Part shown: positions 1 through 64,000 of the stretch, piece after piece
How the letters are laid out: each line of letters opens with the position of its first letter
Numbering within the stretch: position 1 is the stretch's first letter
Assembly: GCF_002954265.1 (NCBI RefSeq)
Contig: NZ_PPSL01000002.1
Location: 744,001-808,000, forward strand
Length of the DNA: 64,000 bases
Direction of reading: 5' to 3'
DNA from: Flavipsychrobacter stenotrophus
Lineage (GTDB): Bacteria; Bacteroidota; Bacteroidia; Chitinophagales; Chitinophagaceae
Notes under the pieces: model-generated
What the model was told of the DNA's origin: nothing
Databases searched by the model: none
The model's input: only the letters and a program-made list of their open reading frames with translations
Translations under genes and position numbers: made by a program

Positions 1-687
1 ACTTTGTTGAGTATCCCGCGTAAGGAGTTGGATGAAGATGATGAAGCCAACTACGACCAGATGGGCGACGACCATATCTACACAACCGTAGCAACCCCCA
101 TGAGGGCTGATGCTTTTGAAATGAGCGAGCAGGAAAAGATAAGTACTATAGCATATCACTTCCGCGAAATAATGCATACGCTGGGTCTGGATCTTACGGA
201 TGACAGCCTGAAAGGCACACCACACCGGGTAGCCAAGATGTATATCAAAGAGATATTCTCGGGACTGGACCCTGCTAACAAACCTGCCATAGCCCTGTTT
301 GACAACAAGTATGGCTACAACCAGATGCTAATAGAGAAAGACATCACTTTCTTTAGTAACTGCGAGCATCATTTTGTGCCTATCTACGGACAGGCGCATG
401 TGGCGTACTTCTCGTCGGGCAAGGTAGTAGGACTGTCTAAGCTGAACCGCATAGTACAGTATTTTGCCAAAAGGCCGCAGGTGCAGGAGCGCCTAACCAT
501 GCAGATAGGTATGGAACTACAGGAAATGCTGGGCACGGAAGATGTAGCGGTGATCATAGACGCAAAGCATATGTGTGTATCATCTCGCGGTATCAAAGAT
601 GCGGCATCTGCCACCATCACCTCGTTTTATGGCGGTCAATTCAATGAGGAAAAAGTAAGAAACGAATTTTTACATCACTTGAAATAA
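1..687 (+). CDS. folE: GTP cyclohydrolase I, 5' end possibly off the window
   Basis: Converts GTP to 7,8-dihydroneopterin triphosphate, the first step of folate and pterin synthesis, in the cytoplasm. The frame is open to the left edge. About 227 residues are visible, close to the usual FolE length, so little or nothing is missing. Family motifs are present: the zinc-site CEHH within CEHHFVPIYG, the HxCxxxRG-type motif HMCVSSRG, and a GTPHRVAKM helix. The first in-frame candidate start in the window is a TTG at base 4; an ATG just outside the window is equally possible. A strong terminator follows and the next gene converges on it. Product assignment is secure; only the start is open. Confidence 0.95.
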   Translation, partial: TLLSIPRKELDEDDEANYDQMGDDHIYTTVATPMRADAFEMSEQEKISTIAYHFREIMHTLGLDLTDDSLKGTPHRVAKMYIKEIFSGLDPANKPAIALFDNKYGYNQMLIEKDITFFSNCEHHFVPIYGQAHVAYFSSGKVVGLSKLNRIVQYFAKRPQVQERLTMQIGMELQEMLGTEDVAVIIDAKHMCVSSRGIKDAASATITSFYGGQFNEEKVRNEFLHHLK

Positions 688-714
688 ATAATGGTGGACG
701 GTAGAGAGGATGGA

Positions 715-740
715 AAAGCCCGGCAGCAATGCCGGGCTTT
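715..740. terminator. Bidirectional hairpin terminator between folE and the regulator gene
   Basis: An 11-bp perfect stem (AAAGCCCGGCA / TGCCGGGCTTT) with a 4-nt loop lies in the gap between two convergent genes. It can serve both strands. Confidence 0.8.
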
Positions 741-774
741 GTTGTTGGTAAGCTTGAGGGGCAATAAAACTACC

Positions 775-1833
775 CTACCTTATCAGATTAACCAGTTTCT
801 TTTCGTCAACAATAATGATCTTACCGGTTTTGATGTCGATGAGGTTCTCGCTTTTGAAGTCGCTAAGTGTTCTTATGAGCGACTCTGTAGCGGTGCCGGC
901 AATGGTGGCCAGCTCTTCGCGGCTGATGTCGATCGTAAAGGGTTCTTTTTTATCTGTATGGTATTTCTTCTGCATGGCTATCAATGCACCAGCTACCTTT
1001 TTGCGAAGTGTATTGTAGGCGATGCCCAAAAGGTGATCTTCTTTGGCTATGACGTTTTTAGAGAGCAATGATATAAGCTTGCGCGAAATAGCAGGATTGG
1101 TGTTCAACAGGTCCTCAAAATCTTTACGTGGTATGAGCGTAAGTTCTGTTTCTTCTATTGCCTCTGCGGTTTCGTTATAAACGGTGTTTTCTATAAGCGA
1201 CGTGTACCCAAAAAAGTCGCCCTCGTTGTACAGGTCTATTACCAGGTCTTTACCGTCTTCGTGAGTCTTGTAGGTCTTAACCTTACCCTTCATGATGTAG
1301 AAAAGGTAATGGGGATTATTGCCCTGCTTGTAGATAACCTGGCGTTTCCGGTAGTTATTGCTGTTGCTTTCTTCGGTAAGGCTTTCAAGTGTTTTGTTAT
1401 TATCCAGGCTTGCACGCAATTCATTCAAACCCTGCATATCTGCCGACAGTGTCTTCCTGATGATGTCATTTTTCTTTAACCTGCTTTCTATAGCATTCAG
1501 CAATTCATTACCAGAAAATGGCTTGGTGATGTAGTCATCAGCACCCATCTCCATAGCAGCCCTGAAGTCGCTGCGTTCACTTTTTGAGGTAAGAAAGATA
1601 AAAGGGATATTTTGAGTAGCAGGGTCTTTGTGGAGCACATGCAATACACCATAGCCGTCTATTCCCGGCATCATGATATCGCAGATGATGAGATCGGGCA
1701 TGTTCTTTTGTGCCACATCTACCCCTTCCTTGCCATTAGCAGCTGTAAGTACTTTGTAGTCTGAAAGCGTAAGGATCTCTTCTACATTTTCCCTGATGTC
1801 TTCGTTATCTTCTATTATGAGAATTGTTTTCAT
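775..1833 (-). CDS. Response regulator fused to a CRP/FNR-type transcription factor
   Basis: A 352-residue cytoplasmic regulator. Residues 1-120 form a receiver domain with acidic EDNED near the N-terminus, phospho-acceptor Asp in ICDIMMPG, and KPF at the end. A linker follows, then a cyclic-nucleotide-binding fold (about 155-265) and a C-terminal winged helix of the Crp family. The recognition helix (GTATESLIRTLSDF) aligns with the FNR/CRP helix and keeps the Glu and Arg that read the TGA core. The only cysteine lies in the receiver domain, so it cannot bind an FNR-type Fe-S cluster; the signal should come by phosphorylation. The start is the ATG at 1833, 4 nt after the stop of the kinase gene; the longer frame would run into that gene. 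It is co-transcribed with the kinase and is the best candidate to bind the TGA-N6-TCA-type sites across the oxidase region. Confidence 0.88.
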   Translation of the reverse strand: MKTILIIEDNEDIRENVEEILTLSDYKVLTAANGKEGVDVAQKNMPDLIICDIMMPGIDGYGVLHVLHKDPATQNIPFIFLTSKSERSDFRAAMEMGADDYITKPFSGNELLNAIESRLKKNDIIRKTLSADMQGLNELRASLDNNKTLESLTEESNSNNYRKRQVIYKQGNNPHYLFYIMKGKVKTYKTHEDGKDLVIDLYNEGDFFGYTSLIENTVYNETAEAIEETELTLIPRKDFEDLLNTNPAISRKLISLLSKNVIAKEDHLLGIAYNTLRKKVAGALIAMQKKYHTDKKEPFTIDISREELATIAGTATESLIRTLSDFKSENLIDIKTGKIIIVDEKKLVNLIR

Positions 1834-1837
1834 TTTT

Positions 1838-3553
1838 CTATTTATTATTAGGAAAAGTAATGGTGAATTTGGTACCCTCTCCGAGTTTACTTTCGCATAC
1901 CACCTTGCCATTCATCAACTCGGCATATTTACTTACTATATGCAACCCCAGACCGGTACCCTGTATATTGGTAACATTAGACGACCTGAAGAAGCGCTTA
2001 GACAAGCTGTCTTTATCTTCGTCGGGAATGCCAATACCATGATCGGCAACTGACAGTACCATTCGGCCGGTATTTGTTTCTGTGACCAGGTCGATCACCG
2101 ATCCTTCTCCAGAGAATTTTATGGCGTTAGAAAGCAGGTTGATGACGATATGTTTTATCATTGACGGATCGAGCATCACTGCTGCCTCTGCGCCAATATG
2201 AGTGTAGTTTATCGTTTGCTCTTTCTTCAACAAATGATGTACCTCTTGTATTACTTCATCTATCTGCTCTTTTATATCGTACTGCTGATAGTTGGGGTGT
2301 ATATTCCCTTCTTCTATTTTACCAACAGACAGGAAGTCGTTCAGAATCTCGGTAAGTGAGGTCACTGAAGATACTATTCGTTGTATATGTTTTTCGCGTT
2401 GTGGCTGCTCTTCGCTTTTCATGTAGCGGGAAAGCAGATAGGCGGAAGATAAAACGGCGCTCAGCGGCGTTCTGAACTCATGCGATGCCATAGAAACAAA
2501 GCGCGACTTCAATTCATTCAGTTCCTTTTCTTTTTCGAAAGCCGCACGCAATTCTGTTTCTGCTTTCTTCTTCTCTGAAATGTCAATGGCTATACCCAGG
2601 AAGCCAGACACATTATTCTGAGCGTCTTTGAGCTGTGTAATATTCAACGAAACAAAAAAGACACTGCCATCTTTTCTTATGTAGTGCCACTCCTGATTGT
2701 TGTCCCGGCCAATGGTCATTGCCGTTATAAACACATCGAAACCCGGCGCAACAGCTTTGCCAGAGATAGCAGTAAATTCCTCCGCTTTCTGCGCCAGCTC
2801 TTCTTTAAGATGGAAGTCCGCAACATTTAGCTTACCAATAGCTTCTGAAGCAGAATAGCCCAGCCACTTTTCGGCAGCCGGATTGAAGAACTGCAGCACC
2901 CCTTCTTTGTCTGAGACGAATATAATGGCACCGGCATGGTTCCAAATGTTGTTTAAAAAGGTATTGACCCGCTCCAGCTCCGCATCCTTTCTTTCTGTTT
3001 CCTTTATCTGGTTGCCCAACTGCTCTACGGTAATGGCCAGCGACTGCGAGCCTTCTTTAACCTTTTCTTCGAGGTGGGTATTTAGCTGTATGATGGCCTG
3101 CTCGGTCTCCTTACGCTGGGTAATATCATTAATGAATGCGAGGGAATAGCTATCCTCACCGATCTTATAATGTCCCAGGCTAACTTCTACAGGAAATTCA
3201 GTACCGTTTTTTCTTAGTCCGGATAGTTCCATGCCCAGGCCCATAGGGCGACTGTGAGGATTGCCACTAAAATTTTCTCTATGCTTTACATGCTTTGTTT
3301 CGTAGCGTTTGGGAATAAGTACTTCTACTTTTTTGCCGATCAGCCCACCCTCTTCATACCCAAATTGTTGCTCTATATGCTTATTAGCCATCTGGATATC
3401 TCCGGAGGCATTAGTTATCAAAATACCAATACTGGCATAATTGAAAAGCGCATGGAAAGTATCATTGTCTAACGTAGTAAACGGCATGCTTAAATGTAAG
3501 GTAAAATCCTCTAAAGAAGAAGTAATCTTCTTGTCTGTATGCTTAGCGGCCAT
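1838..3553 (-). CDS. Two-PAS sensor histidine kinase with FixL-like PAS
   Basis: A 571-residue soluble kinase with no obvious membrane segment. PAS 1 spans about 28-150, a short coiled coil follows, then PAS 2 (about 190-330), HisKA with SHEFRTPL, and an ATPase domain with NLLSNAIKFS, GIGIP and GTGLGL boxes. In PAS 1, His88 and the GLGM segment (Met108) sit at the same spacing, 20 residues, as the haem ligand His200 and Arg220 of Bradyrhizobium FixL. This suggests, but does not prove, haem binding. The next gene, 4 nt away, is its likely partner regulator. A TGA-N6-TCA palindrome lies 37 bp upstream. The start could also be Met23 (position 3487), since the predicted transcript starts almost at 3553. 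Confidence 0.85.
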   Translation of the reverse strand: MAAKHTDKKITSSLEDFTLHLSMPFTTLDNDTFHALFNYASIGILITNASGDIQMANKHIEQQFGYEEGGLIGKKVEVLIPKRYETKHVKHRENFSGNPHSRPMGLGMELSGLRKNGTEFPVEVSLGHYKIGEDSYSLAFINDITQRKETEQAIIQLNTHLEEKVKEGSQSLAITVEQLGNQIKETERKDAELERVNTFLNNIWNHAGAIIFVSDKEGVLQFFNPAAEKWLGYSASEAIGKLNVADFHLKEELAQKAEEFTAISGKAVAPGFDVFITAMTIGRDNNQEWHYIRKDGSVFFVSLNITQLKDAQNNVSGFLGIAIDISEKKKAETELRAAFEKEKELNELKSRFVSMASHEFRTPLSAVLSSAYLLSRYMKSEEQPQREKHIQRIVSSVTSLTEILNDFLSVGKIEEGNIHPNYQQYDIKEQIDEVIQEVHHLLKKEQTINYTHIGAEAAVMLDPSMIKHIVINLLSNAIKFSGEGSVIDLVTETNTGRMVLSVADHGIGIPDEDKDSLSKRFFRSSNVTNIQGTGLGLHIVSKYAELMNGKVVCESKLGEGTKFTITFPNNK

Positions 3554-3589
3554 ATGGATAAATGTCGCAGGGATTTATGTGTTGAAAAA

Positions 3590-3601
3590 TGACCGTCGTC
3601 A
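3590..3601. promoter_or_regulatory. FNR/CRP-like palindrome upstream of the sensor kinase
   Basis: TGACCGTCGTCA, a TGAC-N4-GTCA palindrome, lies between the TauE/SafE gene and the kinase start. At the spacing seen for the other sites, the minus strand reads GACATTTA, a weak match to TAnnTTTG. Autoregulation of the kinase-regulator pair is inferred. Confidence 0.5.
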
Positions 3602-3620
3602 GGATTCGTGCTGCTTGAGA

Positions 3621-4328
3621 TCATTTTTTATGACAGCAGGAGTGAATCTCACCGTTTGTAACCTGTACCTTGGGACTGAGATAAGGAATATCGAGATTTA
3701 AGCCTCTAAGCAGGAAGAGACAACCGAAGCCAAATACAAATATTGGTGTGAGTGCCTTAAAAGCATTTGCCTTGCCAAAATTTAGCTTGCTCCTGAACAG
3801 AATAATACTTACCAGCATAGGCATGGTGCCCATACCGAAAAAGTAAGCAAATGAAACCGCCTCTAAAGGAGAGTGCAGCACCATAACAGCAGAAAGCATC
3901 ATGTACACAAGCCCGCAAGGCAACATACCATTGAGGAGTCCTGACATAGCTATAGACGGCATATCGGGCTGCCCGATAAATCGACTGAGCATACGCTTGG
4001 TAAATTCGGTCCACGGCAGTTTTATTTGTAGCTTAAGTCCGAGAGGAATGAAGGTAGCAATGCCCGCTGCCAGGAGTAAACTACCCAAACCCATTGAAAT
4101 GTACTGCTGTATGCGGGGATTAAAACTATCGCGAAAAGAATAAATGATGAATGCCATTAGCGCATAGACCGATATACGCGCCAGGTGATAGAGGCCAATT
4201 GCTGCAACTTTACGTGCACCTTTAAATTGGTGAAAAGGCAGGAACATCATTATAGGACCGCACATACCCGCGCAATGCAGGCTACCGGTAAAACCCATTA
4301 ATAACGCTACTGCTAAACCGCCACTCAT
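3621..4328 (-). CDS. Sulfite exporter TauE/SafE family membrane protein of the cbb3 locus
   Basis: A 235-residue integral membrane protein with about six hydrophobic helices. The N-terminal GFTGSLHCAGMCGP motif is typical of the UreH/TauE-like proteins that accompany cbb3 oxidase maturation genes. The protein ends in Cys-Cys-His-Lys-Lys. Its ATG overlaps the stop of ccoH by 4 nt (ATGA), so the two are translationally coupled. Position and motif suggest a role in copper or thiol handling during oxidase assembly. That role is inferred from context, since the substrate is not readable from sequence. Confidence 0.8.
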   Translation of the reverse strand: MSGGLAVALLMGFTGSLHCAGMCGPIMMFLPFHQFKGARKVAAIGLYHLARISVYALMAFIIYSFRDSFNPRIQQYISMGLGSLLLAAGIATFIPLGLKLQIKLPWTEFTKRMLSRFIGQPDMPSIAMSGLLNGMLPCGLVYMMLSAVMVLHSPLEAVSFAYFFGMGTMPMLVSIILFRSKLNFGKANAFKALTPIFVFGFGCLFLLRGLNLDIPYLSPKVQVTNGEIHSCCHKK

Positions 4329-4771
4329 GATGTATGCAGATTTAGTTCGGCTTCGTAATAAAAATTCTGACCATTGGCGCTATAACGCACCTTAACGGTG
4401 TACTTTGTTGGCATCAATCCGGTTCTTGGTATCACCAACTTATTGTTGCTGGTAGTAATGGTAAAATTCTTATCCCAATCCTGGTTAGCCGCAGAATAAA
4501 AATTGACATCACCCTTAAGATCGGCCTTACTGAACTCTGCCGGGAAGTCTATTATCACTTCACTTGCATTGGCATGAACAGATAGTTCACCTGCCAGGTT
4601 CGCCTGGTTTTTACTGGCATCCAGCACACCCTGGTATGCGATCTCGTCTTTGTAATAATCTTTAGATACAAGATCTATCTTCTGACGGCTGCTTGCAACC
4701 ACCAGTCCTACTATCAGGACTACAAATACACCGTACAGTCCGCCTATTTTCCATCCCCATCCAATTTTCAT
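4325..4771 (-). CDS. ccoH: cbb3 oxidase assembly protein CcoH/FixH
   Basis: A 148-residue protein with one N-terminal membrane helix (about 8-28) and a periplasmic beta-rich domain. FixH/CcoH proteins help assemble cbb3-type cytochrome oxidase. The YYKDEIAYQ segment after the helix is the family hallmark. It sits 12 nt after ccoG and overlaps the following gene by 4 nt, inside the cco operon. Confidence 0.85.
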   Translation of the reverse strand: MKIGWGWKIGGLYGVFVVLIVGLVVASSRQKIDLVSKDYYKDEIAYQGVLDASKNQANLAGELSVHANASEVIIDFPAEFSKADLKGDVNFYSAANQDWDKNFTITTSNNKLVIPRTGLMPTKYTVKVRYSANGQNFYYEAELNLHTS

Positions 4772-4783
4772 AAAAGTGTTGTT

Positions 4784-6193
4784 TTAATTACCGTCATTAA
4801 ATGGCCCCAAGAATGATGTTGTAATGGTGCTTATCTTCTTACCATGCTCATAGACACCTATCTTTAACTTAGTAGTTCTCTGCCTAACGGAGCTCTTGTC
4901 GAGATAGACAAACATGCTGCCGGCGACAATACCATCTTTAGGAATTTTAAGCCTTGTTTCACCAACCAGCTTTATATACCCCTTAAAGTTCTCGGGAACC
5001 AATGTTATCTCCTTTTCCTCGAACGTTTTATTGAGCATTTTGTAGTTATACAGATTGCTCAATTCATTATGAGGCTGCTCCTGATACAACTGACCAGGAG
5101 TCCGCAACAACGTAATACCAACATCGGTGCGGCTGGCTAACAACCATACCAACACACCCAGCAACAGGCACATAACGAAGCTATAAGCCTTCATCTTCAC
5201 CGTAAATACCCATGGCCTGTTTTTGGCAATGTTATTTTCAGAGGCCATTCTTATCAGGCCCTTCGGCAGGTTCACTGCCTCCATCATCCTGTCGCAGGCA
5301 TCAATACATGCGGTGCAGTTGACACATTCCAATTGAGTGCCATTACGTATATCTATGCCGGTAGGGCAAACCTTTACGCATTGCTCGCAATCTATGCAAT
5401 CGCCGGCCGTACGCTCTTCACTCTTGCGGAATTTAGCTCTTGTTTCGCCTCTCTTATAATCGTAAGCAACGATCATAGAATTACGATCGAGCAGTACACC
5501 CTGCATACGGCCATACGGACAGATAACAGTGCATATCTGTTCGCGCATCCACAGGTAAACAAAGAAGAAGACTGTTGTAAAAGTGACCAGAGAAACAAAT
5601 GTGCCTACATGCAGCGCAAATGACTCAGAGATCATCTTATACATCTCAGAAACGCCAATGATGTAAGAAAGGAATGTATTGGCTATGAGAAAACTAACCA
5701 TCCAGAAAGCCAACCATTTGCTCCCTTTCCTAAGGATCTTATTCGTATCCCACGGAGATCTTTCCAATATCTTCTGCTCAGCAGCAGTGCCTTCTATAAG
5801 ATATTCAATACGCCGGAAGACCATCTCCATAAAGATGGTCTGCGGACAGGCCCAACCACAGAACACCCTACCAAAGACAACTGTGAACAATGCTATAAAA
5901 ACAATGAACACGATCATACCCAAGGCGAAGATGAAGAAATCCTGCGGCCAGAATATTTGCCCGAAGAGGATGAATTTCCTCTCCAGGATGTTTATTAGAA
6001 ATAACGGATGTCCTTTATACTTGAGAAACGGCAATCCGAAAAACAAAAGCAGGTAAAAAGCTGTAAATGCTGTACGCAGCGTATAAAACCTACCTTTGGG
6101 TTGTTGTGCAAATATCCACACTCTTTTCCCCTTCTTATCGATCGTTGCCACCTTATCACGAAAAGACGACTTAATATCTATTTGCTCACTCAT
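4784..6193 (-). CDS. ccoG: cbb3 oxidase maturation ferredoxin-like protein CcoG
   Basis: A 469-residue membrane protein, the usual length for CcoG/FixG, thought to reduce copper for CcoI-dependent insertion into the oxidase. Visible features are CGWACPQ and CTVICPYGRMQG near membrane helices, two 4Fe-4S motifs (CIDCEQCVKVCP and CVNCTACIDACD), and the FixG Ig-like C-terminal domain. About five transmembrane helices are apparent. It is 10 nt downstream of ccoP. Confidence 0.95.
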   Translation of the reverse strand: MSEQIDIKSSFRDKVATIDKKGKRVWIFAQQPKGRFYTLRTAFTAFYLLLFFGLPFLKYKGHPLFLINILERKFILFGQIFWPQDFFIFALGMIVFIVFIALFTVVFGRVFCGWACPQTIFMEMVFRRIEYLIEGTAAEQKILERSPWDTNKILRKGSKWLAFWMVSFLIANTFLSYIIGVSEMYKMISESFALHVGTFVSLVTFTTVFFFVYLWMREQICTVICPYGRMQGVLLDRNSMIVAYDYKRGETRAKFRKSEERTAGDCIDCEQCVKVCPTGIDIRNGTQLECVNCTACIDACDRMMEAVNLPKGLIRMASENNIAKNRPWVFTVKMKAYSFVMCLLLGVLVWLLASRTDVGITLLRTPGQLYQEQPHNELSNLYNYKMLNKTFEEKEITLVPENFKGYIKLVGETRLKIPKDGIVAGSMFVYLDKSSVRQRTTKLKIGVYEHGKKISTITTSFLGPFNDGN

Positions 6194-6203
6194 GGTACTA
6201 TTC

Positions 6204-7367
6204 TTATTTACCCGCTACCGGCTGAACTGCCGCACTATCCTTAGTCTCTTTTGGTGTTGTTTCTATGTATAACTCACCCTGCGGCGCCTTTGGCGTAAGC
6301 GGATGCGTTCCTTTAAGTGTCTTAATAAAGCTTGCAACTTCCTGCATCTGTTTAGGAGACAGGTCATCTTTCCAGCTCTTCATACCCTTATCCTGCCAGC
6401 CGTACTTAACAGACTTGAAGATGTCTTTTAGCCCGCCGCCATGTAGCCAGTATTCATCTGTAAGGTTAGGCCCTACCGTACCGCCACCGTCTGCCAGGTG
6501 ACAAGGCGCACAATTCTTTACGAATGTTTCCCTACCCGCTGCAATAGCCGCAGGATCACTGAGCAATGTTACTGTAGCTTCATCAACGTTGTTGGCTGAT
6601 TTAGCAAGGTATGCAGCCTTGTCTGCCTCACCCTGAACCATTTCAGTAGTATATTCTTCCAATTGGCTTTGCCCGTCGTGAGATACATGGAAACGATAGA
6701 TGTATACGATACCCACCAGGATAGTGATATAGAAACCATAGATCCACCATGGAGGCAATGCATTATCCAACTCCATAATGCCGTCGTAGTTATGATCGAG
6801 CAAAATATCCTTTTCCTTCTCGATAGATGCAGCACTGTTGAACTTGTCCCAGAACCAACTCTTCTTAGCAATAGCGCGGGCTTTCGCCTGCAGCTCCGGA
6901 ACATCCCTGATAACCCTAAGCAGGATATTAATGATGATGGTCAATGCGAACACTATAACTAACTCCAAAGTGATCAAACCAACCAGAGCGTAGAAATCGT
7001 TTACAGGAATACCACTGATACTGGTCACCTTGGGCGCTACAGCGGCTTCTGCGGCGGGTTCGATAGCAGCAAAGCTAGTAGCTGAAGTGAAGATGAAAAG
7101 CAACAGCAACATTGTCTTAGCAGCAATAGATGAACCCTGCTTTTCCTTCTTATTCTTCTCCCTAACTACAAATGTGAGCTGGCGCAGGGTGTTGGACAGC
7201 ATTCCTATTACAAACAACAGGATCAATACTAACCCAACAAGACACAATAACGTCATGTTGTACCCTATTCCTTTATCGTCTGACGCGGTAGTTGCTGCTA
7301 AACTCAACTGAGGAAGTAACATTGCGCCTATTGCAGAAAAAACGACCGCTTTTTTATGTAAATGCAT
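6204..7367 (-). CDS. ccoP: cbb3 oxidase cytochrome c subunit CcoP, mono-haem
   Basis: A 387-residue subunit that passes electrons to the oxidase core. There is one haem c site (CAPCH, about residue 285) with a later Met ligand candidate; proteobacterial CcoP has two CxxCH motifs. The N-terminal half is unusual. A signal-like stretch plus a membrane helix (1-60) is followed by a second signal-like stretch plus helix (about 85-150), then a third helix near 210 with the LPPWW motif typical of CcoP. The first 110 residues could be a fused extra subunit or an internal duplication. The gene lies 20 nt after the ccoQ-like gene. Confidence 0.9.
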   Translation of the reverse strand: MHLHKKAVVFSAIGAMLLPQLSLAATTASDDKGIGYNMTLLCLVGLVLILLFVIGMLSNTLRQLTFVVREKNKKEKQGSSIAAKTMLLLLFIFTSATSFAAIEPAAEAAVAPKVTSISGIPVNDFYALVGLITLELVIVFALTIIINILLRVIRDVPELQAKARAIAKKSWFWDKFNSAASIEKEKDILLDHNYDGIMELDNALPPWWIYGFYITILVGIVYIYRFHVSHDGQSQLEEYTTEMVQGEADKAAYLAKSANNVDEATVTLLSDPAAIAAGRETFVKNCAPCHLADGGGTVGPNLTDEYWLHGGGLKDIFKSVKYGWQDKGMKSWKDDLSPKQMQEVASFIKTLKGTHPLTPKAPQGELYIETTPKETKDSAAVQPVAGK

Positions 7368-7387
7368 ATGCCTGTTGTCTTTGAAAA

Positions 7388-7561
7388 TTATTGATTGTTC
7401 TTTTCGGGAAATGGTATGTTCTTCAACTCTTCTATGTATTTCTTATCGGCTCTCGCAGACCATGTTGCCATGGCTGCGAAAAACACGAAGAATATAGTGA
7501 GCGAGGTAAGCGGGTATATGCCCACGCCAGTAATATGCTCCAGATAGTGTATGAATTTCAT
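7388..7561 (-). CDS. ccoQ: CcoQ-like small subunit of cbb3 oxidase
   Basis: A 57-residue protein starting MKFIHYLEHITGVGIYP, with one membrane helix (about 15-33) and a charged tail. Size, topology and position between ccoNO and ccoP match CcoQ. It begins 3 nt after the ccoNO stop, so it is coupled. Sequence similarity to proteobacterial CcoQ is too weak to see by eye; the call rests on context. Confidence 0.75.
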   Translation of the reverse strand: MKFIHYLEHITGVGIYPLTSLTIFFVFFAAMATWSARADKKYIEELKNIPFPEKNNQ

Positions 7562-7564
7562 TGT

Positions 7565-9718
7565 TTAATTATTAGGGGTGACTTTTTGTTCGCGCTTGAT
7601 ATCAGTACCAACTCTCTGGAGGTATGCGATCAATGCAATGATCTCCTTGTCGCTCTTGATGGTTATTTTATCCTTAGCCAGGTTGGCTGCTATACCGTTG
7701 GCCTGCTTCATGAGCTCATCGTTGGCAATTCTGTCATAACCAGCCGCATAAGGAACACCCAGCGTTATCATTGCGCGGATCTTTGCTCCAGTTATAGCCG
7801 TATCCAGATTATTTTTGAACAGCCAAGGATAGTTAGGCATGATAGTGCCCGGAGAAATACTGCCCGGTTCGTACATGTGGTTGAAGTGCCAGCTATCAGG
7901 ATATTTACCACCTATTCTAGCCAGATCGGGACCGGTACGTTTACTACCCCACTGGAAAGGATGATCATAAACAAACTCACCTGCTTTTGAATATTCACCG
8001 TAACGAACAACCTCACTTCTGAAAGGGCGTATCATTTGGCTATGACATAAGTAACAACCTTCACGTACATATATGTCTCTACCTTGCAGTTCAAGCGGAG
8101 TATATGGTTTTACACTAGCAATTGTTGGTATGTTTGATTTTACCATAAAGGTCGGTATCATCTCTATCATACCACCTATAGCCACTACTATAAGACTGAT
8201 TACAAGCAACTGTATAGGACGACGTTCTATCCATCTGTGCCAGTGCTGTGTGCTGTGAGCAACATATACCTTACTAAGTGGTGCTGCTTCGGCGGGTTCT
8301 TCGTTTAGTACATTACCGGCCTTCACGGTCTTATACAAGTTGTAACACATGATAAGCGCACCAAAAAGGAATAACACACCACCTACACCACGCATTGCAT
8401 AGAAAGGCTGCATTTGCTTAACAGTATCCAGAAATTGATATTTAAGTGTGCCCTCCGGAGTAAACTCCTTCCATGCCAGGCTCTGCATAAAGCCAGCCCA
8501 ATACATAGGAACCACATAGAATACTATACCGAGTGTACCTATCCAGAAGTGCCTGTTGGCCAGCTTTACGGAATATAACTTAGTACGGAATATTTTCGGG
8601 ATCAGGTAGTAAAGGATACCAAATGTGAGGAAGCCGTTCCAACCCAGCGCACCTACGTGAACGTGTGCAATGGTCCAGTCTGTAAAGTGACTGATAGCGT
8701 TAACGCTCTTCAGACTCAGCATTGGTCCTTCGAAAGTAGCCATACCATATGCGGTAACAGCAACTACCATAAATTTAAGAACAGGATCTTCTCTTACTTT
8801 ATCCCATGCACCACGGAGGGTAAACAAACCGTTGAGCATACCACCCCATGATGGCGCCAAAAGCATGATGGAGAAAACGGTACCTAATGACTGTGCCCAA
8901 TCGGGCAATGCTGTATATAACAAGTGGTGAGGACCTGCCCAGATATACAGGAATATAAGTGCCCAGAAGTGAATAATAGACAACCTATAAGAATAAACCG
9001 GCCTGTTTGCTGCCTTAGGCAGGAAGTAATACATCAAACCCAGATATGGAGTAGTGAGGAAGAACGCAACCGCATTGTGGCCATACCACCATTGTACCAG
9101 GGCGTCCTGTACACCGGCATACCAGGAGTAAGACTTCATCATTGAAAATGGAAGCTCTATTGAGTTAACTATGTGGAGCATAGCAACTGTAACGAACGTG
9201 GCTATATAGAACCAGATAGCAACATACAGGTGGCGTTCGCGCCTTTTTAATATAGTACCAAACATGTTCCAACCGAATGCTACCCATACAAGTGCTATAA
9301 GAATATCTATCGGCCATTCCAGTTCGGCATACTCTTTACCGGATGTATAACCGGCAAGAAGCGTTATGGCCGCCAGCACTATAATAGACTGCCAACCCCA
9401 GAAGTGAAATTTGCTCAGCTTATCGCTAAACATCCTGGCTTTACAGAGGCGTTGCAAAGAATAATAAACACCCATGAAAATACCATTACCCACAAACGCA
9501 AAGATGATAGCGTTGGTGTGGACCGGCCTTACCCTACCAAAGGTTGTTGCAGCCATATTCATGTTAAGCACAGGAAATACTAACTGGAATGCCGCAAGTA
9601 TACCCGCGAGCATACCAACCACTCCCCAAATAATGGTGGCATAGGCAAACCATTTTACAGTTTTGTTGTCATAGAAAAACTTATCGTTTTGTAAAGACAC
9701 ATTTGCATCTAACTCCAT
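7565..9718 (-). CDS. ccoNO: Fused cbb3 cytochrome c oxidase subunits I and II (CcoN-CcoO)
   Basis: A 717-residue fusion that forms the oxygen-reducing core. The first ~470 residues are CcoN, with twelve or so membrane helices, the haem/copper histidines in [11 protein letters not shown] and [11 protein letters not shown], and GPHHLLY. The last ~240 residues are CcoO, with one membrane anchor and one haem c site ([15 protein letters not shown]). Separate ccoN and ccoO genes are the proteobacterial pattern; the fusion is common in Bacteroidota. ccoS lies 23 nt upstream and the ccoQ-like gene 3 nt downstream. Confidence 0.96.
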
Positions 9719-9741
9719 ACTCCTGGTTTTTGTGTTATTAT

Positions 9742-9900
9742 TTATTTATTTTTTGTCTCGAATTCTTCGTCAAATAGCATTCTCATAGCTGCGCCTTCTT
9801 TGTCGCTGTACTGATCATCATAAATACTCCAGATGAAGGCTCCCAGAAAGGTTCCGGCTACTAACAAACTAATAAGGACCAGAACAATTAATGCGCTCAT
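9742..9900 (-). CDS. ccoS: cbb3 oxidase assembly protein CcoS
   Basis: A 52-residue protein starting [20 protein letters not shown], with one membrane helix, then [15 protein letters not shown]. This matches the CcoS pattern of a short N-terminal helix followed by W(S/A)xxxxQYDD-type residues. CcoS is needed for cofactor insertion into cbb3 oxidase. It is the first gene of the cco operon. Too short for routine gene callers, but its position and motif are convincing. Confidence 0.88.
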
Positions 9901-9920
9901 ATTTACTGTTTTAACAGCTA

Positions 9921-9963
9921 CAAAACTATCTGGTAATGGAGGGGTGTTTTATGACCATGCTCA
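9921..9963 (-). promoter_or_regulatory. Predicted FNR/CRP-type activated promoter of ccoS-ccoNOQP
   Basis: On the minus strand, a TGA-N6-TCA-type site (plus-strand TGACCATGCTCA, 9952-9963) lies upstream of TAGTTTTG (9921-9928), a perfect TAnnTTTG element. The site centre is 36.5 nt from the last G of the element, which places it near -41 relative to the expected start: the class II activator position. The predicted leader is about 17 nt. Confidence 0.7.
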
Positions 9964-10050
9964 AATGGAAAGATGATTATAATCATGTAGTGCGAAACCT
10001 ATTGACTAAGTGAGTAAGACAAGTGGATGTAAGTACTATAAAACAAGTGA

Positions 10051-10263
10051 TCATCCATGTTTTGCCATTATCAATTCCTCCATCTGGAAAGGGCAATAGT
10101 GCGCCTGCTCCCTGCCTTCATTGTTTTTAGCAAACCATATGCAGTCTATCATATTGGGGCTGTATTCATTTACCAGCACATCGTAGTGCTTGCCCCGCAC
10201 CGTCATTACCGGACCACCCGATATAAGCCGAACCTTATCGCCCGGATTAAGCTGAAGTTCCAT
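10051..10263 (-). CDS. DUF2158 (YodC-like) small protein
   Basis: A 70-residue protein starting MELQLNPGDKVRLISGGP. The GDxVxLxSGGPxMTV segment, the C-x-W pair and the C-terminal hydrophobic/acidic residues match the DUF2158/YodC family, whose role is unknown. The longer frame begins at 10305, but the predicted promoter places the transcript start near 10274, so the ATG at 10263 is chosen. It lies upstream of ccoS on the same strand, with a separate site-bearing promoter each. Confidence 0.75.
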   Translation of the reverse strand: MELQLNPGDKVRLISGGPVMTVRGKHYDVLVNEYSPNMIDCIWFAKNNEGREQAHYCPFQMEELIMAKHG

Positions 10264-10277
10264 AAAACTCTTTTTTG

Positions 10278-10320
10278 TAAAAGTAATCGGCAGAGTAAAG
10301 GACAAAATTGATCATGGTCA
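10278..10320 (-). promoter_or_regulatory. Predicted FNR/CRP-type promoter of the DUF2158 gene
   Basis: TGATCATGGTCA (10309-10320) is centred 36.5 nt from the end of a minus-strand TACTTTTA element (10278-10285, one mismatch to TAnnTTTG). This is the same spacing as the ccoS promoter. Confidence 0.6.
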
Positions 10321-10389
10321 GCAGCCAAAGTGTTCCTTATCATTGAGACAATGCAATGGCAGGCCAGATATACAGATCATTACCCGGCA

Positions 10390-10432
10390 TGACGGGTGTC
10401 ATGTATAGCAGGGCAACATAGGTCTACATTTG
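10390..10432 (+). promoter_or_regulatory. Predicted FNR/CRP-type promoter of the 127-residue gene
   Basis: A perfect palindrome, ATGAC-GGGT-GTCAT (core 10390-10401), is centred 36.5 nt upstream of the last base of TACATTTG (10425-10432), a perfect -7 element. The expected start is near 10436, giving a 13-nt leader to the ATG at 10449. Confidence 0.7.
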
Positions 10433-10448
10433 TACAAATAATAATCAA

Positions 10449-10832
10449 ATGACTAAAATAAACATCAGCCATGTAAGTAACATGCACAACCAGTGGTTAA
10501 GGAATCTCAATTTCTACAAAACAGAAATAACCATCCAGAAAGGAATACTGACCGAGATAGCCGGAAAAAACACAACAAATGAGATTGCCAAAGACGTAGA
10601 GCACTTCGAAAATCAGTTCAGAATTCAATCAGACAACATCGACGCGATCGCACATGACATTCATTTGAATATTGGCGCAATAAGCAGGGCAGCCCAAAGC
10701 TCTTCTGCCGGATATATAGATGGACAGTTGTTAACCGACCATACAGCACTTGGAAACCGTGCTGAAGATGAAGAAAAAGTAATGATCGAACTTATTCATT
10801 CTTTCCGCAAGTTTGCCGAAAAGTGGATGTAA
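10449..10832 (+). CDS. Uncharacterised helical protein, probable member of the low-oxygen regulon
   Basis: A 127-residue cytoplasmic protein not recognised from any family. It has no signal peptide or membrane segment. It is rich in Asn, Glu, His and Ile and is predicted by eye to be almost entirely helical, with a short Ser/Gly-rich turn near residue 87. It has no cysteines. It is monocistronic, with its own site-bearing promoter and a terminator at 10870-10895, and stands divergent from the DUF2158 gene in the middle of the cbb3 region. The protein may be a small stress or hibernation-type factor, but that is speculation. Confidence 0.8.
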   Translation: MTKINISHVSNMHNQWLRNLNFYKTEITIQKGILTEIAGKNTTNEIAKDVEHFENQFRIQSDNIDAIAHDIHLNIGAISRAAQSSSAGYIDGQLLTDHTALGNRAEDEEKVMIELIHSFRKFAEKWM

Positions 10833-10839
10833 TAAATTT

Positions 10840-10851
10840 TGATCAGGATCA
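10840..10851. promoter_or_regulatory. Orphan FNR-like palindrome after the 127-residue gene
   Basis: TGATCAGGATCA sits inside an 18-nt perfect inverted repeat (10837-10854, TTTTGATC-AG-GATCAAAA). No -7 element is found at the shared spacing on either strand, and no gene starts nearby. Confidence 0.4.
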
Positions 10852-10869
10852 AAATAAACCAATAATTCT

Positions 10870-10895
10870 AATGGCCCCGGAGAGACGGGGCCATT
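10870..10895. terminator. Hairpin terminator between convergent genes
   Basis: AATGGCCCC / GGGGCCATT stem (9 bp) with an 8-nt loop, followed by T-rich sequence. It separates the 127-residue gene from the end of ccoI. Confidence 0.75.
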
Positions 10896-10925
10896 GTAAT
10901 TTTATCAATAAAAACAAGTAAAGTT

Positions 10926-13379
10926 CTACTTCAATGATGCAACTGTCAAACCCTTGCGCCAGGCTATGAGGTTACTCAATCCGCTTGATATGATAACAAT
11001 ACTAATGGTACTGCAAGGCATAAGAATAGCCGCCAGCATTGGCTTCATCAGCCCCTGCATAGCAAAGTACAGGCCGGCGATGTTATAAAGAATAGATACA
11101 ACAAAGCTGATCTTCACAAACGTACCCGACAATCGGGCGAGATCTAACAATGAAGCGAACAAATTCATTTTACCTGCATCAAATATTGCATCGCAGGCTG
11201 GAGTAAAGTTGTTGATATCATCTGCCAGGGTAATACCTACATTGCTCTGCTGTAGCGCACCCGCATCATTCAGTCCGTCACCTATCATCATTACCTTCCT
11301 ACTCTTGTTTTGTAATGATTGTATATAGTTAAGCTTATCAATAGGCTTTTGCTTAAACAGAAGACTGCATTTCTTGCCAAACAACTCCTCCATTTTTGCC
11401 TTTTGCTTATCGTTATCTCCCGACAACAAAGAGAGCGAATACCTTTCTCTCAACTTCCAGATAAGTGCAGGTACTGCATTTCTAAAGACAGGGTTCAGAT
11501 GAACTGACGTTAACTGTCCGTCTATCTTTATGTAGACTGTTGCATTATCTGTTGCAACATTTGTGTCGACTCCTGTAAAATCACCAGAGCCCACAATTAC
11601 ATTATAACTGCCGTATTTTGCCGCCAGTCCTTTCCCGGGTGTTTCCGACCAGTTACTCAAAGGAACAGTGTTTCTATCGCCTAACCATTCTGCTATTGCT
11701 TTACTATTAGGATGATTACTTTGCCTTACCACACTATATACAATGTCTTTCTGCTGTTCACTGAGCTGATGACCGGAAACAATTACCTGGCTGTTGCTGC
11801 TATTGGTAATTGTACCCGTTTTATCAAAAACAATATCGTTGGTGTCGGCAATTTGCTCTATTACTGTGGCATCGCGCAGATAAAGACCGTTAAGCCCAAA
11901 TATTCTGAGAATGTTACTGTTGGTAAATGTAGAAGACAGTAACAGCGCACATGGGCAAGCCACTATAAGCATAGCCGATACCGCATTAATGATCTTAGAC
12001 GGATCGTGATAGTACCAATAAGCCGCAGTAATAATGGCCAGGCTGAACAATATAACTGTAAAGTACTTGCTCAGAATATGGATGACACTTATTTTATCGT
12101 TGCTGTCTGCCTTATCCTTCTTAAATGCATAATGGTTCCAGAGCGAGGTTAGATAACTGGCCGCTATTGGTTTCACAACCTGTATGATCAGCTCTTCGCC
12201 CGTTTGCCGCCCCCCGGCATACACTGTTTCGCCCGCTTTTACCCTTACTGCGCTTGCCTCACCGGATACAAAGCTGTAATCGATCAGCGCATTGTCATTC
12301 AGCACTATTGAATCTGCAGGTATGATCTCATCATGATGCAGCATTACAATGTCTTTCTCTTTCAGGTCTTGCAACTGGGTACTCACAATACCCGCAGGTG
12401 TACTTACATTAACAGCAATAGGGAAATAAGATTTGTAGTCCCTTGTAAACGACAAGGACTTGTACGTTCTTTCCTGCACTATTCTACCAGCCAGCATAAA
12501 GAACACAATCCCACTCATGCTGTCAAGATAACCCGCTCCTGTATTGGTAACTATCTCATAAACACTACGTGAGAAAGTGATGATGATAGCGAGTACTATA
12601 GGCGCATCAATATTAAGTATCTTCTGTTTAAGACCACTCCATGCGGTGGAATAGAATTCGGTGGCTGCATATAGGAATACCGGAAGCGACAACAAGAGAT
12701 TCAAATACCTGAACAGATATGAGTACTGGGCATCTAAACCCGCTTTACCCGACAAGTACTCGGGAAAACTCATCATCATAATATTGCCAAAGCAGAAACC
12801 TGCCACACCCAATTTTATAAGGCGTTGGCGGTTGAATGATTTTGCCTCTTTTACATTGGTATCATCAAAACTTATGTAAGGTTCATACCCTATAGTCGTC
12901 AGCAACTCTACGACCTTGCGGAAGCTGATCTTTTTCCTATAGAAATGGATACTTACTTCTTTAGCTGTAAAGCTGATGCGGCTTTCAATAATACCGCTAT
13001 CTACCCTGTTAAGGTGCTCCAGCAGCCACATACAAGAGCTACAATGAATAGAAGGTATATAAAGTGTTACAATAGTGAGGTCGCCGTTAGTAAACTGGAA
13101 TAGCTTGTTGCTAATTGCTTCGTTATCTAAAAAGGAATACTTATCATTCCTTACCGGCTTTATCTGAGCAACACCGGGATGTGATTGCAGTTTGTAGTAA
13201 TCGCAAAGGCCATTGTTATCAATGATCTCATAAACCAGCTTACATCCGTCGCAGCAAAAGTACTTGTTGTCTACAGCTATGCTATTAGTGAGGCAGTTTA
13301 AACCACAATGATAGCACACCGGCATTGCCTTGCTGCGTACATTTTCTCTGACTATATTAATTTCATCTATTACCTGCAT
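10926..13379 (-). CDS. ccoI: Copper-translocating P1B-type ATPase CcoI
   Basis: An 817-residue membrane ATPase that supplies copper for cbb3 oxidase. It has an N-terminal cysteine-rich metal site (CYHCGLNC and CCDGCK), an HMA domain with the CcoI-specific CSSCMW motif, eight or so membrane helices, CPCALLLSS in the metal channel, the phosphorylation motif DKTGTIT, an HP locus (SNHPNSKAI) and the hinge GDGLNDAGALQQS. Its start overlaps the upstream 187-residue gene by 17 nt, implying coupling; Met19 (13325) is an alternative start. It is transcribed apart from the cco operon but from a promoter with the same site geometry. Confidence 0.95.
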   Translation of the reverse strand: MQVIDEINIVRENVRSKAMPVCYHCGLNCLTNSIAVDNKYFCCDGCKLVYEIIDNNGLCDYYKLQSHPGVAQIKPVRNDKYSFLDNEAISNKLFQFTNGDLTIVTLYIPSIHCSSCMWLLEHLNRVDSGIIESRISFTAKEVSIHFYRKKISFRKVVELLTTIGYEPYISFDDTNVKEAKSFNRQRLIKLGVAGFCFGNIMMMSFPEYLSGKAGLDAQYSYLFRYLNLLLSLPVFLYAATEFYSTAWSGLKQKILNIDAPIVLAIIITFSRSVYEIVTNTGAGYLDSMSGIVFFMLAGRIVQERTYKSLSFTRDYKSYFPIAVNVSTPAGIVSTQLQDLKEKDIVMLHHDEIIPADSIVLNDNALIDYSFVSGEASAVRVKAGETVYAGGRQTGEELIIQVVKPIAASYLTSLWNHYAFKKDKADSNDKISVIHILSKYFTVILFSLAIITAAYWYYHDPSKIINAVSAMLIVACPCALLLSSTFTNSNILRIFGLNGLYLRDATVIEQIADTNDIVFDKTGTITNSSNSQVIVSGHQLSEQQKDIVYSVVRQSNHPNSKAIAEWLGDRNTVPLSNWSETPGKGLAAKYGSYNVIVGSGDFTGVDTNVATDNATVYIKIDGQLTSVHLNPVFRNAVPALIWKLRERYSLSLLSGDNDKQKAKMEELFGKKCSLLFKQKPIDKLNYIQSLQNKSRKVMMIGDGLNDAGALQQSNVGITLADDINNFTPACDAIFDAGKMNLFASLLDLARLSGTFVKISFVVSILYNIAGLYFAMQGLMKPMLAAILMPCSTISIVIISSGLSNLIAWRKGLTVASLK

Positions 13380-13917
13380 TTATGTTCTTTTGAGCTTCAG
13401 CGATCTTGGGTATGAGGTAGTTATTCTCCAGGAAAAAAAGTTCGGTAAGGTTTGTTTCCAGCATCGTCATGTTGGAGCGGAGCACCCTGTAAGCGTCAGG
13501 GTACATTGTTTCTGAGTATAAAGGCAATGTTGACAGTTGTAACCTCGATAGCACCTTGGTCATTTCCTCATTGGTAGCATTCAGATCAAGGATGTGCATG
13601 TTGTGATTGATCTTACATGAACCGGAACAATTGGTACAATCATGGCTGTCCCTCACTTTCTCAGTAAGCGTATGCACGTAAGGCATATAAATTTGCTTCC
13701 TATTGCTCACGTGTTTTTCAATTTCAGCGATCACGTTCAGACATAAAACAGCATATTGTAGGGGAGATTCAGAAATTTCGATGCTCTTTATCTTTTCACA
13801 TTGCAATTTTGAAGCAGCACACGATATTTCAATAGCGTTGTAATACTCTGATTGCAGTTTTTCCGCAAAGGGCTTCAATGCTATGTTTTTATACTCCTCA
13901 TATATCTTTACGGCCAT
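13363..13917 (-). CDS. Unrecognised helical protein with a Cys cluster, coupled to ccoI
   Basis: About 184 residues, cytoplasmic and mostly helical. A central DSHDCTNCSGSCKINHNMH segment holds a C-x2-C-x3-C cluster flanked by histidines, suited to metal or haem binding. The C-terminal FFLENNYLIPKI recalls helices of hemerythrin-like and Ric-type proteins, but a full set of iron ligands is not visible. The ATG at 13917 is preferred over 13926 because the predicted transcript starts near 13931 and sibling genes have 10-17-nt leaders. It overlaps ccoI by 17 nt. A role in copper or redox handling is inferred from position only. Confidence 0.75.
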   Translation of the reverse strand: MAVKIYEEYKNIALKPFAEKLQSEYYNAIEISCAASKLQCEKIKSIEISESPLQYAVLCLNVIAEIEKHVSNRKQIYMPYVHTLTEKVRDSHDCTNCSGSCKINHNMHILDLNATNEEMTKVLSRLQLSTLPLYSETMYPDAYRVLRSNMTMLETNLTELFFLENNYLIPKIAEAQKNINAGNR

Positions 13918-13934
13918 GCTTATCATATTTTTAT

Positions 13935-13977
13935 CGAAGGTATAGTGCTATATGCTGGTGAAAAATGATTTACATCA
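13935..13977 (-). promoter_or_regulatory. Predicted FNR/CRP-type promoter of the 187-residue gene and ccoI
   Basis: TGATTTACATCA (13966-13977, TGAT-N4-ATCA) is centred 36.5 nt from the end of the minus-strand element TACCTTCG (13935-13942), one mismatch from TAnnTTTG. The geometry is the same as at ccoS. Confidence 0.65.
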
Positions 13978-14115
13978 GCTATTGACTTGACATACTTTCA
14001 GTAAAAGTTACCATTAACAACTCGTGCACCCCATTGTTGCCACATACAAAATCTACAGAAAATCTATATCGGTATTATGTTACATGGCAAAGGCAGGGCG
14101 ATTGGTCTTCTTAGG

Positions 14116-14180
14116 CAAATGTAGATGTGCCTTCCCCGTAACAGGGTAATGGTAAGCAGAGAGAGAAATGATCTTGGTCA
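14116..14180 (-). promoter_or_regulatory. Possible second, distal promoter with FNR-like site
   Basis: TGATCTTGGTCA (14169-14180) lies 58.5 nt (centre to last G) from a perfect minus-strand TACATTTG element (14116-14123). That is about two helical turns farther than in the other promoters, a class I-like distance. It would give a ~190-nt leader before the 187-residue gene. The rest of 13978-14214 shows no gene. Confidence 0.35.
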
Positions 14181-14214
14181 GTAATATGTGTTACCAAAAA
14201 CTAATAAGAAACTA

Positions 14215-14664
14215 TTAAATTGATTTTTCGAAGCACACACTGCTCTCTATATCCGCATATTGACCGTAGTTGGGAATGACGGTGTATGCATTCTTTTTAT
14301 ATAGTTTTATGGCTTCTGGTTGCTTTTCGCCGGTTTCCAGTATGCACTTTCTGTAGTTCATTTCCTTTGCCCAGGCTTCCAATTCCCGAAGTATCAAAGA
14401 CGCAATACCCCGACCTCTTTTTTTAACAGGTACAAACATACGCTTTACCTCCATAGTATCTGCCGTATATTCCTTTATTGCCCCGCAACCTACCGGCAGG
14501 TTATCGGCGTAGGCTACAACCACATGCTTTATCAGGTCTATCTTATTGAATTGGGCAAAGAAGGAATGGTCGGCACCATCTCTTATAGCCAGGTCCTTAT
14601 CAAGCGCGGCAACAAGTATGCGAAAGTCGTTGTTGGAAGAGTCGGTCCTCTTTAAATTTATCAT
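14215..14664 (-). CDS. GNAT family N-acetyltransferase
   Basis: A 149-residue single-domain GNAT enzyme, which transfers an acetyl group from acetyl-CoA to an unknown amine. The acetyl-CoA loop is readable as VKKRGRGIASLILRELEAWA (R/Q-x-x-G-x-G/A), followed by KCILETGEKQPEAIKLYKKNAY, the usual C-terminal motif. It is a lone gene on the minus strand upstream of the M48/helicase pair. The substrate is not predictable. Confidence 0.88.
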   Translation of the reverse strand: MINLKRTDSSNNDFRILVAALDKDLAIRDGADHSFFAQFNKIDLIKHVVVAYADNLPVGCGAIKEYTADTMEVKRMFVPVKKRGRGIASLILRELEAWAKEMNYRKCILETGEKQPEAIKLYKKNAYTVIPNYGQYADIESSVCFEKSI

Positions 14665-14763
14665 GGAGGCTTATTTTTATCATTTAATTTTAATATTTTC
14701 AACGCTAACCGCTAAAAAGGAAAATCACTATAATAATTCCGATACACTAAAATACAAAGCTAC

Positions 14764-15945
14764 ATGCTCTCCATTTTACCTTACCACGAAATCACCACTA
14801 ATTACTTCCGACAACAATCAGATATCTGGCAGTATTTTTCCAATCAAAATTACAAAAAGGAACAACTGCAGTCTTTTAAAACAAACCTCTTAAAAAACAC
14901 TTACAAATTCAGTGAGGAAACTGAAGTGGAGTTGTATCAAAAGGTGCAATTAACTAAAGAAAAACTGGGATTAAAAATGGCCGTTACAATGTACCAGGCC
15001 GAGTATACAGATGAATTAAATGCCGGTGTGGTTTGTCTGGAGAATGAAGTACACATGGTATTCAGCGGTAAAATACTGCAACAACTATCTGACGAGGAGA
15101 TACTTGCGGTAATAGCTCACGAGCTTAGCCATGTATATCTGTACAACCAAATTGATGGCAATGTGGAAATAACAGATCGCATTATCGGCGCAATTGCCAG
15201 CAACCAGGGGAGTACAGCTGCACACTATGAAACTGCGCGGTTATTCAAATTATATACTGAAATATTTTGCGACAGAGGCGCATACTATGTTACCGGTAAC
15301 TACGCACCAATAATATCATCGTTAGTGAAGATGGCAACCGGTCTGCAATCGGTAAATGCTGAAAGTTACATAAAGCAGGCCGAGGAGGTATTTACAACTG
15401 AAGCCAATACTAAAACGACAGGTGTGTCGCACCCCGAAAATTTCATCAGGGCAAGGGCGCTATGGCTCTGGCATAACAAAAAGCCGGATGCCGAATCTGA
15501 TATACGGCAAATGATAGAAGGGAACTGCTCTATCGACGAGATCGATCTATTCAAACAACAGCAGATATCATCAATAACGCACGCTATAATCGCCCTTTTA
15601 GTAAAGCCTCAATGGATGCACACGCCACCGGTTGCGGCTCTGTGCAAGCAGTATTTCCCTGAAATGGAATTGAACTCAGGACAGCCCGATAATGATCTGT
15701 TAAAACAAGTAGAAGAGTTACACACTACACTACAGGACTACCTGGCGTATGTGCTCTACGATTTTTCCACCGTAGACAAAGACCTTGAGGATGTTCCCCT
15801 TGGCTACAGCTTTTTCCTGGCCGATGAATTGAAACTGGATAAGGCTTTCGCTACTGCGGTAAAGAAAGAAAAAAAGATCACTGATAAGAAAATTGCCCTT
15901 TTAAAGAAGCAAAGCATTGCCGAATATCAAAAGCAATCCAAGTAA
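14764..15945 (+). CDS. M48-like zinc metallopeptidase, first gene of a two-gene unit
   Basis: A 393-residue protein without signal peptide or membrane helices, so probably cytoplasmic, unlike HtpX. The zinc site is HELSH (residues 119-123) with a likely third ligand in the TEIFCDRGA segment, an ExxxD arrangement typical of M48. An ALWLWHNKK/HPENFIRARAL stretch near residue 225 is also M48-like. The C-terminal ~150 residues are helical and unassigned, ending in a Lys-rich tail. The helicase gene starts 25 nt after the stop on the same strand, with no terminator between them, so an operon is likely. The two together suggest a proteolytic effector or regulator of the helicase; this is inference. 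Confidence 0.85.
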   Translation: MLSILPYHEITTNYFRQQSDIWQYFSNQNYKKEQLQSFKTNLLKNTYKFSEETEVELYQKVQLTKEKLGLKMAVTMYQAEYTDELNAGVVCLENEVHMVFSGKILQQLSDEEILAVIAHELSHVYLYNQIDGNVEITDRIIGAIASNQGSTAAHYETARLFKLYTEIFCDRGAYYVTGNYAPIISSLVKMATGLQSVNAESYIKQAEEVFTTEANTKTTGVSHPENFIRARALWLWHNKKPDAESDIRQMIEGNCSIDEIDLFKQQQISSITHAIIALLVKPQWMHTPPVAALCKQYFPEMELNSGQPDNDLLKQVEELHTTLQDYLAYVLYDFSTVDKDLEDVPLGYSFFLADELKLDKAFATAVKKEKKITDKKIALLKKQSIAEYQKQSK

Positions 15946-15970
15946 ACCACATACTGCTAAAGTATTACTA

Positions 15971-18900
15971 ATGACACCCACAACCACATTTCAACAATAC
16001 GTTCAATCTGCATTTACGGAAGAGCTTTGGTCTACCGACGACGTTGTTCAATTTGTGCTACCACTATTTGAGGAAGTGTTGAGTTTTCATGAAAACAACC
16101 AGGTAGGCTCTTTTGGCAACTCAGATACCGTTTTCCTTACAAATGGCCGCCTCGACATTGACGAAAACTATACACACGCACCCGTTACCAACGTGCCGGC
16201 ACTTCAAGATCTGCTGAATACCGGACAGATCGGTGGTTTTTCTATTTCCGGTAGATTGCGCCTTGATGAAGACCTGACTCAGGGTGAATCATCAGTGACC
16301 AGTTTACAGATACAGCGTAACCCTAATGATCCGATCACTCAGCCTGCTTATCTTCCGGGTTACCAATGCTACGAGATCAAGGCAGGACATCATGATGCCC
16401 AAACCGACATCTTTTGCCTGGGCCTGGTACTAGGTAGTGTAGTAATGGGCCTTGATCTTTATGCCCTTGAAGACCTTGAACAATTTGTGGCGTACAGGGA
16501 TCAGCCAGCGGGTATAAATGGTCGAATACATCCTACTATAAGCGCACTGGTAACAGAAATGACAGAATTAGATCGCCGCAACCGTCCCCGCGATCTGCAG
16601 GAAATTGTAGAACGGCTAAAATATTACCGAGATTATGACCCTCAACGCCAGACAGACCTAGCCAAACTAGCGGCTCTTCAGGTCAAGAAACCATCAGACA
16701 GGCGCGGCTTTATTTTATCCAAACTACGCAACAGGCTTTTTGACACCACCCGCCGCAATCGACTGCTATATTATAAACCCAATAGCAAATTTGTAAACCT
16801 TACTGTGAGCAGTGTGCCTATGGTGTTGCACTACCAGAGCATAAATCCGACATCTCTTTTTATATGGAATAGTGAGTTGTCTACCCAGATCATTCAGCAA
16901 AAGGATATATCATTAAATAAATACCTGCGGTTTGAGGACCACTTATACTTAACCTCTCAACTCAACAGTATTCGCCATACATCAGAGAATGACAAAAAAG
17001 AGTATGGCTTTAGCCAATTGAAATTGGCTGTTGCATTTTTGCACTGGCATAACCTGAAAGAAAGTCCACAAGAGCGGGTGCTAAGCCCGCTACTGCTACT
17101 TCCGGTAGAACTGGACCGAAAAAAGTCTATTAAGGAAGAGCGGTTCACCTTAAAAATAACGGATAATACCGCTATTGTTAATCCTGTTCTTTCCAATTAT
17201 CTAAAAGATCTCTACGGCCTAAACTTGCCCGAAAGTATTGACTTTGACGACGTAAGTATGACGGATTTTTTTGCCCTGGTGCAAGATCAGATCGCAACAT
17301 CGAAACAAGGCATCAAACTCAACTACATAGACAAACCGCGAATAAAAGTTGTGCACACAATAGCACGACAAACTATCAACACTTACCGCAAAAAGCTAAA
17401 ACTAAAAGGCAGCACGGCTTTTCATCATATTGACTATAACTATAGCGATGAAAATTATAAACCATTTGGGCTAGAGCTCTTCAAACAAAAAATTCAACTC
17501 AAACAGACAGCGTTAGAAATACTATTGAGCGAGCACACGCCAACTGTACCCTTCGGAAATTTTGCGGCTGTAAATGAACAAGCGAAGAGCACCTTTCACC
17601 TTACAGATGGCGAAAACAATCCTTACAGCTGGGATTTTGATGTGTGCAATATTGTTCTGGGCAATTTTAATTACAAAAAAATGAGCCTGGTTAGTGACTA
17701 CAACAAGATACAGGAAGAGCAGACAGAACATAATGTATTTACTCAGCTTTTTAGTAATGAACCAAGACCACCACAAAACGAAGATGTTGCCAATGACCCT
17801 GCGGAATGGCACCATGTAATAACAGCGGATCCTACGCAAGCTAAAGCAGTGATGCAGAGCCGAACCGGCAAGAGTTATATTATACAGGGTCCTCCCGGCA
17901 CAGGTAAAAGCCAGACCATAACCAACCTGATCGCTGATTTTTTAACTAACGGAAAAACGGTGCTCTTTGTTTGTGAAAAGAGAGCAGCACTGGATGTTGT
18001 ATACCACCGACTACAACAAAACCAGTTATCTGAGTTGTGTTGTTACATACATGACAGCCAGGGAGATAAAAAAGAATTTATAAGAGACCTTCGTACCATT
18101 TATGACGACTATTTAAAAAACAAGTTAGATCTCTCAGCGATCTCAGCGCAAAGAAAACTGGTTACCGAACAATTGGTGGCCAAGATAGAAGTGCTGAAGT
18201 TGTATCACGGGCAGCAAGCAGCAGTGAGTGCGCAAACTGGGGTGAGTACACGACTACTAATTGATAAACTTGTGGAACTAAAAAAGGACATTCCTCTGTT
18301 TGAAATAATGGAACAAGAGGCCACTCCTGTCTACAATAACTGGCTGCAATTTGGGACGACAATCTCTGAGTTAGGAAAGGCACTTAAAGAAATTGGCAAA
18401 GATCCGAAATTGGCTAACCACCCATTTAAGAACCTGGGTAATGCTGTACTCAAAGCAGAAAATCCGTTTACATTAATGGACAGCTTGGCTAAACACTCTT
18501 TAGGATCAATCGAACACATAGTAACACTGATATCTCACTATAACATTCCTCCACAATTTGCGGATCAGTTACAGAAGATCAAAAGCCTGGTCGGAGATTC
18601 GGCAATACTGGAATCTCTGGCACAAAGCAACAATCTGAAACTAGTGCAGAGATCGAACCCCGAAGCTAAAGAGTTTGACGAAGTATACCGACACTACAAA
18701 CAACTACAGGATGCCTACCGGCAAGCGCTGGAAACAAATAAACGGTGGACAAATAAATTTGACAAACAAGACGTACAGCTCGCACTTGAAGTAGCGCAAA
18801 AATATGAACAATCGTTCTTCCGTTTTTTAAATGGCAACTGGCGCAGGCTGAAAAAGCAAATGGGCGCGTCATACGACTTCTCTGCACACCAGCTAAAACC

Positions 18901-21091
18901 TGCATTTAGCATTGTATTACGCCAGCTTCAAGATGAATACAAAGCCTTGGACAATGCTAATCAGACTAAAGCAGAGACAGGACGAAAATATAATGTTGAA
19001 AATATAGATGTTGTTTATTCGGGAGTAGAATTACTGCGCAACAAACAGGGAGATAAGGAAATTGACTACCTGTTGCAACACACGCAATCTAATGAACTGG
19101 TGCTGCAGCTGAGTAAGCTCAATAATATATTACATCAGCTTGAACTGGCGCTAAAAGACTGCATGTTTGATTTTAACAATAAGTCAGTAAACCAGATCAA
19201 AGAGGAGCTCACAGACATTACTAGAAATGCAGGTGCGCTTAAAGACCTGCTTCCCAGCATGCGTAAATTTGCTGATCTACCAGAAAACGTGCAGCAGTTT
19301 ATAAGGAAACTACCGCTCACACCGCTGCAGGCAGAAGCTGCAATGGCAAGTAAAACTCTTGACCTTATTTTTGAGGGAAATGCATCTTTCGCAGCAATAA
19401 ACCATAAGATACTCCAGGACACCGCATCCGGTATTGAGCATAACTATAAAGAGCTGCTGAAAGTGAATAGCAATTTTATAAGAGCAAAGAGGCGACAATG
19501 CTTTCTGCAAAACTACGAATTGAGCAATACCGCACTATCCGGATTAACACCCGACCAAAAGAAGCGTAAGAAAGAGTACACAGAAGGGCGCAGGATACTG
19601 GAACATGAAATGAGTAAGACCATGCGGTATAAGAGTATCCGCGAGCTTGCATCTAATGAGAGCGGTAAAGTGCTTAAAGACATTAAGCCCGTGTGGCTGA
19701 TGAGCCCGCTAAGTGTTAGCGATAGCTTACCCCTCGACACTACTTTCTTTGATGTGGTCATATTTGACGAAGCCAGCCAGATAACTTTAGAAGAGGGGAT
19801 ACCGGCCTTATTCAGGGCGCCGCAAACCATTATTGTAGGCGATGAAAAACAAATGCCCCCAAGCAACTTTTTTAATGCTAAAGCCGAAGACCCGGAAGAC
19901 CTGGAGATTATTGACGGAGAGAGTGAAGATGAGATATTGAGTGCTGACGCCGACAGCCTGCTGGTGCAAGGATCCAGAAAGCTAAGCAGCACCATGCTCA
20001 GATGGCATTACCGCAGCCGGTATGAAACATTGATAAGTTATTCTAATCATGCCTTTTATGAGGCAGGACTATTGACCATCCCTGATAAAACTATCCATCA
20101 ATTCAGCAAACCTTTATTAGAGATTAACAATACCGAAGAGGGGATAACCAATGCAAAAGCACTGCTCAATGAAAGTATAAGCTTTCATTACCTTACCAAT
20201 AGCATATACGAGGCCAGAAGCAATGTAGGCGAAGCCGGATACATTGCCAACATGATAAAAGCATTGCTGCTGGGTGACGTACAGGAAACAATAGGTGTGG
20301 TAGCATTCAGCCAGGAGCAACAGGGAATTATTGAAGAAGCAATTGCCAGCATGGCGCTTGCCGACAAGGCATTTGAAGAGGCCTTAGAAAAGGCCTACAA
20401 CAGAAAAGATGATGGTCAGTTTACAGGTTTGTTTGTAAAAAACCTGGAAAATGTGCAGGGAGATGAACGCGACATTATCATTATGAGCGTATGCTATGGT
20501 CATGACAGCAATAAAAAGATGCTGATGAACTTTGGCCCTATTAACCGAAAAGGTGGAGAAAAAAGGCTGAATGTTATTTTCAGCAGGGCAAAAAAACACA
20601 TGGCCATCGTTAGTAGTATCCGGCACAACGACATAACCAATGACCATAATGACGGCGCCAATTATTTTAAACGATTCCTTCACTATGCAGAAATGGTGAG
20701 TACCGGCAATATGACTATTGCCCGCACAATATTAGATAGCTTAATGGCAGGGCTGCAACAAACAAAAACAGCAACCGATGTATCTTCGGCAACTACACAG
20801 CAAATCAAGCAGGCACTTGAAGCAAAGGGTTATGTAGTCAACGAAAAGATTGGCCAGAGCAATTTTAAATGTACCCTTGGTGTGAAGAAAAATGCAGCAG
20901 ATACAAATTACAGCTTGGGTATACTTGTTGATGACGAGCAACACTACATGAACAGCGACCTTGTAGAACAGTATTATCAGCGCCCGGCTATTTTGCAATC
21001 GTTTGGCTGGGAGATCATGAATGTTTACGCAAAGGACTGGTTGGAAGATAGAGACAGGGTTATCAATTCTTTAGTGAAATTTCTTGACTAA
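15971..21091 (+). CDS. Giant pseudokinase-DUF4011-SF1 helicase-degenerate nuclease protein
   Basis: 1706 residues. Residues 1-250 resemble the C-lobe of a Ser/Thr kinase: VLSFHENNQVGSFG in the place of the HRD loop but without its Asp, QTDIFCLGLVL as subdomain IX, and DRRNRPRDL as subdomain XI. No N-lobe is seen, so it is a likely pseudokinase. DUF4011 follows (LRNRLFDTTRRNRLLYY, then LSPLLLLPVELDR). SF1 helicase motifs are GPPGTGKS (residue 640), DVVIFDEASQ (about 1260), GDEKQMPPS, WHYRSR, ENVQGDERD and LNVIFSRAK, with about 600 largely helical residues between motifs I and II. The last ~105 residues resemble the REase_MTES_1575/Vsr-like nuclease that ends this helicase class, but the expected acidic residues read FKCTLGV and GILVDD, suggesting loss of catalysis. 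The ATG at 15971 is chosen; the ATG at 15917 overlaps the peptidase gene. Confidence 0.85.
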   Translation: MTPTTTFQQYVQSAFTEELWSTDDVVQFVLPLFEEVLSFHENNQVGSFGNSDTVFLTNGRLDIDENYTHAPVTNVPALQDLLNTGQIGGFSISGRLRLDEDLTQGESSVTSLQIQRNPNDPITQPAYLPGYQCYEIKAGHHDAQTDIFCLGLVLGSVVMGLDLYALEDLEQFVAYRDQPAGINGRIHPTISALVTEMTELDRRNRPRDLQEIVERLKYYRDYDPQRQTDLAKLAALQVKKPSDRRGFILSKLRNRLFDTTRRNRLLYYKPNSKFVNLTVSSVPMVLHYQSINPTSLFIWNSELSTQIIQQKDISLNKYLRFEDHLYLTSQLNSIRHTSENDKKEYGFSQLKLAVAFLHWHNLKESPQERVLSPLLLLPVELDRKKSIKEERFTLKITDNTAIVNPVLSNYLKDLYGLNLPESIDFDDVSMTDFFALVQDQIATSKQGIKLNYIDKPRIKVVHTIARQTINTYRKKLKLKGSTAFHHIDYNYSDENYKPFGLELFKQKIQLKQTALEILLSEHTPTVPFGNFAAVNEQAKSTFHLTDGENNPYSWDFDVCNIVLGNFNYKKMSLVSDYNKIQEEQTEHNVFTQLFSNEPRPPQNEDVANDPAEWHHVITADPTQAKAVMQSRTGKSYIIQGPPGTGKSQTITNLIADFLTNGKTVLFVCEKRAALDVVYHRLQQNQLSELCCYIHDSQGDKKEFIRDLRTIYDDYLKNKLDLSAISAQRKLVTEQLVAKIEVLKLYHGQQAAVSAQTGVSTRLLIDKLVELKKDIPLFEIMEQEATPVYNNWLQFGTTISELGKALKEIGKDPKLANHPFKNLGNAVLKAENPFTLMDSLAKHSLGSIEHIVTLISHYNIPPQFADQLQKIKSLVGDSAILESLAQSNNLKLVQRSNPEAKEFDEVYRHYKQLQDAYRQALETNKRWTNKFDKQDVQLALEVAQKYEQSFFRFLNGNWRRLKKQMGASYDFSAHQLKPAFSIVLRQLQDEYKALDNANQTKAETGRKYNVENIDVVYSGVELLRNKQGDKEIDYLLQHTQSNELVLQLSKLNNILHQLELALKDCMFDFNNKSVNQIKEELTDITRNAGALKDLLPSMRKFADLPENVQQFIRKLPLTPLQAEAAMASKTLDLIFEGNASFAAINHKILQDTASGIEHNYKELLKVNSNFIRAKRRQCFLQNYELSNTALSGLTPDQKKRKKEYTEGRRILEHEMSKTMRYKSIRELASNESGKVLKDIKPVWLMSPLSVSDSLPLDTTFFDVVIFDEASQITLEEGIPALFRAPQTIIVGDEKQMPPSNFFNAKAEDPEDLEIIDGESEDEILSADADSLLVQGSRKLSSTMLRWHYRSRYETLISYSNHAFYEAGLLTIPDKTIHQFSKPLLEINNTEEGITNAKALLNESISFHYLTNSIYEARSNVGEAGYIANMIKALLLGDVQETIGVVAFSQEQQGIIEEAIASMALADKAFEEALEKAYNRKDDGQFTGLFVKNLENVQGDERDIIIMSVCYGHDSNKKMLMNFGPINRKGGEKRLNVIFSRAKKHMAIVSSIRHNDITNDHNDGANYFKRFLHYAEMVSTGNMTIARTILDSLMAGLQQTKTATDVSSATTQQIKQALEAKGYVVNEKIGQSNFKCTLGVKKNAADTNYSLGILVDDEQHYMNSDLVEQYYQRPAILQSFGWEIMNVYAKDWLEDRDRVINSLVKFLD

Positions 21092-21139
21092 CCACTATGT
21101 ATCCGTCGGGCGGTTGATTGCCTGACAACGAAAGAGAAA

Positions 21140-21171
21140 AAATATGGAAGACCAAGCGGTCTTCCATATTT
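21140..21171 (+). terminator. Terminator after the helicase gene
   Basis: A 14-bp perfect stem (AAATATGGAAGACC / GGTCTTCCATATTT) with a 4-nt loop followed by TGTTTG. It closes the M48-helicase unit. Confidence 0.85.
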
Positions 21172-21193
21172 GTTTGTGGGCAAGACTTACTAA

Positions 21194-22144
21194 ATGCAAC
21201 GAAAAGCAGGAACACAAACCAAATGCACGCGTTGCCCTTACCATACCTATTCCATTCATTGCCACTTAACAATTATTAACCTCAAAGTATATGACGTATA
21301 TTTCATTCAGAATACATTTGTAAAAACCGCCATTATATATAAACTACTACTCGTTATTTCCCTGATCGCGCTATCCGCGCCATCTTATGCATTGAAGCCA
21401 TCTGCAAAGTATGAGGCTATACCCGATACGCTAAAACTACCTTTTGAGAAAAACACCATCACCACATCAGATAATGTGCACCTGCGGTCGTGGACGTTTT
21501 TACCTGCTAAGGACGCCGACAACCACACTTCATTGATACTTGCTTATGCCGATGCCGGCAATATGTCGTGGTGGTTAATGCATGCCACCATCCTTTCTCA
21601 GATGGGCTTTACTGTCGTCATGTTCGACTACCGCGGTTTTGGCGAAAGCGATGCCTTTACAATAGACCCGAAGATGCTGTATTATAACGAATTTGCAACC
21701 GACCTGGCAGCAGTAATACAGTTTGCTAAAAACAAATACCCCAGTAATAAAACAGGTGTTTGGGCATTCTCTATGGGCACCATTGCTACCACGCTGGCCA
21801 CACGCACCATTCAACCCGACTTTATAATTGGTGATGGTTTTGTGACAGACCCCAATGCTATAAAATCGTTCTACGCCAAAAAGAATAATGAGATATTGCT
21901 GCCGGCAGATGCCGCCAATTATGCAGCAACCTTGAAAGCAATAAAAGCACCTATGCTTCTATTCTCCGGCTCTGTAGATCTTGTAACTACCGATGCGGCG
22001 GTAAAGCAGCTGAAGAAGATAAAACCTGCGATCAGCATTGTCAATTTTAAAGGCGGACACATGGAGGGTTTCACCGTATTATCTAAAGAATTTCCGGGTT
22101 CATTATACATCAATAAGATCCAACATTTCTTAAAAGTAGAATAG
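21194..22144 (+). CDS. Alpha/beta hydrolase, probably exported; start uncertain
   Basis: An alpha/beta hydrolase fold with a nucleophile elbow AFSMGT, the acid in LFSGSVDLVTTDA and the catalytic His in GGHMEGF. Substrate unknown. The only in-frame ATG (21194) sits 23 nt behind a terminator and is followed by about 45 residues of unlikely composition. A perfect -7 element (TACATTTG, 21313-21320) lies inside that stretch. The first credible protein sequence is IYKLLLVISLIALSAPSYA, a signal peptide, beginning at 21332 with ATT. The true start is therefore probably a non-ATG codon near 21332, giving an exported protein of about 270 residues. Confidence 0.8.
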   Translation: MQRKAGTQTKCTRCPYHTYSIHCHLTIINLKVYDVYFIQNTFVKTAIIYKLLLVISLIALSAPSYALKPSAKYEAIPDTLKLPFEKNTITTSDNVHLRSWTFLPAKDADNHTSLILAYADAGNMSWWLMHATILSQMGFTVVMFDYRGFGESDAFTIDPKMLYYNEFATDLAAVIQFAKNKYPSNKTGVWAFSMGTIATTLATRTIQPDFIIGDGFVTDPNAIKSFYAKKNNEILLPADAANYAATLKAIKAPMLLFSGSVDLVTTDAAVKQLKKIKPAISIVNFKGGHMEGFTVLSKEFPGSLYINKIQHFLKVE

Positions 22145-22165
22145 GCTATAGCTGTAATCCACCAA

Positions 22166-22654
22166 CTATGTCGTTGCCGATAGTTTCATTTCATCCTCCG
22201 TAGCTGGTTTCCCCTTGGCATTTGGCTCACCCTTACCCGTTGTAATGAGTTTGTATAAGCTGCTTTGTATGTATTGTGTCCATGCATTTCTGCAAATATC
22301 AAAACACTCGTATTCCGGCACCAGACCATGATGCGTGAAAACGACCACGGTCTTGTCATCTTGTTCAGTGATCTCAAAAGTGATGTTAGTGCCTATCCAT
22401 TCGCTCTTGTCTTTGGTGAACTTAAAATAGTTTTCCAATACATGCCAGTTGACCTTTTTGTTGGGAACAACTTCAGTCAGTTTCATCTTGCAGGTGTGTA
22501 CATCTTCATAACCGTAATCAAATATATCATTGAACTTGTCAGTACCGCCCGTTATCCCTTCCGACCACCACGCACGTGGATCGTTGATGGCCTTGAATAC
22601 CGCTTCGGGCGACTGATCAACCATTATGGTTGTAGTGAAATCTTGTGCTGTCAT
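22166..22654 (-). CDS. SRPBCC (START-like/AHSA1) domain protein
   Basis: A 162-residue single-domain protein with the helix-grip fold signature: TTTIMVDQSPEAVFKAINDPRAWW at the start and a C-terminal helix. Such proteins bind hydrophobic ligands or act with other enzymes; no function can be assigned here. It is 32 nt downstream of the DinB gene on the same strand. Two further SRPBCC genes lie at 26152 and 43901. Confidence 0.85.
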   Translation of the reverse strand: MTAQDFTTTIMVDQSPEAVFKAINDPRAWWSEGITGGTDKFNDIFDYGYEDVHTCKMKLTEVVPNKKVNWHVLENYFKFTKDKSEWIGTNITFEITEQDDKTVVVFTHHGLVPEYECFDICRNAWTQYIQSSLYKLITTGKGEPNAKGKPATEDEMKLSATT

Positions 22655-22686
22655 GGTTTTAAATATTAAGGATTCTGTATTCGATA

Positions 22687-23172
22687 TTATTGTTTGATCA
22701 ACATCAACTGGCCATGGTGGTAAGCCAGGTGAGTGGTGCGGGTAAGTATTATGTTCAGTTTGTTTCGGTGCGGCTCTTTAATGAAATCTTCAGCCGACAC
22801 TGAGTTATGTTTGCCGAACCAATCGTCAGCAGTTAGTCCATCAAATTTCTCCTTCAGCATCACGTTCTGCTTACTCCAATGCGATCTCAGCTCACCTACT
22901 GAAGGAATACCCTCCGTTGATTTACTATCGGGTGATTTAAGGAACATTTCAAACAGTTCGGCATGTTGTTTATCTCCCAAACCCAATATGGGCAGCATGT
23001 CATCATGCACAGCTATAAGGTGGCCCAGTAAGTATATGCCCCTATTCTTGCCGGGTGCTATCTCTCTTAGTAGTTGCTCGTCGGTCAGTGAATTAAGCAG
23101 TGTATCGCAATTTTTCAGTAGCGCATACCATCTGTCAAACACCATTTTTACCATTACCTGTTTGTCATTCAT
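22687..23172 (-). CDS. DinB family protein
   Basis: A 161-residue four-helix-bundle protein. The metal-site histidines of DinB proteins are visible in LLGHLIAVHDD and in LAYHHGQLMLI. DinB-like enzymes include thiol-dependent transferases; the substrate is unknown. A minus-strand TACTTTTG -7 element lies at 23220-23227, 47 nt upstream of the ATG. Confidence 0.85.
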   Translation of the reverse strand: MNDKQVMVKMVFDRWYALLKNCDTLLNSLTDEQLLREIAPGKNRGIYLLGHLIAVHDDMLPILGLGDKQHAELFEMFLKSPDSKSTEGIPSVGELRSHWSKQNVMLKEKFDGLTADDWFGKHNSVSAEDFIKEPHRNKLNIILTRTTHLAYHHGQLMLIKQ

Positions 23173-23320
23173 TTTTTAGTTCGTTTATTATTTGAACAAT
23201 TCATTTTGAAATTATTTACCAAAAGTATTGTCCTGATACTGCATTAAACGGGTGCTAAATCGACATTATAACGGGGCGTTTCGGACATCACTTATTTCTA
23301 CCTTTACAAAAAACACAACT

Positions 23321-24301
23321 GTGAAACACCTGACCATATTAGTTCCCGAAGGGCAGAATAATATAAGCAGCATAGCAGGCGCATATAAGATATTTACCAA
23401 GGCCAATGAGTATTGGAAACAAACCGGGCGCACTGAATTGTTTAAGATAGAGCTGGCTGGTATTGCTAAAGAAGTGGAGTTTCATGATGGCCTGTTTGCA
23501 GTGCGGCCACACACCCATATCTCCACCATCACGAAGACCGACCTCATTATCATACCGTCGCTCAACCACAATTATGAGCAGGCTATAAAGGGCAACGACG
23601 CTGTTATAGACTGGATAGAGAAACGTTATAAAGACGGCGCAGAAGTGGCCAGTATATGCACCGGTGCCTTCTTATTGGCATCTACAGGATTGCTTGATGG
23701 ACGGAGCTGTTCTACCCACTGGTCGGTAGCGGAAAATTTCAGGCTGATGTTTGATAAGGTGAAACTGCAACCCGACAAGTTGATAACAGATGAAAATGGC
23801 ATCTATACCAATGGTGGCGCCTACTCTTTCCTTAACCTGATGATTTACCTTGTGGAGAAGTATTACGACCGGCAGACCGCCATATTTTGCGCTAAGGTTT
23901 TTCAGATAGAGATGGATAGAACCAGCCAGTCTTCTTTCATCATTTTTAAAGGACAGAAGCAACATGATGATGACATGGTGCAAAACGTGCAGGCCTATAT
24001 AGAGAGCCATGTGGATGAAAAAATATCAATGGATTACCTTTCATCCAAGTTTGCGGTGGGACGAAGAAGTTTTGACAGAAGATTTATAAAAGCAACGGGG
24101 AATACTCCTCTCGAGTATGCGCAACGGGTGAAAATGGAAGCGGCAAAAAAGCAATTGGAGAACAGCCGTAAAACTATTAATGAAGTAATGTACGAAGTAG
24201 GCTATATTGATGTAAAAGCTTTTCGGGAAGTATTCAGGAAGATAACGGGTATGTCGCCTCTGGAGTATAAGGGACGGTATAATAAAGACGCTGTGGTGTA
24301 A
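23321..24301 (+). CDS. GlxA/FtrA-type transcriptional regulator (DJ-1 domain plus AraC HTH)
   Basis: About 326 residues. The N-terminal DJ-1/PfpI-like domain has the nucleophile elbow ASICTGAFLLASTGLL and CSTHWS. The C-terminal AraC-type double HTH has the family signature from VGYIDVKAFREVFRKITGMSPLEYKGRY. It regulates unknown targets. The GTG at 23321 is chosen because a TACCTTTA -7-like element lies at 23299-23306, so the more distant ATG at 23252 would be upstream of transcription. It is divergent from the DinB gene. Confidence 0.88.
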   Translation: MKHLTILVPEGQNNISSIAGAYKIFTKANEYWKQTGRTELFKIELAGIAKEVEFHDGLFAVRPHTHISTITKTDLIIIPSLNHNYEQAIKGNDAVIDWIEKRYKDGAEVASICTGAFLLASTGLLDGRSCSTHWSVAENFRLMFDKVKLQPDKLITDENGIYTNGGAYSFLNLMIYLVEKYYDRQTAIFCAKVFQIEMDRTSQSSFIIFKGQKQHDDDMVQNVQAYIESHVDEKISMDYLSSKFAVGRRSFDRRFIKATGNTPLEYAQRVKMEAAKKQLENSRKTINEVMYEVGYIDVKAFREVFRKITGMSPLEYKGRYNKDAVV

Positions 24302-24302
24302 A

Positions 24303-24881
24303 CTATTGCAAATAGCTGTTAGTACTGTCTGGCTTGGCAGTATAGTGCATGAAACTATAGCTATCACTTATCACTTTGGTTGTATTCATACCACCCGATC
24401 GGATTTCTGTACTTGTCAGCACAAACGTGGTGTCATTAACGACCCTACCGGTACTTAGCGAAGACGGGTAGCTGCATGTATTCACATTCCAGCGACCAAC
24501 TGTTATGGACGTATCTTGTATCTTAAATGTACCCCAGCTCGACTTTACTGATCTCAGCGCTTTACCGTCGGCCAGAGCGGCTATATAAGCCTGCATTTCG
24601 TTCCTTTCAGTATTGCCCGGAAATAGAACTACACCATCTGCATAGGGAATCAAAATATTATAACGGACAATGCCTTTGTAGTCAGTTGTGGGCGCTCCAT
24701 AGTAAAATCCATCAAGCCGCAACTTATTACCTCTATAGGCTTGTTTAGGTAACGGTTGTTGCTCATCCTTACATAGGCCCCATCTTCTGCAACCGCCTGT
24801 ACCGAGCATCAAAACGATACCGACAATGATGCAGACAAACTGATTGAATTTCCCGGTGCTAAAGAAATGTTGACGATTCAT
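24303..24881 (-). CDS. Putative lipoprotein of unknown function
   Basis: 192 residues. The N-terminal hydrophobic stretch (about 14-30) ends in GTGGC, an acceptable lipobox, so an envelope location is likely. The body is beta-rich and contains two further cysteines. No family is recognised. Its stop lies one base from the stop of the convergent AraC-type gene, so there is no room for an intergenic terminator. Confidence 0.7.
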   Translation of the reverse strand: MNRQHFFSTGKFNQFVCIIVGIVLMLGTGGCRRWGLCKDEQQPLPKQAYRGNKLRLDGFYYGAPTTDYKGIVRYNILIPYADGVVLFPGNTERNEMQAYIAALADGKALRSVKSSWGTFKIQDTSITVGRWNVNTCSYPSSLSTGRVVNDTTFVLTSTEIRSGGMNTTKVISDSYSFMHYTAKPDSTNSYLQ

Positions 24882-24922
24882 ATACTTAATTTACACCTTA
24901 CAAATATATGAACTATTTACCT

Positions 24923-25534
24923 TCATCTCTTCGCCATGCACCACGTGGTCATAGCACGCAGATTGCTCACATTGGTTGTCTTGATGGGCTCAAAGAGTTC
25001 GCCATTAAGTTCTCGTGTATAGTATACCAGATCATCATAGGTGACAAGATATCTTTCCGACCCATCGGGGAGCAGATAGCGGCCATTACCTATGCTGCCT
25101 ACCAGCCCTTCAATACCAATATCTGATGCCAGCCGTGCAAAGAAGAAGCCACCGGGGCGTAACACCCGCCATGCCTCATAGAGCATCTGTTCAAAATGAT
25201 CTGTATTGTTTGCAAAATGCAATACCGCGCTGGAGATGACCAGGTCGAAAGTATCATCACCATACGGCAGCTCATCGGCCCTGGCAACAATAAAATTGCC
25301 GGATGGGATCTGAGGTGCCAGTTGCTGTGCCAACTCTTTAACAGATACTATAGCCTCGGGGTTCAGGTCAACACCATGCACAACAAATCCATTCTTCAGG
25401 AAGTAATGAATATTCCTCCCTCCGCCACAACCAATATCCAGTATGGTTTTACAGGCATCAAAACTACCCTTCAATAACTGATCGAAGAGGTAGATATCTA
25501 TATTGCCGAAGGTGCTGAGGAGGTTGTTGGTCAT
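24923..25534 (-). CDS. Class I SAM-dependent methyltransferase
   Basis: A 203-residue Methyltransf_11-type protein. Motif I is ILDIGCGGGRNIHYFL, motif II is VHGVDLNPEAI, and LVISSAVLHFA is the post-II segment, followed by a WRVLRPGGFFFARL motif. The compact form and VHGVD region resemble TehB-type enzymes, but the substrate cannot be read. It is monocistronic. Confidence 0.88.
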   Translation of the reverse strand: MTNNLLSTFGNIDIYLFDQLLKGSFDACKTILDIGCGGGRNIHYFLKNGFVVHGVDLNPEAIVSVKELAQQLAPQIPSGNFIVARADELPYGDDTFDLVISSAVLHFANNTDHFEQMLYEAWRVLRPGGFFFARLASDIGIEGLVGSIGNGRYLLPDGSERYLVTYDDLVYYTRELNGELFEPIKTTNVSNLRAMTTWCMAKR

Positions 25535-25615
25535 GTTATGCTAAGATAAGGCATAAGTAAATTCAGTGCAGATCGCCAATTGCTTCATTTAGAAAGTCTT
25601 ACTTTAGTGCAGCAT

Positions 25616-26134
25616 ATGACCACCATAAGAACAGCAACCATCACCGATGCAGCCACTATAGCAACAATAGGCAAACGATCATTCCTGGAGTCGCACGGGC
25701 ATAGCGCATCAGCTAAAGATATCGAATCCTACACTTCAAGGAAGTACACCGCTGAGGCATTGCAACAGGAGTTAGCTGACAGCGGGAATATCTACCACCT
25801 CATTTTTTATAAAGATCAGATCGCAGGCTATTCCAAGATCAAACTGAATACCGGGAATGAAAATATTGCGGCTACAAGCATCACTTGTCTCGACCGCATT
25901 TACCTGCTCAAAGATTTCTATGATTTAAAGCTGGGTGCCGCATTACTTAACCACAACATAGCGCTATCCCAACAACACGACCAGGCGGGTATATGGCTCT
26001 ACACCTGGACAGAGAATACACGTGCTGTTGCCTTCTATCACAAGGCAGGCTTTAACATAGTGGGCAGTGCCAACTTCAGTATTTCACCTACTCACGCTAA
26101 CCCAAACCATGTTATGTATCTTACCTATTTTTGA
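25616..26134 (+). CDS. GNAT family N-acetyltransferase
   Basis: A 172-residue GNAT enzyme. The signature is LKDFYDLKLGAALLNHNIAL (degenerate acetyl-CoA loop) followed by IWLYTWTENTRAVAFYHKAGFNIVG, typical of acetyltransferases acting on small amines. The ATG at 25616 is used; the upstream ATG at 25580 adds an atypical N-terminus. The next gene follows 17 nt later on the same strand. Confidence 0.87.
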   Translation: MTTIRTATITDAATIATIGKRSFLESHGHSASAKDIESYTSRKYTAEALQQELADSGNIYHLIFYKDQIAGYSKIKLNTGNENIAATSITCLDRIYLLKDFYDLKLGAALLNHNIALSQQHDQAGIWLYTWTENTRAVAFYHKAGFNIVGSANFSISPTHANPNHVMYLTYF

Positions 26135-26151
26135 TTGGCTAACTGATCTCC

Positions 26152-26610
26152 ATGCCTGAAAACCACCCCGATTACGAACAGACAATCTACAGATCGGTAA
26201 CTATACATGTCCTGGCATCAAAAGTATGGGCTGCGCTTACGGTGCCCGAATTAATGAAGCAATGGATGTCTGAGACAGAAATAGAAGTGATTACTGAATG
26301 GAAGGTTGGTTCGCCAATATTGATACAGGGGCCGTGGTACAAAACCGGCTTTAAAACTTATGGCACCGTACTACACAATATCCCATACAGTCACCTTGCA
26401 TATACTCATCTCAGCTCATTATCTCGTTTGCCCGACAAGCCCGAGCATTACACTACCCTTGATTTCCGGCTAACTGAGCAAAATAACCACACGGTTGTCG
26501 ATCTTACACTATCCAATTTCCCCACCTACGCCATCAATAAGCATCTGGCGTTTTACTGGAACGTGGCTATTGTATTACTGAAGAAATTTGTTGAGGGCGC
26601 GCAATATTAA
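26152..26610 (+). CDS. SRPBCC (AHSA1-like) domain protein
   Basis: A 152-residue helix-grip protein with the AHSA1 hallmarks ASKVWAALTVPELMKQWM near the start, WKVGSPILIQGPW in the middle and a C-terminal helix. Likely co-transcribed with the GNAT gene just upstream. Ligand unknown. Confidence 0.85.
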   Translation: MPENHPDYEQTIYRSVTIHVLASKVWAALTVPELMKQWMSETEIEVITEWKVGSPILIQGPWYKTGFKTYGTVLHNIPYSHLAYTHLSSLSRLPDKPEHYTTLDFRLTEQNNHTVVDLTLSNFPTYAINKHLAFYWNVAIVLLKKFVEGAQY

Positions 26611-26689
26611 CATCAGTTTTTGCATGTCAATACGCGTATTTTCTAAATTCTGCCTACCTTCATAGCTTCATTTATAAAAATAAGAACAG

Positions 26690-27205
26690 ATGAAATCTTT
26701 AAAATATGTACTTGTATGTGTATCACTTTTGCTGAGCTTCAGCGGTTTTGCACAAATAGAAGGCCCTAAAACAGAAAACGGACTGACGTGGTACAGCGAC
26801 ATGACCAAGGCTAGTGAAGTATCTATGGCTACGCACAAACCTATTTTCGCATTCTTCACCGGTAGCGACTGGTGCGGCTGGTGCAGGAAATTGCAGAACG
26901 ATGTTTTCTCTAAACCTGAATTTTTGGCGTGGGCTAAGAACAATGTAGTATTGGTGGAGCTCGATTTCCCTAGAAGCAAAAAACTAAGCCCTGAATTGAC
27001 CAACCAGAATGCCAGCCTGCAACAAACTTTCCAGGTACAAGGTTATCCTACCATCTGGATGTTCTACCTCAAGAAAGCAGCAGACAAGTTCGAGATAGAC
27101 GCACTGGGTTCAGTAGGGTACCCGCAGGGAGCTGTGCAGGGTAAAGAACAAGTGAAATTCCTGGCAGACGCCAACGCTTTACTTGCAAAGAAGAAAAAAG
27201 CTTAA
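26690..27205 (+). CDS. Exported thioredoxin-family protein
   Basis: A 171-residue periplasmic protein. The signal peptide (1-21, ending FSGFAQ) is followed by a thioredoxin fold with the active site SDWCGWCRKL and the cis-Pro segment QGYPTIW. This CGWC subgroup (thioredoxin_7/DUF255-like) reduces or chaperones envelope thiols. It is monocistronic with a strong terminator at 27232-27263. Confidence 0.9.
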   Translation: MKSLKYVLVCVSLLLSFSGFAQIEGPKTENGLTWYSDMTKASEVSMATHKPIFAFFTGSDWCGWCRKLQNDVFSKPEFLAWAKNNVVLVELDFPRSKKLSPELTNQNASLQQTFQVQGYPTIWMFYLKKAADKFEIDALGSVGYPQGAVQGKEQVKFLADANALLAKKKKA

Positions 27206-27231
27206 AGAGATTCAGCATAATGATATTAATA

Positions 27232-27263
27232 AAACAACCCCATACGCATGTATGGGGTTGTTT
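27232..27263. terminator. Hairpin terminator between thioredoxin gene and ParE remnant
   Basis: A 14-bp stem, AAACAACCCCATAC / GTATGGGGTTGTTT, followed by T-rich sequence on the plus strand and A/T-rich on the minus; likely bidirectional. Confidence 0.85.
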
Positions 27264-27268
27264 GTTTT

Positions 27269-27590
27269 TCAATAACTTTTTGGCTTCATGCTTGTGTGCC
27301 GAATCCTCAGAATTTCTATTTCATCTTTGCGGATAACGTAAGATATTCTGTAGTGGAAAAGGAACAAACTTCTGTAGTTACCATCATTGCTGATTTTATA
27401 TTGATCGATAGGACACATTTCATTGATCGATAGGACACATTTCAGGGAATCGACTTATCCTGTTTAGTTTCTCTTTTAAGTCATTGTCAAATGCTATTGC
27501 ATTTTGCAAAGAATCAGAACGAATATAGTCAAGAATTTTTACGTACTGTTTGCGAGCACGAGTTGCCCACAAGATCTTACTTGTCGCCAT
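27269..27590 (-). pseudogene. ParE/RelE-type toxin gene frameshifted by a 22-bp tandem duplication
   Basis: The reading frame starts at 27590 inside the antitoxin gene and runs 56 residues (MATSKILWATRARKQYVKIL...) before stopping at 27420. The stop arises because the 22-bp unit at 27422-27443 is repeated exactly at 27400-27421. Removing one copy restores a 99-residue ParE-like toxin whose second half is typical of the family (YRSLFLFHYRISYVIRKDEI, then ILRIRHTSM). The present allele should make a truncated, inactive toxin. It is paired with the antitoxin gene with a 14-nt overlap. Confidence 0.9.
27400..27443. repeat. Exact 22-bp tandem duplication inside the toxin gene
   Basis: Two identical 22-nt units (27400-27421 and 27422-27443, each starting ATTGATCGATAGG and ending ACATTTC) lie head to tail. 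As 22 is not a multiple of three, the duplication shifts the frame. Confidence 0.97.
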
Positions 27591-27822
27591 GCAACATTTT
27601 GTGGGTCATTGCAAATACTTCGTCATTAGTGGAGAATTCACCACGAGCTATCTCCGCCTCTGCTTCATGTAATTCCTGGTTGTATTCTTCAATAGTATAT
27701 GGTATTTCCTCCTTACCGCCAGGAAGGACGGTCTTAATAAAACCCAACAATGATTTCTTTTGAGCAATACTCAATTGCTCAATACAGGAATATAATTGTT
27801 TGTCTATTGCAGCCAGTGTCAT
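27577..27822 (-). CDS. Antitoxin of a ParE-type toxin-antitoxin module
   Basis: An 81-residue acidic protein, probably dimeric. The first half is helical, and the second half (GGKEEIPYTIEEYNQELHEAEAEIARGEFSTNDEVFAM) matches the toxin-wrapping tail of small Bacteroidota antitoxins. Its stop overlaps the toxin start by 14 nt. A minus-strand TAAATTTG -7 element at 27839-27846 fits its promoter. It stays intact although its toxin is broken. Confidence 0.8.
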   Translation of the reverse strand: MTLAAIDKQLYSCIEQLSIAQKKSLLGFIKTVLPGGKEEIPYTIEEYNQELHEAEAEIARGEFSTNDEVFAMTHKMLHGDK

Positions 27823-27890
27823 ACAATAATATTTAAAACAAATTTACTAAAAAAGTACTTGATGGAAAGGTTAAGGATATGTCTTAATGT

Positions 27891-27921
27891 GAAATGGCCC
27901 ACCGATAAAGTGAGCCATTTC
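27891..27921. terminator. Hairpin terminator downstream of icmF
   Basis: GAAATGGCCCAC / GTGAGCCATTTC inverted repeat with one G-T pair, between icmF and the antitoxin gene. Confidence 0.65.
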
Positions 27922-27945
27922 TATTTCTAAATTTTTGTTTGTCAA

Positions 27946-30900
27946 CTACATATTTCTTCTATACTGTCCACCTACTTCAAACAGTGCTTTTGAGATCTGG
28001 CCTAGAGAGCAGTATTTAACTGTCTCCATTAGTTCTGCAAAGATATTCTGGTTGTGGATAGCTGCCTGTTGCAGACTATGCAGCAACTCTACGCCCTTAT
28101 CGCCACTGCGCTGCTGCAGGTTCTCGACAGACTTGATCTGGAACTCCTTCTCTTCTTCTGTAGAGCGGATAACTTCTCTTGGCAATACCGTTGGTGATCC
28201 CTTTGAACTCAGGAATGTATTCACGCCTATGATCGGGAATTCGCCTGTATGTTTCAGTGTCTCGTAGTAAAGGCTTTCTTCCTGTATCTTGCCGCGCTGG
28301 TACATTGTTTCCATAGCGCCCAATACGCCACCACGCTCGGTGATCTTGTCGAACTCCAGCATTACTGCTTCTTCAACAAGGTCGGTCAGTTCATCTATGA
28401 TGAATGAACCTTGTAGCGGGTTCTCATTCTTTGCCAGACCAAGCTCCTTATTGATAATGAGCTGTATAGCCATTGCCCTGCGCACGCTCTCTTCTGTAGG
28501 TGTGGTTATAGCCTCATCATAAGCATTAGTATGGAGTGAGTTACAGTTGTCGTATATAGCGTACAGCGCCTGTAGGGTTGTACGGATATCATTAAAGTCG
28601 ATCTCCTGTGCATGAAGCGAACGGCCGCTGGTCTGGATGTGATACTTCAGCATCTGTGAACGCTCATTGCCACCATACTTCAACTTCATAGCCTTAGCCC
28701 ATATGCGGCGGGCCACACGCCCTATCACACTGTATTCAGGGTCGATACCATTGCTGAAGAAGAATGACAAGTTAGGTGCAAAATCATCTATGTTCATGCC
28801 ACGGCTCAGATAATACTCCACAAACGTAAATCCGTTTGATAGCGTGAATGCCAGCTGAGATAGCGGGTTGGCACCTGCTTCTGCAATATGGTAACCACTG
28901 ATAGATACAGAGTAGAAATTACGCACTCCCTGCTCTATAAAGTACTGCTGCACATCGCCCATTACACGCAGAGAGAATTCTGTAGAGAAAATGCAGGTGT
29001 TCTGTGCCTGGTCTTCCTTAAGGATATCTGCCTGCACAGTACCACGTACAGACTTCAATGTTTCGTCTTTTATCTTAGCATACACATCAGCTGGCAATAC
29101 CATGTCGCCGGTTACACCCAGCAACATCAGGCCAAGACCATCATTACCTTCCGGCAGACCCGTGTTGGCGGTAGATGTGGCTACACCTGAATGATAGTAA
29201 GGTCGCGCTACACCCTTATCGGCATAGATGGCATCTATCTTTTTATCTACTTCTGCCTCAAGGCCGTTTGCCTTTATGTAGATCTCGCACTGCTGGTCTA
29301 TAGCTGCATTCATAAAGAAGGCAGTGATAGTTGGTGCAGGGCCATTGATGGTCATAGACACAGATGTCTTAGGGTCGGCCAGGTTGAAGCCGCTGTATAG
29401 TTTCTTTGCATCATCAAGGCTCGCTACGCTCACTCCTGAGTTACCTACTTTACCATAGATATCCGGACGATAGTCTGGATCCATACCATAAAGGGTAACG
29501 CTATCAAATGCAGTACTGAGGCGCTTTGCAGGCAATCCCTTACTTACATAGTGGAAGCGCTTGTTGGTGCGCTCAGGGCCACCTTCACCGGCAAACATAC
29601 GGGTAGGGTCTTCTCCTTCGCGCTTGAACGGATAGATACCTGCAGCATATGGAAATTCACCCGGGAAGTTTTCTGACAATGCCCACTGTAGTATCTCACC
29701 CCATGCTTCAAATCTCGGCACCGCTACCTTAGGTATCTGCAGGTGAGACAATGATTCGGTATGCGTCAATATCTTCAGCTCCTTACCTCTTACCTTGAAT
29801 ATGTAGTACTCGTCGGTGTATTGTTTTTTCTTGTCTTCCCACCCGGCCAGCAGTATCTTGTTCTTCGGATCAAGATCAAGTTCTGTCTTTGCATATACTT
29901 CCTGCAATGTCTTTATCAGCCTGTCTTTATCTTCTGTATCGCTTGCCTGTATTACTTCTATTGTCTTATGAATACCATATAATTTCTGAGCTACCGTACT
30001 CTGGTCTTTAGCCCATTTGTCGTACTTGCGATTGTTCTCAGATATTTCACTCAGGTAGCGGGTGCGGCTAGGCGGAATGATGTAGATCTTCTCGCTCATC
30101 TCGTCGCTTATCTTGTATTGAGATACAAGTGGTGCACCGGTCTTTGTGGCAACCACATCCATCAGCGCCTTGTACATAGTATTTGTACCCGGGTCGTTAA
30201 ACTGTGATGCTATGGTGCCGTAAACAGGCATTTTCTCAGGGTCTGTATCAAACAACTTATGGTTGCGCTGGTATTGCTTCTTCACATCACGAAGGGAGTC
30301 CAGTGCTCCACGTTTGTCAAACTTGTTGATGACAACTACATCGGCAAAGTCGAGCATGTCTATCTTCTCCAACTGAGTAGCGGCACCATATTCAGGTGTC
30401 ATTACATACAGGCTCAGGTCGCAATAATCGGTTATCTGTGTATCGCTCTGGCCAATACCCGATGTTTCGAGAATGATCAGATCGTAGTTCGCAGCCTTCA
30501 GAATATTTACCGCATCGAGGATGTGCTTAGATACCGCAAGGTTGCTCTGACGGGTAGCCATAGAGCGCATATACACACGCGGGTTGCGAATGGCATTCAT
30601 ACGGATACGATCACCCAGCAATGCACCACCTGTCTTACGCTTCGACGGATCGACAGAAATGATCCCTATGTTCTTGTCTTTAAAATCTACCAGGAAGCGA
30701 CGTACGATCTCATCTACCAGTGAACTCTTACCAGAACCACCTGTACCGGTAATGCCCAGTACAGGACTCTTTGATACCGCAGCCTGCTCCGCTATTTTCT
30801 TCAGTGCAACCTGTGTTTCAGCTGCATCATGATAGTTCTCAGCGGCAGATATAAGTGTAGCTATAGATTTTACGTCTTTCTGAGATACGTGGCCCACTTC

Positions 30901-31347
30901 TCCGTTCAGCTGATTACCTGTAGGGTAATCGCTCTTCTCAAGCAGGTCATCTATCATACCCTGCAGGCCCATTTTACGGCCATCATCGGGGCTATAGATA
31001 CGGCAGATGCCGTAGTCTTCCATTTCCTTTATCTCGTCAGGCAGTATTACTCCACCGCCGCCACCAAATATCTTTATATGGCTGCATCCTTTTTCTTTCA
31101 AAAGGTCATACATGTATTTGAAGTACTCTACGTGGCCGCCCTGGTAAGAGGTAATGGCTATTGCATTGGCATCTTCCTGTATAGCACAGTCAACAACCTC
31201 TTGCACGCTGCGGTCGTGGCCCAGGTGAATAACCTCAGCACCACTGGCCTGCATAACGCGGCGCATGATATTAATTGAAGCGTCGTGCCCGTCAAACAGG
31301 GAAGCCGCTGTAACCAAACGTACTTTATTCTTCAAAGTATAAGACAT
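27946..31347 (-). CDS. icmF: Fused isobutyryl-CoA mutase (IcmF)
   Basis: A 1133-residue adenosylcobalamin enzyme that interconverts isobutyryl- and n-butyryl-CoA or related acyl-CoAs. Domains in order: B12-binding (residues 1-140; DGHDASIN with the cobalt-binding His, then the GGGG loop), a MeaB-type G-protein chaperone (P-loop GTGGSGKSS near 200, NKFD near 340), and the mutase barrel (from about 550; [27 protein letters not shown]). This order of chaperone between B12 and substrate domains is diagnostic of IcmF rather than methylmalonyl-CoA mutase. It is monocistronic with a minus-strand TACCTTTG -7 element at 31378-31385. No cobalamin riboswitch was seen in its short leader. Confidence 0.93.
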
Positions 31348-31485
31348 ACTTATAATAAATTATATGAAAATGTTGTGCAAAGGTAAGAATTAGTGGGCGA
31401 AAGTGATAGGGGTTGAAAAGTGTCGCTAAACCTCAATTTTAACGTGAAATTGCCTCTATCTCTTACCTTTATACAAAGCACCATT

Positions 31486-32280
31486 ATGTTCTACCTCATT
31501 CACGAAAATCCTATCAGAGACACTCATCATAAAAAATTGGTGGAGCAAATGGACAAAATGGGGTTGCAATATGAATTATTTCAGTATGAGCCTTTTGACG
31601 TAGACATTACTTTTTCAACAGATAGAAAAGATGTCTGGGTGTTTGGCACATTCACTATCGCTCATATTGCCAACAAATATGGCTTCCATCCGGGTTCCAT
31701 GTACAACGCCAATCACGATTTTGAAGTATATGCTCCTAAATACAGTACCCATATGCTCAATCACGATGCATTAATACTCAACTTTACCGACCCACTGCCT
31801 GAAGACAAAAAATGGGATATGTTCTTCGCCCGCCCCTGCGGAGATACAAAAGCATTTACAGGGCAGGTATTTATGCGCCATAGCTGGGAGAGTTACGTAC
31901 AGCAGCAAGTAGTCAATGATAAGCTGAGGTATATTAAGGATAGCCCCGAGAAGATAAGGGTGTTGATCAGTCCGCTGAAAGAGATTGTATCTGAAACCCG
32001 TTGCTGGATAATTGGTGGTAAGGTGGCAACCATGAGCGAATATAAAAAGGGTAGGCAAGTAATAGGTACGAACAAAGACCATGACCACGTGCTAAAAGAG
32101 CAGGTACAACGCCTTGTTGGCATTTACCAGCCGGCAGAGGCCTTTGTATTGGATGTGTGTAATCTTCAAAATAGTGACGAAATAAAGATCGTAGAGATCA
32201 ACTGTATGAACTGCTCGGGGTTTTACGAGGCAGATATGGAGTTGTTGTTGAAGGGTCTAGAGAACCACTTCAATAAATAA
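31486..32280 (+). CDS. ATP-grasp protein, R2K-like (DUF4343) family
   Basis: A 264-residue cytoplasmic protein. The N-terminal half is a pre-ATP-grasp domain with WVFGTFTIAHIANKYG and FFARPCGDTKAFTG. The C-terminal half holds the ATP-grasp metal/nucleotide residues in ETRCWIIGGKV, FVLDVC and KIVEINCMNCSGFYEAD. This pattern matches the small R2K ATP-grasp ligases, proposed to attach amino acids or peptides to protein targets. The partner is unknown and the gene stands alone. The ATG at 31486 is chosen because a TACCTTTA -7-like element lies at 31464-31471. Its last codons are repeated 650 bp downstream. Confidence 0.8.
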   Translation: MFYLIHENPIRDTHHKKLVEQMDKMGLQYELFQYEPFDVDITFSTDRKDVWVFGTFTIAHIANKYGFHPGSMYNANHDFEVYAPKYSTHMLNHDALILNFTDPLPEDKKWDMFFARPCGDTKAFTGQVFMRHSWESYVQQQVVNDKLRYIKDSPEKIRVLISPLKEIVSETRCWIIGGKVATMSEYKKGRQVIGTNKDHDHVLKEQVQRLVGIYQPAEAFVLDVCNLQNSDEIKIVEINCMNCSGFYEADMELLLKGLENHFNK

Positions 32281-32306
32281 GAACGGTCAGCTTTTTGCGT
32301 CGTAGG

Positions 32307-32591
32307 TTAATATCTCTTTTGTCTTGTGTCGAGCAGCCGTAATACGTAAATTCTATTACCTTCAACCTTATAAAATAGCCTGTTGTGTTCAGTTACAAAT
32401 ATACTCCTTGCGTTTTTGATTTTCACCGATGGTGCGCCTGTAAATGGATGGCTTGACAGTGCTCTCAACGAATTGTTTATTTTGACAAAAAACTGCTCTG
32501 CAACAGGTTTACTCCATTCTGTTTCAAGGTAGGTAAGCACTTTATGCAAGTCGTTAGCAAATTGTTTTTTAATAACTACTTGGTGTGCCAT
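32307..32591 (-). CDS. ParE/RelE-family toxin
   Basis: A 94-residue toxin with the ParE fold: FANDLHKVLTYLETEW helix pair, FFVKINNSLRALSSHPFTGAPS, then the beta strands with IFVTEHNRLFYKV and IYVLRLLDTRQ. It acts on gyrase or the ribosome depending on subfamily, which cannot be settled by eye. Overlaps its antitoxin by 16 nt. Appears intact. Confidence 0.88.
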   Translation of the reverse strand: MAHQVVIKKQFANDLHKVLTYLETEWSKPVAEQFFVKINNSLRALSSHPFTGAPSVKIKNARSIFVTEHNRLFYKVEGNRIYVLRLLDTRQKRY

Positions 32592-32821
32592 TTCGAGAAC
32601 ATTTTTTGGAATTCTTGTTCTGAAATGATGTCTTTGTCAGATGGCTCTTCTACTATTGCCTTCAACTCTCCGAATTCTTTTTCTGTCAAGCCGTCAGTTA
32701 TGTCTATATTATTTGTAGTTGAGTAGAATACAACCGCCTCTTCAAGAATCGACAATGTCTCTTCATCTTGAATTGCATTGATTTGTTCAATAATATGGTT
32801 GCGCCTTTCACTTATGCTCAT
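32576..32821 (-). CDS. Antitoxin of the second ParE-type module
   Basis: An 81-residue acidic protein; the N-terminal RRNHIIEQINAIQDEETLSILEEAV helices and the Asp/Glu-rich tail fit a small ParD/Phd-like antitoxin of Bacteroidota. The toxin gene follows with a 16-nt overlap, the standard antitoxin-first order. Confidence 0.82.
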   Translation of the reverse strand: MSISERRNHIIEQINAIQDEETLSILEEAVVFYSTTNNIDITDGLTEKEFGELKAIVEEPSDKDIISEQEFQKMFSKWHTK

Positions 32822-32956
32822 ACCCTCAATCTTTCTATAAATTTACGAAATCTATTTTAATCATCAGATTCCGTCAAGAGATCAGCAAGGAATTGCTATC
32901 AAACACCCGAAAACCACTTTAATAAATGATCAAGAAAACTTACTGATTAAAACAAA

Positions 32957-32991
32957 AACAGCGGCACTTTCCCCTGAAAATGCCGCTGTTT
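32957..32991. terminator. Hairpin terminator downstream of the PhnA-like gene
   Basis: AAACAGCGGCA / TGCCGCTGTTT, an 11-bp stem with a 13-nt loop and T-rich flank on the minus strand after the hairpin. Confidence 0.8.
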
Positions 32992-33010
32992 CAATATTAT
33001 TATCCAACCA

Positions 33011-33592
33011 TTACGCTCCTTGCTTCCTTACATACATTGTAAGTATCACAATGGTCTGGCCTTCTATTTTACCTTCTATCTGTGCAGTATTATCTTGTAC
33101 CAGGCGAATGTTCTTTACTACCGTACCCATCTTTGCATTCAAAGTAGAACCTTTTACATCCAGTGATTTGATGAGCACCACGGTATCGCCCGTCTGCAGT
33201 ACAGCTCCGTTACAATCTTTGTGCAGATCTACTGTACTGTCATTCTCATGATCGCCGGTAGCTTTTGCCCATGCCAGTCGCTCATCATCCATATACATCA
33301 TATCAATGCTCTCCATTGCCCAGGTTTCATTCCTCAGGCGGTTCAGCATGCGCCATGTCACTACTTGCACACCCGGCACTTCACTCCACATAGTTGTGGT
33401 CAGACAATCCCAATGCTTTTCATCCAGATCTTCTTTCTTCTCTACCTGGGCCATGCATTTGTCGCAGAGTACTATACAGTTGTCTTCGGTTTGGTATTCC
33501 TGTGGAGGTACTTCATACATCTTCAGGTTGTTCTCCGATCCGCAGAGTTCACATTTATTCTCGCTTCTTTTAAGCAGGTCTTCCAGTTTCAT
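33011..33592 (-). CDS. PhnA/YjdM-like zinc-ribbon protein
   Basis: 193 residues. The N-terminal zinc ribbon (CELCGSENN, then CDKCMAQ) is followed by a central helical region and a C-terminal PhnA SH3-like domain (GAVLQTGDTVVLIKSLDVKGS, AKMGTVVKNIRL). Despite the historical name alkylphosphonate protein, the role of PhnA proteins is unclear. Its length suits the longer two-domain form. It is monocistronic, with a terminator downstream and a TATCTTCG -7-like element upstream. Confidence 0.87.
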   Translation of the reverse strand: MKLEDLLKRSENKCELCGSENNLKMYEVPPQEYQTEDNCIVLCDKCMAQVEKKEDLDEKHWDCLTTTMWSEVPGVQVVTWRMLNRLRNETWAMESIDMMYMDDERLAWAKATGDHENDSTVDLHKDCNGAVLQTGDTVVLIKSLDVKGSTLNAKMGTVVKNIRLVQDNTAQIEGKIEGQTIVILTMYVRKQGA

Positions 33593-33697
33593 AAGCTCTT
33601 TCTAATGAGCCGCGAAGATAATTTAATTATCGGGCAATCATAATGACTTTCGACAGGACACAGGCTAATGATTATTAGTTAAGATTTTGAAAAACAC

Positions 33698-33727
33698 TTG
33701 CCAATAATAGCGTTGTATTTATATTTG
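33698..33727 (+). promoter_or_regulatory. Consensus Bacteroidota promoter of the aminotransferase gene
   Basis: TTG (33698-33700), a 19-nt spacer, then TATATTTG (33720-33727): a full -33/-7 match. It sets transcription near 33731 and rules out starts upstream of that. Confidence 0.75.
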
Positions 33728-33775
33728 AATAGCAGAGGAAGCAAACAACCAAATCATATCAACATAAAAATAGCC

Positions 33776-34954
33776 ATGACAAACAACGAACTTAAATCAC
33801 AGTTTCTCCTTAATCCTGAGATCACCTATCTCAATTTCGGGTCTTTCGGCGCTTGCCCTAAAACCATATTTGCCGATTATCAGAAATGGCAGTTACTGCT
33901 GGAGTCCGAACCAGCTCAATTTATAGCATTTGATGGTGTTAAATACCTCAAAGCATCGCGCGAAGCACTGGCCGCCTACGTCAATTGCGATGCCGATGAC
34001 CTGGTGTATGTGACCAATCCCACCTATGCCATCAACATAATAGCTAAAAGCCTGAAGCTCGACGAAGGCGATGAGGTACTTTCTACCAACATAGAATACG
34101 GCGCATTAGATCGCACCTGGAACTATTACTGCAATAAGGGCAAAGCAAAGTATGTAAGGCAGCCCATTGTATTGCCTGTAACCAGCAAAGAAGCCATCAT
34201 AGAGCAATTCTGGAAAGGATATAGCAACAAGACAAAGGCAATATTCATTTCACAGATCACAAGCACTACCGGGCTTATACTGCCTGTGAAGGAAATATGC
34301 GAAATGGCTAAAGCAAAAGGATTGCTCACAATAGTAGACGGGGCACATGTGCCGGGCCATATCCCACTCGATCTTACTCAGATAGAGGCAGATATCTACA
34401 CCGGGGCTTGCCACAAATGGATGATGACGCCAAAGGGCAATACCTTCCTTTATGTAAAGAAACAATACCAGGATCTGTTCGATCCGTTAGCTGTAAGCTG
34501 GGGCTATGAAAGTGCTGCACCATCTCACTCCCGCTTTATAGACTACCACCAGATGCAGGGCACAAGAGATTTTTCCGCTTTTCTGACAACAGCAAAAGCA
34601 TTAGCGTTCATGCAGGAAAATAACTGGGAACAAGTAGCTGCCAATTGCCGCCAACTGGCACAAAACAACTATGAGCGGTTCTGCACCCTTGTAGGCTCAA
34701 CACCACTATGCCCTGTTACCGATGAGTTCCTTGGGCAGATGTGCAGTATACCCATAAAAACTACTCAGCCTGAAAAACTACAACGCCACCTGTTTGAGCA
34801 CTACAAAATAGAGATACCGGTTATGCGACAGGAGCAACATACCTTCTTGCGTTACTCTATTCAGACATTCAACTCACAGGCTGATCTGGATAAGTTATAC
34901 ATGGCATTGCAGGAGATAATGGCAAATACAGACCTTCTAGAGGTTGCCTCATAA
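33776..34954 (+). CDS. Class V PLP-dependent aminotransferase, isopenicillin-N-epimerase-like
   Basis: A 392-residue cytoplasmic PLP enzyme. The pattern YLNFGSFGACPKTI at the start, TNPTYAINI, VDGAHVPGHIPLD (Asp/His of the cofactor pocket) and the Schiff-base Lys in GACHKWMMTPKG are those of the epimerase/cysteine desulfurase-like group of class V enzymes. The substrate is unknown. The ATG at 33776 follows from the promoter at 33698-33727; the longer frame would begin upstream of transcription. Confidence 0.9.
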   Translation: MTNNELKSQFLLNPEITYLNFGSFGACPKTIFADYQKWQLLLESEPAQFIAFDGVKYLKASREALAAYVNCDADDLVYVTNPTYAINIIAKSLKLDEGDEVLSTNIEYGALDRTWNYYCNKGKAKYVRQPIVLPVTSKEAIIEQFWKGYSNKTKAIFISQITSTTGLILPVKEICEMAKAKGLLTIVDGAHVPGHIPLDLTQIEADIYTGACHKWMMTPKGNTFLYVKKQYQDLFDPLAVSWGYESAAPSHSRFIDYHQMQGTRDFSAFLTTAKALAFMQENNWEQVAANCRQLAQNNYERFCTLVGSTPLCPVTDEFLGQMCSIPIKTTQPEKLQRHLFEHYKIEIPVMRQEQHTFLRYSIQTFNSQADLDKLYMALQEIMANTDLLEVAS

Positions 34955-34999
34955 GACGGGCAGGTTTTACTTGTATCATTGACGATCAACAGATTAGAT

Positions 35000-35034
35000 A
35001 AAGGGAGTGCACGATATGATCTTGCACTCCCTTT
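35000..35034 (+). terminator. Terminator after the aminotransferase gene
   Basis: AAAGGGAGTGC / GCACTCCCTTT (11-bp stem, 13-nt loop) followed by GTTTTT. The remaining bases to 35254 hold no recognisable gene. Confidence 0.87.
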
Positions 35035-35254
35035 GTTTTTACTCTAATGACTAGTATCATTAGTTAAATAACCTATTTATCCATATTGATTTCGTATCTT
35101 TAATTACCAGTTGTGTTAAGCCGGATGTTTTCCCACTATAATCAGCTCACTACACCTCACTTCTGCTTTTCGCCTCGTTTTAGGGGCATGATTTTTTTCG
35201 GTCGCATAACCCATTGAACATAAACAACTTGCCATTCATAATAGTTCGGCCGTT

Positions 35255-38200
35255 ATGTCCGTCACTAACAACCACGTATATGAAATGAAAAAGGTAGCAG
35301 TAAAAGGCATAGCAAAAGAAGTAAAAGAAAAAACGTCGGGAGAGGATCTTTTTCCGCTGGTAGCCATTGGTGCGTCTGCCGGTGGGCTGGAGGCGGTAAC
35401 TCAATTGCTTCAAAACCTACCACCAGATACGGATATGGCTTTTATCTACGTACAACACCTGAGTCCTGATCACAAGAGCATTCTTACCTCTCTTCTTTCT
35501 AAGCTTACGCTTATGAGGGTACAGGAGGTAAAGAACAAAATGCTGATGGAACGCAACAACCTCTATGTAATTCCTCCCGGCAAGGAGATGATAGTTATAG
35601 ATGGGCACATAAAATTGATACCCCGCAGAAAAGATAAAATAGTAAGTCTGCCTATAGATGCCTTTTTCACATCCCTGGCAGACAAGCACAAAGAAGGTGC
35701 AATAGGCATTGTGTTGAGCGGCAATGCCAGTGATGGCACAAAGGGTCTTGCCGCTATCAAAGCTGGTGGAGGCATTACGTTTGCTCAAGACTCGTCGGCA
35801 AAATTCCCCAGCATGCCCAATTCGGCTATAGCTGCGGGCGCGGTAGACTTTATAATGTCTCCAAAAGAAATTGCCGCTAAGCTGGTACAGCTTAGTAAGC
35901 ACAACTATGTAAAGCGGGAAGTACTAAAGGTAGGGCGTGAAAATGAAATTGAAAACAATGACCCTGACCTGAAGATCATACTCAATCTGGTACATACGGA
36001 TACCGGAGTAGATTTCAGTCACTACAAAATGCCAACAATTAAGCGGCGCATTTTGCGTAGAATGTTTTTGTACAAGATCAGGACACTTAAAGATTATGCA
36101 AAATTAATGATCACCAAAAGTGAGGAGATCAATTTACTTTACCAGGATCTGCTTATAAATGTTACCTGCTTCTTCAGAGATACCGATGCGCATAAATACC
36201 TCAAAGCTACCTTACTGCCCAAACTGCTAAAAAGTAAAACGGCAGAAGAAACATTGCGCATATGGATACCGGCATGCTCTACCGGTGAGGAAGCATACTC
36301 CATCGCCATGACCATACTGGAGTTGAAAACAGAACTCGACCTGCATGTAAATGTACAGATATTCGCATCCGACCTCAGTAAAATGGCCATAGGTAAAGCC
36401 CGGATAGGAGAATACGCCCTGTCGCAGCTGGAGTCGTTACCAGGTAATCTATTACAGAAATTCTATACCAAAGCCGACAATAATTATCGCATAGCGAAAG
36501 CAGTGCGTGAAATGTGCGTGTTTACACAGCACAACATATTACGTGACCCTCCCTTTTCCAGGGTAGACCTTATCAGCTGTTGTAACCTGCTTATTTATCT
36601 TGACGCGGCAGCGCAGAAAAAGGCAATAGCCACATTCCATTACGCACTGATCGACGGGGGATATCTCATACTGGGTAAGTCTGAAACTACCGGCGCATCA
36701 TCGCATCTGTTTCGTGCGGTAAATAGCAAACTAAAGATATATACCAGGAAGAAGAACTTCGCCCCCCGCAAGATTCCGGAACTTTTGCCACGGGCACAAA
36801 CCCCAACTCCCTACGTGTTAAATAATACCAACAAATTATTGAAAAACCCGCCTAATCATTCTAATAGTTTTGACAGCGCCATCGATGCTGTATTGCTTGC
36901 AGGTTATATGCCTGCAAGTGTTATCGTGAATCATGCCATGGACATTCTTCAGTTCAGGGGCACTACCGACAGGTATCTGAAACATGCATCAGGCAAAGCC
37001 AGCCTCAACATTTTGAAGATGGCACCGCCCGAGATAGCCTTTGAACTCAGGTCAGCCATCTCAAAAGCTATCAAAGAAAAAAAGCCTGTTCATAAGGCAG
37101 GTATAGAGATGAAGATAGATGGGCTGTTCAGGATAGTAAATATTGAGGTCATCTCACTTCCGGTAGAATGGGATGAACCTATTCTCCTCATCATATTCTC
37201 AGAACCCGAGCTTGCAGAAATGTCCGGCGCTCCCGGCAGCGGTAAGAATACCTCGATAGCAAAAGACAGGAGAATAAAAAAACTGGAAGAAGAGCTTGCA
37301 GCAACACGTGCAGATATGCACACATTTACACAGGAGCAGGAAGCTTTTAATGAAGAACTGCAAAGCGCCAACGAAGAAGTAGTATCGAGCAACGAAGAGC
37401 TGCAAAGTGTAAATGAAGAGCTGGAAACATCGAAGGAAGAAATAGAATCGAGCAATGAAGAACTGATAAGTGCCAATGAAGAGCTACAGACACGTAATGA
37501 TCTGCTTCATGAATCATATGATTATAGTGAAGCCATAATAGCTACCATACACGAGCCAATGGCTATTCTCGATAAAGATCTGAGGGTAAAGTCAGCAAAC
37601 AAAGCATTCTATAAAAATTTTAAAGTTAAGGAGAAGGAAATGGTAGGAACCCTTCTGTACGACGTGGGAAATAAGGAGTGGAACATACCCAGGCTTAGGA
37701 TTTTACTTGAGGAAATAATTACAAAAAATAAACACTTCAGCAATTTTGAAGTAGTGCATACTTTCCCTGTCATCGGGGAAAAGATCATGCTGCTCAATGC
37801 CAATCGTATTGTGCAGAAGAAACATGGTGTTCAGCTTATTTTACTGGCCTTTCAGGATGTTACCGAGATCAGGGTAAAATCGCTGGAGCTACTTCAGAAA
37901 GAGAAAGAGCTATTCAATAAAAATCTCATTGAGCGAAAGGCTGAAAAGGTGAAACTTGAAAAGGCAGTTGCTGAAAGAACAATGGAGCTGGCATTGGCCA
38001 ATAAAGAGTTGGTCTATCAAAACAATGAAAAAGAAAAGCGATCGGCAGAACTGATTATTGCTAACAAAGAATTGGCTTTTCAAAGTGAAGAAAAGGAAAA
38101 GCGTTCTGCAGAATTGGTGATCGCCAATAAGGAACTGGTATTACAAAATACTCAAAAAGCAAAACTGGCAGCAGAGCTCATCGTCGCCAACGAAGAACTG

Positions 38201-38965
38201 CTTTTTCAGAACAATGAAAAAGAGAAAAGAGCCAACGAACTTGCTATTGCCAATGAAGACCTGATGGCATTTAACTACATCTCCAGTCACGATCTCCAAG
38301 AGCCTTTACGAAAGATCCAGACCTTCTCGAGCCGTATACTGGAAAAAGAAAATGAACGTTTATCCGAAACTGGCCAAGATCAATTTAAAAGGATCTTGTC
38401 AGCTGCAGGAAGAATGAGACAACTTATAGAAGATCTGCTGGCCTATTCCCGCACCAATAGCACCGAGCGCACCTTTGAGACATTAGATTTGAGTGCGATC
38501 ATAGAAGAGGTGAAGGCCGAACTAAAAGAAAGGATAAAAGAGGAACACGCTGTAGTAGAAGTGATATCTAGTTGCGAGATCAACGTCATTCATTTCCAGT
38601 TCAGGCAGTTGTTATTCAACCTTATTGGTAACGCCCTTAAATTTTCACAGGCAGGCAGAAACCCACATATTACTATTGCCAGCAGCACTTCACTTGGCGC
38701 AAAACTGAACAACAAAAAACTGTTACCTAAAGTCAACTATTGCCACATCAGTATCACCGACAACGGTATTGGTTTTGAGCCCGAATTTAAAGACCGCATA
38801 TTTGAGGTATTCCAAAAACTGCACACCCAGGAAAAATACCAGGGTACTGGCATTGGTCTTGCCATTGTAAAGAAAATAGTCGACAACCATCATGGTATTA
38901 TTACTGCCAAAGGAGAGTTAGGGGTGGGTGCCACTTTCGACATCTATATCCCTGCAAATAATTAA
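35255..38965 (+). CDS. CheB-CheR-PAS-histidine kinase fusion
   Basis: 1236 residues, cytoplasmic. CheB methylesterase (about 30-215): catalytic Ser in GASAGG, His in QHLSPDH, Asp in VLSGNASDGTKG. CheR methyltransferase (about 230-490): CFFRD, PACSTGEEAYSIA, ASDLSKMAIGKAR, RVDLISCCNLLIYLD. Then a PAS-like region, a long coiled coil of repeated EELQSANEE units, a second PAS (about 770-880), four exact-length 21-residue coiled-coil repeats (37985-38236), and a kinase module with SHDLQEPLRK, NLIGNALKF, DNGIGFEPE and GTGIGLAIV. There is no receiver domain. Such proteins act outside classic chemotaxis. No che genes lie nearby. Confidence 0.93.
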   Translation: MSVTNNHVYEMKKVAVKGIAKEVKEKTSGEDLFPLVAIGASAGGLEAVTQLLQNLPPDTDMAFIYVQHLSPDHKSILTSLLSKLTLMRVQEVKNKMLMERNNLYVIPPGKEMIVIDGHIKLIPRRKDKIVSLPIDAFFTSLADKHKEGAIGIVLSGNASDGTKGLAAIKAGGGITFAQDSSAKFPSMPNSAIAAGAVDFIMSPKEIAAKLVQLSKHNYVKREVLKVGRENEIENNDPDLKIILNLVHTDTGVDFSHYKMPTIKRRILRRMFLYKIRTLKDYAKLMITKSEEINLLYQDLLINVTCFFRDTDAHKYLKATLLPKLLKSKTAEETLRIWIPACSTGEEAYSIAMTILELKTELDLHVNVQIFASDLSKMAIGKARIGEYALSQLESLPGNLLQKFYTKADNNYRIAKAVREMCVFTQHNILRDPPFSRVDLISCCNLLIYLDAAAQKKAIATFHYALIDGGYLILGKSETTGASSHLFRAVNSKLKIYTRKKNFAPRKIPELLPRAQTPTPYVLNNTNKLLKNPPNHSNSFDSAIDAVLLAGYMPASVIVNHAMDILQFRGTTDRYLKHASGKASLNILKMAPPEIAFELRSAISKAIKEKKPVHKAGIEMKIDGLFRIVNIEVISLPVEWDEPILLIIFSEPELAEMSGAPGSGKNTSIAKDRRIKKLEEELAATRADMHTFTQEQEAFNEELQSANEEVVSSNEELQSVNEELETSKEEIESSNEELISANEELQTRNDLLHESYDYSEAIIATIHEPMAILDKDLRVKSANKAFYKNFKVKEKEMVGTLLYDVGNKEWNIPRLRILLEEIITKNKHFSNFEVVHTFPVIGEKIMLLNANRIVQKKHGVQLILLAFQDVTEIRVKSLELLQKEKELFNKNLIERKAEKVKLEKAVAERTMELALANKELVYQNNEKEKRSAELIIANKELAFQSEEKEKRSAELVIANKELVLQNTQKAKLAAELIVANEELLFQNNEKEKRANELAIANEDLMAFNYISSHDLQEPLRKIQTFSSRILEKENERLSETGQDQFKRILSAAGRMRQLIEDLLAYSRTNSTERTFETLDLSAIIEEVKAELKERIKEEHAVVEVISSCEINVIHFQFRQLLFNLIGNALKFSQAGRNPHITIASSTSLGAKLNNKKLLPKVNYCHISITDNGIGFEPEFKDRIFEVFQKLHTQEKYQGTGIGLAIVKKIVDNHHGIITAKGELGVGATFDIYIPANN

Positions 38966-40950
38966 TTGTTTGATGGCTGCATGGCAAATTTTATAGAATC
39001 TGCAAGTTGTAACAAGAAGTCATTATTTGGGTCTTGCGCCAGGCATATATTTATGTGCTCCACAGCGGCTTCTATTTTCTTTTGCTTGAAACATACAAAT
39101 GCCATTGCAGCCCGCCCGCTAAAATCATTGTGGTTGTTTTGTATAGCTTTCATCCCATAATCAACTGCCTTGTCGTAGTTGTATAATCTTGCATTGATCA
39201 TTGCCAGCAGGCCTAGTAAATTAGGATTGGGCTTTCTCGTAGACGCCATGTACACGCGCGCAAAAGAGTCGGCTTTGAAATAATTATCCTGATTCTCCAC
39301 CGCATCAGATATATAATACTGCAGGTGCGTAGTATCTTTTACTATTGCCGTCAGTGGCCTGCCATCCGCATCTATTGTATGTATAGTGCCGTCCGGCGGA
39401 TAGTGGTCCTGCAGGTAATTCGTTTGTAAAAAGATCGTATTCAGCAGCAGGTAATCCCACTTGTAGTTACTGTAGTTTTTTGTGCTTACAGCTACTGCAC
39501 GCACCCGTGCACCAGGGTATTGCGTTCTTAGATAATAATTGGCATATGTACCCACATTAGTGGCTATCAGCACAGAGTCTTTTTTGTCTGCTACATGTTC
39601 ATTGATCATCAGCCAGTCAATAGCGGGCTTTACCGATATGCTCCACACATCATTCTCATAATTGTAATAAGCGTCTTTAAATCCTTCCAGCTCGTTATAG
39701 TAAACATATTGATATGGTCCATTAGCTATGCACCATCTTATAGGGTGTATAAATCCGGCGAGTAACAATACGCCAAATGCCATTTGCAACACCGGCTTCT
39801 TCAGCATATCAATTATCATATCAGTTCCAACCCCGGCAATGACCATGGTACAAGGATAAAAGAACATAAGGTGCCGCCAGCCATTGTACAACGTCATAGA
39901 AGATACCTGCGAGTAAATAAGCGGAACTATTGCTGCAACCATCACCAACAGTACCCGTTGCCATTTTATCTGTTTAAATTTTAGCACCACCAATACAAAA
40001 GAAGCAGGCATAAGCGCAAGCAAGATTACGGGGATGGTGATAAAAAAGTAAGTAGGCAGGTAGTCTCCGGGCAACAAGATGGAATGAATGACATCACCCT
40101 TAAAGTTCATCGCTATATCAGCCGGAAATTTCTTCGCCGATTCTATTGCTGCAACGAAATTATGCATGGGGTCAATGAGCACATAGGGCCATGATAAAAT
40201 GGTGAGTACAAGGCTGCCGCCTATCACTAGTGCTAGCTTACTAGCAAGTGGCAACAAGTCTTCTTTCTTTATAAAAACTTCTCCCTTCCGTCTCTTACTC
40301 CACAATACCAGCGGTACAAACAATAACAGATACCCATACAGCAACAAACCACCTACACGAATACCAAGTGTAAAGAATAACGCCAGCATAAGGTAAATGG
40401 TCGTCTTTACTGTGGGGCGTGGCAATTGCTCCATGAACAGTATAAGAAAATAAACAGATGCTATATACCCCATGCAGAATGGCAGATCTTTAGTGTCAAA
40501 TAATGCCCAGCCAATGAATGTTGGCGTTAGAAACAAGAACCAGGCTGCGAGCAGTGCCGCCCTATATCCTTTCAGCCGGGCAGCTATCAGTCCGCAAAAA
40601 AGTATAGCAATAATTGCCATTACCTGGTTCACCACATGGCGCACATTATATTCCTGCTTACCATCAAGCGTGCCGGTAAGTATGTTTGCGGCATGGGCTA
40701 TGTACTCAAAATTGCTGCCATAGAACGGTAGCGTTTTCATCACCCTCAGCGAATCATTTTCCTGCATCAGGTTCAGGAAACTGGTATCTTTCCCCCCAGA
40801 TTTATAGAAGCTGATATTCGCCTTCCCATACTGGTTCATGTCCATCTCATCGCTACAGAATCCCACATTGGCTCCGCTATACAGCATAACACACAGCATT
40901 GCTGCGAGCGAAATGTAAAAGGCTGGTTCGAATAGATCTTTGGTATGCAC
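38962..40950 (-). CDS. Membrane glycosyltransferase-like protein (GT39/PMT-type) with C-terminal TPR
   Basis: 662 residues with about eleven membrane helices, then a soluble domain and two TPR-like units at the end (ANPNLLGLLAMINARLYNYDKAVDYGMKAI region). The early periplasmic acidic motif (FCSDEMDMNQYG) and the FDTKDLPF loop resemble lipid-linked sugar transferases of the GT-C fold. The sugar and acceptor are unknown. The gene converges on the CheB/CheR gene and their ends overlap by 4 nt. Confidence 0.78.
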   Translation of the reverse strand: MHTKDLFEPAFYISLAAMLCVMLYSGANVGFCSDEMDMNQYGKANISFYKSGGKDTSFLNLMQENDSLRVMKTLPFYGSNFEYIAHAANILTGTLDGKQEYNVRHVVNQVMAIIAILFCGLIAARLKGYRAALLAAWFLFLTPTFIGWALFDTKDLPFCMGYIASVYFLILFMEQLPRPTVKTTIYLMLALFFTLGIRVGGLLLYGYLLLFVPLVLWSKRRKGEVFIKKEDLLPLASKLALVIGGSLVLTILSWPYVLIDPMHNFVAAIESAKKFPADIAMNFKGDVIHSILLPGDYLPTYFFITIPVILLALMPASFVLVVLKFKQIKWQRVLLVMVAAIVPLIYSQVSSMTLYNGWRHLMFFYPCTMVIAGVGTDMIIDMLKKPVLQMAFGVLLLAGFIHPIRWCIANGPYQYVYYNELEGFKDAYYNYENDVWSISVKPAIDWLMINEHVADKKDSVLIATNVGTYANYYLRTQYPGARVRAVAVSTKNYSNYKWDYLLLNTIFLQTNYLQDHYPPDGTIHTIDADGRPLTAIVKDTTHLQYYISDAVENQDNYFKADSFARVYMASTRKPNPNLLGLLAMINARLYNYDKAVDYGMKAIQNNHNDFSGRAAMAFVCFKQKKIEAAVEHINICLAQDPNNDFLLQLADSIKFAMQPSNN

Positions 40951-41025
40951 AAGGGCTATTTGGACATGAAAATAATAAAATTAATATCATTTTCAGTTGA
41001 ATGTCATAGTAGTATGGGGTTGCTT

Positions 41026-42102
41026 TTATGCGGCAGGCGAAATGTCCTTCTTTCTTGTATCGAATCGCCTACTTAGTTTTTTCCCTATTTCCATAAATCG
41101 CTTTTCTACCACCACATAAGAGATGTATCCCATTAATGCCGATAAGAGTATAGACTCAAGCATATATAAATAAATATTCTGAGATCTTGCAATGTCGTAT
41201 ATGATCTGTTGTATTAAAAAACCCCATAAATAAATACCGTAAGAAATGTCATGCTTGATTTTAATCTTCTTTACATATTTATTCTTGCACAACAACAGCA
41301 CAAGGTAACAGGTAGTGGTTATAAATATAATTTCATTGAAACTTGTTCGCCAAAAAATCAACGTTAATAACAATAGTACAACGCCTACTATGTTATTCAG
41401 CACTATTTTTTCTTTGTTTACGGCCAAAAACGACCCCAGCGCAAAAGACAACGGAAGTAAGCTGTGCTCAGTATTCTCCCCCCTACCAATTATCTTCAGG
41501 TGAAATACAGCATCTATAAATATAAGTAGGATCATAATGTTAAAAATGGGTTTCCTACTCTTTATGAAGAAAAACGCTAATAGCAAAAACGCATAACACC
41601 TTACTTCCAATCGTAGCGACCACAAGGAACCATTAACAGTTTGTCCAAGATTATTATGACGAAACACCCCTGGCAAAGTATAGTTGGTAATGAAGGCAAA
41701 ATTTGAAATGATGTATTTATATGTGCCGGTATTCCTGAAATAGTCACCAAGAGGATATTCTGTTGCAATCGGCCCTACTATAAAAGTAGTGATCAGCAAA
41801 AGAAATAATAAGCCCGGCATCATTCTGAAAAAACGAGAGATAACAAAAACTGGAATAGATTGTCTTTTCAGTAAGCTATCTGTAACCAGTAAGCCACTAA
41901 TGAAAAAGAATATTTTAACCGCTATTGCACCTGAATAAGTGAAGCCAGTCAGCAATTCTATTATATCTCGCTGGCCGGGGTTGGGGTTTAACCGGTATGA
42001 ATGTCCAACTATAACAAGAGAAGCACATATGATCCTTATGAAATCAAGGTTGTTATTGTCTTTTACCAAAAACTCCTTTATGCTCATATTTTTTGTAGAC
42101 AT
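41026..42102 (-). CDS. Acyltransferase family 3 (OafA/YrhL-like) membrane protein
   Basis: A 358-residue integral membrane O-acyltransferase likely to acetylate a surface polysaccharide. NNLDFIRIICASLVIVGHSYRLN near the N-terminus holds the conserved R-x10-H motif, and about ten membrane helices follow. The ATG at 42102 is supported by a clear AAGGAG seven bases upstream, one of very few good Shine-Dalgarno sequences in this window. The longer frame from 42267 has an implausible N-terminus. Confidence 0.88.
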   Translation of the reverse strand: MSTKNMSIKEFLVKDNNNLDFIRIICASLVIVGHSYRLNPNPGQRDIIELLTGFTYSGAIAVKIFFFISGLLVTDSLLKRQSIPVFVISRFFRMMPGLLFLLLITTFIVGPIATEYPLGDYFRNTGTYKYIISNFAFITNYTLPGVFRHNNLGQTVNGSLWSLRLEVRCYAFLLLAFFFIKSRKPIFNIMILLIFIDAVFHLKIIGRGENTEHSLLPLSFALGSFLAVNKEKIVLNNIVGVVLLLLTLIFWRTSFNEIIFITTTCYLVLLLCKNKYVKKIKIKHDISYGIYLWGFLIQQIIYDIARSQNIYLYMLESILLSALMGYISYVVVEKRFMEIGKKLSRRFDTRKKDISPAA

Positions 42103-42373
42103 TGCGATCTCCTTATAATTATTAAGGCGTAACTGCCCTCGGTATTGCAAATTGTAATTTGGTGAAGTGAGTATCAGTGATTGTGGTGCTCGCCTAGAGC
42201 AGGCGAAAATACCGCCAGAAAACGAAACGTCCAAATGGCCCGACATTCCAGTTTCATTCCGATACAACAGATATGGATTAGATTGCCTTTGGCAGTTGGT
42301 TTTAGCTTGATAAGTGAAAAAGGTAACTATGGTTAAATAAATGTTACCTAAACCTCAAAGGATAAAACTTTTT

Positions 42374-42403
42374 TTGATATTTTCTTCGCCTTTCATACCT
42401 TTG
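42374..42403 (+). promoter_or_regulatory. Consensus Bacteroidota promoter of the J-domain/KTSC gene
   Basis: TTG (42374-42376), a 19-nt spacer and TACCTTTG (42396-42403). Transcription would begin near 42407, giving a leader of about 70 nt. Confidence 0.75.
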
Positions 42404-42477
42404 CGCCCGTTAAAGGCGGTTTTATTCCGTTTATTTTTTATGTGTGAACAGGCTAGTGTGCTAATTACCAGAGTTTT

Positions 42478-42972
42478 ATGAAGAAAATAGTTGATTACAG
42501 AAAGTTTTTGAATGTTACTGAAAAGGCGGATCTCGCTGAATTGAAATCCGTATACAGGAGCCTGGTAAAAACATGGCACCCCGATCGTTTTAATGATGAC
42601 GCTGAAAAGAAGCTGGAAGCAGAAGAAAAGAGCAAGTACATCATTGAAGCATATCACTTCCTGGTGAGCATAGCCCCCGAAACCCGCCAGCAGACACTTG
42701 CCGACTACATGGTGACTACAGCAGGATCTACAATTGTAGATTTTGAATATAAGTCCCAGGTGTTGAAAATATCTTTCGTAGATGGTACAGAGTATGAATA
42801 TTTCGATGTTCCGAAAGCTATTTACGTAAAGCTGGTCAATGCTGAATCTCCTGCACGTTTTGCGCGCAGGCATATCTACACCTCCTTTGTTTACAGGAGC
42901 ACCAGCCGCCTTACTTCTACCGAAGCCGCAGCAGAACCTGTAGCCGCAGAGCGTCCGGCTTTTGCAATGTAA
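42478..42972 (+). CDS. J-domain plus KTSC-domain protein
   Basis: 164 residues. The N-terminal J-domain (about 1-70) has the HPD motif in KTWHPDRFNDD and would stimulate a DnaK ATPase. The C-terminal KTSC-type domain (about 80-140; STIVDFEYKSQVLKISFVDGTEYEYFDVP) is found in small nucleic-acid- or lysyl-tRNA-synthetase-associated proteins of unknown role. The Ala/Glu-rich tail is unstructured. It is monocistronic with a consensus promoter and terminator. Confidence 0.88.
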   Translation: MKKIVDYRKFLNVTEKADLAELKSVYRSLVKTWHPDRFNDDAEKKLEAEEKSKYIIEAYHFLVSIAPETRQQTLADYMVTTAGSTIVDFEYKSQVLKISFVDGTEYEYFDVPKAIYVKLVNAESPARFARRHIYTSFVYRSTSRLTSTEAAAEPVAAERPAFAM

Positions 42973-42992
42973 TCATCAGTATAAAAATTTGG

Positions 42993-43017
42993 TAGCCCCG
43001 CACACAATGCGGGGCTA
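42993..43017. terminator. Bidirectional hairpin terminator
   Basis: TAGCCCCGCA / TGCGGGGCTA with a 5-nt loop and T-rich flank, between the J-domain gene and the convergent marR-type gene, whose stop it overlaps. Confidence 0.82.
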
Positions 43018-43479
43018 TTTTGTTTTTGGGCCACTTAGTAGCGTCATCAGTTGCTTATTAAAGTCATTGGTCGCTGCGCCCAATGTAGTAAAAAACGAAT
43101 GATCAAATTGCTCCACAGTTACCACAGCTTTCTTTATCAGCTTTTTGCCGGCATCTGTAAGTACAACCGTCTTAGCCCGGGTATCAGTAGCATGTTCCTG
43201 CCTTGTCACCAATCCCTTGCGCTGCAGCGTACGCAACACCGTAGAGGTGGTCATAGGGTCGATCTTGGTGTGCGACGATAATAATATCTGCGTTACTTCC
43301 TTGTGTTGCAATGTCAGCCAGTGTATACTGGCCATCAACACAAACTGGCTGTGAGTTATGTCGTGTACTTCCAGCGCCTTGCGTATCTCCCTCTGCCACA
43401 GGTTGGTGACCTGCCATAGCAGGAAGCCCGAACTATCCTCGGCTTTATCTACACTAAAAGTATTGTCTTCGTGCTTCAT
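43015..43479 (-). CDS. MarR-family transcriptional regulator
   Basis: A 154-residue winged-helix repressor: QVTNLWQREIRKALEVHDITHSQFVLMASI dimer helix, the recognition region SSHTKIDPMTTSTVLRTLQRKGLV and wing RQEHATDTRAKTVVLTDAGK. It is the last gene of a three-gene operon (4-nt overlap with the EVE gene) and probably binds the GTAAGT-GT-ACTTAC operator in front of that operon. The effector is unknown. Confidence 0.9.
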   Translation of the reverse strand: MKHEDNTFSVDKAEDSSGFLLWQVTNLWQREIRKALEVHDITHSQFVLMASIHWLTLQHKEVTQILLSSHTKIDPMTTSTVLRTLQRKGLVTRQEHATDTRAKTVVLTDAGKKLIKKAVVTVEQFDHSFFTTLGAATNDFNKQLMTLLSGPKTK

Positions 43480-43904
43480 TCCTTAACTAACATTTGCGTG
43501 CTAATGAGCTTAAAATCTTCCTCGCCTATCTCCAGGAAACCGAAGCGAAAAGGATAACCCCACGATCGTTTATCAGGAATAAAAGTAAGTTGATTTATTA
43601 AAGGAAGAATAGAAACAGCGTTACACGGCAGGAAATTTATATTTCTGCGATAGGGCACAAAGTGTTCGCTCATTGCAAATTGATAGACCACATCATCTGC
43701 CACCTCACCGATCGCAGTAAATGCCTGTAGTTTGGTGTCGTCCCCCATCCTTTCTTTCGATGAATAGAAAACGACGCCATCTCCTTGCTTCATCCGTTTC
43801 AGCGGCGCCTCCTTCCCATGGCAGGCTTGCATATAACTACCCGCTACACCCCACTGCGTATGTTCATTACTAACTACAGTCAGCCAATATTTCCTCTGGC
43901 TCAT
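43476..43904 (-). CDS. EVE-domain protein
   Basis: A 142-residue single EVE domain (PUA-like), which in other proteins reads modified bases in DNA or RNA. KYWLTVVSNEHTQWGVAGSY, then GVVFYSSKERMG and FTAIGEV are the domain hallmarks. It overlaps both neighbours by 4 nt, so its expression is tied to the SRPBCC and MarR genes. Its modified-base partner is not evident here. Confidence 0.87.
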   Translation of the reverse strand: MSQRKYWLTVVSNEHTQWGVAGSYMQACHGKEAPLKRMKQGDGVVFYSSKERMGDDTKLQAFTAIGEVADDVVYQFAMSEHFVPYRRNINFLPCNAVSILPLINQLTFIPDKRSWGYPFRFGFLEIGEEDFKLISTQMLVKE

Positions 43905-44320
43905 AGTTTCGCCGCTGTTTTTACCTGCGCGGGCATCTCTGTTGCCAATCCACTAGCTATCCCCGAAGCTACTAACTTCACCCACAAAAAACTCAGCAGC
44001 CCTTCCACTTTCATGGTCGTAGTTATCTTTAGCCCCGCGGATGTTTCCTCAAATGTGTGCTCACCATACATCTTAGCCAGCGGAAAACGGGTAAGGTCAA
44101 CAAACTTTTGGTTAGGTATGGTTTCCGCCAGTTCTATTTTCACTTTTGGCCCTCCTTGGGGTTTTAGAATAAAGTGATTGCCCGCAGTAAATGCACCTTC
44201 CATCTGCGCGTATTCTATGCCTTCATCCCACGTATGCCAGTTATTTACATCGGCAAACAGGCGCCACATCTGCTCTTTAGTTACTTCATTTGTTGTTATT
44301 GAGTGAGATTTTGTCCACAT
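43901..44320 (-). CDS. SRPBCC polyketide-cyclase-like protein
   Basis: A 139-residue helix-grip protein with KSHSITTNEVTKEQMWRLFADVNNWHTWDEGIEYA at the start and a C-terminal helix. First gene of the SRPBCC-EVE-MarR operon, directly behind the operator. In MarR-controlled settings such proteins often bind a small hydrophobic ligand; that is inference. Confidence 0.85.
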   Translation of the reverse strand: MWTKSHSITTNEVTKEQMWRLFADVNNWHTWDEGIEYAQMEGAFTAGNHFILKPQGGPKVKIELAETIPNQKFVDLTRFPLAKMYGEHTFEETSAGLKITTTMKVEGLLSFLWVKLVASGIASGLATEMPAQVKTAAKL

Positions 44321-44347
44321 GATCTTGTCTTTTATTTATTGTAATCA

Positions 44348-44369
44348 CAAATATAGTAAGTGTACTTAC
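44348..44369 (-). promoter_or_regulatory. Promoter and operator of the SRPBCC-EVE-MarR operon
   Basis: On the minus strand, the -7 element TATATTTG (44348-44355) is directly abutted upstream by the inverted repeat GTAAGT-GT-ACTTAC (44356-44369). A repressor bound there would occupy the -33/-7 spacer. Confidence 0.7.
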
Positions 44370-44444
44370 AAAATAAAAAATATTTTTTTTGCTGGCACAT
44401 TTTATGGGAAGAGCCTATCATAATCTACCTATTTTTGCACCCAT

Positions 44445-44873
44445 ATGAAAAAGCTGTTGCTTATATGTTCTGCCATTCCCCTACTGTTCATTGCGGCTTG
44501 TGGCGATTCTGCTCAAAAAGACACTTACGTTTTCCCTGCTCCCGGCGCGGTCATAGACAGTGCAGAGATGCCTGTAACTACCGATGCGTTGAATGATTTT
44601 ACTTTTTATGTGGTTATAAGGGCGGATAGCGATGTTGCTAAAGGCATCTATGATGTTACCGCTACTCATGGTGTAAACACCGCCGAAGGGAAGTTTACAA
44701 TGCCCAAAGGTGCCGAAAAATTCAAACCTGCCATCAGGAAGGGCACTAACTCCGAAACCTTTATCATAGGTTTCTATGCGCCAAAAGACACTACGTTTTA
44801 CGACTATTTCGAGGTTACTGGACAGAAGCTGAATATAGGCATGAAGTACCTCAAATCTTACACGTTTGAATAG
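44445..44873 (+). CDS. Putative lipoprotein, unknown function
   Basis: A 142-residue exported protein. The signal peptide ends in the lipobox FIAAC (Cys19), so it is anchored to an envelope membrane. The mature domain is beta-rich with YVVIRADSDVAKGIYDV and a DTTFYDYFEV segment; no family is recognised. It is divergent from the SRPBCC-EVE-MarR operon, with a TATTTTTG -7 element at 44430-44437 that leaves almost no leader. Confidence 0.8.
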   Translation: MKKLLLICSAIPLLFIAACGDSAQKDTYVFPAPGAVIDSAEMPVTTDALNDFTFYVVIRADSDVAKGIYDVTATHGVNTAEGKFTMPKGAEKFKPAIRKGTNSETFIIGFYAPKDTTFYDYFEVTGQKLNIGMKYLKSYTFE

Positions 44874-44896
44874 GGTTTATATTTTCATTGAGTAAA

Positions 44897-45013
44897 TGTC
44901 ATGATGCCGAAGGTATCAGATGTCTATAGCAAAACGAATACAAATTTGGGAACGATGCCGAAGGTATCGGATGTATAATTAAGCAAACCACCATTCACTT
45001 AACGACATTGACC
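44897..45013. repeat. Dispersed GATGCC-hairpin element, copy 1 (decayed ends)
   Basis: Two direct copies of GATGCCGAAGGTATC (44903-44917 and 44954-44968), each able to fold as a 6-bp stem with a GAA loop, followed by GGATGTATAATTAAGCAAA. The right end (TTAACGACATTG) keeps part of the terminal repeat; the left end is eroded. Three more copies are at 47475, 48772 and 50660. The other bases of 44874-45142 hold nothing recognisable. Confidence 0.85.
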
Positions 45014-45142
45014 AGAAGACTAATACCAACTCAAAATCGTACACGTTTGAATAACTCCTCACCCAAAATATTTTACCCTTAGATAATACCCCCTGAATAA
45101 AAAAATCTTTACCTTGTAACTTAAATTCAATTTATATATATC

Positions 45143-46087
45143 ATGAACATCCCTGTAGTAGACCTTGCGGAATTTAATAGCGGAGATCCCGCCCGCAAAC
45201 AAAAGTTTGTAGAACAACTGGGTAAAGCATTCGAAGACACCGGTTTCGTAGCGGTTAAAAACCACACCATACCCGATGCGCTGATTGCCGACCTATATGA
45301 ATATGTGCAGCAGTTCTTTGGTCTTAATAGCGCCACCAAAGATAATTACGAGATACCGGGCCTTGCTGGTCAGCGCGGTTTTACCTCTTTTGGTAAGGAA
45401 CATGCCAAAGGATTTGATGCTCCCGATCTGAAGGAATTCTTCCAGTTCGGACAGGAAGTTGAAGACAGCGATCCTATAAAGAGCGAATATCCAGCTAATA
45501 TCACTGTTACTGAGGTACCTGCTTTTACACCAACACTATTAAAAGCTTACCGTTCTTTCGAAGAGTCTGGCAAGGCATTGCTACAGGCAATTGCATTATA
45601 CCTCAATCTCGACGAGAACTATTTCGACGAATATGTACATAATGGCAATTCGATACTCAGGGCCATTTACTACCCGCCTATCGTACACGAACCAAAGTCT
45701 GCTATTAGAGCAGAACAGCACGAGGATATCAACCTAATTACACTCCTCGTAGGTGCTTCGGCCGATGGACTGGAGATATTGACCAAACAGCAGGAATGGC
45801 TGCCTGTTACCTCTCTGCCAGAGCAAATAGTGGTAAATGTAGGCGATATGCTACAGCGCCTTACCAACAACAAGCTAAGGTCTACTACACACCGTGTAGT
45901 TAACCCTCCGCGCGAAAAGTGGGCAACGCCTCGCTTCTCTATACCGTTCTTCCTGCACCCTAAAAGTAAGATGAGCCTGGCTTGCCTGTCAAGTTGCATA
46001 GATGCTCAACACCCTAAAATGTATGAAGATTATAGTGCAGGTGACTACCTCGACGAAAGGCTTCGCGAGATCGGTCTGAAAAAATAA
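45143..46087 (+). CDS. Isopenicillin-N-synthase-like Fe(II)/2-oxoglutarate oxygenase
   Basis: A 314-residue soluble dioxygenase. The N-terminal DIOX_N domain begins IPVVDLAEF. The iron site is readable as HEDINLITLL (H-x-D) and STTHRVVNPP (distal His, with the nearby Arg that binds 2-oxoglutarate). Substrate unknown. Monocistronic, with a strong terminator. Confidence 0.92.
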   Translation: MNIPVVDLAEFNSGDPARKQKFVEQLGKAFEDTGFVAVKNHTIPDALIADLYEYVQQFFGLNSATKDNYEIPGLAGQRGFTSFGKEHAKGFDAPDLKEFFQFGQEVEDSDPIKSEYPANITVTEVPAFTPTLLKAYRSFEESGKALLQAIALYLNLDENYFDEYVHNGNSILRAIYYPPIVHEPKSAIRAEQHEDINLITLLVGASADGLEILTKQQEWLPVTSLPEQIVVNVGDMLQRLTNNKLRSTTHRVVNPPREKWATPRFSIPFFLHPKSKMSLACLSSCIDAQHPKMYEDYSAGDYLDERLREIGLKK

Positions 46088-46107
46088 TTTCCCGCTCATA
46101 CTAACAA

Positions 46108-46142
46108 AAACCCCTTGACACACGTCCATGTCAAGGGGTTTT
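46108..46142 (+). terminator. Terminator after the oxygenase gene
   Basis: AAACCCCTTGACA / TGTCAAGGGGTTT, a 13-bp stem with an 8-nt loop, continuing into TTGTC. Confidence 0.87.
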
Positions 46143-46221
46143 GTCATATAAACCATTCATTTATTATGTCACCATACTTTTATAACTTCGCGCAAAAAAG
46201 CGTTGTAACCCTTTTCAATAT

Positions 46222-47262
46222 ATGAAAAAGATAATATTTTTATTGCTGGCGGTGGTCGGAAACAGTGTAATTTCTTTAGCGCAAGACACGCTGAAGGCAG
46301 CAGGCCTTAATCCAATATTGGGAGAAAGTTATTTCTCCGTTACCTGCGATACTACAGGTGTAGTACCCGGCAATGGTGGCGCTGGCGTCACCTGGGATTT
46401 CAGCGGCCTCGTTGCCACCAGCTGGGATACCGGCATAGCTGTAACCTGTGCTTCCACTCCCAATTGCGCCATGTTCCCCGGTACTACTATAGCTATAAAA
46501 TCGCTTACCGGACCTACCGTTAATTATGCCATAGCTAACAGCACTAAATACAGCCAGAACGGTTACTATTTCTCTTCTTCTCAGTATGCTACTTTCTCCG
46601 ATCCGCTCGATCAGTTGCATTACCCTATGGGCTACCTCGATAGTTTCACAGATACATATGCAGGCACTATTATCTATACAGTTGGGTCATTGCCTATTAC
46701 AGCGCATGAAAATGGTATTGCAATAGTAGGCTATGATGGCTATGGCACATTAAAGCTGCCTGATGGCTCTACTCAGACGAACACCATGAGAACACATAGC
46801 TACCAGCTCTATGTAGATAGCGCATCTGTATTCGGCATAGACACTGTTGCCAGCTTCATACTCAACACTTACACATGGTATAAAAATGGTACGCACAGCC
46901 CTTTAATGACTATTCTTACATCAGATCAGGTTGCCGGCTCATTACATACTAAGATAGTGAGCTGGAGCAAAAGAAACTTTACTTTAGGCATTACGTCTTT
47001 GAGTGAACTTTCCAATTCGCTGACACTGTACCCCAACCCTGCCAGCAATGAACTGAATATCCAACTTACACCTGCAACCGGCGATCATGTTCGTATAACG
47101 ATGATCGACCTCCTGGGCCGCGAAGTGGCTGTAATTACAGATGAAACCGCTCAAGCTAACATAGATATACACTACAACACATCAACGCTTCCACGCGGCT
47201 TATATCTTATACGCATGCAGGCGGGCAGCGAAACAGTAACTAAAAAAGTAACACTGCAGTAA
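46222..47262 (+). CDS. Secreted protein with type IX secretion (Por) sorting domain
   Basis: 346 residues. The signal peptide (1-20, ending SLAQ) is followed by a beta-rich Thr/Gly/Ser-rich body of unknown function. The C-terminal 75 residues are a T9SS type A sorting domain: LYPNPASNELNI, then DLLGREV and GLYLIRMQAGSETVTKKV. The protein is therefore exported through the type IX system to the surface or medium. The body shows no enzymatic motif. Confidence 0.9.
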   Translation: MKKIIFLLLAVVGNSVISLAQDTLKAAGLNPILGESYFSVTCDTTGVVPGNGGAGVTWDFSGLVATSWDTGIAVTCASTPNCAMFPGTTIAIKSLTGPTVNYAIANSTKYSQNGYYFSSSQYATFSDPLDQLHYPMGYLDSFTDTYAGTIIYTVGSLPITAHENGIAIVGYDGYGTLKLPDGSTQTNTMRTHSYQLYVDSASVFGIDTVASFILNTYTWYKNGTHSPLMTILTSDQVAGSLHTKIVSWSKRNFTLGITSLSELSNSLTLYPNPASNELNIQLTPATGDHVRITMIDLLGREVAVITDETAQANIDIHYNTSTLPRGLYLIRMQAGSETVTKKVTLQ

Positions 47263-47284
47263 TTAAAATTGATTTGTACTTAAC

Positions 47285-47305
47285 GGCAGCCTCCCAAAGG
47301 CTGCC
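47285..47305 (+). terminator. Terminator after the T9SS cargo gene
   Basis: GGCAGCCT / AGGCTGCC stem with a 5-nt loop followed by seven Ts. Confidence 0.88.
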
Positions 47306-47328
47306 TTTTTTTGTTACAAAATGACTCT

Positions 47329-47381
47329 GCTGGAGCGTAGACTCTGTCTACGCTCCAGCGGTCGCCGGTCTCCCGACCGGC
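47329..47381. repeat. Intergenic palindromes (GCTGGAGCGTAGA and GCCGGTC hairpins)
   Basis: GCTGGAGCGTAGA (47329-47341) is followed by its exact reverse complement (47347-47359), then by the smaller inverted repeat GCCGGTCTCCCGACCGGC (47364-47381). The pair, together with the following GGGACATATTCGTTTTG, looks like a REP-type intergenic element. The gap 47306-47955 contains only repeats. Confidence 0.75.
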
Positions 47382-47474
47382 ACATCGGGACATATTCGTT
47401 TTGAGTACGTAACAACACGCTTCCCTCTTATTTTAAAACTACCGTTACCCACATGTTTATCTATTATAATGTAA

Positions 47475-47641
47475 TGCCCCGTAGGGAAATGTCATTAATT
47501 TAAGGCACTAACACCATGTCATGATGCCGAAGGTATCAGATATCTATAGTAAAGTCAGTCATAAATCGGGCACGATGCCGAAGGTATCGGATGTATAATT
47601 AAGCAAACTTCTCTTAACTTACGACATTACCCCGTAGGGGT
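47475..47641. repeat. Dispersed GATGCC-hairpin element, copy 2, with terminal inverted repeats
   Basis: The left end is CCCGTAGGGAAATGTCATT with TAATTTAAGG following; the right end CTTAACTTACGACATTACCC is its near inverse, again followed by CGTAGGGG. Hairpins GATGCCGAAGGTATC are at 47523-47537 and 47574-47588. Both ends abut CCCGTAGGG palindromes. Confidence 0.85.
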
Positions 47642-47680
47642 TACCAGTTTGTAGCACCCGATTCTCCTCTCAATGAAATT

Positions 47681-47693
47681 GCCCCGTAGGGGC
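47681..47693. repeat. CCCCGTAGGGG palindrome
   Basis: GCCCCGTAGGGGC, a 5-bp stem with a GTA loop. Related palindromes occur at 47476, 47630, 50811 and 60857. Confidence 0.7.
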
Positions 47694-47733
47694 TACCCTT
47701 TTCTTTAAAATTACCGAACACATATCTTCTATA

Positions 47734-47768
47734 TCCCCCTCTGCTTTGGAGAGGGCAGGGGTGAGGCT
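47734..47768. repeat. REP-like CCCCTCTGC/GGAGAGGG element
   Basis: Imperfect inverted repeat around CCCCTCTGCTTTGGAGAGGG, followed by CAGGGGTGAGGCTC. The form closely recalls a widespread intergenic repeat of Bacteroidota; single copy here. Confidence 0.55.
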
Positions 47769-47955
47769 CAATAAACCTTAAAACAGGCAATTCCCATTGC
47801 CCCCATTTTTTGTTACAAAATGACCCTTTTTCCCTTATATTTGCTATTGACATCTATGCTTTGGTACTATTATAGTGCAGAACTGAGTCAATACCTGGTG
47901 CATTACACATTCCGGCAGGCGTATTTTCTTGCCACCGGATACAACAATTTTAACG

Positions 47956-48726
47956 ATGGAATACAATACCTCACGCACGCAATTGCAGATGCCCGAATAT
48001 GGCCGCAATGTGCAGAAAATGATAGAATACCTTACTACTATTGAAGATAAGGCTAAGAGACTACGAAACGCTGAAGTGATCATAGAGCTGATGGGCACAT
48101 TGAACCCACACCTCAAAACTATAGAAGATTACAAGCACAAGCTGTGGGACCACCTCTACCAGATGACAGGTTTTAACCTGGAAGTGGATTCTCCATACCC
48201 GCCACCAACACCCGAAGTGGTTTTTAAGAAGCCTGAAGTATTGGCGTATCCTAAAAAGAGCATTGAGAACAGGCACCTGGGCAAGAACATCACTCAGCTA
48301 TTGGAAAGAGCGCTTGTAGAGCAGGATCCCGATAAGCGCCAGGGGTTGACGCAGACCATTGGTTACTACATGAAGCTTGCATATGGCAACTGGCATAAAG
48401 AACCCGTGCACGATGATATGATCAAGAGCGAACTGAAAGAACTAAGCGGTGGATTGCTGCAATATGAAACTGGCGGCTACCGTGTTCAGTACGATACGCC
48501 TAGGCCTGCATTCAAGCAAAACAACAATCGCAATAACAACAACCGCAACTTTAAAGGCACGCAGGGTAATCAGCCGCAAAGCGGCCAGCCTCGCCAGAAC
48601 AATTTCCGCGACAGAGATGGTAGCGGTGGCGCACAGCAAGGTGCAGGCGCTGGCGGAGGATACAATAACAAATTCAAGAACAACAACAATAAGTTCAAGA
48701 ATAACAAGAATAAGAATAACGGGTAA
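47956..48726 (+). CDS. DUF4290 protein with Asn-rich tail
   Basis: 256 residues. The N-terminal ~170 residues match DUF4290 (MEYNTSRTQLQMPEYGRNVQKM, then LWDHLYQMTGFNL and YYMKLAYGNWHKEPV), a Bacteroidota-specific family of unknown function. The last ~75 residues are Asn/Gly/Gln/Lys-rich and disordered, with a basic end suited to RNA or membrane-surface contact. murA follows after a repeat element, a pairing that is common in this phylum. The ATG at 47956 is chosen over upstream ones since MEYN is the domain start. Confidence 0.85.
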   Translation: MEYNTSRTQLQMPEYGRNVQKMIEYLTTIEDKAKRLRNAEVIIELMGTLNPHLKTIEDYKHKLWDHLYQMTGFNLEVDSPYPPPTPEVVFKKPEVLAYPKKSIENRHLGKNITQLLERALVEQDPDKRQGLTQTIGYYMKLAYGNWHKEPVHDDMIKSELKELSGGLLQYETGGYRVQYDTPRPAFKQNNNRNNNNRNFKGTQGNQPQSGQPRQNNFRDRDGSGGAQQGAGAGGGYNNKFKNNNNKFKNNKNKNNG

Positions 48727-48771
48727 GGGCATCTATGAGAATCCGCCCTTTATGTTAAGGTTCCTTTATGT

Positions 48772-48868
48772 TATGATGCCGTAGGTATCATATCTCTGTA
48801 GCAATAGCAACTGGAAATTGGGAAACGATGCCGAAGGTATCGGACATCTATATAAGCGGATAAAGTTA
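48772..48868. repeat. Dispersed GATGCC-hairpin element, copy 3
   Basis: Hairpins GATGCCGTAGGTATC (48775-48789) and GATGCCGAAGGTATC (48827-48841) with a spacer like that of the other copies. It lacks clear terminal repeats. It sits between the DUF4290 gene and murA, where it would be part of a joint transcript. Confidence 0.8.
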
Positions 48869-48930
48869 TACAGGCCGATAATATTGGGTTGAAAATCAAA
48901 GTTTTACTTTTTACTTTTTTACTTTTCATC

Positions 48931-50235
48931 ATGAATGCTTTTGAAATAAGGGGTGGCAACAAACTGAGCGGATCTATTACTCCACAGGGAGCTAAAAATG
49001 AAGCCCTGCAGGTGTTGTGCGCAGTGTTACTCACAGATGCACCGGTTACATTAAAGAATGTGCCCGATATCATTGACGTAAACACCCTTATTGAACTGCT
49101 GGAAGACATGGGTGTGAAAGTATCTCGCCCCGTACCCAATACAGTAGTGCTACAAGCCGATGGTATTGACCCCGACTATTTCAACACACATGCATTCAAG
49201 AAGAAATCGGGCAAACTGCGCGGCACAGTAATGCTGGCCGGCCCTATGCTGGCTCGTTTCAAAAAGGCATACATACCTCAGCCAGGCGGCGATAAGATAG
49301 GCCGACGCAGACTGGATACACATATACTCGGTTTTGAAAAGATGGGCGTGGCCTTCGACTACGATCAGGAAAATCAGATGTTCTCGCTCAATGGCACCAA
49401 CCTGCATGGCGCGAGAATATTAATGGAAGAACCATCAGTGACCGGCACTGCTAACTTGCTGATGGCCGCAGTATTGGCCGAGGGCATGACTACCATCTAC
49501 AATGCCGCCTGCGAACCATATGTGCAGCAGCTATGCCTTATGCTCAACAGCATGGGTGCTAAGATCACCGGCATCAGTTCTAACCTGCTCATAGTAGAAG
49601 GGGTAAAAACTCTGGGTGGTTGCACCCACACTTTACTTGCCGATATGATCGAAGTTGGTTCATTCATTGGCCTTGCTGCCATGACTCAGAGCGAACTAAC
49701 AATCAAAAACGTAAACCTTGAATCACTGGGCATCATCCCCGATGTGTTCAAAAGACTGGGCATTGACCTTTCGATAAATGGCGATGACATTTACGTGCCG
49801 GCCCAAGATCATTACCGGATCACCAAGTTTATAGATGGCTCTATTCTCACTGTTTACGACCATCCATGGCCGGGCTTCACTCCCGATCTTATCAGTATTA
49901 TGCTGGTGGTAGCTACCCAGGCCAAAGGCACTGTACTTATCCATCAGAAGATGTTCGAAAGCCGCCTGTTCTTTGTAGATAAGCTTATAGAAATGGGTGC
50001 GCAGATCGTATTGTGCGATCCGCATCGCGCAGTAGTTATCGGGCTAGACAAACAACAGTCACTCAGAGGCATCAACATGGTGTCCCCTGATATTCGTGCT
50101 GGGGTAGCATTGCTCATAGCGGCGCTCTCCGCCACCGGTAAAAGCACCATACAAAACATCCACCAGATAGACCGCGGTTACGAGCGTATAGACGAACGCC
50201 TCAATGCCCTCGGCGCCGACATAAAACGAATATAA
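48931..50235 (+). CDS. murA: UDP-N-acetylglucosamine 1-carboxyvinyltransferase with Asp at the catalytic Cys
   Basis: A 434-residue EPSP-synthase-fold enzyme for the first committed step of peptidoglycan synthesis. Lys22-Asn23 (GAKNEAL), the active-site loop PGGDKIGRRRLDTH and the WPGFTPDL segment are in place. Position 121, equivalent to Cys115 of E. coli MurA, is Asp. Asp in this position is known from naturally fosfomycin-resistant MurA. The ATG at 48931 starts the domain exactly (FEIRGGNKLSG); the upstream ATG-like frame (48889) adds a hydrophobic stretch not seen in MurA. Confidence 0.94.
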   Translation: MNAFEIRGGNKLSGSITPQGAKNEALQVLCAVLLTDAPVTLKNVPDIIDVNTLIELLEDMGVKVSRPVPNTVVLQADGIDPDYFNTHAFKKKSGKLRGTVMLAGPMLARFKKAYIPQPGGDKIGRRRLDTHILGFEKMGVAFDYDQENQMFSLNGTNLHGARILMEEPSVTGTANLLMAAVLAEGMTTIYNAACEPYVQQLCLMLNSMGAKITGISSNLLIVEGVKTLGGCTHTLLADMIEVGSFIGLAAMTQSELTIKNVNLESLGIIPDVFKRLGIDLSINGDDIYVPAQDHYRITKFIDGSILTVYDHPWPGFTPDLISIMLVVATQAKGTVLIHQKMFESRLFFVDKLIEMGAQIVLCDPHRAVVIGLDKQQSLRGINMVSPDIRAGVALLIAALSATGKSTIQNIHQIDRGYERIDERLNALGADIKRI

Positions 50236-50301
50236 ACAGTTATTTAAGACGCTATTCTGATTGCAGGCAATCATTATCCAATTACAGAAAGCAAAAGAGG
50301 C

Positions 50302-50497
50302 GTGTCATTGCGAGCCCTTCGCGAAGCAATCTAACGTAAGGGCGTATTCGTTTTGTACTAACCACCCACCTGCACATTTATTCCCGCCGTTGTTGATCTT
50401 CTGACCAACACCCATCCGACCGGCTCTCTTTGAAACATCCCGGGCGGGTCATTGCGAGGAACGAAGCAATCTAGTAGTGGGACGTATTCGTTTTGTA
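50302..50497. repeat. Two REP-like GTCATTGCGAG...GAAGCAATCT units with a shared tail
   Basis: Unit 1 (50302-50332) and unit 2 (50447-50472) share GTCATTGCGAG and CGAAGCAATCTA, which can pair as a hairpin. Each is followed by a G-rich step and GTATTCGTTTTGTA (50344 and 50482 regions); the same tail occurs after the palindromes near 47395. The stretch 50236-50618 is otherwise empty, apart from a GCGAGAG/CTCTCGT hairpin near 50566-50592. Confidence 0.75.
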
Positions 50498-50659
50498 GCC
50501 CTAACACTGTAAACAACAGCCCCGGCTCTCTTCAAGACAACCAACACCTCCATTAACAATCTGTCGCGAGAGTTAGCGTAGCGCTCTCGTGACAATATGA
50601 TTTGACGGGTCTCTGACAATAAGTGTTCGAAAAGAGTAAAACAGCTCGTGATATGTCCC

Positions 50660-50813
50660 TTTGGGCAATGTCATTAAGTTAAGGTGATAATAGCACGTAA
50701 TGATGCCGAAGGTATCAGATGTCTATAGCGGATCTTACAGTAATTTTTGAAACGATGCCGAAGGTAACGGACGTCTAATTAAGCGAATTTCTCTTAACTT
50801 AATGACATTGCCC
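50660..50813. mobile_element. GATGCC-hairpin element, copy 4, inserted within the inverted-repeat element
   Basis: Perfect 21-bp terminal inverted repeats lie at 50663-50683 (beginning GGGCAATGTCATT) and 50793-50813. Inside are two hairpin units, GATGCCGAAGGTATC and a GGTAAC variant. Copy B of the host element reads straight through GATATGTCCC-GTAGGGAC, giving the empty site. CCC on both sides could be a 3-bp target duplication. Confidence 0.8.
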
Positions 50814-50869
50814 GTAGGGACTACCGGTTTGTAGTAAAACGTAACAAAAAGTGGGCGTTGCCCCGTCAG

Positions 50870-51018
50870 GGCAATGCCATTGACTGAAGCAAATGCACTA
50901 GCTCTGAAAGAGCGTCCTCAATAGCGTAGGGCGTTTTAGCCCTACGTCAGAAGCCACCATAACACAAAGCTCTGAAGGAGCGCATTCAATATGGAAGAAT
51001 GCTTAAGTCAATGCCTTA
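50870..51018. mobile_element. Second nested element with paired GCTCTGAARGAGC hairpins
   Basis: GCCATTGACTGAAGCA (50876-50891) and TGCTTAAGTCAATGCC (51000-51015) are inverted at 14 of 16 positions. Inside lie hairpins GCTCTGAAAGAGC (50901-50913) and GCTCTGAAGGAGC (50969-50981) around a central GTAGGGC-GTTTTA-GCCCTAC palindrome. The layout parallels the GATGCC element. It is absent from copy B of the host element. Confidence 0.7.
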
Positions 51019-51174
51019 TCTAAGCACAATAGCAACTTTTCGAACACTTATGGTCTCTGACCCGAACATCTATCCTACTTTACGCCCACCCTACATAATT
51101 TAACACATCCCAATCACATATGATTGAATTTCTATTTAAGAATGAGTATCTTTAATTGGCAAAAATGATGGCAT

Positions 51175-51609
51175 ATGGCATATCGTTTCAAATCAATAGT
51201 TTCGGCACTATTACTTGTTATGCTTCCGGCAATTGCATTGGCAGATAGCGGCCCGGCCCGCGAAAACCTGTCCACACAGATAATGGCCCTATCCATCTTC
51301 AATGGCATTCTGTTCATCACTTCACTCATATCCATCATCCAGTTCTTTCTCAAAGATGGCCATAACCGCACCCCCTTTCATGCATTCAATATCATGTTTG
51401 TGATCTTGTTTTATGGCATTGGACTTTCATTTCTTATTCACCACAAAGAATACTTCGAAGGCTTTGAACATCTTAGCGACCAGAACGCTATCATTAAATA
51501 TTTTCTCGACAAGGATATCATTAGCTGGATAAAACTGCTGATCCCCGTTGCCTTTATACTCAACATCATCTACGTGTTGAAGAATGCCAGGAGCTACTAT
51601 CTGGAATAA
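51175..51609 (+). CDS. Small membrane protein of unknown function
   Basis: 144 residues. An N-terminal signal-like segment (1-24, ending LADSG) is followed by three membrane helices (about 38-58, 72-90 and 118-138). No family is recognised and no catalytic motif is seen. It converges on the cupin gene with a 4-nt gap. Topology suggests an inner membrane protein with a periplasmic N-terminus. Confidence 0.75.
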   Translation: MAYRFKSIVSALLLVMLPAIALADSGPARENLSTQIMALSIFNGILFITSLISIIQFFLKDGHNRTPFHAFNIMFVILFYGIGLSFLIHHKEYFEGFEHLSDQNAIIKYFLDKDIISWIKLLIPVAFILNIIYVLKNARSYYLE

Positions 51610-51613
51610 CCCT

Positions 51614-52048
51614 TTATTTAGACATTACCGGCACTAGCCCATGTCTCATCAGTATATCTTTTATCTTACCCATATCCGGGGCACCTCCGGCATTGAATAC
51701 TGCTGCTATTTCCGTAAAATATGCCGGGCCAAATATACCCGGCGTGATCACCGCCAGAAACTTAATTCGCTCATTGGTTCTGTTCTCAAAGCCATGTACT
51801 ATGCCACGCCCTACAAAGGCGCTATCACCCGGGCCTACCTCTGTTTCCTTGCCGTCAATAGTATATGTAACCACACCTTCTATACCATAAATAGCTTCAT
51901 CAAAAGATTCGTGATAGTGGGGCACGGGCATCTTCGCCCCCGCATCAATTATACACTCAAACATGGTCATTTGTTTGTTAGTGTCGTGTTCGTCAAGCTT
52001 AAAACGCACCTCCATACCGTTGAAGTAAATAGATTCTTTTGTTGCCAT
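51614..52048 (-). CDS. Single-domain cupin protein
   Basis: A 144-residue beta-barrel protein with the two cupin motifs: PVPHYHESFDEAIYGIEGVVTY (metal His-x-His and Glu) and GPGDSAFVGRGIVHGFEN (second His). It likely binds a divalent metal; activity unknown. A minus-strand -7 element TACATTTG at 52070-52077 gives an 18-nt leader. Confidence 0.88.
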   Translation of the reverse strand: MATKESIYFNGMEVRFKLDEHDTNKQMTMFECIIDAGAKMPVPHYHESFDEAIYGIEGVVTYTIDGKETEVGPGDSAFVGRGIVHGFENRTNERIKFLAVITPGIFGPAYFTEIAAVFNAGGAPDMGKIKDILMRHGLVPVMSK

Positions 52049-52191
52049 GAGTTTTCATTTTTTATACCTCAAATGTATAGGACAATCTTTCCATAGTCCG
52101 GCAAAATGTTGTGAACATCAACTTGTACGATGCATACATTACCGCGCAGTAAGTAAAGACTTATTATCTTACAGCAATATCATTACTGCAC

Positions 52192-53505
52192 ATGCAAACA
52201 CCCCAAGTCCAACACGAAAAAATATCCCGCCGCCGGCTTAATGCTATATTCGGCGGTTCTATCGGCAACCTGGTGGAGTGGTACGACTGGTATGCTTATT
52301 CCGCATTCGCACTGTATTTTTCAGGGTCATTTTTCCCTGCCGGCGACCAGACAGCTCAATTATTGAATACCGCCGGTGTGTTCGCACTTGGCTTCCTTAT
52401 GCGCCCCGTAGGCGGTTGGATGTTTGGCCGCATTGCCGATAAGGTAGGCCGCAAGCAAAGCATGACGCTCAGTGTACTACTAATGTCCCTGGGCTCTTTA
52501 CTTATAGCCCTTACACCCACCTATAGTTCTATTGGCATTTTTGCGCCCATTGCCCTCTTGCTGGCGCGTTTACTACAAGGACTTAGCGTGGGTGGCGAAT
52601 ATGGTGTATCTGCCACCTACCTCAGCGAAATGGCCACTAAAAACAGGCGGGGCTTCTACTCCAGCTTCCAGTATGTTACCTTGATAGGCGGGCAGCTTAT
52701 TGCCCTGGGCATACAGCTTATTTTACAGAATGTACTCCTTACCGATGCGCAACTGCACCAGTGGGGCTGGCGTATACCTTTTGCCATCGGTGCTGTGTTA
52801 TCTATTGTGGCTTTATACCTGCGTAGTAGCCTTAAAGAAACCAATGCATTTGAAGGACAAAAAAATACGCCCGACGAGAAGAAGGGAACAATGAAGGAGT
52901 TACTGAGGCACCCCAAGGCACTGATGATCGTTATAGGGCTAACATTAGGTGGCACACTGGCGTTCTATACCTACACCACCTACATGCAGAAATTTCTGGT
53001 CAACACAGTTCACCTCTCCAAGGGAGAATCAACATTGATATCCTTCTTTTCCCTGCTCATATTTGCTTTGCTGCAACCCGCCTTTGGCGCATTATCAGAT
53101 CGCATAGGTCGCAGACCAATACTGCTATGGTTTGGAATAACAGGCACTTTATTTACTGTCCCGCTGCTCACTACACTCAGTCACACCACTTCATTATGGG
53201 GCGCATTCTTTTTGCTGATGGCGGCATTGCTTATTGTCAGCGGCTACACCAGTATCAGCGCCATTGTAAAGGCCGAACTTTTCCCCGCTGAGATACGTGC
53301 TTTAGGCGTAGGTCTGCCATTTGCGCTTACTGTAGCCATTTTCGGTGGTACAGCCGAATACATAGCACTATGGTTCAAAAATGCCGGGCACGAGCAGTAC
53401 TACTACTGGTACGTTACCCTATGTGTATTACTGTCATTGCTTGTCTACCTCTTCATGAAAGAAACTAAAACCATCTCTAAAATAGACGAAGACGTGGAGG
53501 GGTAA
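52192..53505 (+). CDS. MFS transporter of the metabolite:H+ symporter (MHS) family
   Basis: A 437-residue, twelve-helix permease. GNLVEWYDWYAYSAFALYF in helix 1, the loop motif GRIADKVGRKQSM, LLQGLSVGGEYGVSATYLSE and GALSDRIGRRP in the second half are typical of the alpha-ketoglutarate/dicarboxylate branch of MHS proteins. The exact substrate cannot be fixed by sequence. It is monocistronic with a strong terminator. Confidence 0.9.
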   Translation: MQTPQVQHEKISRRRLNAIFGGSIGNLVEWYDWYAYSAFALYFSGSFFPAGDQTAQLLNTAGVFALGFLMRPVGGWMFGRIADKVGRKQSMTLSVLLMSLGSLLIALTPTYSSIGIFAPIALLLARLLQGLSVGGEYGVSATYLSEMATKNRRGFYSSFQYVTLIGGQLIALGIQLILQNVLLTDAQLHQWGWRIPFAIGAVLSIVALYLRSSLKETNAFEGQKNTPDEKKGTMKELLRHPKALMIVIGLTLGGTLAFYTYTTYMQKFLVNTVHLSKGESTLISFFSLLIFALLQPAFGALSDRIGRRPILLWFGITGTLFTVPLLTTLSHTTSLWGAFFLLMAALLIVSGYTSISAIVKAELFPAEIRALGVGLPFALTVAIFGGTAEYIALWFKNAGHEQYYYWYVTLCVLLSLLVYLFMKETKTISKIDEDVEG

Positions 53506-53525
53506 ACCCTCTTCCAACAATGAAC

Positions 53526-53560
53526 AAGAAGGGCTAAGCACTCCGTGCTTAGCCCTTCTT
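53526..53560. terminator. Hairpin terminator between the MFS and DUF1569 genes
   Basis: AAGAAGGGCTAAGCAC / GTGCTTAGCCCTTCTT, a 16-bp perfect stem with a 3-nt loop; serves two convergent genes. Confidence 0.9.
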
Positions 53561-53582
53561 ACATGATCTTTGTGCCCAGCTA

Positions 53583-54041
53583 CTATACACCAAACTGGCT
53601 CAGGTGATGGTCAAGATGCTTATAAAACATATTGTTCCATTCTAACTTGGTAAGCGGACCGAAAGAGTTGGATTCCTTATTGTCGAAGTGAGCAATGCCC
53701 ATTTGTTCGGTCTTGTTCAGGTAGTCTGTCAGCCTCTTTTGCTCAGTTTCAAACACTCTCGGATCTGTGATCAGGAATGCCGGTGCAGTCCTTGAGTTTT
53801 GCTTATACGGAGCCTCATTAACCACAAGGTTCTTCACAAATGCTTTTAACAGGAAGCGGGTAAATGCTCCAGGCTTAGGGTGCTTATTGTCATAAACCAT
53901 TTCATACGTCACACAGCAATGTGCCAGCATCTGCGATACGCTCATCTTGCCCCACTTAGGCTGGGTATCGGGCTGTAGTTTATTGATGCGGTCTATAATG
54001 CCGTCTGTTACGCTGCGGGTAAATATATTAGGTAATGCCAT
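53583..54041 (-). CDS. DUF1569 (DinB-like) protein
   Basis: A 152-residue helical protein. SVSQMLAHCCVTYEM and the C-terminal YKHLDHHLSQFG place histidines as in the DinB metal site, matching DUF1569. Function unknown. It lies downstream of the first TPR kinase on the same strand, 57 nt away. Confidence 0.85.
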   Translation of the reverse strand: MALPNIFTRSVTDGIIDRINKLQPDTQPKWGKMSVSQMLAHCCVTYEMVYDNKHPKPGAFTRFLLKAFVKNLVVNEAPYKQNSRTAPAFLITDPRVFETEQKRLTDYLNKTEQMGIAHFDNKESNSFGPLTKLEWNNMFYKHLDHHLSQFGV

Positions 54042-54098
54042 GCTCTTTTTTGCGGAAAGATATAAACATTATCCAAAACGTTTGACACCCAGGGTATT

Positions 54099-56063
54099 TC
54101 ACTTGTCGCCGGCGGCTTTAGGCATTGAAAAAAAGAAGGTGGTCCCTTTGCCTACAGTGCTTTCTACCCAAAGATCACCACCATTCTTAATAGCAAACTC
54201 CTTACATAGCATCAGTCCCATTCCGGTTCCCTTTTCATTAGCTGTTCCTTCTGTGCTATGAAACGGTTCAAATATCCGCTTCAACTGCTCAAGCGGTATA
54301 CCCGTTCCATTGTCCTTAACAGAGAATACCACCATATCCTTCAGCATTGTTTCATCAGCATTGATCTCTATAGTACCATTCTCGTACGTAAACTTTATGG
54401 CATTGGCCAGCAGGTTGCGGACTATAAAGTCAAAATGAGTGTAGTCGGCATATACAGTGAGACCTTCCGGTATATTGTTTCGTACAGCGATACTTTTATC
54501 CACTGTTGCAGAATGTTTGAAATCAACATTCTGCTGTACAAATGGCCTTGCCTCGAACGGTAGTTGTTGCAGGCTGGTGCCTTTCATTAGCGACTGCCCC
54601 CAAAACAGCAGCTTGTCCAGCGTTTCAGAGGTAGCCTTGGTATCTGTTTTTAGCTGTTGGAATATCTCCTTCTTTTCATTCTCATCAAATATGTTCTGGT
54701 CATAAAGATCCAGCACCATATATATCCTGGCCAGCGGTGCTCTCAGATCATGGCCTATTATCGAGAATAGTTTGTTTTTGGTGCTATTGAGTTCACTCAG
54801 CTCACCCTCATGTTTTACCAGCTTTTTATTCAGCTTTTTTGTACGGCTATACATTACTATCATAGTGGTCAGTGCTATGATAAGCGCTATAGATACTATA
54901 GTTATGATAGTACTTTGTACCGCATTCCTATGGCTCAGACTTTCCAGCTGTCGCACACGGCTATTAGATTTTAACAGCAGACGGGTCGTATTATTTTCTT
55001 TAAATTCTTTCTCCCTGTTTATCCTGTCAATGCTGTCTATTATTTTGGTCTGCATCTTAGAGGCATAGACAGCATTCATATACTTGCCCTGCCGTTCATA
55101 CATAATGGCTAGTTCGCCAAAGAGCCTTGCCCGCGTTGCCGGGTTGTGCATTTTATTGCATATGCCCATGGCCTCATCAAGGTACTCATTGGCATACTGC
55201 GGTAATGCTATCTCTGCTGCATTAAGCAATATATTTATTTGCATGGCATACAGGTTTTGCCGCCTGGCTATGCTCATGGCCCTATTCCAGCAGTCAATTG
55301 CTTTACTGGCATCTCCCCGTTCATTATAGTAAACACCCAGGCTATACAGGCTTTGTGCATGTGCGTTGATCAACTCCGGCACATCACTCAATATGATATT
55401 CCGCTGCAGGTATTTCAGTGCCTCTTCATCTTTGTTCTTTGCCAGGTATAGTTCTGCTAGGCAGTTGTTCAGTGCAATGGTGGTATCCGATACAGGTACC
55501 TTTTTCGCAAGGTCTTCTGCCCCCATAAGATACATTTGGGCTGTAGCTACATCGCTGTTTTGCAGGTATAGTTTGCCCAGGTTCATATAGGTCAGCATTC
55601 TGCCGGCATGATCAGTTACTATAGTGTCATAGAGCTCCAGCGCGGTTGCGTAATACTCTATAGCGGCAAGGTCGTTTTTACGCGCTGCCTCAAGTGTGCC
55701 TATAAAATTTTGCACAAGGGCTATATTTCTCAGGTCGTGCAACTCTCTGTAAAGTCCAATGATGAACAGTGCCCTTTGTTTTGCCTGTTCATACCTGCCC
55801 TGTTCCCGGTCTATTAGTGCAAGTGCCATCAGCATCTCTGCCTGGCCTTCTATATAATGATTGCTGAGACTATACAACAAGCCTTGTTCTGCATAATATA
55901 CCGATGAATCATTGGCTGTGTTCTTAGCCTTTTCTATCGCTTGTTTATATACGGCGATTTTACCTTCATGCACTTTATCATCGCCAAAGCAGAGGGCAGG
56001 TAAGCTTAATAGTAATAACAGAATTTGAAAATAGAGCGGGATATTTCTCAGTTTCATGATCAT
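54099..56063 (-). CDS. TPR sensor histidine kinase (first of a tandem pair)
   Basis: About 654 residues. A signal peptide or anchor (MIMKLRNIPLYFQILLLLLSLPALCFG) leads into a periplasmic TPR array (about 30-370). One membrane helix (about 395-415) and a short coiled coil follow, then a HisKA-like domain (LFSIIGHDLRAPLARI) and ATPase domain (NLLANAIKF, DNGTGIP, KGTGMGLMLCKE). No receiver domain. The ATG at 56063 gives the most typical signal peptide; the frame extends to 56084. A close paralogue lies directly upstream on the same strand. Confidence 0.9.
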   Translation of the reverse strand: MIMKLRNIPLYFQILLLLLSLPALCFGDDKVHEGKIAVYKQAIEKAKNTANDSSVYYAEQGLLYSLSNHYIEGQAEMLMALALIDREQGRYEQAKQRALFIIGLYRELHDLRNIALVQNFIGTLEAARKNDLAAIEYYATALELYDTIVTDHAGRMLTYMNLGKLYLQNSDVATAQMYLMGAEDLAKKVPVSDTTIALNNCLAELYLAKNKDEEALKYLQRNIILSDVPELINAHAQSLYSLGVYYNERGDASKAIDCWNRAMSIARRQNLYAMQINILLNAAEIALPQYANEYLDEAMGICNKMHNPATRARLFGELAIMYERQGKYMNAVYASKMQTKIIDSIDRINREKEFKENNTTRLLLKSNSRVRQLESLSHRNAVQSTIITIVSIALIIALTTMIVMYSRTKKLNKKLVKHEGELSELNSTKNKLFSIIGHDLRAPLARIYMVLDLYDQNIFDENEKKEIFQQLKTDTKATSETLDKLLFWGQSLMKGTSLQQLPFEARPFVQQNVDFKHSATVDKSIAVRNNIPEGLTVYADYTHFDFIVRNLLANAIKFTYENGTIEINADETMLKDMVVFSVKDNGTGIPLEQLKRIFEPFHSTEGTANEKGTGMGLMLCKEFAIKNGGDLWVESTVGKGTTFFFSMPKAAGDK

Positions 56064-56233
56064 AGTTTTCAGAGGTGATGCCACACACTATTTATACGGC
56101 TAAACTTTTTATATAGTTTCATAATGAATAAGTGAATCGAGGCATATTTAAATAATTCATTCATTGTGTTCCGATTATATAAAAGGATGGGAATTAAAAA
56201 CAGTGCCACTGGTAGGTAGGTGGAGCACAAAAA

Positions 56234-56259
56234 ACGGGCACCCTGTTCAGGATGCCCGT
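56234..56259 (-). terminator. Terminator between the two TPR kinase genes
   Basis: ACGGGCAYCCTGAACAG-type stem (plus strand ACGGGCACCCTG / CAGGATGCCCGT, one G-T pair) followed on the minus strand by TTTTTTG. It separates the pair into two transcripts. The remainder of 56085-56284 holds nothing recognisable. Confidence 0.85.
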
Positions 56260-56284
56260 GCTTAAAGCTTTAGTTCAGTGTTAT

Positions 56285-58249
56285 CTAACCATGTTGTTTT
56301 ACAGAAACATAAAAAGTGCTGCCTTTACCCGGCTCACTGGTGGCCCATATGTCACCGCCATTCTTCACGGCAAACTCTTTACACAGCATCAATCCTATGC
56401 CGGTACCCTTTTCATTGGCCGTACCTATGTTGCTATTGAATGGCTCAAAGATCTTCTTCAGTCTTTCAGCACTTATACCCACGCCGCTATCTCTTATAGC
56501 GAATATTACATACCCGGGTTTTGAATGTTCATCGGCCGAAAAATCAATGATCCCCTTTACACCGGTAAATTTTATAGCATTGCCAAACAGGTTCCTGATG
56601 ATGAAGTCGAAATGGTTAGGATCTGTAAATATATCCAGATCTTCAGGTATGCGGTCTGTTACTACTATCTCCTTGTCCGATGCTGCTATCTTCCGCAACT
56701 CTATTGCCTGCACTATATATTGTTTGGCATAGAATCGTTCAGGTACAGTGCTTAATCCCTTCATCAGCGACTGACCCCAATATAGCAACTTATCAAGTGT
56801 CTCCACTGTAGCCTTGGTATGTTCTCTCAGACTGTCAATCAGGTACTTACGCTCTTCCTCGGGCATACTGTCATCATCTACTATTTCCAGTATGGTCGGT
56901 ATGCGGGCTACCGGCCAGCGCAGGTCGTGGCCTATTATCGAAAAGAGTTTGTTCTTCGTGTTGCTCAACTCTATCAGTTCTGCTTCGTGCTTCACCAGCT
57001 GCACATTGAGTTTACGGGTCTTTAGGTAGAAATAGACAAGTGTTATTAACGCTGCAATAAGTCCTGCCGATATGGTCATGGTCACATTGCGCTGGCGCGA
57101 AATTTCTTCTATGCGTATATTCGATTTTTCAAGGTCGTAAACAGCTCCCATACTGGCTATTTCCTTTACCATGTTTACGTGCGCTATGCTGTCTTGTATA
57201 GCCTGATATTTTCTCAAAGCCGCTATCGACTCCTTATAATCCCCCGCCTGCTCATAGATCGAAGACATTGTTTTGTATATGTCTCTTTTCAGCGTCTTGC
57301 TGCGCATATGCTCACTTAACGCCAGGGCCTGTTCAATAAATTTCATAGCCTGTACACGGTCCGTTTTGGCAAGCATGGTAGCCATTTGCAGTAGTATATC
57401 TGCCTGTCCCTCTACCAACTTCTTTTCTGTAGCTATGGCTAATCCCTGCTGCAGGTATTCCATAGCAGTTTTGGTATCGCCCATATCATTATAAAAGCTG
57501 CCCAGGTAATTCAGACTCTCCACGTGCGATGTGGTAAACTCAGGTTTATCACTGATCCTTACATTTTCTTTAAAATATTCCAGTGCCTTAGGCATGTTGC
57601 CCGTCATGGCATACTGTATACCTATATAGTTGTAGAGCGAAATAGTAAGATCAGATACCGGTTGTTTTTTGCTTACTGCTTCAGCTCGCGCAAGATACTT
57701 TTTTGAGTTTACCGTGTCGCCATATTGCAGGTACAGGCAGCCAAGGTTCATGTTGGCAACCAGTGTGCCTTCAAGGTTGGTCTTTAGGCTGTCATATATC
57801 CTCAGTGCTATAAGCAAGTGCGGCATTGCTGTCTCGTAGTTGCCCAGTGTGGCTTCTACCGCTCCGTAGCTATTGTTCATCGCGGCTATGCCTTCAGCAT
57901 CTTTCAGTTCGCTGTACAGTTTCAGTCCGTAAGACAGGCGCTGTTTGGCCAGCTCCATTCTCCCCTGGCTCTGGTCTATTTTAGCCAGCTGTTCTATTAT
58001 CTTTGCTTCGCCGATGAGTGATCTTTTGGCCACCATTACCTGTAGTCCCTTTTCACCGTAATAGTAGGCCGAATCTATATTTACAGACTTGTAGTATTTT
58101 ATGAGTTTACCATATGCAGTTATAGTTTGGCTATCAGATTTATTTTGCTGAATGGTACTCCGCAATTCATTAACATCCTGACCTAAAGCGGGGCAGGAAA
58201 TGATGAATACCCAAAACAGAAGTATCTTCAATACTTTGCTAGTTTTCAT
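56285..58249 (-). CDS. TPR sensor histidine kinase (second of a tandem pair)
   Basis: 654 residues with the same layout as its neighbour. Signal peptide (1-23, ending ALGQ), TPR array (about 45-350; readable unit ALEYFKENVRISDKPEF), membrane helix (about 380-400), coiled coil, phospho-acceptor in LFSIIGHDLRWPVARI, and ATPase domain with NLFGNAIKFT, DSGVGIS and KGTGIGLMLCKEFA. It has no cognate regulator next to it. Similarity to the downstream kinase over the whole length indicates tandem duplication. Confidence 0.92.
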   Translation of the reverse strand: MKTSKVLKILLFWVFIISCPALGQDVNELRSTIQQNKSDSQTITAYGKLIKYYKSVNIDSAYYYGEKGLQVMVAKRSLIGEAKIIEQLAKIDQSQGRMELAKQRLSYGLKLYSELKDAEGIAAMNNSYGAVEATLGNYETAMPHLLIALRIYDSLKTNLEGTLVANMNLGCLYLQYGDTVNSKKYLARAEAVSKKQPVSDLTISLYNYIGIQYAMTGNMPKALEYFKENVRISDKPEFTTSHVESLNYLGSFYNDMGDTKTAMEYLQQGLAIATEKKLVEGQADILLQMATMLAKTDRVQAMKFIEQALALSEHMRSKTLKRDIYKTMSSIYEQAGDYKESIAALRKYQAIQDSIAHVNMVKEIASMGAVYDLEKSNIRIEEISRQRNVTMTISAGLIAALITLVYFYLKTRKLNVQLVKHEAELIELSNTKNKLFSIIGHDLRWPVARIPTILEIVDDDSMPEEERKYLIDSLREHTKATVETLDKLLYWGQSLMKGLSTVPERFYAKQYIVQAIELRKIAASDKEIVVTDRIPEDLDIFTDPNHFDFIIRNLFGNAIKFTGVKGIIDFSADEHSKPGYVIFAIRDSGVGISAERLKKIFEPFNSNIGTANEKGTGIGLMLCKEFAVKNGGDIWATSEPGKGSTFYVSVKQHG

Positions 58250-58568
58250 AGATTTCTATCGGTCTGCAAACATGATTGCAAATTGGTTATGAGAAGACTG
58301 ATCAGCAATTTGCAATGTATTGCTATTAATTGACAATGTAATACTAATAAATATTGCTAATGTATCATAACTCTCAAAGTAAGCAAATATAAGGAACGTT
58401 GATAAACAATAACCACTAAGTTCGTCCCCCTTTGCTAAACAAGAGTAGGTGGTTTGTACAGCTCTCCATTTTGATTATCTCTGATGGATAACATGCCCTC
58501 CCGGCCTTAAAAATTTTAAATAGTGCTGAAAAACAAATAGTTTCGCCCTTTCAAAGCATTAACAACAT
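58250..58568. other. AT-rich intergenic region upstream of bioB
   Basis: No gene is seen. A TAGTTTCG element (58537-58544, one mismatch to TAnnTTTG) could be the -7 box of bioB, giving a leader of about 20 nt. No clear biotin-regulator operator was found. Confidence 0.4.
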
Positions 58569-59576
58569 ATGAGTGCTATCCGCCATAATTGGACAAAAGA
58601 CGAAATACAAAGCATCTACAATAAGCCTTTACTTCCATTGGTTTTGGAAGCGGCCAATGTACATAGCCAGAACCACGTGTTTGGAGAAGTACAGATCAGC
58701 AGCCTTCTTTCAATTAAAACAGGTGGCTGTTCAGAAGATTGTGCTTACTGCCCGCAGGCAGCACGATATAACACAGGTGTTGAGGTACAGGCATTAATGA
58801 AAACATCTGAAGTGGTGAAAGCTGCCGAAGCCGCTAAGGCCGGTGGTGCTTCCCGTTTCTGCATGGGTGCCGCATGGAGAGAGGTAAGAGATAACCGTGA
58901 TTTCGACCGCGTTATTGAAATGGTGAAAGCAGTGAATACGCTGGACATGGAAGTGTGCTGCACACTGGGCATGATCACCGATAGCCAGGCCGAGAGACTT
59001 GCCGAAGCAGGTCTGTATGCTTACAACCACAATGTAGATACTTCAGAAGAACATTATAGCGAGGTGATCACTACCCGCACTTACGATGACAGGTTGAATA
59101 CCTTATCTAACGTAAGAAAAGCAGGTATCTCCGTTTGCAGTGGTGGTATCATAGGCCTTGGTGAAAAAGACGAAGACCGTATAGGTATGTTGCTCACTTT
59201 GGCCAACCTGCCTGCGCATCCCGAATCAGTGCCTATCAACACACTGGTACCTGTTGCAGGTACACCGTTGGCTGAGAACAACAAGGTACCTTTCGATCAG
59301 CTGGTACGCATGATAGCAACTGCACGTATAGTTATGCCTAAAGCATCTGTACGCTTGTCTGCAGGCCGCCTCGAGCTTTCTGTATCTGAGCAGGCCATGT
59401 GCTTTATGGCTGGTGCCAATTCTATATTCGCCGGCGATAAGCTATTGACCACTCCTAATCCTGAGTTCAACAGCGACATGGAAATGTTCACCTTGCTGGG
59501 CCTTACACCAAAGGCAGCATTTGCAGATCCTACTCCACGCAGTCTGAGGACAGAATTGCAGAATGAACCCGCTTGA
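58569..59576 (+). CDS. bioB: Biotin synthase
   Basis: A 335-residue radical SAM enzyme that inserts sulfur into dethiobiotin. The SAM cluster motif is GGCSEDCAYCPQAARY (C-x3-C-x2-C). Downstream are CCTLGMI, YNHNVDTSEEHY and the Arg of ASVRLSAGR that binds the 2Fe-2S cluster. The length matches BioB. bioF overlaps its end by 14 nt. Confidence 0.97.
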   Translation: MSAIRHNWTKDEIQSIYNKPLLPLVLEAANVHSQNHVFGEVQISSLLSIKTGGCSEDCAYCPQAARYNTGVEVQALMKTSEVVKAAEAAKAGGASRFCMGAAWREVRDNRDFDRVIEMVKAVNTLDMEVCCTLGMITDSQAERLAEAGLYAYNHNVDTSEEHYSEVITTRTYDDRLNTLSNVRKAGISVCSGGIIGLGEKDEDRIGMLLTLANLPAHPESVPINTLVPVAGTPLAENNKVPFDQLVRMIATARIVMPKASVRLSAGRLELSVSEQAMCFMAGANSIFAGDKLLTTPNPEFNSDMEMFTLLGLTPKAAFADPTPRSLRTELQNEPA

Positions 59577-60693
59577 ACAACTACTGGCGGCTAAGCTGAA
59601 GGAGCGCGAAGCAGCAGGTAACCTGCGCAGCCTTTCCATTGCGGACGGCAAGGCAGACTTTTTCTCTAACGATTACCTTGGGCTGGCCACAACAGGCTTA
59701 CTCAACAACATAATCAAAGACACATACCCCGAAGCAGGCGGTACCGGTTCTACCGGTTCCCGCCTGCTTTCTGGTAATAATGCGGAGGTAGAAGCACTGG
59801 AACTTACCATTGCCCGCCACCACGGCGCCGAAGCGGCATTGGTCTACAACTCGGGCTACGATGCCAACATGGGCCTTATAGCATCAATAGGCCACCGCCA
59901 CACCACCATCATCTACGATGAACTCTGCCATGCCAGCATCATAGATGGCGTGCGTCTCAGCCAAACTCAAAACACCTTTAAGTTCCAACACAACAATATT
60001 GCCGATCTCTCCAATAAGCTACAAAGTCACTCAGGCAAAGGTCCGTTGATCGTGATCACAGAATCGGTGTTCTCTATGGATGGCGACATGGCACCTCTGG
60101 AACTGATAGCCGCCCTATGCACCGCATACAATGCCCAGCTGATAGTCGATGAGGCCCATACCACCGGCGTATATGGCCACCAGGGTGCAGGCCTTGTTAG
60201 CGCACTGGGGCTGCAAGACCAGGTATTCGCACGCGTACATACCTATGGCAAGGCACTGGGTTGTCACGGCGCTGCAGTAGTAGGGTCTGCCACACTCAGG
60301 CAATACCTTATCAACTATTCCCGCTCCTTTATCTATACCACAGCACTGCCCGTACATTCTATACGCGCCATTGCCTGTGCTTACCAATACCTTACCTCAA
60401 CCGCATATTCCGCACAGCCGCTGCACGATCTCATTGCCTACTTCAGGCACAGCATCACAGAGCGTGGCATCACAGGCTTTGTAGAGAGCACAAGCCCCGT
60501 GCAGGCATACATTACCGGTAGTAACGACACCGCCAATCACCTGTCCGCACAACTCCAGTCCGCCGGACTACAAGTCAAAGCCATCCGCAGCCCCACAGTC
60601 CCCAAAGGCGCCGAACGCCTCCGCATGTGCCTGCACACATTCAATACCCATGAGCAAATAGATATGTTGATGGGGGTGTTGGGTGGTCAATAA
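59563..60693 (+). CDS. bioF: 8-amino-7-oxononanoate synthase
   Basis: A 376-residue PLP enzyme that joins pimeloyl thioester and alanine in biotin synthesis. FSNDYLGLA, GTGSTGSRLLSGN, SVFSMDGDMAPL, VDEAHTTGVYG and the Schiff-base Lys in HTYGKALGCHGA are all present. Its start lies inside bioB (14-nt overlap), so the two are coupled. bioA, bioC and bioD are not in the window. Confidence 0.96.
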   Translation: MNPLEQLLAAKLKEREAAGNLRSLSIADGKADFFSNDYLGLATTGLLNNIIKDTYPEAGGTGSTGSRLLSGNNAEVEALELTIARHHGAEAALVYNSGYDANMGLIASIGHRHTTIIYDELCHASIIDGVRLSQTQNTFKFQHNNIADLSNKLQSHSGKGPLIVITESVFSMDGDMAPLELIAALCTAYNAQLIVDEAHTTGVYGHQGAGLVSALGLQDQVFARVHTYGKALGCHGAAVVGSATLRQYLINYSRSFIYTTALPVHSIRAIACAYQYLTSTAYSAQPLHDLIAYFRHSITERGITGFVESTSPVQAYITGSNDTANHLSAQLQSAGLQVKAIRSPTVPKGAERLRMCLHTFNTHEQIDMLMGVLGGQ

Positions 60694-60820
60694 CGCAGGC
60701 AACACTTGCTTGCCTGCCAGCTATCGCGACAGAACCAAAATATAACACAACACCATCGCAAAAGTTAGTCTCGATTATTTCGGAGCGCTCATGACAATAT
60801 GATTTAACAGATCTCCGACC

Positions 60821-60962
60821 ACAAGTGTTCGAAAAGAGTAAAACAACTCGTGATATGTCCCGTAGGGACTACCGGTTTGTAGTAAAACGCAACAAAAAAT
60901 GGGCATTGCCCCGTCAGGGGTTACCCTTATCCAGGCACATTAACAACTTTTAGAACACTTAT
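60821..60962. mobile_element. Short inverted-repeat element, copy B (uninterrupted)
   Basis: Ends ACAAGTGTTCGAAAAG (60821-60836) and CTTTTAGAACACTTAT (60947-60962) are imperfect inverted repeats. The interior matches copy A (50619-51051) minus its two nested inserts. Similarity extends weakly upstream to about 60760. The remaining bases of 60694-61079 show no gene. Confidence 0.72.
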
Positions 60963-61079
60963 GGTCTCCGCCCCCGGCTCTGCAACAGCAAAACATCACA
61001 TAATTTACAAATGTTAGTTAACAGCAAGTTGATATTGTCAGTATGCTTATACCTAACTTTACGGCTTAATTTTCGTTAG

Positions 61080-64000
61080 ATGACAGAATTTCCGGTACCA
61101 GCCAATGAACAGGAGCGCCTAAAAGCACTACAGAATTACCAGATACTTGATTCTATTAGTGAGGAAGAGTTTGATCAGCTGACCGAATTGGCATCTATTA
61201 TCTGTGATGTGCCCATCTCACTTATTTCATTGATAGACAAAGATAGACAGTGGTTTAAGTCCAAGGTAGGTCTTGATGTTAACGAAACAACAAGGGAACT
61301 TGCATTTTGCCAGTATGCTATCATGGATACCGGCATCTTTGAAGTAGAAGACGCCACTCACGATGATAGATTCAGAACCAACGGGCTGGTAACTGGCGAC
61401 CCTAACATACGTTTTTATGCAGGAAAGCCATTGATCGATCCTGATGGATATGCATTAGGTACTCTTTGTGTTATTGACCGCAAACCCAGGGTTCTTACCG
61501 AACGACAAAAAAGAGCGCTCTCTCTACTCGCAAAAGAAGTAACAACACTTATTGCAGAGCGTAGACAAAAGGCAGAATTGAAGCATTTTGAAAACCTCTT
61601 TGATATCGCTACCGACCTCATTGGTGTAGCCGGCCCCGATGGAGTGTTCAAAAAGATCAACCAGGCATTTCACACTTCACTTGGCTGGGACGACAATACT
61701 TTTCTCAATAGTTCTTTCTTTGATCTTGTTCACCCCGACGATGTAGATGCGACTTTGAACGCTGTAAAGCTACTCACGTCAGGCCAGGCCATGGTCAATT
61801 TTACTCATAGGGTGAAGACAAAAAGTGAAGGTTATAAGGTATTTCAGTGGACCGCGACACCCGAAGTCAATACTGAAAATCTCTTTGCAATAGGCCGCGA
61901 TATCACAAATGAAAGGGTAAAAGAAGATAGGATAAAAAACAGCGAAGAGCAACTGCGGGCTTTCTTTGAAAACTCCCAGGGTTTCATGTGCACACACAAT
62001 ATTGAAGGTAGGTTTTTAACGGTCAATTCGGCCGGAGCTGCCTCACTGGGATATAGTAAGGACGACATACTATCCATGAGTCTGTTTGATATTATACCTA
62101 AGTCCAGGCACGATTATGTGCAGGCATATCTCGCAGAGGTAGTGGCCAACGGAAGGTCGGATGGACAAATGCTCGTACGCGCAAAAGATGGCGGGCAGAG
62201 AATATGGATGTACAGCAATGTGATGGAAACGCGGTCTGATGGCATGAAATACATTATTGGTAATGCCATAGACATAACAGCAAAGCACCATCTGGAAGAA
62301 GAACTAAAGAAAACAAAAGTGGCGCTCGAGCAGATCAACACTGTAGCCAGAGTTGGCGGCTGGGAGGTAGATCTTATAACCAACACTGTCACCTGGACCT
62401 CCATTACCAGGGAAATTCATGGTGTAGGAGCAGACTATACGCCAAATGTTGCAGAGGGCATAAACTTTTACAAGGAAGGTTACAGCCGGAACAAAATAGC
62501 CGAAGTAATAAAAGTTGCCATGGAAGAGGGTAAGAGCTGGGACGTGGAACTACAGATTGTTGATATTAATGGAAAGGGAAAGTGGGTTAGGTCACTGGGA
62601 GATGTCGAGTTCGAAAACGGAGTTTGTAAGAGGATTTTCGGTACATTCCAGGACATAAACCTCAGTAAGACCGCCGAGCTGGAGATGTTCCGGTCTCAGA
62701 AATTGTTTAAAGATGTGTTGCGCGCCGCCTCAGAAGTAAGTGTTATTGCCACTAACGTAGAGGGCATAATCACAGTGTTTAATTCCGGAGCAGAAAAACT
62801 ACTCGGCTATACTGCCGACGAGGTCATTGGCCAGCATCACCCGGGTTTGTTTCACGATCCTGCCGAAGTATCAACCAGAGCGGCAGAGCTTGCAAGCAAA
62901 TACGATCTTCAAATAGAAGGATTTCGCGTGTTTGTACACATACCGGAACTGGAAGGCGCAGAACAACGGGAATGGACTTATATCACAAAAGATGGACAGA
63001 AAAGAACCGTATCACTCGTAGTAACCACAATTAAAGACCTCGATGATCAGGTCTATGGCTATCTCGGCATAGCCACAGACATTACAGAGAAAATAATAAT
63101 TGAGCGGCAGCTCAGCGAGCAGCAGTCCAGGCTATCGGCATTTGTTGAGCACGCCCCCGCCGCAGTCGCTATGCTCGATCGGGATATGCGGTATATTGCC
63201 GCAAGTAATAAATGGATAGACGACTACCGTTTCGCCGGAAAAACTGTTATTGGTACATCTTACTACGATCTTTTTGAGAATATCGGGCAGGATAGAAAAG
63301 ACCGGCACAAGCGCGTGCTTAATGGTGCAGTTGAACGTAATGAAGAAGAAAGATACAGGTTGGATGGTGATACCGAAGATTCTTATATCTCGTGGGAAAT
63401 GCGCCCGTGGTACCAGTTTGACGGTTCTATAGGCGGGATCATGATGTTTACCCAGAACATCACTTCCATCATCAGGCAGCGCGATGAGCTTAAAACAGCC
63501 AAAATGATGGCAGAACAGGCAAGCATTGCCAAGTCTGAATTTCTGGCCAATATGAGCCACGAAATTCGCACCCCGCTCAACGGGGTGATAGGATTTACAG
63601 ATCTTGTGTTGCGTACTAACCTCAATGAAACACAGCAGCAGTATCTCAATATTGTCAATCAGTCCGGAAATGCCTTATTGAGTATTATTAACGACATCCT
63701 CGACTTCTCTAAGATTGAAGCCGGCAAGCTGGAACTGGATAATGAACGGTTCGACCTGTACGAAATGTGCGGACAAGCCACCGACATCATTACCTACCAG
63801 ATACAGAAAAAAGGCTTAGAAATGTTGCTCAATATAGCTACAGACCTTCCCAGGTTCATAGTTGCAGATTCGGTAAGACTGAAACAGATATTGGTCAATC
63901 TTCTGGGCAATGCCTCAAAATTCACGGAAAAAGGTGAAGTTGAATTGAAAGTAGAAGCGATTGCGTCAACCGATCAGGAAAGCACACTCAGGTTTTCTGT
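61080..64000 (+). CDS. GAF/multi-PAS sensor histidine kinase, cut by the right edge
   Basis: At least 973 residues, open at the window end. It begins MTEFPVPANEQERLKAL. A GAF domain (about 20-160; typical of LDSISEEEFDQLTELASIICDVPISL-type proteins) is followed by five PAS segments (about 175-275, 285-400, 415-525, 545-680 and 690-790), a coiled coil (AKMMAEQASIAKSEFL), HisKA with the phospho-acceptor in NMSHEIRTPLNGVIGF and the start of an ATPase domain (NLLGNASKFT). No membrane segment is visible. The form suggests a hybrid kinase with receiver domains further downstream, which cannot be seen here. Confidence 0.92.
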   Translation, partial: MTEFPVPANEQERLKALQNYQILDSISEEEFDQLTELASIICDVPISLISLIDKDRQWFKSKVGLDVNETTRELAFCQYAIMDTGIFEVEDATHDDRFRTNGLVTGDPNIRFYAGKPLIDPDGYALGTLCVIDRKPRVLTERQKRALSLLAKEVTTLIAERRQKAELKHFENLFDIATDLIGVAGPDGVFKKINQAFHTSLGWDDNTFLNSSFFDLVHPDDVDATLNAVKLLTSGQAMVNFTHRVKTKSEGYKVFQWTATPEVNTENLFAIGRDITNERVKEDRIKNSEEQLRAFFENSQGFMCTHNIEGRFLTVNSAGAASLGYSKDDILSMSLFDIIPKSRHDYVQAYLAEVVANGRSDGQMLVRAKDGGQRIWMYSNVMETRSDGMKYIIGNAIDITAKHHLEEELKKTKVALEQINTVARVGGWEVDLITNTVTWTSITREIHGVGADYTPNVAEGINFYKEGYSRNKIAEVIKVAMEEGKSWDVELQIVDINGKGKWVRSLGDVEFENGVCKRIFGTFQDINLSKTAELEMFRSQKLFKDVLRAASEVSVIATNVEGIITVFNSGAEKLLGYTADEVIGQHHPGLFHDPAEVSTRAAELASKYDLQIEGFRVFVHIPELEGAEQREWTYITKDGQKRTVSLVVTTIKDLDDQVYGYLGIATDITEKIIIERQLSEQQSRLSAFVEHAPAAVAMLDRDMRYIAASNKWIDDYRFAGKTVIGTSYYDLFENIGQDRKDRHKRVLNGAVERNEEERYRLDGDTEDSYISWEMRPWYQFDGSIGGIMMFTQNITSIIRQRDELKTAKMMAEQASIAKSEFLANMSHEIRTPLNGVIGFTDLVLRTNLNETQQQYLNIVNQSGNALLSIINDILDFSKIEAGKLELDNERFDLYEMCGQATDIITYQIQKKGLEMLLNIATDLPRFIVADSVRLKQILVNLLGNASKFTEKGEVELKVEAIASTDQESTLRFS

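Follow-up and report, generated by a model that had tools for sequence, protein, structure and literature searches.

Our results indicated that four promoters in the window (the whole 64-kb stretch of DNA that was analysed) share one geometry: a palindrome of the type TGAY-N4-RTCA lies at a gap of 23 from a TAnnTTTG-like -7 element, its centre being 36.5 nt from the last base of that element. These promoters are probably activator-dependent and used by the primary sigma factor of Bacteroidota, with a CRP/FNR-family dimer at -41.5 and tandem sites at ccoS and elsewhere, and with a receiver-CRP fusion and a FixL-like kinase as the most likely low-oxygen switch. In our judgement, transcription activation in Bacteroidota, whose sigma factor is unusual, is poorly mapped. 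The base-exact geometry provides a sequence-defined set of activator promoters in this phylum, suggests that even a core promoter of a very different kind keeps to the class II distance of -41.5, and comes with a compact candidate for an oxygen sensor.

Promoter geometry and its recurrence

The promoters and the units that they precede are the following.
9921-9928, minus strand: ccoS -7 element, TAGTTTTG
9952-9963, minus strand: ccoS proximal site, TGAGCATGGTCA, centre about -41.5, one mismatch to TGAYNNNNRTCA, gap 23
9974-9985, minus strand: ccoS distal site, TGATTATAATCA, perfect, 22 bp above the proximal site, centre about -63.5
10051-10263, minus strand: DUF2158 protein, 70 aa, proposed target
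10278-10285, minus strand: DUF2158 -7 element, TACTTTTA, one mismatch
10309-10320, minus strand: DUF2158 proximal site, TGACCATGATCA, perfect
10331-10342, minus strand: DUF2158 distal site, TGATAAGGAACA, one mismatch, 22 bp above
10368-10379, plus strand: possible degenerate distal site of the 127-aa gene, ATATACAGATCA, two mismatches, one half-site left
10390-10401, plus strand: proximal site of the 127-aa gene, TGACGGGTGTCA, perfect
10425-10432, plus strand: -7 element of the 127-aa gene, TACATTTG
10449-10832, plus strand: 127-aa protein, proposed target, no Pfam or NCBIfam match, three-helix bundle predicted
10926-13926, minus strand: ccoI unit, proposed targets: a 184-187-aa protein and a heavy-metal P-type ATPase taken as ccoI from its context
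13935-13942, minus strand: ccoI-unit -7 element, TACCTTCG, one mismatch
13966-13977, minus strand: ccoI-unit proximal site, TGATGTAAATCA, perfect

The scan of the window recovered all four pairs of the original prediction, every one at gap 23, so that the identical 36.5-nt spacing was borne out. Allowing no more than one mismatch in total, the window has ten pairs at gaps of 8-38, and the four at gap 23 were exactly those predicted. The motif TGAYNNNNRTCA itself occurred 12 times in the window against 4.07 expected, a number reached in 0 of 100 shuffles. It was perfect at DUF2158, the 127-aa gene and the ccoI unit, but not at the fourth promoter as had been claimed, the ccoS proximal site reading TGAG while retaining the TGA/TCA core; a TGA-N6-TCA palindrome, as in class II CRP/FNR-dependent promoters, is thus present throughout. 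The position of the site is exact relative to TAnnTTTG, and the figure of -41.5, hence class II, leans on a transcript-start position from another genus, since TAnnTTTG lies at -12 to -5 in a flavobacterium with mapped starts (PMC9723704). Leaders worked out by hand from the window coordinates, with the element set accordingly, are predicted at 16 nt for ccoS, 10 nt for DUF2158, 12 nt for the 127-aa gene and, depending on the start codon, 4 or 13 nt for the 187-aa gene, close to the 10-17 nt first proposed. The missing -33 element is not diagnostic, since none was identified in F. johnsoniae either (PMC7366714).

The spacing recurred beyond the window. Genome-wide, 30 exact pairs were found, 10 of them at gap 23; leaving out the match in the window gave 9 of 29 (p=2.1e-7). 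In relatives, gap 23 accounted for 50 of 150 exact pairs among the matches listed, which cover eight of 19 relatives, the eighth in part (p=2e-36 with shared ancestry ignored); both p-values overstate the case because the genomes are related to each other. All ten exact matches in the own genome fell outside ORFs >100 aa and 4-62 nt ahead of an ORF. With one mismatch allowed, the own genome gave 30 matches at gap 23, ten exact and 20 with one mismatch, while the reversed pattern gave 14; a good part of the 20, about half, may therefore be due to chance. Across 117 family genomes, there were 450 matches at gap 23 and 24 for the reversed pattern. In 80 neighbourhoods of the fusion gene, 42 of 54 pairs stood at gap 23, versus 0 of 18 pairs obtained with the reversed element. 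The putative class II position and a spacing not due to chance were strongly supported by independent sequence from the own genome, relatives and fusion neighbourhoods. Chance or base composition, which A+T-rich intergenic DNA with its common TAnnTTTG, the small number of four sites and the one-mismatch matches might suggest, is already refuted as the origin of the spacing, neighbouring gaps being without like enrichment, control counts low, and both gap 23 and the 22-bp offset recurring in other genomes.

Conservation differed between promoters. In the 800 bp upstream of ccoNO, gap 23 was the spacing of 23 among the 28 pairs with no more than one mismatch, and 8 of the 30 family loci had no such pair. 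A pair with at most one mismatch preceded DUF2158 in the three named relatives where it was found (3/3), and 13 of 28 usable promoters of 127-aa gene homologues (own one counted) had gap 23 and no more than one mismatch, ten of the 28 having no pair at gaps 22-24. For the ccoI unit, no pair within two mismatches was found at the 187-aa gene start of the sole comparable relative. In terms of occurrence, sites do lie near respiratory genes, as sought in the original prediction: they precede the units of ccoS and ccoI, the gene for a di-haem cytochrome c peroxidase (gap 24) and that for a radical-SAM protein read as HemN.

Tandem sites and proposed targets

Sites were often paired at two helical turns. 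In the 80 fusion loci, the site-to-site offset was 22 in 47 of 55 perfect pairs lying 13-60 apart, and 28 of the 42 gap-23 sites had a second site (at most one mismatch) 22 bp above, while none had one 22 bp below. The ccoS promoter is such a tandem, its perfect distal site having been overlooked before. That site was perfect and at offset 22 in all 26 scored family ccoS promoters (30 loci), and the tandem was present in 18 of 21 of the named set; the proximal site is imperfect but conserved, with TGAG in 22 of the 26. The one-mismatch distal site of DUF2158 was likewise at offset 22 in 3/3 relatives, and the same offset at the ccoI unit (13988-13999) shows three mismatches. At both ccoS and DUF2158, a good site is kept beside one whose poor match is itself conserved, an arrangement suggestive of cooperative binding and of a sharp switch. 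The rule of gap 23 plus offset 22 allows a candidate regulon to be listed in related genomes.

From a mechanistic point of view, a CRP/FNR-family dimer would bind TGAY-N4-RTCA at -41.5 beside the polymerase, where a -33 element would help, and a second dimer would sit at -63.5, two turns (22 bp) up, at ccoS and several other targets. Its proposed targets are the ccoS to ccoH cluster, the ccoI unit, the putative HemN, the cytochrome c peroxidase, the DUF2158 and 127-aa genes and others, with perhaps the kinase pair itself. The cluster is composed as follows.
3621-9900, minus strand: cco cluster, around the high-affinity oxidase
3621-4328, minus strand: DsbD_2-type membrane protein, cluster member
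4325-4771, minus strand: ccoH
4784-6193, minus strand: ccoG
6204-7367, minus strand: ccoP
7565-9718, minus strand: ccoNO
9742-9900, minus strand: ccoS

Candidate activators and sensor

The candidate regulators lie beside this cluster.
775-1833, minus strand: receiver-CRP fusion, 352 aa, proposed activator, with REC, cNMP-binding fold and Crp helix-turn-helix (Pfam)
1838-3553, minus strand: PAS-PAS histidine kinase, 571 aa, proposed sensor, first PAS best matching the FixL haem PAS
3559-3566, minus strand: kinase/fusion -7 element, GACATTTA, poor, two mismatches
3590-3601, minus strand: kinase/fusion upstream site, TGACGACGGTCA, gap 23 from the poor -7
3612-3623, minus strand: second site above the pair, one mismatch, 22 bp above

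The fusion has the acidic pocket, phospho-acceptor Asp and Lys of a functional response regulator: D9, D52 and K104 are invariant (79/79), and position 82 is T or S in 79/79. In CRP, Arg82 and Ser83 hold cAMP; these contacts are lost in the fusion, which has N and E, its relatives having most often K/N/Q/H and mostly E/D, respectively. C51 is its only cysteine, so no Fe-S cluster cysteines are present, and the N-terminal cysteine pattern was seen in none of the four HTH_Crp_2 proteins of the own genome (translations read by eye). FixJ joins its receiver to a LuxR-type helix-turn-helix, whereas the receiver found here is followed by cNMP_binding and HTH_Crp_2 domains. The fusion gene lies downstream of the cco cluster and the kinase; of 64 relatives that carry both it and ccoNO, 33 have the two no more than 15 kb apart. 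Among the matches listed for fusion-bearing relatives, 11 of 139 sites were within 15 kb of a fusion gene (at most 1.3 expected), and site density was 1.01 per Mb with the fusion versus 0.40 without.

A CRP/FNR-family activator, as originally predicted, is the natural interpretation, but a single regulator for all four units is less secure, since at least two CRP-type proteins of the genome could read TGA..TCA: the fusion and a short protein (C11:972079-972681). The fusion is most likely the activator; we can only infer this identity, since the short protein also correlates with site number, its independent coefficient being 0.65 (quasi-se 0.23) and that of the fusion in the same model 0.73 (quasi-se 0.27). 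It is rather doubtful that both act on one set of sites and combine two inputs, such as phosphorylation by the kinase together with a ligand or metabolic cue, either in competition or as partners on the tandem. Site density per Mb is indeed highest with both (1.12); it is 0.55 in genomes with only the fusion, 0.50 in those with only the short protein and 0.31 where neither occurs. This additive trend, however, could come from phylogeny or genome type, as the counts ignore kinship, and it is a correlation rather than a direct observation of two binders.

With the fusion as activator, low oxygen would lead the kinase to phosphorylate it. FixL was the best solved match of the first PAS domain (DosP was listed too), in line with putative haem binding, and the His aligned with that of FixL is kept in 63 of 74 sequences. 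Oxygen binding is uncertain, because Met occupies the position of the FixL distal arginine. This residue, together with a peroxidase and the 184-187-aa protein (its score against the RIC model of iron-sulphur repair is weak and far short of the cut-off) among the proposed targets, would also suit a kinase sensing nitric oxide or redox state and a nitrosative or redox regulon. We consider this unlikely: genes for a high-affinity oxidase and for HemN typically belong to low-oxygen responses. Moreover, oxygen limitation raises cbb3 oxidase and haem synthesis in F. psychrophilum (PMC9723704). Autoregulation of the kinase/fusion pair is possible: tandem and gap 23 precede the kinase at three loci (L211, L212, L214), but of the 33 kinase starts examined among relatives no more than 4 had a pair.

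It is quite improbable that the short protein (201 aa, without receiver) reads the sites through a ligand of its own while the fusion controls something else. It is present in 85 of 117 family genomes, its helix retains the E..xxR of the CRP family, and in one relative (G005) its gene stands in line directly behind a 127-aa gene with a gap-23 promoter. Against this, three ccoS promoters with a perfect tandem partner occur in genomes lacking it at the cut-off used (G026, G033, G064), its recognition helix is unlike that common to the fusion and a cysteine-bearing FNR, and it lies about 230 kb from the cco cluster in its own genome.

Possible regulator exchange and known systems

Relatives with ccoNO and without the fusion had this cysteine-bearing FNR-like protein in 7/7 cases checked (of 12), with a recognition helix nearly the same as that of the fusion. 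The cysteine type was found in eight of ten relatives examined, seven without the fusion and one, G026, with both; the two proteins form separate clades. We tentatively propose, as a reading with nearly as much for it as against it, that in Chitinophagaceae and kin a one-step FixL-receiver-CRP relay displaced an Fe-S FNR, keeping helix, sites and geometry, and that the 22-bp strong-plus-weak tandem makes the oxidase response cooperative. If true, a low-oxygen switch would have been rebuilt by exchange of the sensor alone, and the replacement of one regulator by another at unchanged sites could be tested here.

In E. coli class II CRP/FNR promoters, the activator dimer is centred at -41.5. The promoters described here share the TGA..TCA core, the predicted -41.5 centre and a weak or missing upstream core element, but differ in the Bacteroidota sigma factor with its TAnnTTTG -7 and, in many cases, in having a further site upstream at exactly 22 bp. 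The FNR site is TTGAT-N4-ATCAA, whereas the base after the site is here mostly T (56% of 154), not A. The fusion has a helix-turn-helix of the same superfamily as E. coli Fe-S FNR, for the same kind of half-site, but lacks the cluster cysteines. Its receiver scores best against the PhoB model, as in OmpR/PhoB-type regulators, and PhoB also binds in tandem at two-turn spacing; unlike in that group, a CRP helix-turn-helix would read the DNA, palindrome by palindrome. Another parallel is the FixL-FixJ-FixK system of Alphaproteobacteria, with a FixL-type PAS kinase and an Fe-S-free CRP-type regulator over cco/fix genes; in Caulobacteriales, FixLJ-FixK has been proposed to have replaced the Fe-S regulator FnrN, with FixK acting on existing FnrN sites (PMC4999443). 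In contrast, receiver and CRP reader are here in one protein, so that the two-step cascade would become one step, in another phylum, and with a recognition helix retained almost letter for letter.

Promoter geometry around the cbb3 oxidase genes

The four promoters concerned precede ccoS (9952), the DUF2158 gene (10309), the 127-residue gene (10390) and the ccoI unit (13966), and belong to the following arrangement.

Features of the locus
Window, minus strand: cbb3 oxidase cluster, with ccoS, a ccoNO fusion, ccoP, ccoG, ccoH and a DsbD_2-type membrane protein
1838-3553, minus strand: PAS-PAS histidine kinase, beyond the cco cluster
775-1833, minus strand: receiver-CRP fusion, directly behind the kinase
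Upstream of ccoS: the DUF2158 gene, the 127-residue gene (10449-10832; no family match), as well as a unit encoding a 184-187-residue protein and a heavy-metal P-type ATPase

The 184-187-residue protein is weakly RIC-like, and the ATPase is taken as ccoI by context. The genome is a 5.43-Mb draft, and the nearest matches of the receiver-CRP fusion are 88% in a Chitinophagaceae genome and 84% in a Taibaiella sp., which points to a relative of Taibaiella within the Chitinophagaceae.

The original prediction placed a TGAY-N4-RTCA palindrome at one identical distance from a TAnnTTTG element (-7) in all four promoters, and all four pairs are indeed present with a gap of 23 nt, i.e., 36.5 nt from site centre to last base of the element; the ccoS proximal site, described as TGAY-type, reads TGAGCATGGTCA and has one mismatch. 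At gaps of 8-38 and with a limit of one mismatch per pair, the window holds 10 pairs, and the 4 at gap 23 are exactly those reported. The proposed genome-wide scan (exact motifs, gaps 8-38) gave 30 pairs, 10 of them at gap 23 and 2 at each of the neighbouring gaps 22 and 24, and the reversed pattern gave 10 pairs in all. Without the window's own match, gap 23 accounts for 9 of 29 pairs (p=2.1e-7). Among the matches listed for relatives (150 pairs, from 8 of the 19 searched, the last, G122, with 13 of its 17), 50 have gap 23, 12 gap 24 and 8 gap 22.

At gap 23 alone, the 117 genomes of the family set contain 450 matches vs 24 for the reversed pattern. Such pairs occur in 46 of 49 genomes of the same class of the phylum (277 matches vs 12) and in 38 of 149 outside it (58 vs 7, summed by hand); the genomes are related, hence these pair counts are not independent draws. 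A chance spacing is ruled out by the gap counts in the genome itself, its relatives and the whole family, and by those in the neighbourhood of the fusion; the claim that the spacing is not accidental is borne out by a sharp single gap recurring across many genera. When one mismatch was allowed, gap 23 gave 30 matches in this genome (the 10 exact ones included) vs 14 reversed, so this longer list must be regarded as mixed. A lesser second peak was seen one helical turn further up, at gap 34, with 2 of 30 pairs in this genome (G000:C12:73005-73058 and C12:141475-141528, preceding what reads from its sequence as a ferredoxin-oxidoreductase-like gene, and others) and 10 of 150 among the matches listed for relatives.

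The classic class II position of an activator is -41.5. TAnnTTTG lies at -12 to -5 of the mapped starts of Flavobacterium psychrophilum described in excerpts of PMC9723704, so that a gap of 23 would centre the site at -41.5, the start position being carried over from that species. The idea that the 23-nt gap conceals a -33 element was rejected, TTTG peaking at 4 of 154 at any position; the lack of this element gives class II activation weak support, because F. johnsoniae promoters in general have no identified -33 element either, according to excerpts of PMC7366714. In the same base table, made from 154 matches copied from part of those listed for this genome and the family, T follows the palindrome directly in 56%. 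The predicted leader lengths were worked out by hand from window positions. This geometry is best read as class II activation by a CRP/FNR-type protein.

Other sites were also considered. The one at 14169-14180 was rejected as a fifth class II promoter, since the nearest TACATTTG (14117-14124) lies 57.5 nt from its centre and no ORF of at least 60 aa starts on the minus strand before 13926. This site, a perfect TGACCAAGATCA on the minus strand, is centred at about -62 relative to TACATTTG, and the stretch 14117-14180 is a possible small RNA or second ccoI-unit promoter. Perfect sites at 6932-6943 and 7016-7027 both lie within the ccoP reading frame. Another, TGATCAGGATCA at 10840-10851, lies between the convergent ends of the 127-residue and ccoI genes, just before a terminator-like hairpin, and no promoter role was seen for it.

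Tandem sites and candidate targets

Left unused by the original prediction, a perfect site at 9974 sits above the proximal site of ccoS at an offset of exactly 22 bp. Of 30 ccoNO loci of the family, 26 could be scored at ccoS (all except L120, L132, L136 and L143), and all 26 have a perfect TGAYNNNNRTCA at this offset; the proximal site has G at its fourth place in 22 of these 26. The way proximal sites were picked gave preference to those accompanied by any good distal site at an offset of 13-44, not 22 specifically. Among ccoS promoters chosen without regard to the distal site, all 25 listed showed it at offset 22 by eye, including L120 and L143, with poorer proximal sites. In the 800 bp above ccoNO, the 30 loci have 28 pairs within one mismatch, 23 of them at gap 23; no such pair occurs at 8 loci. 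The more distant named set has a pair (at most one mismatch) at 19 of 21 ccoS starts and the perfect offset-22 site at 18; TGAG as a universal ccoS feature was discarded there, being present in just 5 of 21. TGAG-type gap-23 matches number 63 in the 117 genomes vs 6 reversed, and 25 of the 63 lie just before ccoNO (compared by hand).

The same arrangement was observed in 80 receiver-CRP gene neighbourhoods from other genomes: where two perfect sites lie 13-60 bp apart, 47 of 55 such pairs have offset 22, and 42 of 54 site/-7 pairs have gap 23; a second site (at most one mismatch) lies 22 bp above 28 of these 42 sites and 22 bp below none. In this genome, 27 promoters, retained from 34 after removal of intragenic matches and of those distant from any start, yielded 6 second sites, 5 of them at offset 22. 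At the DUF2158 gene the pattern is reversed, with the better site proximal and a one-mismatch site distal; this holds for the window and for all 3 of the relatives found. The pairing of a good site with a conservedly poor one two turns away suggests that binding may be cooperative.

Two comparisons with relatives count against the proposed scheme. At the ccoI unit, a single relative's start could be compared, and it has no pair. Of 28 usable homologues of the 127-residue gene (its own included), classed by hand, 13 have a pair within one mismatch at gap 23, another 4 have one there with two mismatches, 1 has gap 24, and 10 have none at gaps 22-24. Relatives of the protein occur in 71 of 117 family genomes, and its gene lies near a receiver-CRP gene in several (compared by hand). 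It has no match in Pfam or NCBIfam, is confidently modelled (pLDDT 93) as a three-helix bundle, and has well conserved His52 and His69; the predicted fold gave 0 matches at E <= 0.001 in the PDB, and no useful relative.

All 10 exact gap-23 sites of this genome lie outside ORFs longer than 100 aa, 4-62 nt before an ORF start.

Candidate targets in this genome
Exact, gap 23: homogentisate-dioxygenase-domain protein; 127-residue protein; YiaAB protein; radical-SAM protein, which its sequence would make HemN; receiver protein; VIT1 transporter; lipid-desaturase-domain protein; three proteins without Pfam match
Gap 24: di-haem cytochrome c peroxidase
One mismatch, including: universal stress protein; CxxCxxCC protein

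The homogentisate-dioxygenase-domain gene (L001, G000:C11:180946-180988) has a perfect 22-bp tandem with gap 23, and would be an odd member of a low-oxygen regulon, as its enzyme is oxygen-dependent. Overall, the original observation is confirmed and extends further than first described, to a promoter set with base-exact activator geometry; no paper on this gap-23 geometry, or on cco genes under a receiver-CRP fusion in Bacteroidota, was found in the open-licence literature.

Candidate regulators and comparison with known systems

An Fe-S FNR was not found among the four HTH_Crp_2 matches of this genome, one of which is the window's fusion. A CRP-type reading frame at G000:C15:1020476-1020697 (L031) is split into two halves by an in-frame stop; by eye, genome G033 has an intact relative of this type, L199. 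A rival candidate regulator is a short CRP protein (C11:972079). It occurs in 85 of 117 genomes and makes its own contribution to site number, independent of the fusion; in genome G005 its gene sits behind the 127-residue gene with a gap-23 promoter. The ccoS tandem is kept in G026, G033 and G064 without need of this protein, which may share other sites.

The receiver-CRP fusion is the likely reader of the sites, as judged from sequence and distribution. It is present in 85 of 117 family genomes, where site density is 1.01 per Mb with it vs 0.40 without, and the distance to ccoNO is at most 15 kb in 33 of the 64 genomes having both (counted on 84 instead of 85, the partial fusion genome G078 being left out). 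Among the matches listed for fusion-bearing relatives, with this genome and fusion-less ones excluded, 11 of 139 sites lie within 15 kb of the fusion, at most 1.3 being expected. Its phospho-acceptor pocket is invariant (79 of 79) and C51 is its sole cysteine; cAMP was rejected as ligand, two contacts being lost. As for the kinase, its own promoter shows tandem and gap 23 at three loci (L211, L212 and L214) and is degenerate in the window, and just 4 of 33 kinase starts overall have a pair.

Fusion-less relatives with ccoNO carry a cysteine-bearing FNR-like protein (CxxC-x8-C) in 7 of 7 checked, out of 12 lacking the fusion at E <= 1e-40, and in five of the seven its gene lies within about 5 kb of ccoNO. 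Both types are present in G026, and the cysteine type was not found in the fusion-bearing G033 and G064. The recognition helices are nearly identical (GTATE[ST]xIRLLSE in the cysteine type, GTATESLIRTLSD in the fusion), and the ccoS tandem is likewise present in the scored fusion-less genomes G017, G087 and G096, which have the cysteine type; sites and geometry therefore stay, and the sensor differs. In a tree of 13 fusion proteins out of the family's 30 (alternate loci, with two more removed by a motif filter) and 8 cysteine proteins, with L181 left out, the two types form separate clades in one group with E. coli FNR, the branching order among them not being settled.

Class II promoters and FixL-type oxygen relays are kinds already known. 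FixL is the best solved match of the first PAS domain of the kinase (E=2.6e-14), with DosP lower in the list; a histidine aligned with the FixL histidine is kept in 63 of 74 relatives. The FixL histidine is the haem ligand of that protein. The distal arginine of FixL is replaced here by Met. The sensor difference resembles the displacement of FnrN by FixLJ-FixK proposed for Caulobacteriales in the excerpted part of PMC4999443.
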